NCBI GenBank assembly: GCA_913048545.1 | Contig: CAJWWH010000010.1 | Coordinates: 1 to 27,731, forward strand | Reading direction: 5' to 3' | Length of the DNA stretch: 27,731 nt | Origin: an uncultured Opitutia bacterium | GTDB lineage: Bacteria; Verrucomicrobiota; Verrucomicrobiae; Opitutales; MB11C04 | Shown: in pieces, positions 1 through 27,731 of the stretch | Position numbering within the stretch: position 1 is the first letter of the stretch | Layout: each line of letters opens with the position of its first letter | The notes under the pieces: model-generated | Database searches by the model: none | What the model was told of the DNA's origin: nothing | What the model saw: the letters and a program-made list of their open reading frames with translations, nothing else | Translations under genes and position numbers: made by a program

Positions 1-2287
1 TATCGAAATAAACTTTTTTCTTACTTTGAGGGGACATCGCATAAACCCCCGGTGCACCATGAAGATGGGGAACCGCATGAGGGACCTCAATCGTCCAGGC
101 ATCCGGTTCATCCGAAGATTTTATCCATGCTTTTGCACGGATCATTCCTGTCCCGTCTTTTAAAATATCCACCCGGGTTTTTAATTTATACCATATATTG
201 GTTTTAAAAGAGAATGGAACCGAGTGTCGAAAACGGTCGTAATTGGAGATAACTTCTAATTTTTGACTATTTCCAATAAGTGCAAATATGTAGCGCTGAT
301 TAATAAGTCCGATATTTGATTTTGTCCGGCGGTCACCATCTGTCATTACATCCGCTTCAGCAGTGTAATTACTCATATCCTTATGGCCGACAAAATTGAT
401 GGCTCTTTGAAATAAAACCCGGTCCAAGGTGTTGCCCGCAACCAGGTTACCTTGAAAATTTTGGACCTGCCAACGCATTCTTGCTCCCAGCCAGGAAAGT
501 GGAGCATAAGAAAATGGAATGTCATCCGAGCTTTTTTGAGTGAGTGAAAATCCTTCTTCAAAATTTTCAAGATAAGGTAAATCCTGTAAAATGCGCCCCC
601 GGGTAATACCGAATATCCCCTCTTTACTAACGCGTAGAGCACCGGCGGAAAGTCTGGCATCCAGTTCCGCAACTAAGATTCCATCCGAAGAGATTTCCGC
701 ATCCACTTCTGACTGTACTTTTGCGGTCGGTGGAATCCATTTTTCCCAGCTTAACCCCTCTTTTACTTCTTCAATCCTCCGGCCATTCTTATCCAGTGAA
801 AAAACCTTAAAAGCCAATGAATTCCCAGATTTAAGAGAAAATTCTGCAGGAACGACCTGTAATGAAACCGCTTGATTGCTGGAAGATGGATTCATTGTTT
901 GCTGAGAAACAAATGCGGGGGCAACCTGATCAGAACCGAAACAATAAAGTCTTTTCTTTGATTGAACGAAGACCCTGCCATGGGCAACCGAAGGAGCAGC
1001 AAGGCAAGACCCCTCCAGCTGTACCTGACTGATAATCTCACCCTCATTCCCCTTATCTTTAACGACTGAGACCTTACCGTCAAACATGGGCACATAAAGC
1101 TTTCCGTCCGCCCATATCGGGGAAGCATGTACTTGGTCGGGTGCCAATTTCAGCGTCCAAATTTCTTCGCCATTTTCCGCATCCGAGCAAATCAACTCAC
1201 CGCGCTTAATCGTAGTGTACAATCGATTGTCTTTGTAAACCGGTGTACTCGTGAATGCCTCCATGGCATTATTTCTCCACACCTCACTTTCCCTGTCTAG
1301 TATGATAATCTCCTCACCCAGAGAGGGAAGGCTGGTCGGCTTCTGGATAGCAACCATCCGGCCTATTGTCGAAGAATCAGTATTTTCTTTTCCATGAACC
1401 GCAATGATTGTATCTTTATGAATTACAACACCGGAGTTAACGCCACCGTAAGACATCTGAAACCGCCATAGTGGCTGTCCCGTGCGGGCATCGATACAGA
1501 CTACATGACCACACCCAGTACCACTGTAAAAAACTCTTCTTCCACTTGGAAGGTCTTCAAATGTTAACGGTGAAAACGAACTGTCCTTGGGTGTGATACC
1601 CGGGGTGGAACTCCACACCAAGTCTCCCGTGTCCTTGTCAAAGGCATAAAATCGGTCACGAGCGGGGCCTTGTTTTCCCCAGTTTGCGGTAATTGCATGG
1701 ATAATTACCAAATTTCCATCCACGCAAGGACCCCCAGTTCGTCCGTTAGGAAAGGTTAATCTTGCCAATTCCTCCATCAGAGAGCGTTCCCACAATTTGT
1801 TACCTTCTGAATCATAACCGATCAATAATCCTGGACTGGTTTGAAAATATACATTTCCACTAGCCGGGTCTACACAGGGTGCACCTACTCCATACCGGTT
1901 ATAAACGATATCACTGATAAAATCACTGTGCGTCCGTTCCCAAAGTACATTTCCGGATGCAGCGTCAAAACAAACCAGCGCTTCCTGTAATTCATCTTCC
2001 ACTCCATAATAGCCAAACTGATAGGCTCTTCCGCCTGCAATTACCGGCACACCACCACCTTGTATTTCATGGGTCCACAAAAGAGATTCTTTTTCAAGGC
2101 TTAGTAAACCTGGCAGATTGGATTGCTTAGACACGCCGGTTCCATCCGGTCCTCTCCAGAAAAGCCAATCTTTTTCAACAGTGCTTAATTTTGTATCTTC
2201 TTCCGTAACATTATTGGAAGATTTTTTTAATGTACAACAGGACTGAAAAGCGACAAGTAAGCAAACGATAATTATTCGGTAATTCAT
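1..2287 (-). CDS. PQQ-binding-like beta-propeller lipoprotein (3' end cut by window edge)
   Basis: An open frame runs without a stop from ATG at 2287 to the window edge (762 complete codons), so the C-terminus is missing. The first 17 residues are hydrophobic and end in FQSCC, a degenerate lipobox, suggesting an outer-surface or periplasmic lipoprotein. A WRGPDG motif at residues 44-49 opens the propeller, as is usual in secreted PQQ/quinoprotein-like repeat proteins of Planctomycetes and Verrucomicrobia. Repeated blades follow, of the form fD..tG.lvW (for example CFDAASGNVLWE, AFDKDTGDLVWS, CIDARTGQPLWR), to about residue 480. From about residue 560 the sequence changes to a jellyroll-like region (NFEEGFSL, then YTAEADVMTD) resembling LamG/concanavalin-type sandwiches. 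True PQQ binding or dehydrogenase activity is not shown; a scaffold or binding role is equally possible. It is transcribed away from the MarR gene. Confidence 0.85.
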   Translation of the reverse strand, partial: MNYRIIIVCLLVAFQSCCTLKKSSNNVTEEDTKLSTVEKDWLFWRGPDGTGVSKQSNLPGLLSLEKESLLWTHEIQGGGVPVIAGGRAYQFGYYGVEDELQEALVCFDAASGNVLWERTHSDFISDIVYNRYGVGAPCVDPASGNVYFQTSPGLLIGYDSEGNKLWERSLMEELARLTFPNGRTGGPCVDGNLVIIHAITANWGKQGPARDRFYAFDKDTGDLVWSSTPGITPKDSSFSPLTFEDLPSGRRVFYSGTGCGHVVCIDARTGQPLWRFQMSYGGVNSGVVIHKDTIIAVHGKENTDSSTIGRMVAIQKPTSLPSLGEEIIILDRESEVWRNNAMEAFTSTPVYKDNRLYTTIKRGELICSDAENGEEIWTLKLAPDQVHASPIWADGKLYVPMFDGKVSVVKDKGNEGEIISQVQLEGSCLAAPSVAHGRVFVQSKKRLYCFGSDQVAPAFVSQQTMNPSSSNQAVSLQVVPAEFSLKSGNSLAFKVFSLDKNGRRIEEVKEGLSWEKWIPPTAKVQSEVDAEISSDGILVAELDARLSAGALRVSKEGIFGITRGRILQDLPYLENFEEGFSLTQKSSDDIPFSYAPLSWLGARMRWQVQNFQGNLVAGNTLDRVLFQRAINFVGHKDMSNYTAEADVMTDGDRRTKSNIGLINQRYIFALIGNSQKLEVISNYDRFRHSVPFSFKTNIWYKLKTRVDILKDGTGMIRAKAWIKSSDEPDAWTIEVPHAVPHLHGAPGVYAMSPQSKKKVYFD

Positions 2288-2323
2288 AGGTGGGTGCAGT
2301 TTGTGATGGAATTTTTATCAATT

Positions 2324-2341
2324 TAGTACTTGTATGTAGTA
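2324..2341. promoter_or_regulatory. Imperfect 18-bp palindrome in the MarR/PQQ divergent gap
   Basis: The sequence TAGTACTTGTATGTAGTA has arms TAGTAC and GTAGTA that match at five of six paired positions. It lies between the divergent PQQ lipoprotein (start 2287) and the MarR gene (start about 2351). Size and position fit a MarR-dimer operator controlling both genes. This is inferred; no second copy was found. Confidence 0.35.
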
Positions 2342-2350
2342 TATTGTCAA

Positions 2351-2848
2351 ATGCCGAAGTTAAAAAGTCATCATTTATCCATGGGAACAGACCGCGTCAA
2401 AACGCGGTCTAAAAATCTGCCGCCCTTACTTCGGGAATGCTGGAACAAATTGAACCGTGCATTCATGCACAGGGTCAAAATTATTGGCCTGACTCCCGAT
2501 CAGTACATTGCACTCCGATGGATTCACGCATTTCCAAAAGGTGAAATTTCTCAAACTAAACTGGCTGATTTGATGTCCACTGATTCAAATAATATTGCCG
2601 GATTAATGAGGAGAATGGAAAAATTGAAATTGATTTGGAGGGAAACAAATTCAACGGATAAAAGAAAGAAGAACATTTTCGCAACTTTGTTCGGCACCTC
2701 GCAGTTTACAAAAGGGAAATCGATCGCGGAAAATTTGGAAAATGAGGTATTATCATGTCTAAACCCAAAAGAAAAAACTCATTTCCTGTCTTTATTGAGT
2801 CAACTGGCAGAAGAAATCAATTCCCAGAGAAAAGAACTAAGTCGTTAA
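2351..2848 (+). CDS. MarR family transcriptional regulator
   Basis: A small winged-helix DNA-binding protein of about 165 residues. The MarR core is clear: LTPDQYIALRWIHAF (helix before the HTH), then ISQTKLADLMSTDSNNIAGLMRRMEKL (HTH with recognition helix), then a wing region with DKRKK. It ends in a helical dimerisation segment. The start is uncertain. The frame is open to a TTG at 2330, but that codon lies inside the palindrome; ATG at 2351 or ATG at 2381 is more likely, and neither has a good ribosome site. MarR proteins bind as dimers and are typically released by small phenolic or lipid-like ligands. The gene is flanked by two PQQ beta-propeller genes, diverging from one and converging on the other with a 7-bp gap, so one or both may be its targets. 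Confidence 0.8.
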   Translation: MPKLKSHHLSMGTDRVKTRSKNLPPLLRECWNKLNRAFMHRVKIIGLTPDQYIALRWIHAFPKGEISQTKLADLMSTDSNNIAGLMRRMEKLKLIWRETNSTDKRKKNIFATLFGTSQFTKGKSIAENLENEVLSCLNPKEKTHFLSLLSQLAEEINSQRKELSR

Positions 2849-2855
2849 AAGTTCA

Positions 2856-4058
2856 TCACTCAGCCATTTCCAAGCAAACCCAGTCACCCTTTGAATTACG
2901 GCAGTGTAATTTTCCATTCATGTATGTGGGGGGAGTCCAATTATTCTTTCCTGACAATACCTGAAAACGAGCGAGTTCCTTAAATGCTGAGGGATTGGCG
3001 TCCGCGAGACATAATTCTCCACGATCGCTCAGGATAACCAGAGTTTCTTTGACCAGAAGTATCGTTCCCAATCCAAAACCTTTCTGACTCCATTTTTCCC
3101 GCCCATTATTCAGATCCATGCAAAATAATTTGGACTGCTCAGAGCGGGCACCCGCCTGCCCGTGAATTCCGTAACAATATTGCCCCTTTCTGACCAAACT
3201 TGCCATTTGGCAAGAATAGGACTCCGACTCCCACACCGAGGAGGGAACCTTTTTCTGAAAATCAATTAACGCGGCACCTTTCCCGTAAGCGGATGAAATG
3301 AAGATTTTTTCCCCAAAGAGCATAGGTTGGGCTGCGTTTATACCATATCGTGTTTTATGCTGATATTTTTTTTGGATTTTTCCGGTAAGCAAATCGTGCG
3401 TCATGATACCAAATTCATTAAAAACAACAATATCTCCAGAAGAATTGAGCATGGGTGAAGCGTATCCGGCCTCACTTTCCCCGCTTTTCCATAACAATTC
3501 TCCATTTTTTGCATCCAGACAGACCAAAGAGCCGTTCTCTGACCCAGTTTCAAAAATAATTTTGCCTTTCACCACCAAAGGAGACCCCGCATATCCCCAG
3601 GTGGGCCTTTTTCCGTTTAAATCTTCTATCAAATCTTGAGTCCAAAGAATTGACCCGTTTTTTGCATCCAATGCATAGAAATCTCCTTCATGACTGCATA
3701 AATAAAGTATTCCATTTGCAATGGTTGGAGTGGAGCGACTCCCGCCATCAAAAAATTTAGGCGCTTTTGCACATGGATATTTGTGCTGCCAAATAACTTT
3801 GCCCGTCGCAGACTCCACGCAATACAAGGTATTTCTTCCATCCGCATTTCCCTGTGTATATGCAAATCCCTCCGATTCGATTATAGACGAATATCCAATC
3901 CCGACATTCATCTTCCACAATCTTTTGGGATCCTCATCACCCCAGACTGTTTTTAATCCCCCTTCATCTGAAAACTGATTGCGGGCAGGACCTCCAAAAT
4001 TAGGCCATTCATTAGCCAGTAAAGAGTTCAATGATAAGAAAATCAGGATATATTTCAT
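2856..4058 (-). CDS. Secreted PQQ-binding-like beta-propeller protein
   Basis: A 400-residue protein with a short Sec signal (hydrophobic residues 3-14, probable cleavage after LLA before NEWPNF). The mature N-terminus WPNFGGPARNQFSDEGG is the characteristic opening of secreted PQQ-like propellers. Blades repeat the pattern yC.d..tG...W (CVESATGKVIWQ, ALDAKNGSILWT, CLDAKNGELLWK, CMDLNNGREKWS). It is about half the length of the lipoprotein at 1-2287 and lacks the jellyroll extension. It is the last gene of the sigma/anti-sigma operon, 60 bp after the anti-sigma-like gene, and may be an effector or sensor of that regulon. No catalytic assignment can be made from the sequence. Confidence 0.85.
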   Translation of the reverse strand: MKYILIFLSLNSLLANEWPNFGGPARNQFSDEGGLKTVWGDEDPKRLWKMNVGIGYSSIIESEGFAYTQGNADGRNTLYCVESATGKVIWQHKYPCAKAPKFFDGGSRSTPTIANGILYLCSHEGDFYALDAKNGSILWTQDLIEDLNGKRPTWGYAGSPLVVKGKIIFETGSENGSLVCLDAKNGELLWKSGESEAGYASPMLNSSGDIVVFNEFGIMTHDLLTGKIQKKYQHKTRYGINAAQPMLFGEKIFISSAYGKGAALIDFQKKVPSSVWESESYSCQMASLVRKGQYCYGIHGQAGARSEQSKLFCMDLNNGREKWSQKGFGLGTILLVKETLVILSDRGELCLADANPSAFKELARFQVLSGKNNWTPPTYMNGKLHCRNSKGDWVCLEMAE

Positions 4059-4118
4059 CCCAATCTACTTTCTTTGAATTACACAGATGTCAAGAAGAAC
4101 CGATTACCACGAGATGAC

Positions 4119-5219
4119 TCAAAGCGGTCCAACCGTGTCTTGTCCGTCAATTGATACATTGATCGTCAATCCATCCGCGTAATGACCGCCTTCGCTAGGC
4201 AAAAGGACATGAGAACCATCCATGCGGGCAGTCATTGAAACGATTACAAATTCCGTACCGTTGGGTAATTTAAAGTCCTGTTTTAATTCCTCCCAAGTGG
4301 ATGGATTCAAGTCACTTTCGAGGTAAAATTCCTCATGAGCAATGGAAGCATTCTCATTATTTTCATCGCTGGCAATCGCATGGAAAGAAAGGGAAAATTC
4401 TGTAGGATCCCCGGTTATATCCATGCTCTTGTTAAAAAATACACTGGTTTGGATCTGTGCCGTTCCCCGTTCCATTTCAGAGTTGATATTCCTGACATCA
4501 ACCACTTGAAGAGTTTCCGTAGATTCCGAGTTTTGAGCATGCACATCCACATCCATGGGAGAAAACTTTAACATACCCTCTCCGGTCATGGGTAAAATAC
4601 CATTCTCAGCCGGGACAGACAGGAATTCACTTCTTTTCCAGCTAGCGAAAGCATCTCTATATTCCACCACTCCCCCTTCACCAAAATTCCTTTTTTCCTT
4701 CAATACTTCGATTCCGTAGAGCGCGTGATTTAACGCAGTCTGTTCGGTTGACATAAACGGGGAAGGCAGAGGAAAATCTGCTGCATTCACCGCGACTGTA
4801 CCAACGGAGTTAAAATTGTTCAGTTCGGAAGAAGCAGAAGAGGGTAAAATACCGAGCGTTCCGGGCTCAGACTTCGCAATTTCAGCATTTTCTTTCGATG
4901 GACTAATAATTTGATTCGCAGATGAGTGAAACCACCAGACACCGAAAAGAGCAACCACTGCCGCGGCCATAGACGAAAATACAGGCCAACTGAACACAGG
5001 AAACTGAATGATTTTAGCATTCGAAGTTTCCACAAATTCCACTGATTCCCAATGCAACATGGAATCTTGGATGGTCAGTTCCCTGTACCGGGATCGAGCA
5101 TCTTTATTCTCTTTAAGCAGCACGGATAATCGATCGAGATCTTCTTCCGTGTGCAAATCATCCAAAACTTTGGATGTCAGTTGATCAACTTCTTTAAAAT
5201 TGTGCGTTTCTGTTTTCAT
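4119..5219 (-). CDS. Membrane-anchored anti-sigma / FecR-like protein
   Basis: A 366-residue one-pass membrane protein. The cytoplasmic N-terminus (about 1-72) is helical, with an anti-sigma-like pattern (LTSKVLDDLHTEEDLDRL, then RYRELTIQDSMLHWE) typical of planctomycete and verrucomicrobial anti-sigma proteins. No HxxxCxxC zinc motif is seen. One transmembrane helix covers about residues 76-97 (VFSWPVFSSMAAAVVALFGVW). The periplasmic part is low-complexity at first, then beta-rich to the C-terminus. It lies 61 bp downstream of the ECF sigma gene on the same strand, the classic arrangement for a sigma/anti-sigma pair. Its role, holding the sigma factor at the membrane until an envelope signal, is inferred from context. 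The periplasmic domain was not recognised. Confidence 0.7.
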   Translation of the reverse strand: MKTETHNFKEVDQLTSKVLDDLHTEEDLDRLSVLLKENKDARSRYRELTIQDSMLHWESVEFVETSNAKIIQFPVFSWPVFSSMAAAVVALFGVWWFHSSANQIISPSKENAEIAKSEPGTLGILPSSASSELNNFNSVGTVAVNAADFPLPSPFMSTEQTALNHALYGIEVLKEKRNFGEGGVVEYRDAFASWKRSEFLSVPAENGILPMTGEGMLKFSPMDVDVHAQNSESTETLQVVDVRNINSEMERGTAQIQTSVFFNKSMDITGDPTEFSLSFHAIASDENNENASIAHEEFYLESDLNPSTWEELKQDFKLPNGTEFVIVSMTARMDGSHVLLPSEGGHYADGLTINVSIDGQDTVGPL

Positions 5220-5280
5220 GGGGTACGAATGGTATATAGTTAATTAGCACTCGATCTGATTATCTTACAAAAAAAAAATT

Positions 5281-5814
5281 TTAAGAATCAAGCTCAGCCT
5301 CAACCGCGGGGATTTTATCCTTCACACAGGTTATTAAATTTATTCGAATTCTATGGAGTGTGGCCGACACCGAACCCATCGGTCTTTTTAAAGCTTTTGA
5401 TATTTCGAGCAGACTTTTGTCCTCGCGAAATCTTAACCGAGCCATCGCTTTCATGTGCTTGGGTAATAATTCATAACAAATTTGAAGTGCCTTACGGGAG
5501 AGGTCCATCTCCTTTAAATCAACGGACTCTTCGGCAAGATTATCAATCAAATCGGGACTAAAATACAGTCTACTTCTTTTGAACTTTGAAATGTGGCCCA
5601 TCACTTGGTAGCGGGCAATATTAAAAGCCCATGCCTGAAAGTGACCTTGCGGGTCATATTCATTTGCTTTCCGGCAGAGAATAAGATTGGTCTCCTGTAA
5701 AATATCCTCCGCTTCGGTTCTGTTTGGAAGAAGAGTTAGAATGTAAGCATAGAGAGGTCTTTGCAAAGCTGTGAGCTTTGTCGAAAAATCAAAAGGGATT
5801 GGTTCTTCACTCAA
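5281..5814 (-). CDS. ECF RNA polymerase sigma factor (Rhodopirellula/Verrucomicrobium type)
   Basis: A 177-residue sigma-70-family protein with only regions 2 and 4. Region 2 is visible as EAEDILQETNLILCRK followed by HFQAWAFNIARYQVMGH (residues about 35-75). Region 4 is the helix-turn-helix in LLEISKALKRPMGSVSATLHRIRINL near the C-terminus. This fits the ECF group common in Planctomycetes and Verrucomicrobia (TIGR02989-like). The start is a TTG at 5814; an in-frame stop lies a short way upstream and no ATG or GTG intervenes. Only 17 bp separate it from the ATG of the divergent coiled-coil membrane protein, so the two promoters must overlap or sit inside the opposite gene. It heads the sigma, anti-sigma, PQQ-propeller operon. 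An A10 run follows the stop at 5269-5278. Confidence 0.85.
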   Translation of the reverse strand: MSEEPIPFDFSTKLTALQRPLYAYILTLLPNRTEAEDILQETNLILCRKANEYDPQGHFQAWAFNIARYQVMGHISKFKRSRLYFSPDLIDNLAEESVDLKEMDLSRKALQICYELLPKHMKAMARLRFREDKSLLEISKALKRPMGSVSATLHRIRINLITCVKDKIPAVEAELDS

Positions 5815-5831
5815 AACAAATACAGGGAAAA

Positions 5832-7142
5832 ATGAATAAATTCGTTTGTCAACCTAATGACAAAATCGTTAACGGGTTTCCCACCATTTTAAATGGTAGA
5901 TTTTACTCTTGGATAAAACATGTTGCATTACAGGATAAAAAAAAATTTATTGTTTTTATGCAACCGTGGCAAAGCGTATTGCTCATTTTCATTACCTTAA
6001 TTATTTTTGGCGCGGGGTTATATTATGATCAAATTAAAAAAAATACCGCGATTGCATATGAAGATTCTTTAATTACCACTCCGTCAGAACTTGCAGAGGA
6101 CATGGAGCTTAACGACTCCCTTGAAATAAACACAAGTGCAATTCTTGAAAATTCCTCTGCATGGGCAGAAAAAAAAGTCCACCTTGAGGTTCCGAAGTCA
6201 AATTCTCACTTTTCTCATCTCCATAAAGAGGCAATCAAAGGGGATCAATTTTTGGTGGCAATCATTAAGTCTCTCCAAAATAATCCGAACGCAAAAAAAT
6301 TAATATTCAGTCCGTTTTTAAACGATGTATTCATCGAGTCGGAAACCACTATCCTACGGTCGCTTTTTTCTATTGCTCAGGATGTTGAATCACCCAATAG
6401 ATTGGTATTAACCGTACGCGGGCATTCCGTTAAAGCTTCTTCATTACTGACCAGGGTAATCACTGAGTCCTATGCAAAGGAACTCAATGAAGAGTCCCCG
6501 GGGAATCCCCTGCTTCCAAAACTCGCAAAGCAAAGAAAGGAAATCAGCATGCTTGAGCAGAGCCAACTCCAATTAGCCAAGCAAATACAGGAGGAAAATG
6601 AAAATAGCCCCGGTCAGTCGATTGAGGAAATTGCTCTTTTGGCGGAGCTTTCCCAAGTGAAGAATGACATTCAATCGGGAGTAAAGGCACTGAAAGAAAT
6701 CGAGAATATCCACTTGGCTCAAAAAGACTCTTCTGAATATCTTACAATCAAAATGTTGGCTGATTTTGGAAATGTACAGGATTTTTTCTCTAATATTGTG
6801 GAACTCAAAAAATTGCTCGCGAAACAAGAGTTAGAGCCCATCCTAAAAAAAGAGGTTAATAAAAATTTGTATAAACTGGAATCTTCCCTCGCACAGGAAA
6901 TTGCCAGGGGTATTGACCATATTAAGAGAACATCAAGAGTTTCTTTGGACCGAAAAATTGAACTACAAAAAATACTGGTGGATCTCGAAATGAAAAAAAA
7001 TGATATTCATTCCCTTCACCCACGATTTAGGGTGTTAAAATCAGTCAAAAAACAACTAGATGAAAAAAACGCCCTTTTCTCCTCAGAATTCAAAAAGTGG
7101 CAAATAGCAAAACAAAATCTTGTCATTAGTAAATCCACTTAG
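5832..7142 (+). CDS. Wzz/GumC-like one-pass membrane protein with long coiled coil
   Basis: A 436-residue protein. ATG 5832 is preferred over an upstream in-frame TTG because an AGGG lies six bases before it. After a basic cytoplasmic tail there is a single transmembrane helix (about 46-64, QSVLLIFITLIIFGAG). The periplasmic part begins with an alpha/beta segment (FLVAIIKSLQNN... to RLVLTVRGHSVKASSLLTRV, about 140-215). That order resembles the base of polysaccharide co-polymerases: an xVxxxxxDPxxA-like strand, then a helix with Y. Coiled coil fills about 225-436, including SLHPRFRVLKSVKKQL, which resembles the HPxVxxL segment of GumC proteins. The second transmembrane helix and tyrosine-kinase domain of that family are absent. 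An A9 run encodes K36-K38. The stop interlocks with the flagellin stop. Function is inferred: chain-length or envelope scaffold. Confidence 0.5.
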   Translation: MNKFVCQPNDKIVNGFPTILNGRFYSWIKHVALQDKKKFIVFMQPWQSVLLIFITLIIFGAGLYYDQIKKNTAIAYEDSLITTPSELAEDMELNDSLEINTSAILENSSAWAEKKVHLEVPKSNSHFSHLHKEAIKGDQFLVAIIKSLQNNPNAKKLIFSPFLNDVFIESETTILRSLFSIAQDVESPNRLVLTVRGHSVKASSLLTRVITESYAKELNEESPGNPLLPKLAKQRKEISMLEQSQLQLAKQIQEENENSPGQSIEEIALLAELSQVKNDIQSGVKALKEIENIHLAQKDSSEYLTIKMLADFGNVQDFFSNIVELKKLLAKQELEPILKKEVNKNLYKLESSLAQEIARGIDHIKRTSRVSLDRKIELQKILVDLEMKKNDIHSLHPRFRVLKSVKKQLDEKNALFSSEFKKWQIAKQNLVISKST

Positions 7143-8449
7143 GATAAAAGATCCTCCACATAATTTCTTTGATTAAACAGTTTATTTGCCTGGGCAAATA
7201 TTGCCGTGGTGGATTGCATTTTTATTTCCGCCCGGGCAAGCCTGCTTGCAGTGATTGCCATATCCACATCCTCAATGCGTGAAAGGGATTTCTCATGATT
7301 AATTATGTCGTTCGCGAGTCCACTAATTTCAGAATTCAAACGAGATTCGTTGGATCCAGTCAATGCAATCTTATCGATCACATCCTCCTGAGCATCCATT
7401 ATTCTAGACATAGCATCCTTAGCATTCGCCATAGAGGTTAAATCGATTGTAGTGCTTGGTAAAAAACGCTTAAAACTAATCTTAGCCAATTCAAAAAACC
7501 CTCCAAATGCATCATCATGTGCCCGCAAGTTATTGGGGTCACTTTCTCGTAAATATGCCGTTGGACCACGGGCAGTTAATCTAAGGTCATTCCATGTCTC
7601 ACGTGTTGTAATTTGTAATGCATCCTCATTGTTACCACCACTTTGATTTGGCTCATCATTATTTATACCGATTCGCCTCTCCCAATTCTCATACATTCCA
7701 GCTACCAAAGTACCTCCACTATCCCCTCCCTTTCCTTGCCAAAAAAGCCGGCCTCTCCCTCCATTTTCAAGACCCTCTGGACCTTCAACCCATCTCCAGT
7801 CTCCTTCATTAGATCCAGGTGCCTCCCCATTAAATTCTGAGTCACTTCCACCAAGCCACATTTGAGTGCCCGCAACAGAACCCCTTAACTGCCTGTTAAT
7901 CTCATCTTGTTCTTCGGATGAAGTGATGGTTGCCAAATAATGATCATATTCCGGGTCAGAAGCATTTGCTGCCGCTACGTGAGCACGTGCTTCAGTCCAA
8001 TTATATGGTCCGGTATTTATAACTGCATACTTTGTATTACGGAACAAATCCTGTCCGTTAAATTGTTCATTATCGATTTGTAAAATATGTTCACGAAGTT
8101 CTTGAAATTCTTTGTTATAGTTCTCTCGATCCAAATCTGACTTGGTTATATCCATCGCCATTGCGGCCAATTGCGACATACGACCATAAATTCGATTTAC
8201 ATTGTTCAGGGCACCCGTCTGAACTTGAGTGTAAGATAAGGCATTTTGAAGACCTTGCGTAACCCCCCTAAGTCTTTTTAATTCACTTGCCTGCTTTATT
8301 TTGTTGGACAGTGCCCCCACATCGTCAGGTGATTGGTTGACTTTCAATCCAGTGGATAGTTTTTCGATGTGAGCCCGTCTTTCCTGATGGATTTTGTCCA
8401 TGTCACGGGACAGTTTCGAAGCAAAGTTATGTGCATCTGAAATGATCAT
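7139..8449 (-). CDS. Flagellin with central C-type lectin-like domain
   Basis: A 436-residue filament subunit. Residues 1-139 are flagellin D0/D1: IEKLSTGLKVNQSPDDVGALS, then a helix with YGRMSQLAAMAMD and an end EQFNGQDLF. Residues about 335-436 are the C-terminal D1/D0 helices (SRIEDVDMAITASRLARAEI, ending AIFAQANKLF). Between them, where D2/D3 would be, residues about 140-302 form a C-type lectin-like fold: WTEARAHV, LATITSSEEQDEI, WLGGSD, GDWRW, then EPN (266-268), ED (275-276) and WND (286-288). These are the Ca2+/sugar-site residues of mannose-binding lectins in the right order and nearly the right spacing. The protein has no cysteine, so the usual lectin disulfides are absent. No other flagellar gene is in the window. 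An adhesive filament or surface lectin is inferred. Confidence 0.9.
   Translation of the reverse strand: MIISDAHNFASKLSRDMDKIHQERRAHIEKLSTGLKVNQSPDDVGALSNKIKQASELKRLRGVTQGLQNALSYTQVQTGALNNVNRIYGRMSQLAAMAMDITKSDLDRENYNKEFQELREHILQIDNEQFNGQDLFRNTKYAVINTGPYNWTEARAHVAAANASDPEYDHYLATITSSEEQDEINRQLRGSVAGTQMWLGGSDSEFNGEAPGSNEGDWRWVEGPEGLENGGRGRLFWQGKGGDSGGTLVAGMYENWERRIGINNDEPNQSGGNNEDALQITTRETWNDLRLTARGPTAYLRESDPNNLRAHDDAFGGFFELAKISFKRFLPSTTIDLTSMANAKDAMSRIMDAQEDVIDKIALTGSNESRLNSEISGLANDIINHEKSLSRIEDVDMAITASRLARAEIKMQSTTAIFAQANKLFNQRNYVEDLLS
7544..8032 (-). other. C-type lectin-like insert within the flagellin gene
   Basis: This segment encodes about residues 140-302 of the flagellin. The ED-to-WND spacing (nine residues) equals that which I recall for rat mannose-binding protein A, and EPN-to-ED is six residues against five. 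The boundaries are judged by where flagellin-like helices stop and resume and are good to perhaps ten residues. Confidence 0.75.
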
Positions 8450-8637
8450 AATGGTTATATTGTAATATAGTTAACAACGGGCATAACTACATTGTTTTTT
8501 GCAAAAGAGTGCAAAAATACAAAATAATTATGCAATTATATATGCTACTATAAAGACATCCTTGTCGTTATAATTTGATATAAATCAATTTTGGACATGA
8601 TCTTCCTGACCATGTGCCTGAAAATTTATGTTATTTC

Positions 8638-8665
8638 ATATTGGTTAGCGGATTAATATTGGTTA
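8638..8665. repeat. 10-bp direct repeat, 18-bp period
   Basis: ATATTGGTTA occurs at 8638-8647 and again at 8656-8665. A related TTTGGTTA lies at 8856-8863. The spacing is not a whole number of helical turns. It is upstream of sulP, and a regulator site is possible but unproven. Confidence 0.5.
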
Positions 8666-8841
8666 AATTAGAAAAAATGTTTCCGGTAAGATTTCACACC
8701 ACTGCGAATCAGTAAATCAACGCAGGGAAAGGTGCACTTAAAGGAGCAGTTAAAATCGGAGATGATAAAAGTGATTATTTCGCTTTATTTGATATAAAGA
8801 AATATTCTGAACGCGATTGCGACTCACCTCCTGTTTGCCGA

Positions 8842-8886
8842 AACCAATTTAATTATTTGGTTACATCCGTGTAACAATCATATGAT
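8842..8886. promoter_or_regulatory. Overlapping inverted repeats upstream of sulP
   Basis: AACCAA (8842-8847) pairs with TTGGTT (8857-8862). GTTACA (8860-8865) pairs with TGTAAC (8870-8875) across TCCG. The two stems share bases 8860-8862 and so compete. A perfect palindrome ATCATATGAT follows at 8877-8886. About 100 bp separate this from the GTG of sulP. It could be a leader switch or an operator cluster. Confidence 0.4.
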
Positions 8887-8979
8887 CGGTTCGATTTATT
8901 AGAACTTTAAATTTTTTTACTTTTTTCTTTTTCGACATTACTTCGCATAGCCGTAGTATCCGAATCATCATTTTCACCT

Positions 8980-10791
8980 GTGAACCTTTCAAAAAAAAAT
9001 AACTCCTCCGGAGAAAATAACCGCTTTTTACCCAGTTCCATTTTTCCGCTCCTTTTGGTATTTAAGGATTATTCAAGTGGTTCACTCAAAGCCGACCTGC
9101 AGGCTGCCCTCAATGTAGCCCTTCTCGCCATTCCCCAGGGAATGGCATACGCTCTCGTCTCCGGTTTGCCGATTCAATACGGATTACTGGGTTCCGCAGT
9201 GGCCGCAATCGTTGGATGTATATTTTCAAATTCCCGCTTCATTACCCTGGGTCCAACGAATGCAACTTCCGTGCTACTCTTTGGTGTCTTTGCAAGTCTG
9301 GGCCTGATCAATCAGGAAGGAATGGCCTCGGAGCGGGCAATCGAAATACTTCCCTGGATCCTTTTTTTCTCGGGTTGCTTTCTTGTTCTTGCATCCATCC
9401 TTCGAATTTCATTTATGATTCAGTTCGTTTCGAGGACTGTCATAACCGCCTATGTTACCGCTGCAGCGGCACTGATCATTGCCAATCAGATCAAACATGT
9501 TTTGGGTCTTGAATTGGATTCAAATGACTCCATTGCCACTTTTTGGCAGATTATATATGCTTCCTTGCGGGTATTGTCAGATTTTTCCTCTTCCGCCCTG
9601 GCAGTGAGCGGATTTACCGCCTGTTGCTATCTGCTGTTACAATACAAGCTAAAAATGCTTCCGAATGTGGCAATTACTCTTATTTTAGCTTCCGTTTGCA
9701 ACTTCATTTTTGAAGACAGATTGGGTCCGGTTACTACCCTGGCGCACTTTGATTCCTCTCTGGGCATTTTTTCATCCATTCAACTGAGTACTCTCCAAAA
9801 TTATGGAGGAACCATTCTCTGGGCGTCTGTGGCGATTTCCCTACTCTGCTTACTCGAAGGTCTCTCCATTGGAAAATCTCTGGCTGCCCGGGCAGGGGAA
9901 AGAATACAGACAAACCAGGAAACCTTTGCCATCGGTATGGGTAATGTGGGGTGCTCTCTTTTTTCCGGTATGCCTGCATCGGGTTCGCTCACTCGTTCAA
10001 CCCTGAACATTCAATCCGGTGCAAAAACCAGCGCATCCAACCTTTTTGCGGGAATATTTGTAGTTGCCGGTTATCTTTCACTCAGTTCCGTTGTATCCTA
10101 TGTCCCCGTCTCCGCACTGGCTACTTTGGTAATTTTTATTGGTGCTTCTTTAATCAAAGGAAGGCAAATTCAGGCGGTTTCACGGGCCACACGATCCGAT
10201 GGTATTACCTTCTCCGTCACCCTTTTAGTCGGACTTCTTTTTTCATTACAAATGGCTATTTTTGCAGGCGTGTTAACCTCAATCCTGCTGTTTCTTCGCA
10301 AAGTGGCAGAACCAGAAATGGTTGAATATGGTTACAATGAAGCCGGTGAACTGGCTGAACTTTCCACTAAATCGAGACGGCCTGAACCAGAGGTTTCCAT
10401 CGTGCATGTGGAAGGTGAACTTTTTTTTGCGGCCGCTGATTTATTTTATGAACAAATCAGAAGAGTGGGAGAAGATCCAAATTTGCGCGTTCTTGTATTA
10501 AAACTTCTTAATGCCCATCATTTGGATGCCACTTCTGTCATGGCGCTGGAAGAACTGCTTGATTACCTAAAGGAAAAAAATTGCCATGTCCTTCTCTGCG
10601 GTGTCCGTCGTGATGTACTGAGAATTATTAGAAATGCGGGAGTTCTTTCCCGTATGAATCGAAAAAATATTTTCCCGCACTCGGCGAGTAATCCCACGCT
10701 GTCCACCGCTAAAGCAATTAAGAGGGCAAAATATCTCACATCGGGAGAGCAGGCAAAAGTTACCATTTTTGCCGAGCAAAAAATGAATTAG
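8980..10791 (+). CDS. SulP/SLC26-family inorganic anion transporter with STAS domain
   Basis: A 603-residue inner-membrane transporter. The SulP core is unmistakable: KADLQAALNVALLAIPQGMAYALVSGLP (about 37-64), FITLGPTNATSVLLFG, and SLFSGMPASGSLTRSTLN (the conserved G-x-P-x-x-G/S-R region). There are about 12-14 hydrophobic helices to about residue 445. A cytoplasmic STAS domain follows (about 470-585, VSIVHVEGELFFAAADLF then LDATSVMALEELLDYL). Family members move sulfate, bicarbonate, chloride or organic anions; the substrate cannot be told here and no carbonic anhydrase is adjacent. GTG 8980 is the only reasonable start in the frame, without a visible ribosome site, and an A9 run follows at codons 5-7. 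The stop lies 7 bp from that of the convergent coiled-coil gene. Confidence 0.92.
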   Translation: MNLSKKNNSSGENNRFLPSSIFPLLLVFKDYSSGSLKADLQAALNVALLAIPQGMAYALVSGLPIQYGLLGSAVAAIVGCIFSNSRFITLGPTNATSVLLFGVFASLGLINQEGMASERAIEILPWILFFSGCFLVLASILRISFMIQFVSRTVITAYVTAAAALIIANQIKHVLGLELDSNDSIATFWQIIYASLRVLSDFSSSALAVSGFTACCYLLLQYKLKMLPNVAITLILASVCNFIFEDRLGPVTTLAHFDSSLGIFSSIQLSTLQNYGGTILWASVAISLLCLLEGLSIGKSLAARAGERIQTNQETFAIGMGNVGCSLFSGMPASGSLTRSTLNIQSGAKTSASNLFAGIFVVAGYLSLSSVVSYVPVSALATLVIFIGASLIKGRQIQAVSRATRSDGITFSVTLLVGLLFSLQMAIFAGVLTSILLFLRKVAEPEMVEYGYNEAGELAELSTKSRRPEPEVSIVHVEGELFFAAADLFYEQIRRVGEDPNLRVLVLKLLNAHHLDATSVMALEELLDYLKEKNCHVLLCGVRRDVLRIIRNAGVLSRMNRKNIFPHSASNPTLSTAKAIKRAKYLTSGEQAKVTIFAEQKMN

Positions 10792-10798
10792 TGGAATA

Positions 10799-11503
10799 CT
10801 ATTTTAATCCACTTCTTCTCTTCGCCTTCATTGATTCGAGGTTCTCCAAAAAGTCGTCATGGGTAAAGTTTTCAATTGATTCTTTTTCCATTTTCGCAAG
10901 ATGAAGATCATCCATTAATTGCTCCTTGCTGCCTTCTTCAGACTCCTTACATTTGGAAATTTTTTCCTCTATCTCTTTAATTTTATTTTCGACCTCATTC
11001 AATTCCCTGGTCTGCTTGTCTCCTTCTGACTGCTGATTTTTCAGCTGTACAAACCGTGTATGATTAAAATTATCGATTGCCGTCCTCTCGCCGGCAAGCA
11101 ATTGAATCTGCTCCTTTAAATCATCGACGATTTTCTGTTGCTCATCTTTTAATTTGGAAGATGAGCCTTCTTCCTGGAGTAGTTTTTTTTCCGCACTCTT
11201 CAGCCTTGTCTTTAACAAGTTTGTCTTCCATTCAAGTTTCTTGCCCTTTGAGGAAAGGTTTTTCTTGGGTTCAAGCATCGTTTTCGCTTTGATAAAAGTC
11301 GTGTGTCCACCATCTTCCAAAGACTGTAACTCCTTACGCAAAACTTCAATTTCTCCTTTACATGCATCCACATCCGACTGTTGGGATTCGCCGGCACTAA
11401 CTCCCTCTTGCAAATCCTTTAACTTGGTACGCAAATTCGACATCTTCATTCGAATTTTTGATCGAAATGCCCGGTCTTTATCCGAAAGCTCTGAATTCCT
11501 CAT
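10799..11503 (-). CDS. Coiled-coil protein with three divergent repeats, function unknown
   Basis: I do not recognise this 234-residue protein. It has no signal peptide or membrane segment and is highly charged and helical. Three units can be aligned, at about residues 24-72, 97-153 and 171-220. Each starts with a K-rich helix (TKLKDLQEG, TRLKSAEKKLLQEEG, NKIKEIEEKISK), continues with an acidic linker and a second helix, and ends in a short signature: EDGGHTTF (63-70), IDNFNHTRF (143-151), IENFTHDDF (210-218). The common core is N/G-x-x-H-x-x-F. This suggests a helical-hairpin repeat with a conserved turn. It follows tatD on the same strand after 79 bp that hold competing inverted repeats. 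A structural or binding role is all that can be suggested. Confidence 0.7.
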   Translation of the reverse strand: MRNSELSDKDRAFRSKIRMKMSNLRTKLKDLQEGVSAGESQQSDVDACKGEIEVLRKELQSLEDGGHTTFIKAKTMLEPKKNLSSKGKKLEWKTNLLKTRLKSAEKKLLQEEGSSSKLKDEQQKIVDDLKEQIQLLAGERTAIDNFNHTRFVQLKNQQSEGDKQTRELNEVENKIKEIEEKISKCKESEEGSKEQLMDDLHLAKMEKESIENFTHDDFLENLESMKAKRRSGLK

Positions 11504-11538
11504 TTCAACTATTTAAGTGTATTATTGGATATTTGTAA

Positions 11539-11580
11539 ATTCATTATTGTATCGATAATGAATCTGATCAAATTATCGAT
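11539..11580 (-). promoter_or_regulatory. Two mutually exclusive 9-bp inverted repeats between tatD and the coiled-coil gene
   Basis: Plus-strand ATTCATTAT (11539-11547) pairs perfectly with ATAATGAAT (11555-11563), loop 7. ATCGATAAT (11551-11559) pairs perfectly with ATTATCGAT (11572-11580), spacer 12. The middle arm is shared, so only one hairpin can form at a time. On the minus-strand transcript the element begins 2 bases after the tatD stop and ends 35 bases before the next start codon. No T-run follows, so an ordinary intrinsic terminator is not indicated. Confidence 0.55.
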
Positions 11581-11582
11581 GA

Positions 11583-12383
11583 TTATATCTTTATATCATA
11601 AAATTTACACGTATTCAAATAACTCTGGTTTGCGAGTTCTTCCTGATCACAGGATAAAAAATCGGAAAGATATTCTCCAATCAAAGCAAGATAACCTGGC
11701 TCATTCCCTTTTCCCCTTTTTGGTTCGGGGGCGAGATAAGGACTGTCCGTTTCCAAAATTAAATTTTCCACTCCCTGCATCTTTAAGGCATCGCGCAGAA
11801 ATTCATTTTTTTTGAATGTGATAATGCCCGTAAACGAGGCAATTCCGCCTTTTTGGTTCAACCGTTTTATTTGGTCGGGCCCTTCTGAAAAACAGTGAAA
11901 CAATACGCGGTTCCAATTGATTCCTGAGTTGTCTATTATATCGATACAATCCTCAAAGGCATTTCTCGAATGAATAACAGCGGGCAAATTTTGGACAGCT
12001 GCCAATTTGAGCTGCTCCATAAAAGCAATTTTTTGAATCTTTATAATGTTTTCTGCTTCATTTTTTTCTTTGGGCAGATGAAAATAATCCAATCCAATTT
12101 CTCCAATGGCAGCAGGCGAATTGGGCTGATCGGTAAATTGTTTCATTATTTCTAATTCCTCTTCATAATTTTCATTCACATAACAAGGGTGTAATCCAAC
12201 AGAATAAAAGATTTTAGCTCGATATTCTTTAGCCAAATTCTTATAAATCTCCCAGTCACCTGAAGATGTTCCAATTGCCATCATACGAGAAACTCCTTTT
12301 TCCTCTGCACGCAGAAGAACTTCTTCAAGAATTCCCTTGTTTAAAAAACCTTTCAGGTGACAATGACTATCAAACCAATTCAT
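11583..12383 (-). CDS. TatD family metal-dependent deoxyribonuclease
   Basis: A 266-residue TIM-barrel hydrolase of the TatD/YcfH type. The metal ligands and signatures are present in order: FDSHCHL (4-10), GLHPCYV (about 63), GEIGLDYFHLP (about 93), VIHSRNAFED (VIHxR motif), LFHCFSEG (the usual FHCFSG) and ILETDSPYLAPEPKRGK (ETDxPYLxP). The C-terminus has the expected N...FY. Family members are 3'-5' exonucleases or repair/quality-control DNases that bind two divalent metals. Length is normal at about 260. Ninety bases separate it from the divergent trxB. It may be cotranscribed with the coiled-coil gene downstream. Confidence 0.93.
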   Translation of the reverse strand: MNWFDSHCHLKGFLNKGILEEVLLRAEEKGVSRMMAIGTSSGDWEIYKNLAKEYRAKIFYSVGLHPCYVNENYEEELEIMKQFTDQPNSPAAIGEIGLDYFHLPKEKNEAENIIKIQKIAFMEQLKLAAVQNLPAVIHSRNAFEDCIDIIDNSGINWNRVLFHCFSEGPDQIKRLNQKGGIASFTGIITFKKNEFLRDALKMQGVENLILETDSPYLAPEPKRGKGNEPGYLALIGEYLSDFLSCDQEELANQSYLNTCKFYDIKI

Positions 12384-12473
12384 CTATTTTATCAAAAAAG
12401 AATAACTCATTAATCATTGTATAAGTTCTTTATTCTCGGTTACGACAAAATATCTATTACCTAAATACTTTTC

Positions 12474-13403
12474 ATGGAAAACATAATCATTCTTGGAACG
12501 GGCTGTGCCGGATTCACCGCGGGCATATATACCGCACGGGCAAATTTAAATCCCTTAATCTTGGAAGGCAGGCAACCCGGCGGCCAGCTCACGACCACTT
12601 CAGAAGTGGAAAATTTTCCCGGATTCCCTCAAGGGGTTGACGGATATTCCCTGATGGATCAACTGCGTAAGCAAGCCACGCGGTTCGGAGCGAGAGTCGA
12701 AAATTCGTTCATTGATAAGGTGGAACTGGGTGTGGACAAAAAAGTTCTGTTTTCTGGCGATAAAAAATTTGAGGCGAAAGCCATCATTATTGCCACCGGG
12801 GCTGCCCCCAGACTTTTGGGCGTGCCCGGAGAGAAAGAGATGTATGGAGGAAAAGGAGTAACCACCTGTGCAACATGTGACGGAGCTTTTTACAGGAATA
12901 TGGAAGTAATTGTGGTGGGGGGTGGCGATTCCGCCTGCGAAGAAGCTCTCTTTCTTACCCGTTTCTGCTCAAAAGTGACCCTCGTTCACCGGAGAGATGA
13001 ACTGAGAGCCTCACAAATAATGGCCGAAAGAACACAGTCCCATGAAAAAATTGAAATTGTCTGGGATTCAGCCATTAAGGAAATTCTTCCCGATGAAGAG
13101 GGGAAAACTAGAGCGGTCACCATTTCTAACCTTAAAACAAATAATCAGGAGGAAATCCCCTGCAAAGGAGTTTTTATCGCGATTGGTCATATCCCCAATA
13201 CCCAGCCATTTGAAAATTTGCTTCCCCTGGATTCCAACGGTTATTTAATCCCGGAAAACGGCAGTCAGGTTCAGACCGCCATTCCCGGGGTTTATGTGGC
13301 AGGAGACTGTGCGGACCATGTGTATCGCCAAGCCATTACTGCCGCAGGTATGGGTTGCCAGGCAGCCATTGATGCAGAACGATGGTTGGCCGAAAACAAA
13401 TAA
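12474..13403 (+). CDS. trxB: Thioredoxin-disulfide reductase
   Basis: A 309-residue low-molecular-weight thioredoxin reductase, a cytosolic FAD enzyme that passes NADPH electrons to thioredoxin. The FAD loop is GTGCAG (8-13), with C in place of the usual [17 protein letters not shown] (37-51) is the typical active-site loop. The redox pair is CATC (132-135), the NADPH motif is [10 protein letters not shown] (149-158) followed by [10 protein letters not shown], and the C-terminal FAD motif is [10 protein letters not shown]. The length matches the family. It is the first gene of a tight cluster with oleC (4-bp gap) and oleD. The link between redox supply and hydrocarbon synthesis is contextual only. 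Confidence 0.97.
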
Positions 13404-13407
13404 CCTT

Positions 13408-15057
13408 GTGGGTGAAAACCGAAAAGATGAAAATATTGCCTCCCACTTGGCAAATGCATCGGATCTGTCCCCCAACCAACCGGCCATAATTTCCGCAAAG
13501 CGGGGAGAATTTAAAACCCGCTCCTTTCAGGAACTTAATACTGAAGTTCAGCTTTGTGCCACTTACTTAAGCAAAATGGGAATTGGCCCAGGAGATCAGG
13601 TACTTTTGGCAGTAAAACCAGGCTATCAGTTAATTCTTATTGCTTTCTCTCTTTTCTATTTGGGTGCGGTGCCCATTATTATTGATCCTGGGATGGGCTT
13701 ACGCCCTTTTCTTAAGTGTATCAGAAACACAAAGCCGTCGGCATTAATTGGTGTTTCTCTCATCCATTGGATGCGCAAATTTATACCCTCACCCTTTCGT
13801 TCTGTAACAAAAAGGGTGGTTGTTCGATCGAAACATTTTTTAAAGGAAATTAGAAAAATACAACCCACTGCTACAATCCCACCCGCACATACCCTCGCTG
13901 ACGAACTTGCTGCAATAGTATTCACTTCCGGTTCAACCGGAACTCCTAAAGGGGTCAGTTATTCCCATCGGGTCTTTGCGGCACAGATTAATCACCTCAA
14001 AGAGAATTTTGGGATCGAAAAGGGAGAAAAGGATTTAGCCACTCTGCCCATTTTTGCACTTTTTAATCCCGCACTTGGCGTGACTTCCGTGATCCCCGAA
14101 ATGAACCCAAGAAAACCCGCGGCGGCGGACCCCCAAAAGCTCACCGATGCAATTCAGGAATTTCAAATTACCACCGCATTCACTTCTCCGATCATTGGAA
14201 AAAAAATTGCATACTCCTGCGATTCAAGAAACATCACCCTGCCCAGAATAAATCGATTTTTTCTCGCCGGAGCACCGGCACACCCCTCACTCATTAAGCG
14301 ACTTGCACAAGTTATTCCTAATGGAAGCGTAATTATACCTTACGGAGCAACCGAGGCACTCCCGATTTCATACGCCGATCATAATGATATCAATATTCTG
14401 AGTGATAGCATTGCCAAGGGAAATGGGTCCTGCCTCGGCCGGCCTCTGCCCGGAAATTCTGTGCAGATTCTTCCGATAACATTTTCCCCCTTTGAATCGG
14501 GCGTTCATTGCCCCAAGGAACTTCCCCAGGGAGAAGTGGGAGAAATTTGCGTTTCCGGTTCCGTGGTAAGCAAAGAATACTTCCGAATGCCCGGAGCCAC
14601 CGTTGACTCAAAATTCAATAATGGAAAAGCCAATTTCCATCGAATGGGTGATTTGGGATATTTTGATTCCGAAGGACTGCTGCGATTCAGGGGAAGAAAG
14701 GCGGAAAGAATTATATCCAAGGATGGACCGATTGATTCCGAGCAGTGTGAACCGATCATTAACGGATTGGAAGGTATTTCAAACTCCGCACTCATCGGAC
14801 TAGGCGAGAAACCCCACCAAGAACCATGCTTGGTGGTTGAAGTGTCTCCGCAAATTAAGAAAAATGAGTTCCCTACAATTAAAAAACTTGTTCTTCAAAC
14901 TTTAAGGGTTCATTTACCTGCGTTTTCTTTCTCTCATGTGGTGTTTGAAAAATCTCTTCCAGTTGATTCGAGGCACAATGTAAAAATACATCGGTTATCC
15001 CTCGCTAAAAAATGGTCTAAGATTTTTTCGGATAATCCCGCCAATCTCAATTTTTGA
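13408..15057 (+). CDS. oleC: OleC-type beta-lactone synthetase (AMP-binding)
   Basis: A 549-residue ANL-superfamily enzyme. In the olefin pathway OleC uses ATP to close 2-alkyl-3-hydroxyalkanoates into cis-beta-lactones, which OleB then decarboxylates. Visible motifs: P-loop FTSGSTGTPKG (172-182) followed by H in YSHRVFAAQ; the OleC-like stretch IFALFNPALGVTSVIPEMNP; FFLAGAPAHPSLI; YGATEALPISY (from 312); HRMGDLGYFD (from 411); and the hinge FRGRKAERI. The C-terminal domain is complete. The frame extends upstream into trxB, but GTG 13408, four bases after the trxB stop, gives the expected N-terminus ending in ENIASHLANASDLSPNQPAI. The immediate partner is oleD. A plain fatty acyl-CoA ligase is less likely given these motifs and the neighbour. 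Confidence 0.88.
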   Translation: MGENRKDENIASHLANASDLSPNQPAIISAKRGEFKTRSFQELNTEVQLCATYLSKMGIGPGDQVLLAVKPGYQLILIAFSLFYLGAVPIIIDPGMGLRPFLKCIRNTKPSALIGVSLIHWMRKFIPSPFRSVTKRVVVRSKHFLKEIRKIQPTATIPPAHTLADELAAIVFTSGSTGTPKGVSYSHRVFAAQINHLKENFGIEKGEKDLATLPIFALFNPALGVTSVIPEMNPRKPAAADPQKLTDAIQEFQITTAFTSPIIGKKIAYSCDSRNITLPRINRFFLAGAPAHPSLIKRLAQVIPNGSVIIPYGATEALPISYADHNDINILSDSIAKGNGSCLGRPLPGNSVQILPITFSPFESGVHCPKELPQGEVGEICVSGSVVSKEYFRMPGATVDSKFNNGKANFHRMGDLGYFDSEGLLRFRGRKAERIISKDGPIDSEQCEPIINGLEGISNSALIGLGEKPHQEPCLVVEVSPQIKKNEFPTIKKLVLQTLRVHLPAFSFSHVVFEKSLPVDSRHNVKIHRLSLAKKWSKIFSDNPANLNF

Positions 15058-16049
15058 TGAAAATTATTGTATCCGGAGGAACGGGATTTCTTGGTTCTTC
15101 GCTTGCTCAAAATTTATCCATTGCCGGTCATGAAGTTCATACAATTGGAAGAAAACCGGCGAGTACTGGAGACACAAACAAATTGATCCATCACACTTTT
15201 GACCTTAGCAAAGATATGCTGCCTCCTTCTCTTCTTGCGGATACGGATATCTTTTTTCATATCGCTGCCAAAGCAGGAGTCTGGGGAGAATATTCTGAAT
15301 TTCATAACGCCAATGTGGTTGCAACGGAAAAAATATTGGTCGCATGCGAATCCGCTAATATTCCCCGCCTCATTTATACAAGCACTCCAAGTGTTGTGTT
15401 TTGCGGAAAATCAATTGTCGGAGGAAACGAGTCCCTCCAATACGGAAACACCGGGTTTTCCCCCTACGCGGAAACCAAGGCAATTGCCGAGCAGAAAGTC
15501 CTCGGTGCTCATTCGCCCGGAAAAATTCAAACGGTTGCCCTTCGCCCTCACCTCGTATGGGGAGAAAATGATCCCCATTTACTTCCACGGGTCATTGCCC
15601 GCCATAAAACCGGTAAGTTGCGCATTATTGGCTCCGGACAAAATCAGGTTGACCTTACCCATATTGAAAATGTTACCCACGCGCACATTTGTGCCATGCA
15701 GGAAATGATAAGAAATAAAAACCTGGGCGGGAAACCTTACTTTATTGGACAAAGTGAACCGGTCTTTTTATGGAAATGGCTCAATCAGGTTTTTCAATCC
15801 ATTGATTTGCCACCGCTAACCAAAAAACTGAGTTTTCAAAACGCTTTTATTCTGGGAGCTAGCCTGGAGAAGATATGGAAAATTTTACGGATTAAACAAG
15901 AACCTCCAATGACGCGCTTTGTTGCCTGCCAACTTGCCCACGACCATTGGTTTTCCAATCAATCCGCTAAACAGGACCTTGGATACATTCCGATAAAAAA
16001 TATGACGGACGCACTCCGAGAAATAAATCCCTGGCTCCGCTCCCTTTAA
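15057..16049 (+). CDS. oleD: OleD-type 2-alkyl-3-ketoalkanoate reductase (extended SDR)
   Basis: A 330-residue NAD(P)-dependent short-chain dehydrogenase that in the ole pathway reduces the 2-alkyl-3-ketoacid made by OleA before OleC acts. The nucleotide loop is GGTGFLG (7-13). OleD-typical segments are FHIAAKAGVWGEYSEF, LIYTSTPSVVFCGKSI, YAETKAIAEQ (catalytic YxxxK), VALRPHLVWGENDPHLLPR and VDLTHIENVTHAH, then KPYFIGQSEPVFLWKWLN. ATG 15057 shares its A with the oleC stop TGA, indicating translational coupling; the TTG three bases earlier is rejected. The stop TAA overlaps the stop of the convergent methyltransferase. Sterol-dehydrogenase-like SDRs are the nearest alternative. Confidence 0.88.
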   Translation: MKIIVSGGTGFLGSSLAQNLSIAGHEVHTIGRKPASTGDTNKLIHHTFDLSKDMLPPSLLADTDIFFHIAAKAGVWGEYSEFHNANVVATEKILVACESANIPRLIYTSTPSVVFCGKSIVGGNESLQYGNTGFSPYAETKAIAEQKVLGAHSPGKIQTVALRPHLVWGENDPHLLPRVIARHKTGKLRIIGSGQNQVDLTHIENVTHAHICAMQEMIRNKNLGGKPYFIGQSEPVFLWKWLNQVFQSIDLPPLTKKLSFQNAFILGASLEKIWKILRIKQEPPMTRFVACQLAHDHWFSNQSAKQDLGYIPIKNMTDALREINPWLRSL

Positions 16050-16849
16050 CTTCCACCCCTGCGGTTGTATTCGGCAAGTATGCAAGCTGCACTCGCGTGT
16101 AGATTCAATGAATCCGCACTCCCTTTCATGGGAATTTTTATTAAATCAACTGAACGATCCGTCCAAAACCTTCCAAGACCCTCTTTTTCGCTTCCAAAAA
16201 TAAAAGCTATTTTTGGACTGAATTCCCGGTCCCAAAAAGAAATTTCTGATTTTCCACTGGTTGCCACGAGTGAAAATTGGTTAGACACCAAAAAGGAATG
16301 AACCTCCTCCTTGCTTCCCATTCCAATATTGATTGCTCCCATAAGGCCCCGGGAGGAACGGACCACATTGGGATTAAAACAATCAATGACAGAATCAGAT
16401 AATAAAATCGAATTCACTCCAAAAGCTTCCGCTGTTCGAATAATGGCACCCAAATTACCGGGCTTCTCTATTTCATCAAGAACGATACATATTTCAGTTT
16501 TTTCATTCACGCCCACATTCAGAGATAATGGCCAGGCACTGGCTACCCCAATAAATCCATCCGAACTTTTTCGGTAAGACGCTTTTTCATAGGGCTCACG
16601 ATTTAATTCAGTCAATAATATCTTTTCCTTTTCAAGCTCTTCCAGTTCTTCCCGCCGGTTCGATCTTTCAATCAGTTCTCTGCAAAAAAATATTTCTTCC
16701 ACATTTCGCCCTGCATTCAAAATACATTTTAAATCGGGATAGCCTTCGATCACAAAACGCTTTAATTCCCTTCTTCGCCTCGCTGACTCGCGTAATTTCA
16801 CCAATTCCTTTACCTTGGAATTACTTACACTAAAGATTGGATTTGTCAT
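16046..16849 (-). CDS. TrmH/SpoU family RNA 2'-O-methyltransferase
   Basis: A 267-residue SPOUT-class enzyme that methylates ribose 2'-OH in rRNA or tRNA using SAM. An N-terminal substrate-binding region (about 1-95, with RRRRELKRFVIEGYPDL) precedes the knotted catalytic domain. Motif 1 is EIEKPGNLGAIIRTAEAFG with the catalytic R. Motif 2 is IAFIFGSEKEGLG. Motif 3 is IPMKGSADSLNLHASAACILAEY, where most relatives have SLNVSVA. The architecture is that of the RlmB/TsnR-like group; the target nucleotide is unknown. It diverges from the RumA-type gene (57 bp apart) and its stop interlocks with that of oleD through TTAA. Confidence 0.92.
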   Translation of the reverse strand: MTNPIFSVSNSKVKELVKLRESARRRRELKRFVIEGYPDLKCILNAGRNVEEIFFCRELIERSNRREELEELEKEKILLTELNREPYEKASYRKSSDGFIGVASAWPLSLNVGVNEKTEICIVLDEIEKPGNLGAIIRTAEAFGVNSILLSDSVIDCFNPNVVRSSRGLMGAINIGMGSKEEVHSFLVSNQFSLVATSGKSEISFWDREFSPKIAFIFGSEKEGLGRFWTDRSVDLIKIPMKGSADSLNLHASAACILAEYNRRGGS

Positions 16850-16906
16850 AATATCTAAAAAAAGGGTTTTGCATGAATAGAGCGAGCCCGTTACGAAACT
16901 TCATCA

Positions 16907-18118
16907 ATGAATTTAGCACCCAAAGGTTTTAAAGATCACCCCTACTCCTATCACCAGGAATTAATTCTTGTGATTGAAAATGTAACCAACTTAGGACTGG
17001 GAATTGCCCGGGATAATGGATGGGTCGTGCAGATTGCCTTTGTTCTACCCGGGGAAAAAGTAAGAGCTCGAATCTTTCGGAATCATAAAAGTTACTCGGA
17101 TGCTGACTGCATTGAAGTTCTGGAAAAATCACCCGACCGGGTGGATCCCCATTGCTCCCTGTTTGGAACTTGCGGCGGTTGCCAATATCAATCGGTAAAA
17201 TATTCCACACAACTCCAATGGAAACGAAATCAGGTAATTGATAATTTTGAACGAATTAGCGGCCTTCATGTTGATGTTCTCCCGGTTGTTCCGTCCCCCA
17301 ATCAATACGGTTATCGATCCAAACTTACTCCCCATTATGAAAAAGCCCGCTCGTCGGATCGTAGGAAGATTGGCTTTCTTAGATATGGATCCCGAAAAGT
17401 TATCATTGATGTACCGGAATGTCCGATTGCCACCGATGAAATAAACCGTGAGCTTCCGGCTGCACGGGAAGAGCTTCATCAGGGGCTTACCAAAAAAAAG
17501 GGGGGCACTCTTTTATTAAGAGATACTCTGGAAGGAGTGGTGACTGATCCCAAAAAAGTGGTATCTGAAAAAGTCGGGGATCTTGTTTTTCAATTCAAAG
17601 CCGGCGAATTTTTCCAGAATAATCCATTCATTCTACCCACACTCGTTGATTATGTGATCGATCAGGCAAAAGCAGGTGACTCCGATTCCCTGGTAGATGC
17701 ATATTGCGGGGGTGGATTGTTTAGTTTGTCGGCCGCAAAATATTTTACCCAAGTTTACGGAATCGAAATCAGCCGGGAAGGGTTTGAATGGGCGCGGGCA
17801 AATGCCTTGATCAACCGAATTGAGAACGCCGAGTTTTTCCTCGGCAACGCCTCGTCAATTTTTGATGAAATCAGGAAAGATGACAAAGAATACTCTCTCG
17901 TAATTGACCCGCCAAGAAAAGGGTGTGACGAGAATTTTTTAATGCAAACACTTTCCTTTAAACCAAAAAGAATTATTTATGTTTCCTGTGATCCGGCCAC
18001 TCAGGCGAGGGATGCAAAAATACTTGTGGATGGTGGATATCAGATTACCGAGGTCCAGCCCTTTGATCTTTTTCCACAAACCCGGCATGTGGAAAATATT
18101 GTCACTTTTATCCGCTAG
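16907..18118 (+). CDS. RumA/TrmA-type RNA uracil-5-methyltransferase with TRAM domain and Fe-S cluster
   Basis: A 403-residue class I SAM enzyme that makes m5U in 23S rRNA or tRNA. A TRAM domain occupies about residues 17-72. C83, C89, C92 and C172 (PHC, GTCGGC, PECPI) match the four cysteines that hold a [4Fe-4S] cluster in RlmD/RlmC. The SAM site is LVDAYCGGGLFSL (262-274). The catalytic region has DPPRKG (334-339), the nucleophile in SCDPATQARD (C361) and the base in HVE (E396). Which uridine is modified cannot be told, so no symbol is given. Its TAG stop shares the palindrome CTAG with the stop of the convergent lipoate-ligase-like gene. Confidence 0.93.
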   Translation: MNLAPKGFKDHPYSYHQELILVIENVTNLGLGIARDNGWVVQIAFVLPGEKVRARIFRNHKSYSDADCIEVLEKSPDRVDPHCSLFGTCGGCQYQSVKYSTQLQWKRNQVIDNFERISGLHVDVLPVVPSPNQYGYRSKLTPHYEKARSSDRRKIGFLRYGSRKVIIDVPECPIATDEINRELPAAREELHQGLTKKKGGTLLLRDTLEGVVTDPKKVVSEKVGDLVFQFKAGEFFQNNPFILPTLVDYVIDQAKAGDSDSLVDAYCGGGLFSLSAAKYFTQVYGIEISREGFEWARANALINRIENAEFFLGNASSIFDEIRKDDKEYSLVIDPPRKGCDENFLMQTLSFKPKRIIYVSCDPATQARDAKILVDGGYQITEVQPFDLFPQTRHVENIVTFIR

Positions 18119-18828
18119 GGGGATGTTCTGTTTTGCCGCCACGAAGCCGAAGAAAATTTTTCCACATACTCCTTCCGTTCTTGTTCAAAACCTTTCCCCC
18201 ATTCCATCTCCTGTACCTCCTCGCGGAACAAATTTTCCAGTTGGGCAACAAATAAAACGAGAAATTTTTCCGGTCTTACATTCAATGATTGAACATGATC
18301 TATTGTTCCCTGAATCAATATTCCTTTTTTGGTTCTCTTCATCGCAGCTCCGGCAAGTTTTTTAATACCATTCCCTGACATCAAGTCTCTTCCCACCGGT
18401 TCTGCGAAACAATTTCCAGGAATCGCGGCTTTTTGTTCCCCTTTAATCGGACAGGGTTTAAGGGTAGTTTCATAACCAAGATCCTCCAGTACTCTGCCGA
18501 TCGCAAGGTGAATTTCCTCGTACAGGTCAAGGGCCGGAATCCTGTGCGAAGGATGTGCCTGTGGCAGAATAAGGGCGTAAGTCCAGTCAGTCCCATGGTT
18601 TACAATTCCGCCTCCAGTTGGTCTGCGGGTGCATTGTTTTTCCCGGGCAATGTTCTGCTCACCCACCCAGCTCCAGTTTTGACCATACCCAAAAGTGATT
18701 TCATTACTAGTCCATCCATAATGTCGGAAAATCGGACCGCTTAAATCAATATCCTGAAAAAGCCATAAATCAGTAGCCATATTTTCAGGACCGGATTCCT
18801 TCCGGTATGGGTAAAAATTGAGGGACAT
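18115..18828 (-). CDS. Lipoate-protein ligase / LipM-like octanoyltransferase
   Basis: A 237-residue protein of the biotin/lipoate A/B ligase fold. Key motifs are RRPTGGGIVNHGTDWTYAL (68-86, the RRxxGGGxVxH signature) and KKLAGAAMKRTKKGILIQGTI (the KxxGxAxxR loop with the substrate lysine near 157). C140 lies in GNCFAEPVGRDL, the position of the acyl-carrying cysteine of Bacillus LipM-type octanoyltransferases. That favours octanoyl transfer from ACP to a lipoyl domain over ATP-dependent lipoate salvage, and the C-terminal domain of LplA is absent. It lies 6 bp downstream of the RmlD-like gene on the same strand, so the two are probably cotranscribed. Confidence 0.82.
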   Translation of the reverse strand: MSLNFYPYRKESGPENMATDLWLFQDIDLSGPIFRHYGWTSNEITFGYGQNWSWVGEQNIAREKQCTRRPTGGGIVNHGTDWTYALILPQAHPSHRIPALDLYEEIHLAIGRVLEDLGYETTLKPCPIKGEQKAAIPGNCFAEPVGRDLMSGNGIKKLAGAAMKRTKKGILIQGTIDHVQSLNVRPEKFLVLFVAQLENLFREEVQEMEWGKGFEQERKEYVEKFSSASWRQNRTSP

Positions 18829-18834
18829 TATAAT

Positions 18835-19791
18835 TTAAAAACGCGGAATGTAACTGGAGGGATCATCCGAAAACTCTCGATACCATGGGTAGAGATCTGA
18901 CGGGATTTGTAATTCTTCGAGTTGATCATCCACCGAAGTAGGTTGTGTTCGAATCTTAGTGGAAAGAGGATTCAATATAAATGATAAATGATGGGGTCGG
19001 TTTTCGCCTTTCTTATTAACGAAATTTTTCACACTGCCCCGGCGAATTTTTTCCGGACTGATTCCAAACCGCTTAAGAATTCGGACACCCAGTTCGTACC
19101 TTGAAATTTCTTCATTTCCCGCCCAATGAAAAAGTCCGTTCAAATTGGGTCTTTCCACTAATTCAATCAGTACATCAGAAAGATTTTCAACTGAACAAGG
19201 TTGACGAATTTCATCGTCAAAAAGATTTACTTCGAACCCTGATGCCAATGCCCGAAGAATTTTTTCATGAGGACTCCTTCCACCCATCGGACTGTTTCCA
19301 TTGAGTAAAGTTATTCGCAATACGAGCAGGTTTTCTTCTGTTACCGCCAATACTTTTTTTTCCGCTTCCAATTTTTGTCGGCCATACTCGCTCATTGGGT
19401 TTGGTATGTCCGTAGAACGATAGGGTGATTTTGTTCCGTCGAACACCATGTCCGTTGAAAGATGGATATGACGTGCCCCAATGTGAGCCGAGATTTGAGC
19501 TAATTTTTCGGCCCCATTAATATTAACTGAACGGGCCAGTTGCGGAGACTGATCAACGGTGTCAGGAGAAGATATGGCAGCACAATTGATCACTGCATCC
19601 GGCCACTGATCAAACAATTCCCTTGTTATTTGATTTTCATCTGAAATTGAAATTTGTTTGGCCTTACATTGCTCAGAAAAGGAAACCTTTGAAGTGTTAG
19701 TGTAAGGCAGGAGAGTGTATCCTCGACGAATAACCGCTTTGCACACAGCGGATCCTAATAATCCGGACGCTCCCATTACTGCAATTTTCAC
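18835..19791 (-). CDS. RmlD-like NAD(P)-dependent sugar reductase (extended SDR)
   Basis: A 318-residue SDR with the RmlD/dTDP-4-dehydrorhamnose reductase layout. The cofactor loop is GASGLLG (7-13). VINCAAISSPDTVDQSPQLA, then SVNINGAEKLAQIS, HLSTDMVFDGTKSPYR and the catalytic Y136/K140 in SEYGRQKLEAE are all typical. The C-terminal part (GLFHWAGNEEISRYELG) fits the substrate domain. No rmlA, rmlB or rmlC is nearby, so rhamnose synthesis is not supported by context; MAT2B-like and generic SDR roles remain open. It starts 96 bp from the divergent hisC and is followed after 6 bp by the LipM-like gene. Confidence 0.8.
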   Translation of the reverse strand: MKIAVMGASGLLGSAVCKAVIRRGYTLLPYTNTSKVSFSEQCKAKQISISDENQITRELFDQWPDAVINCAAISSPDTVDQSPQLARSVNINGAEKLAQISAHIGARHIHLSTDMVFDGTKSPYRSTDIPNPMSEYGRQKLEAEKKVLAVTEENLLVLRITLLNGNSPMGGRSPHEKILRALASGFEVNLFDDEIRQPCSVENLSDVLIELVERPNLNGLFHWAGNEEISRYELGVRILKRFGISPEKIRRGSVKNFVNKKGENRPHHLSFILNPLSTKIRTQPTSVDDQLEELQIPSDLYPWYREFSDDPSSYIPRF

Positions 19792-19887
19792 CGAATAACC
19801 ATAAAAGATTTTTTCTCTTTAAACAACCAAAGCTTTCTACCCCCTTTTTCTTGAATCTGGGAGTTCCATTGAGTAGGATGTTTGTAT

Positions 19888-20994
19888 ATGAATTTATCCC
19901 AACTTGCGAATTCTCGCATTCTGGATCAACCAGTTTACCAACCAGGAAAACCCATTGAGCAAGTTGCACATGATTACAATCTGAACCCCAAAGATATTTG
20001 TAAACTCGCCTCCAATGAAAACCCCTGGGGGGCTTCCCCTCATGCGATAAAAGCAGGAAAAGAGGCATTTAAAAACATTCATCTTTATCCCGAGGGCAGT
20101 GGATTAGTATTAAGAAACACTATTTGTAAGACCCTCGGTCTCGAACCCTCCCAAATAATTTTAGGGAACGGTTCAAATGAAATTATCGAGTTGCTCGGTC
20201 ATGTCTTCCTGGAAGAAGGAGATGAGGTCATCGTGGGTGAGCACGCATTTGTGGTTTATAAATTAATGTCATTACTAATGGGTGCCACTCCGATAGAAGT
20301 GCCAATGCCCGATCTTGTCCATGATCTTACCCAAATGCGGGAGGCCATCACCGGACGAACCAAGCTGATATTTCTTCCCAGTCCCAACAACCCGACTGGC
20401 ACCTCCAATTCTTCCCGCGAAATTATTCAGTTCATTGAATCCCTCCCGAACCATGTCATATTTTGCCTGGACGAAGCATACGCTGAGTACCTTGAATCTC
20501 CCCCTGACCTTAGACCACTGATGAAAGCGGGAAAAAATATACTGGCCATGCGCACATTTTCAAAAATTCACGGACTAGCAGGTCTAAGGATTGGGTATGG
20601 ATATGGAAACCATGAACTGATCAACCTGCTGCAAAAAGTAAGGCAGCCATTCAATGTAAATTCGGTCGCACAAGCCACTGCAATGGCTGCGCTTGAGGAC
20701 AAAGATTGGGTCATTCAATGTCGAAAAAGAAACCGTTCCGGGCTCGAACAAATGTCCGCCGGATTGGAACAAATGAATTTGGAGTATGTTCCCAGTGAAG
20801 CCAACTTTTTACTGATCAAGGTTGGGGATGGACATGCAATCTTTCATGCTCTACAAGAACAGGGAATCATTACTAGACCCATGTCTGAAAGTTTAAAATC
20901 ATTTGTTCGAATTTCTATTGGAACAGAAGAGGAAAATTTTAAAGCCCTTATCGCTCTGAAGAAAGTTCTTGAGCAGGTGAAGGCAACACAATGA
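19888..20994 (+). CDS. hisC: Histidinol-phosphate aminotransferase
   Basis: A 368-residue class II-type PLP aminotransferase of the HisC family, which converts imidazole-acetol phosphate and glutamate to histidinol phosphate. Signatures: KLASNENPWGASP (39-51), YPEGSG (67-72), LGNGSNEIIELL, LPSPNNPTGT (163-172), LDEAYAEY (194-201, PLP-contacting D and Y) and TFSKIHGLAGLRIGY with Schiff-base K226. ATG 19888 has AGGA about 11 bases upstream and is preferred to the TTG six bases earlier. Its end overlaps the next gene by four bases. hisF lies 6 kb away in the same window, so histidine genes here are dispersed. Confidence 0.95.
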   Translation: MNLSQLANSRILDQPVYQPGKPIEQVAHDYNLNPKDICKLASNENPWGASPHAIKAGKEAFKNIHLYPEGSGLVLRNTICKTLGLEPSQIILGNGSNEIIELLGHVFLEEGDEVIVGEHAFVVYKLMSLLMGATPIEVPMPDLVHDLTQMREAITGRTKLIFLPSPNNPTGTSNSSREIIQFIESLPNHVIFCLDEAYAEYLESPPDLRPLMKAGKNILAMRTFSKIHGLAGLRIGYGYGNHELINLLQKVRQPFNVNSVAQATAMAALEDKDWVIQCRKRNRSGLEQMSAGLEQMNLEYVPSEANFLLIKVGDGHAIFHALQEQGIITRPMSESLKSFVRISIGTEEENFKALIALKKVLEQVKATQ

Positions 20995-22295
20995 ACGAAG
21001 TTTTCTTTCTCCACGAGTACCGGTTTTACCTACTTTTGGGCTGGTTGTTTTTGAGTTTATGGGGGCTTAATGTGAACACCTACAGGGCCTTGATTGACCG
21101 TGTTCGGGCTGGCCTTTCACCGGCACCGGAAAACAAAGTTTCCGACAAGCTCCTCAATTCTCTTTTGGCGGCACCCAATCATGAAAGACCTTTTCATGTG
21201 GAAGCTGCATTCCTTTCCTCCCTTCAATTATTATTAGGAACGATCCTATTTTATATTTTCCTGAGTCAGGGAATTGAACTTTCCATATTTTATCAGTTCT
21301 TATATCTGCTTATCTCTGTCGGTTCTGCGTTTCTTTGGGAAAGAACCTGGACGGGGATTGCTTCCCACTCAGTTGCGGCTAGTTCATTCTTACCGATACA
21401 TTTAAAACTGGGTAAACCTTTCATGCTTCTCATTCGATTCCTCTGCCTCCCGTTCAGTCTTATTCTGAGTCAAATTGAAAAAGTAATGAAATCATGGGCC
21501 GACCCCAAGGTCGTGGTTAAGGATGAAAAAAACGAATTGGCTGACCATATTCGAACTTTGAGCAGGGAAAGCACCACTCTTGATCCGGAAGTTTTTGAAA
21601 TTGTTGGTAATACTCTGGAAATGGGACATTTACATGTCCGGGATGTGCTCGTTCCAAGAAATCAGGTACAAGTTCTGGACTGTGAAGATACGATCGAAAA
21701 AAATCTTGAAATTGTAAGATCGTGCGGACACACCAGGCTCCCGATCTGCGAGGGAGATCTTGACCAGTGCATCGGAATCATCCACGTCAAATATGCTTTC
21801 CGTCTATTGAGTGAAGGAAAACCAATCGAATTACGATCGCTTACCAAAACTCCCGCAATTCTTTCATCCGAAGACCCTCTACCCGTAGCGTTACGAAAAA
21901 TGATGCGCTGGCAAGTTCACATGGCATTGGTACGCGATGAATTTGGCGGAATTGACGGCGTCATTACACTCGAAGATATTTTGGAAGAGGTCGTGGGGGA
22001 AATCCAGGACGAATTTGATTCGGAAGAAAACAGCGTACAATCATCAGGGAAAGGGAAATGGAAAATTTCCGGATTAAGTCCTGTTCATGAATTACCCAGT
22101 GAGCTTTGTGTAAAAGAGGAAGAAGAGTTGACCAGTTTTGGAGGTCTTATCACCCGGGAACTTGGCAGAATTCCAGATGTGGAAGAAGTTTTGACCCTCA
22201 ATAATTTACACATTAAAATTTTAGATGCGGATGACACCCGCGTTCTCATGACGGAAGTGACTCTTCAACCCACCGTTCATGAAAAACAGTCTTAA
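20991..22295 (+). CDS. CBS-pair membrane protein, CorC/HlyC (UPF0053) family
   Basis: A 434-residue hemolysin-family/CNNM-like protein. The N-terminal third (about 1-165) has three or four hydrophobic helices in place of a typical DUF21 domain and is divergent. Then come DHIRTLSRESTTLDPEVFEIVGNTLEM and the CBS pair (about 210-335: VRDVLVPRNQVQVLD ... GHTRLPICEG ... FGGIDGVITLEDILEEVVGEIQDEFD). A C-terminal CorC_HlyC domain follows (about 350-430: WKISGLSPVHEL, then SFGGLITRELGRIP). Relatives are proposed Mg2+/Co2+ exporters or regulators. The start overlaps hisC by ATGA, and the stop abuts the convergent metG stop with no gap. Confidence 0.88.
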   Translation: MNEVFFLHEYRFYLLLGWLFLSLWGLNVNTYRALIDRVRAGLSPAPENKVSDKLLNSLLAAPNHERPFHVEAAFLSSLQLLLGTILFYIFLSQGIELSIFYQFLYLLISVGSAFLWERTWTGIASHSVAASSFLPIHLKLGKPFMLLIRFLCLPFSLILSQIEKVMKSWADPKVVVKDEKNELADHIRTLSRESTTLDPEVFEIVGNTLEMGHLHVRDVLVPRNQVQVLDCEDTIEKNLEIVRSCGHTRLPICEGDLDQCIGIIHVKYAFRLLSEGKPIELRSLTKTPAILSSEDPLPVALRKMMRWQVHMALVRDEFGGIDGVITLEDILEEVVGEIQDEFDSEENSVQSSGKGKWKISGLSPVHELPSELCVKEEEELTSFGGLITRELGRIPDVEEVLTLNNLHIKILDADDTRVLMTEVTLQPTVHEKQS

Positions 22296-23822
22296 TTAAT
22301 CTCTGGGGAACAATATAGTTTTTTCTCCCAGCGGCATTCCTTCCAATCTAAAATCCCATTTCAGATCAGACTCCCAACTTTTGCATACTGGTAATCCGAA
22401 TAATTTATTCACTTTTTCATGAACTCCGGGCATTACGGGGGCAAGCATTTGTATGGCAAGCCTGAGTGATTCCACCATGACTCCAAGGCAAGTCCTCAAT
22501 TTTATTCGGTCTTCACTGAGTTCTGATTTAGCCAATTTCCAAGGAGTTCTTTCATCCGCATATTTATTGATCGAACGTATGAATATAAAAATCTGCTCCA
22601 AGCCTTGATTAAATTGAAATGAATCAAATCGTGCCATTGCCTGTTTTTTTGCCTCTTCAAAATTCGATTTTACTTTTTGTTCAAATTCTTCATTCAGTTC
22701 CACTTTAGGAACGATACTGTTTTCATAGGTCGCGGTCATATGAAATAATCGACTGAGCAGGTTACCCAAATCGTTACCCAAATCAGTTTTATATCGTGAT
22801 TCGAAACGTTCGAGCGAGAAATCTGCATCCTGTCCCACCGTCATTTCCCGCATTACAAAATATCGGAATGCATCCACACCACGCTGCTCAACCAAGCTTA
22901 AAGGGTCCACCACTTCTCCGGTACTTTTGGACATTTTTTCTCCGGAACTCATCCACCATCCGTGAGCTAGTATTTGTTTGGGTAAAGGCAACCCGCATGC
23001 TTTTAACATAATTGGCCAATAGACCGCATGGGGGGGAGCAAGAATATCTTTTCCTATGACATGCAAATCAGCCGGCCATAAGTTCATAAAATCGTCCTGC
23101 CCATATCCGGCCGCCGATACATAATTAACCAATGCATCAAACCATACATAAGTCACATAATTTTCGTCAAACGGTAACGGTATTCCCCATTCAAGCCTAT
23201 CCTTGGGTCTTGAAATACAGAGATCGTTTAGCGGTTCCTTTAAAAATTCCAATACTTGGTTCAACCTAAAGTTCGGGACAATAAAATCCTTTTCATTGCT
23301 TAAATACTCAATTAGCCAATCCTGATAGTTACTGAGTCTGAAAAAGTAATTGCTTTCCGTGATTTGAGAAACTTCGCCGTATATTTCGGGCCATTCCCCG
23401 TTCACTTTGTCCTTTTCTTGAAGAAATTGCTCTGCCCGCGTCGAATAGAACCCTTGATACTCGGCCTGATAAATTTCACCCCGATCAAATAAATCCTGCA
23501 ATAATGTGGAAACCACATTTTTATGGCGGGATTCGGTGGTTCGAATGTAATCATCATTTGAAACAGACAACTCAATCAATAAATTTTTGAATTCTAGGGC
23601 AATCCGGTCACATCGTTCCTGAGGGAGAACACCCTCACTTTCCGCACCCTGTTGAACTTTTTGCCCATGCTCATCCAGCCCGGTTACAAAATGCGTACTT
23701 TCTCCATTGAGTCTTTTTGTTCTGGCAATCACATCGGCTAAAATCTTCTCGTATGCATGCCCAAGATGAGGAGATCCATTTGCGTAGTCTATTGCTGTTG
23801 TCAGGTAAAAGGCTTTATTCAT
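22296..23822 (-). CDS. metG: Methionine-tRNA ligase
   Basis: A 508-residue class I synthetase that charges initiator and elongator tRNA-Met. The HIGH motif is HLGH (19-22) and the KMSKS motif is KMSKS (296-300). Other landmarks are VTGLDEHGQKVQQ, YVTYVWFDALVNYVSAAGY, VIGKDIL and LAHGWW. The anticodon-binding helical domain is complete (DLGNDLGNLLSRLFHMT, then NKYADERTPWKLAK). No CxxC knuckle is seen in the connective peptide (about 120-165), and the C-terminal EMAP/OB-fold tRNA-binding extension is absent, so this is the compact zinc-less form. The gene diverges from rho across 218 bp. Confidence 0.96.
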   Translation of the reverse strand: MNKAFYLTTAIDYANGSPHLGHAYEKILADVIARTKRLNGESTHFVTGLDEHGQKVQQGAESEGVLPQERCDRIALEFKNLLIELSVSNDDYIRTTESRHKNVVSTLLQDLFDRGEIYQAEYQGFYSTRAEQFLQEKDKVNGEWPEIYGEVSQITESNYFFRLSNYQDWLIEYLSNEKDFIVPNFRLNQVLEFLKEPLNDLCISRPKDRLEWGIPLPFDENYVTYVWFDALVNYVSAAGYGQDDFMNLWPADLHVIGKDILAPPHAVYWPIMLKACGLPLPKQILAHGWWMSSGEKMSKSTGEVVDPLSLVEQRGVDAFRYFVMREMTVGQDADFSLERFESRYKTDLGNDLGNLLSRLFHMTATYENSIVPKVELNEEFEQKVKSNFEEAKKQAMARFDSFQFNQGLEQIFIFIRSINKYADERTPWKLAKSELSEDRIKLRTCLGVMVESLRLAIQMLAPVMPGVHEKVNKLFGLPVCKSWESDLKWDFRLEGMPLGEKTILFPRD

Positions 23823-23889
23823 GAAGCTTTAATTTAATAAAACTATATGTTCCTAAGGACAAACCCTTTTCTAATTTGATTTTACAAGG

Positions 23890-23918
23890 TTGACTTAAGC
23901 ATGAGGAAAACATGTAAT
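23890..23918 (+). promoter_or_regulatory. Probable sigma-70 promoter of rho
   Basis: TTGACT at 23890-23895 and TGTAAT at 23913-23918 are separated by exactly 17 bp, each one base off consensus. Transcription from here would give a leader of about 115 bases before rho. Confidence 0.55.
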
Positions 23919-23929
23919 ATTAGAAGATT

Positions 23930-24031
23930 TTAAGCCATTATAACTTTTATCGGCTTAATTCCTACACTTTTGATTCTTAAATCCCTTCCGTTTTTTTCGG
24001 AATTCCCAAGGCATTTTGTGCCGAATTTTTT
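23930..24031 (+). promoter_or_regulatory. rho leader: Structured 5' leader of rho with three hairpins
   Basis: Hairpin 1: TTAAGCC (23930-23936) with GGCTTAA (23952-23958), seven perfect pairs, with further A/U pairs possible inside. Hairpin 2: TTCCG (23986-23990) with CGGAA (23998-24002) around T7. Hairpin 3: GGCA (24010-24013) with TGCC (24019-24022), then GAA and T6 (24026-24031), a weak terminator-like element ten bases before the rho ATG. TTCGG (23996-24000) can instead pair with CCGAA (24021-24025), which would break hairpins 2 and 3. rho is known to be autoregulated by leader attenuation in E. coli; the same is inferred here. Confidence 0.45.
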
Positions 24032-24040
24032 ATCCTTTTG

Positions 24041-25177
24041 ATGAGTGAACATGTACAGACTGATCAGAATCTCCTCAAAGTTGAGGGTATTCTCGAACTG
24101 AATGAAAATAAAACCGGCGTGCTTCTTGACCCCAAAAGGGGCGGGAAGACCACCCCCACTGACCCATTTGTTCCCAAGGAACTTATCCGTCGTTTCAAAC
24201 TTAAAAAGGGATCGATTATAACCGCGGATTCCATTCCCGATAAAAACCGGCCCAACCCCAAAGTTCGGTTCATCCATCAGGTAGACGGAATGAGCCTGCA
24301 GGAGCGAAAAAAACAGTTCCGCTTCGATCAGCTTACCACCATCCAGCCCAAGCAAAAACTAAACCTTGAAACAAAAGACGGGCGAATGACCACCCGTGTG
24401 CTCGATCTGTTTTGTCCCATTGGTAAAGGGCAAAGAAGCCTGATTGTGGCCCCACCAAGGGCTGGAAAAACCACTATTCTTCATGACATCGCAAAAGGGG
24501 TTGAGGAAAATCACCCCGAATGTCACCTCATGGTTTTGCTTATTGACGAAAGGCCCGAGGAAGTAACCGACTTTTCCCGTTCTGTTCCGGCCGAGATTTA
24601 TGCCTCCTCCAATGATGAGGAAGTGAAAAGCCATCTACGCATCGCTGAACTCGCCATTGAGCGGGCAAAGAGATTGGTTGAAAGCAAAAAGGATGTCGTT
24701 CTCCTTTTGGATTCAATCACCCGTCTATCCCGGGCTTACAACGCAGCTTCAGGTAAAAGTGGTCGGACAATGACCGGCGGCTTGGATGTTCGTGCTTTGG
24801 AAAAACCAAGACAAATCTTTTCCTCGGCGAGAAATTCGGAAGAGGCAGGTTCACTTACGATTGTAGCCACTGCCTTGGTTGAAACCGGGTCGAAAATGGA
24901 CGAACTTATATTTCAGGAATTCAAAGGGACTGGAAATTGTGAAATTATTCTGGATCGAAAAGTCGCGGAACTTCGTCTTTGGCCCGCATTAAATCTGGCT
25001 TCTTCAGGAACACGAAAAGAAGAGGATTTGGTTGATCCCCAAATTTTAGAAAAAACTTCCTTCCTCCGAAGGGCCATGTCTCCAATGAAGATTATTGATG
25101 CCACCGAGAGTTTACTGGACAGAATGACAACCACTCAGTCCAACGAAGAATTTCTCAAGCTGATTCAAACGCCATAA
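24041..25177 (+). CDS. rho: Transcription termination factor Rho, short form
   Basis: A 378-residue hexameric RNA helicase for factor-dependent termination. The motor domain is intact: SPIGxG-like CPIGKGQRSLIVAPPRAGKTT (P-loop A137-T145, with R140 where most have K), LIDERPEEVTD, LLLDSITRLSRAYN, SGRTMTGGLDVRALEKP (Q-loop), FSSARNSEEAGSLTIVATALVETGSKMDE and EFKGTGN. Only 13 residues precede the cold-shock-like domain, so the N-terminal helix bundle of E. coli Rho (419 aa) is missing. The RNP1-like GFGFLR is replaced by KTGVLL, with T25 and V27 in place of the two stacking phenylalanines. ATG 24041 is preferred to TTG 24038. It has its own promoter and a structured leader. Confidence 0.95.
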   Translation: MSEHVQTDQNLLKVEGILELNENKTGVLLDPKRGGKTTPTDPFVPKELIRRFKLKKGSIITADSIPDKNRPNPKVRFIHQVDGMSLQERKKQFRFDQLTTIQPKQKLNLETKDGRMTTRVLDLFCPIGKGQRSLIVAPPRAGKTTILHDIAKGVEENHPECHLMVLLIDERPEEVTDFSRSVPAEIYASSNDEEVKSHLRIAELAIERAKRLVESKKDVVLLLDSITRLSRAYNAASGKSGRTMTGGLDVRALEKPRQIFSSARNSEEAGSLTIVATALVETGSKMDELIFQEFKGTGNCEIILDRKVAELRLWPALNLASSGTRKEEDLVDPQILEKTSFLRRAMSPMKIIDATESLLDRMTTTQSNEEFLKLIQTP

Positions 25178-25245
25178 CTCATTGACAAAACCTTGTCTTA
25201 TCGACACTTTCTTCACTTCTATATTCTACTCTTTCAAGCCCCCTT

Positions 25246-27006
25246 ATGCACAATTTTTCTGATCAATGCTTGGATTTAGCCCGTTCTCTACTGGGCAACA
25301 ACCTTCAGCACATCAACGAAGACGGAACCGTCTCACCGGCAGACGGTGAAAAGTCCCGAGCGGACGAACCCGGTCACGCCGCCCTCGCGATTGGTGAGTT
25401 CTTTCGAGCCACGGGAGAAGTAGAACTCGGGGAATACGACCTGCACGATCTGGCCGCCCGATGTGTCACGCAACAGGCTTTTAATGAAGAGGCCAATGAG
25501 AATGGAATGGCCGACGCATCCCTTGGGTTACTATCCTTTGGCGCATCCAAAGAAAGAAATGCAGTATGGGAACGGCTGCTCGACCCGACTAGGGAGCAAC
25601 TCGATGAATGTCTTTTGGCCCGTTCTGACCATGAGGACCACTATCAGGCTTTCAATGTGGCTAAATCTGTAGCCCGCTTTAGTTTCGGTCTGACCAAAAA
25701 GGATGACACCGGAAAAGTGATCGACCGATTTGTTGAACGCATAGAAGCTAATAGTTCAAGTGGCTTTTTTGATGATGATATCAAGGGAACTGGCGGAGTT
25801 TATGATGTTTATGGTTTGTTATCATTTATCTTTATTCGTCAGGCTCTTCAACTACACGCTAATGTACATTTAAAGGATCGAAAACTTCCCAAGCTTAGAA
25901 CTTTTGCTGAAAAATACCTGAAAATGCTACCGGATATGGTCCGGCAGGACGGCCTTGGCTGGAACTACGGTCGCTCGGTTGGTGCTTACGGTCAGATTCA
26001 TTGTATCAGTATGATCCTTCAGTCCATGCGGGATCACTGGATAAACGCGGATAAAATGCCCCTTTACCTGGATACATTACGCAGACTTTTTCAGTATTTC
26101 TTCGTCACATATCTTGACCAGGAAAAAGGAGACCTTGTGATTCGGGATGCCGAAAGAAACACGGTTCCCAATCACACGACACGTATGGCTAATTTTGACG
26201 CTGCCCGCAATCTTTGCCAGTGGTCCCGCCTTGCCAAAGTAATTGGCGGCTCATTGGGCGTGCCCCCTTCCAACCGCTCGAAAACGGCGGGGAGATTCGT
26301 GATTTTTGATAAATCCCACAAAAGAGAACATGGTACTTTCCTATACCGGGATGAAAATAACGGTATCCAGTATCAGCTTCCTCTGATTGGTCCGGGAAAA
26401 GAACTAACCTCTGACAACCTGGCATTCCCTCATTGCTCAGGAATATTTGACTGGCCGGTAAATAAATATTTACCCGTAATGATGCCGGAACTCACTTTTG
26501 GAGACGCGGTTGTGGTTCCCTCGTATTACGGTAAAAATTGCGTGACTGGAATTGGACTCAAAAAGTCTTTCTATCTAAAGTTCGATCAGCCAGATCTCGT
26601 CAAAACGGATGGCACTTTTGCATACGGAATCGGAAGTTGTCAGGTGCAGTGGTCCTTCATTGACGGTCGCGTGCAGTCAGAATTTTGCTTCAAGGTTAAA
26701 AACCAAATTACCCTTGATAAAATGAGGCTTGCCCTCGTCATTGGCTCCCCTCACTCCACCTACAGACTGGGAACCACATTAAGACAGGGTGCAGAAGGTC
26801 TGCGTGCCAATGTTGAGATTGACGATTTTCAGGCAAAGTGGGGATCTTTCGAAACCCTTACTGAAAATTCTGAGTACAGAGGATACGCCGGAAACATTCA
26901 TTATGTTCAATATCTGATGCGTGATCATCCACTAGTCATGAGACCGGGGCAGCAGTACAAGCTCGTATTGTCCTACCATCCGGATATCGCTTTTGCGGAC
27001 GAGTAA
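25246..27006 (+). CDS. Hypothetical 586-aa protein, probable helical toroid plus beta-sandwich
   Basis: I do not recognise this family with confidence. There is no signal peptide or membrane helix, so it appears cytoplasmic. Residues 1 to about 335 are helix-rich with repeated aromatic and acidic patches: SDHEDHYQAFNVAKSVARF (127-145), GTGGVYDVYGLLSFIF (181-196), and LGWNYGRSVGAYGQIHCIS (237-255), the last recalling the YGRS segment of DUF2264 and other alpha-toroid carbohydrate enzymes. From about 350 to the end it is beta-rich (REHGTFLYRDENNGIQYQLP, then long alternating strands), as in heparinase/lyase-type C-terminal sandwiches. A glycan-processing enzyme is a guess. It lies 68 bp after rho and 52 bp before hisF on the same strand. 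Confidence 0.6.
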   Translation: MHNFSDQCLDLARSLLGNNLQHINEDGTVSPADGEKSRADEPGHAALAIGEFFRATGEVELGEYDLHDLAARCVTQQAFNEEANENGMADASLGLLSFGASKERNAVWERLLDPTREQLDECLLARSDHEDHYQAFNVAKSVARFSFGLTKKDDTGKVIDRFVERIEANSSSGFFDDDIKGTGGVYDVYGLLSFIFIRQALQLHANVHLKDRKLPKLRTFAEKYLKMLPDMVRQDGLGWNYGRSVGAYGQIHCISMILQSMRDHWINADKMPLYLDTLRRLFQYFFVTYLDQEKGDLVIRDAERNTVPNHTTRMANFDAARNLCQWSRLAKVIGGSLGVPPSNRSKTAGRFVIFDKSHKREHGTFLYRDENNGIQYQLPLIGPGKELTSDNLAFPHCSGIFDWPVNKYLPVMMPELTFGDAVVVPSYYGKNCVTGIGLKKSFYLKFDQPDLVKTDGTFAYGIGSCQVQWSFIDGRVQSEFCFKVKNQITLDKMRLALVIGSPHSTYRLGTTLRQGAEGLRANVEIDDFQAKWGSFETLTENSEYRGYAGNIHYVQYLMRDHPLVMRPGQQYKLVLSYHPDIAFADE

Positions 27007-27058
27007 AGTAATCCCGAATTGTCCCTTTTTCGATTCTACTCATTTTTAATTCCCAACT

Positions 27059-27731
27059 ATGCTTTCAGCTCGAGTTATTCCATGCCTCGATGTGGACGAT
27101 GGCAGGGTAGTAAAGGGGATTAAATTTAAACAACTTCGTGATGCGGGTGATCCCGTTGTGGTGGCGCAAGCCTACGAAGAACAGGGTGCAGATGAACTTG
27201 TTTTTCTTGATATTACCGCATCAAGCGATGAACGGAATACTATGCGAAGTGTGGTTGAAAAAACAGCAGCCACTTGTTTTATGCCTCTTACGGTGGGAGG
27301 AGGCATTCGAAATGTTGATAATATTCGAAATATGCTGTTATCCGGAGCGGATAAAGTAAGCTTAAACACCGCGGCAATACTCAACCCTACCCTTATCAAT
27401 GAAGCTTCCACTATGTTTGGAAATCAATGCATTGTGGTGGCTATTGACGCCAAAAAGAATTCTGACCGCAAGGGTTGGAGCGTGTACACGCATGGGGGAA
27501 GAAAAATCACATCCCTTGATGCGGAAGAATGGGCCAAAGAAGTTGTCCGTCGGGGAGCAGGAGAAATCCTTTTGACCAGTATGGATCGCGATGGAACAAA
27601 GAATGGATTTGACTTAGAGTTAACCCGAACGATCAGCGAAGCAGTTGAAGTTCCCGTTATCGCATCCGGCGGAGTTGGGCAGCCTTCCCATATGGTTGAT
27701 GGAATAATTCAGGGAAAAGCGAGTGCTGTTC
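27059..27731 (+). CDS. hisF: Imidazole glycerol phosphate synthase subunit HisF (3' end cut by window edge)
   Basis: The first 224 codons of the cyclase subunit of IGP synthase, which with HisH makes imidazole glycerol phosphate and AICAR. The start [20 protein letters not shown] has catalytic D11. [39 protein letters not shown] (first phosphate site), VVAIDAKK (second catalytic D), [14 protein letters not shown] and [13 protein letters not shown] are all canonical. The frame is open to the edge; about 30 residues are missing compared with the usual length of about 255. hisH and hisA are not in the window. Confidence 0.96.

Follow-up and report, generated by a model that had tools for sequence, protein, structure and literature searches.

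Flagellinolysins are proteolytic flagellins that carry a functional domain in the hypervariable centre of the protein and display it on the filament, as reported in PMC5595980. The window analysed in this work, a stretch of 27,731 nt from contig CAJWWH010000010.1 of an uncultured Opitutia bacterium (assembly GCA_913048545.1; Opitutales; MB11C04), encodes a flagellin that likewise has a domain in its hypervariable centre, and relatives of this bacterium carry flagellins with a collagenase-type (Peptidase_M9) domain. It differs in that its insert is a predicted lectin and not a metallopeptidase; at E <= 1 the window protein has no match to Pfam Peptidase_M9, which sets it apart from the flagellinolysins.

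The insert itself resembles animal C-type lectins (MBP-A 1msb, CEL-I 1wmy/4wqq, asialoglycoprotein receptor), which it matches by profile with EPN or QPD, ED and WND in register. In the animal proteins these residues act as ligands, EPN marking mannose-type specificity (mannose-, fucose- or GlcNAc-like residues) and QPD galactose-type specificity. Unlike them, the window insert is bacterial, has no disulfide cysteines, lies inside a filament protein and has longer loops. The window protein also matches the flagellin core of 2zbi, 3k8v and 3k8w, which are cell-surface flagellins of Sphingomonas sp. A1 with alginate binding, linked to contact with polysaccharide; we know of no C-type lectin insert in these flagellins. 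Among bacterial proteins, two large proteins of Verrucomicrobiota (L118, L091) and a PEP-CTERM protein (P0162) contain a lectin domain with EPN and WND whose lectin part is without cysteine, but they are lectin carriers with FG-GAP/cadherin-like, fn3/NHL-like or PEP-CTERM matches and not filament subunits.

Literature searches found no published lectin-flagellin fusion, with a mention possible in the flagellin outer-domain survey of Fields et al. 2024, and no multi-flagellin Opitutales. The original prediction knew of no described fusion of this kind, and these searches agree with it, but such sequences already stand in databases: the homologues that bear a name, among the best 120 of 182, are called 'flagellin' or 'FlgL'.

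A flagellin with a predicted C-type lectin outer domain

The gene and its features are as follows.

7139-8449, minus strand: open reading frame of the lectin flagellin, 436 aa, stop codon TAA at 7139-7141
8033..8449, minus strand: flagellin D0/D1 N-terminal part, residues 1-139 (Pfam Flagellin_N and model helices)
7535..8029, minus strand: C-type-lectin-like insert, residues 141-305, about 165 residues (PDB profile match, Lectin_C in the inserts of relatives, succession of secondary structure elements along the model)
7646..7654, minus strand: EPN, residues 266-268, the motif for mannose-type specificity (alignment with MBP-A and CEL-I 4wqq)
7622..7627, minus strand: ED, residues 275-276, predicted Ca2+/sugar ligand E275 (alignment with MBP-A)
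7586..7594, minus strand: WND, residues 286-288, predicted Ca2+ ligands N287 and D288 (alignment with MBP-A and CEL-I)
7142..7447, minus strand: flagellin D1/D0 C-terminal part, residues 335-436 (Pfam Flagellin_C and long model helix)
Residues 151-158: insert motif WTEARAHV
Residues 172-184: insert motif LATITSSEEQDEI
Residues 198-203: insert motif WLGGSD
Residues 216-220: insert motif GDWRW

Each motif quoted in the original prediction sits at its residue in the translation, which, as had been claimed, contains no cysteine. The flagellin D0/D1 regions proposed for both ends are likewise confirmed: Flagellin_N (residues 10-139, E 6.6e-16, 59.1 bits) and Flagellin_C (residues 350-424, E 2e-10, 41.3 bits) exceed their curated Pfam cut-offs of 26.6 and 23, which marks the protein as a bacterial flagellin by sequence. 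The full-length structure model has helices at residues 2-33, 41-98 and 105-126 in its N-terminal part and a long helix at 340-427 in its C-terminal part. It aligns with solved flagellar filaments, and the 'pdb_via' listing consists of flagellins only, which fill the list, so the missing lectins are uninformative; in the BFVD viral library the same model gave no usable match.

The lectin relationship emerges from profiles. Taken alone, the window insert scores 19.2 bits (E 0.0021) in one scan and 19.4 bits in another against Pfam Lectin_C (PF00059), missing the gathering cut-off of 22.6, and it fails to show the animal-type disulfide cysteines of a C-type lectin domain; the full-length window protein has no Lectin_C match at E <= 1, nor do the full-length QPD members P0105 and P0128 at E <= 0.01. 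Lectin_C does match 15 of the 16 inserts chosen as representatives at E <= 0.1, most strongly at 1.5e-7, and a search for flagellins with such inserts succeeds in precomputed annotation, which places PF00059 in 39 of 120 homologues (the best 120 of 182). An insert-only profile matches 141 PDB sequences at E <= 1, with a best E of 9.1e-9; the best 60 of the 141 are C-type lectins or proteins with a C-type lectin fold, such as aggrecan, the IgE receptor and type II antifreeze protein. The profile places EPN, ED and WND in register with mannose-binding protein A (MBP-A). With phmmer, a single insert returned one meaningless PDB match (E 0.93), the lectins surfacing with the profile only. The proposal of a C-type lectin outer domain with an intact site is therefore borne out by profiles and alignment for homology and motif set, though the window insert itself stays below the Lectin_C cut-off; sequence comparison supports homology of the domain to C-type lectins, with the predicted EPN/ED/WND site complete.

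Conservation of the predicted sugar site and origin of the fusion

Conservation was assessed in 157 insert-bearing flagellins, the 162 retrieved proteins less five (P0155, P0158, P0159, P0161, P0162) that are fragments, have a disturbed frame or are not flagellins; some partial flagellins (e.g. P0145, P0154, P0156) were kept. The set was retrieved by similarity (best 120 of 182 and best 120 of 269), with divergent members missing. E275, W286, N287 and D288 are invariant in all 157, while D276 is kept in 147, with H in six and N in four. By alignment-based count the specificity triplet is EPN in 150 and QPD in seven, with no intermediate state, and every aligned member has the ligand set of EPN or QPD plus E and ND. 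Among 71 of the 157 rows (below 93% identity, all seven QPD members retained; rows shorter than 380 aa, P0160 among them, omitted), the state changed at least two times. One contig carries an EPN gene and a QPD gene in tandem. The singleton QPD member P0128 lacks the Trp and Gly-rich loop found in the other QPD members.

These patterns bear on whether the insert binds sugar at all, or serves purely as a stiff outer module of C-type-lectin fold, acting as a spacer, through drag or in contacts between subunits. Mechanical roles of flagellin outer domains elsewhere, as reported in PMC8931119, speak for the latter, as do the poorly modelled EPN loop of the window protein (residues 261-270, mean pLDDT 53 in the full-length model) and L120, a protein with a flagellin N end and the insert but no EPN...WND motif. 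In column conservation (151 rows no shorter than 400 aa, thinned to 54), moreover, 30 of the 165 insert columns are invariant, so that conservation alone is no proof of sugar binding. A spacer would have no reason, however, to retain E, N, E, N and D, nor to change E to Q and N to D jointly at least twice with intermediates absent among the 157, and we consider a purely mechanical insert distinctly improbable. Because the triplet has two states, switched repeatedly and found side by side in tandem genes, real sugar recognition is favoured over an inert spacer; judged from the alignment, evolution appears to treat the EPN/QPD site as functional.

The absence of cysteine extends to 154 of the 157 aligned members, and to 17 of the 20 stretches outside flagellins that the insert profile matched, many of them partial; the lectin branch is thus mostly cysteine-free anyway. 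The original prediction had read the missing cysteines as suited to export through the flagellar channel, which is unsupported: cysteine loss need not be an adaptation to flagellar export, since most non-flagellin relatives equally lack cysteines. The insert probably derives from a cysteine-free C-type lectin domain of a large protein like L118, L091 or P0162. The fusion with flagellin probably arose twice, because a flagellin of another lineage (P0160) has its lectin inserted at a different site; this insertion was placed by a separate analysis, the pairwise alignment of pieces of P0160 and P0001 being too weak to do so.

Flagellin repertoire of relatives and the 5' leader

Genome-level figures refer to genomes of relatives. 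Lectin flagellins occur in 18 of the 42 genomes of the family of G001, and three relatives have 23-33 Flagellin_N matches per genome; some of these proteins bear carbohydrate-binding inserts or the collagenase-type inserts mentioned above. Of 82 listed ORFs that match a flagellin or the insert, 71 are in ORF set A2. flhA and fliD occur in relatives, and in G001 and G002 a long separate protein with a Flagellin_N match, its open frame 1396 and 1380 aa long respectively, shares a contig with flhA.

In view of these paralogues, the thousands of displayed sugar-binding sites envisaged in the original prediction are conjectural, since the window lectin flagellin may contribute to the filament only locally or in small amount. 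The same paralogues are compatible with its being something other than the main filament subunit: an FlgL-like protein of the hook-filament junction, a subunit that is rare and confined to one place, or a lectin secreted as a monomer. JGI labels several homologues (among the best 120 of 182) 'flagellin-like hook-associated protein FlgL', and the window protein matches TIGR02550 (FlgL) at 73.5 bits. This score falls below the cut-off of 127.2 and does not class the protein as FlgL, however; the solved structures with which it aligns belong to filament flagellins, and the long Flagellin_N protein on the flhA contig also argues against such a role, which we regard as quite unlikely. Many paralogues, together with insert loops that vary in length around residues 204-212 and 257-274, could instead point to a hypervariable decoy under phage or grazer pressure in which the lectin motif is incidental. 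Since the insert is about as conserved as D1 (0.572 vs 0.577), unlike a decoy, and no reverse transcriptase, a sign of a diversity-generating retroelement, was found among the 10 neighbouring ORFs scanned, this is extremely unlikely.

The 5' leader contains two tentative CsrA-like sites.

8595..8615, minus strand: hairpin 1, with AGGA in the loop (window leader scan and alignment of 8 leaders)
8555..8566, minus strand: hairpin 2, GACA-AGGA-TGTC (predicted fold and leader alignment)

The fold shows hairpin 1 incompletely, the folded window stretch having clipped the 5' side of its stem. The sole copy of ACAAGGATGT in the window lies in hairpin 2, some 115 nt 5' of the start codon; this 10-mer is invariant in all 8 aligned leaders, which were selected for having it. 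The CsrA consensus is RUACARGGAUGU (PMC6692469). In some leaders a short upstream ORF of differing length, starting in AGGATGT, is visible by eye. Upstream of lectin flagellins, the best matches to the sigma-28 and sigma-54 consensus have 5-7 and 3-5 mismatches and are uninformative, and Rfam has no match within the window.

A filament that would display a lectin

The best explanation overall, to which we give a probability of about 0.7, is that the gene encodes a filament subunit whose lectin insert binds sugar via Ca2+ and is displayed on the filament. The support shown for it is drawn from sequence, namely the flagellin ends, the C-type lectin homology, the conserved predicted ligands and the repeated EPN/QPD switching. 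D0/D1 would form the filament core, with the cysteine-free C-type lectin domain in the usual place of D2/D3, and the subunit would assemble into the filament or part of it. One Ca2+ would sit at EPN-E-ND (predicted ligands E266, N268, E275, N287 and D288) and coordinate paired sugar hydroxyls, the window EPN form taking a mannose-, fucose- or GlcNAc-like residue and QPD paralogues a galactose-like one. Repeated along the filament, sites that each bind weakly would act multivalently and give reversible adhesion to glycan-coated surfaces or their recognition by touch, with polysaccharides of algae or particles as the most plausible targets.

On the nature of the target there is a rival reading: the site may be real but read glycans of the cell itself or its kin (surface polysaccharide, glycosylated flagellins), bundling filaments, tethering them to the envelope or linking cells. 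EPN/QPD conservation is compatible with any glycan target, and the Flagellin_N proteins of the three genomes could include glycosylated partners; two specificity classes side by side are nevertheless explained more simply by a varied external target, and we hold own-glycan binding to be unlikely. Counting against attachment, North Sea Verrucomicrobiota seen by FISH, which may belong to another family, were mostly single cells and not aggregated or particle-attached (PMC8857213).

For the display of a lectin on the filament, the relatives suggest a wider setting. Because they have many flagellins with different outer domains, of which this would be one, the surface that the filament offers to glycans may be mixed and interchangeable. 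A bolder version, which we advance only tentatively and think somewhat less probable than its opposite, is that the filament of this Opitutales family is a modular surface for reading and handling glycans: dozens of flagellin paralogues would carry exchangeable EPN lectins, QPD lectins, CBM5/12-type chitin/cellulose binders and collagenase-type proteases, with sugar preference set by an animal-like EPN/QPD switch and some subunits seemingly controlled by CsrA-like hairpins in their leaders; cells would thereby choose the glycans to which their swimming organelle sticks.

Lectin flagellins would form a second class of functionalised flagellins besides the proteolytic ones. They also offer a natural experiment, because bacterial flagellins have undergone the EPN to QPD switch of animal lectins at least two times, with both forms on one contig, and the small, cysteine-free lectin domain should suit easy testing. 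If the insert binds sugar, an organelle of motility also serves as a multivalent lectin, which would give marine bacteria possibly living on algal polysaccharides a direct molecular path from swimming to glycan-selective attachment.

The C-type lectin domain of the flagellin insert

Taken alone, the insert of the window flagellin (residues 141-305) matches Pfam Lectin_C weakly (19.2 bits; cut-off 22.6), and there is no Lectin_C match to the full-length protein at E <= 1 or to the full-length homologues P0105 and P0128, which carry the alternative triplet QPD, at E <= 0.01. Among representative inserts, 15 of 16 match Lectin_C at E <= 0.1, and PF00059 stands in the precomputed annotation of 39 of 120 homologues (the best 120 of 182). 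A profile built from 16 inserts and queried against all PDB sequences gave 141 matches at E <= 1, the best being CEL-I (9.1e-9), with mosGCTL-1 (6.6e-8), MBP-A (3.8e-7), DC-SIGN, and langerin among them; the best 60 are C-type lectins or other proteins with the C-type lectin fold. The EPN (residues 266-268), ED (275-276), and WND (286-288) of the insert align on the same motifs of MBP-A and CEL-I entry 4wqq. At the level of sequence, the Pfam matches among homologues and the PDB matches settle that the insert is a C-type lectin domain by homology; the predicted flagellin with a C-type lectin outer domain is borne out by the profile, by Lectin_C in relatives' inserts, and by the motif register. 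The structural model has a helix (151-164), a strand (168-172), a helix (178-188), a strand (197-202), a long EPN-bearing loop, and strands at 275-280, 286-290, and 298-305, an order of elements that we take to be that of the C-type lectin fold; the EPN loop is poorly modelled (mean pLDDT 53, residues 261-270).

Cysteine is absent from 154 of 157 lectin flagellins; its absence from the window protein had been read as suiting flagellar export. That reading is not supported: the insert profile also picks out 20 non-flagellin stretches, many of them partial, of which 17 are likewise cysteine-free and three (L095, L097, L099) contain one or two cysteines. As read from the sequences, cysteine-free too are the lectin parts of the homologues P0159 and P0162, with one cysteine in that of P0161. 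Cysteine loss is thus common among non-flagellin bacterial relatives, and export is not needed to explain it. Two large proteins with a cysteine-free lectin domain, L118 and L091, show additional matches, either to FG-GAP and cadherin-like or to fn3 and NHL-like families; a protein of this kind is the probable donor of the insert. Distinct from the flagellin lectins, a small, cysteine-containing C-type lectin that may have a signal peptide is encoded in four relatives' genomes, G001-G004 (ORFs L026-L029, about 170-200 aa).

Conservation of the site and the EPN and QPD members

We aligned 157 insert-bearing flagellins out of 162 retrieved proteins; they were found by similarity, from the best 120 of each list, so that more divergent members are missing. 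P267, E275, W286, N287, and D288 are invariant; residue 276 is mostly D (147 members), otherwise H (6) or N (4). Only two triplets occur among the 157, EPN in 150 members and QPD in the remaining 7; QPN, EPD, and all other forms are absent. For animal C-type lectins, EPN is associated with mannose and QPD with galactose in one account (PMC5379193).

In a FastTree tree, six of the QPD members group together (support 0.976) inside a clade of 22 (0.996) that is otherwise EPN among the rows listed; the seventh, P0128, falls in a different EPN clade, where local support is weak to moderate (0.355 and 0.934). On a 71-row IQ-TREE tree, with the motif columns left out, the EPN/QPD label needs two changes. 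A single grouping of all QPD rows was rejected on that tree (p-AU 2.2e-114). After QPD, the six-member clade has a Trp and a Gly-rich loop, e.g. QPDNATWSGVGGED and QPDNALWAGAGGED; P0128 lacks both, and the Trp also occurs in the EPN sister P0070. The P0105 insert alone matches aggrecan best in the PDB (8.6e-6), with the asialoglycoprotein receptor next (9e-4); its weak matches (0.27-0.39) include the MBP-A entries 1bch, 1bcj, and 1afa, presumably galactose-binding mutants. QPD and EPN lectin flagellins stand in tandem on contig C47 of genome G405; in the tandem pair of the near relative's locus, L001, both are EPN.

Mean pairwise identity over 54 members is 0.572 for the insert, 0.577 for D1, and 0.600 for D0. 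Conservation like that of the core argues against a decoy or free spacer; it is no proof of binding, since many of the 30 invariant insert columns (of 165) are probably structural.

Distribution, origins, and flagellins of relatives

Among the matches listed for 141 genomes of the class, a full-length match occurs only in G001; in a set of 288 genomes from the phylum, the insert is strongly matched (E below 1e-20) in G001 and in a single open frame of 3170 aa from G086. In the G001 family, 18 of 42 genomes encode the insert together with both flagellin ends in a single ORF; the 20 lectin-flagellin ORFs (19 EPN, 1 QPD) include some truncated where a contig or locus stops. Three further genomes have an irregular version: L120, a long, divergent relative with the flagellin N end and insert and no recognisable EPN...WND; L121, split over two frames; and L122, shortened by a TGA. 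Assembly error or decay may lie behind these versions. P0160, a flagellin of a different lineage, has a lectin domain at about 129-273 (EPN...EN...WND), and its residues 282-449, after the lectin, align with Caulobacter FljK 102-272, which places the lectin inside the N-terminal D1 region; the lectin of the window's family comes after residue 139. Given these different insertion sites, lectin flagellins probably arose at least twice.

By eye, the window and L001 share the gene order around the flagellin, including three neighbours that possibly form a linked regulatory and envelope module:

4119-5219: 366-aa protein, no Pfam match
5281-5814, minus strand: sigma-70-like factor
5778-7142: 454-aa protein, no Pfam match

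The GC content of the window, 42.9%, is compatible with the 43% given for MB11C04 (PMC8857213), but that of the near relative L001 is 36.8%.

At least one Flagellin_N match occurs in 41 of 42 genomes of the G001 family. Five genomes have 27, 33, 7, 23, and 7 (hook-protein-like and cut-off ORFs included), that is, 23-33 per genome in three relatives. Many are clustered (L083/L084 on G004 contig C35, L061, L062, L069-L075), in ORFs whose lengths run from about 300 to more than 1200 aa; one 44.7-kb contig has 17 matches, 16 over the cut-off. In a 71-member set from three genomes, 5 members match CBM_5_12, 4 match Peptidase_M9, and 1 matches Lectin_C. Inspected singly, one of three CBM matches is over the cut-off (43.1 vs 26.2) and two are under, and L062:7409-9100 matches Peptidase_M9 with 40.9 bits (cut-off 26).

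L078:3527-7225, L072:2283-5183, L084:15449-18487: CBM5/12-like stretches in flagellin-family proteins
L062:7409-9100, L077:54-1766, L083:11826-13532, L087:2262-4034: flagellins with HExxH in the insert

By these motifs, the HExxH/Peptidase_M9 proteins are flagellinolysin-like members; the neighbour L087:4097-5869 has neither a Peptidase_M9 match nor HExxH. The export gate FlhA is present in all five genomes and FliD in four.

Leader sites and proposed function

Leader scan, alignment, and predicted folds identified two sites upstream of the lectin flagellin:

8555-8566 and 8595-8615, both on the minus strand: AGGA sites of CsrA-like type

At 8555-8566, some 115 nt before the start codon, lies ACAAGGATGT, which corresponds to the core of the CsrA consensus RUACARGGAUGU (as reported in PMC6692469); the other AGGA, about 158 nt upstream, can occupy a hairpin loop. 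ACAAGGATGT is common, roughly 100-135 nt upstream, to eight aligned lectin-flagellin leaders (the window and seven relatives, chosen as its holders); the 10-mer is missing from several further lectin flagellins. The hairpin at ACAAGGATGT is predicted in seven of the eight (not L106), and the one farther upstream, with GGA in the loop and stems differing in sequence, in six, the folded window and L001 stretches cutting its stem. Against shuffles, z-scores extend from -0.37 for the window, which is not significant, to -3.27. Under a stricter scan that required two AGGA hairpins, 2 of 7 leaders of lectin flagellins qualified, as did 10 of 78 leaders of other flagellins from three relatives (nine with hairpins close to the start codon) and 101 of 8500 mononucleotide shuffles (about 1%). 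A csrA gene was found in four of five genomes checked, not in G002. These patterns suggest that CsrA regulates flagellins of this family.

Once exported and assembled as a filament subunit, the lectin flagellin would hold one Ca2+ through E266, N268, E275, N287, and D288, and this site would bind a sugar with suitable vicinal hydroxyls; sugar binding by the insert is likely. Fluorescence in situ hybridization of North Sea Verrucomicrobiota is reported to show mostly single, unattached cells, and fucose and rhamnose genes to be less prevalent in MB11C04 (PMC8857213). The lectin-flagellin observation stands, and more strongly than at first reading: as judged from sequence, these proteins make up a family of flagellins that display a lectin, in two specificity classes and with a probable independent second origin. 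They belong, as a further variant, with the known domain-bearing flagellins such as flagellinolysin; many lectin copies along the filament would allow reversible, multivalent contact.
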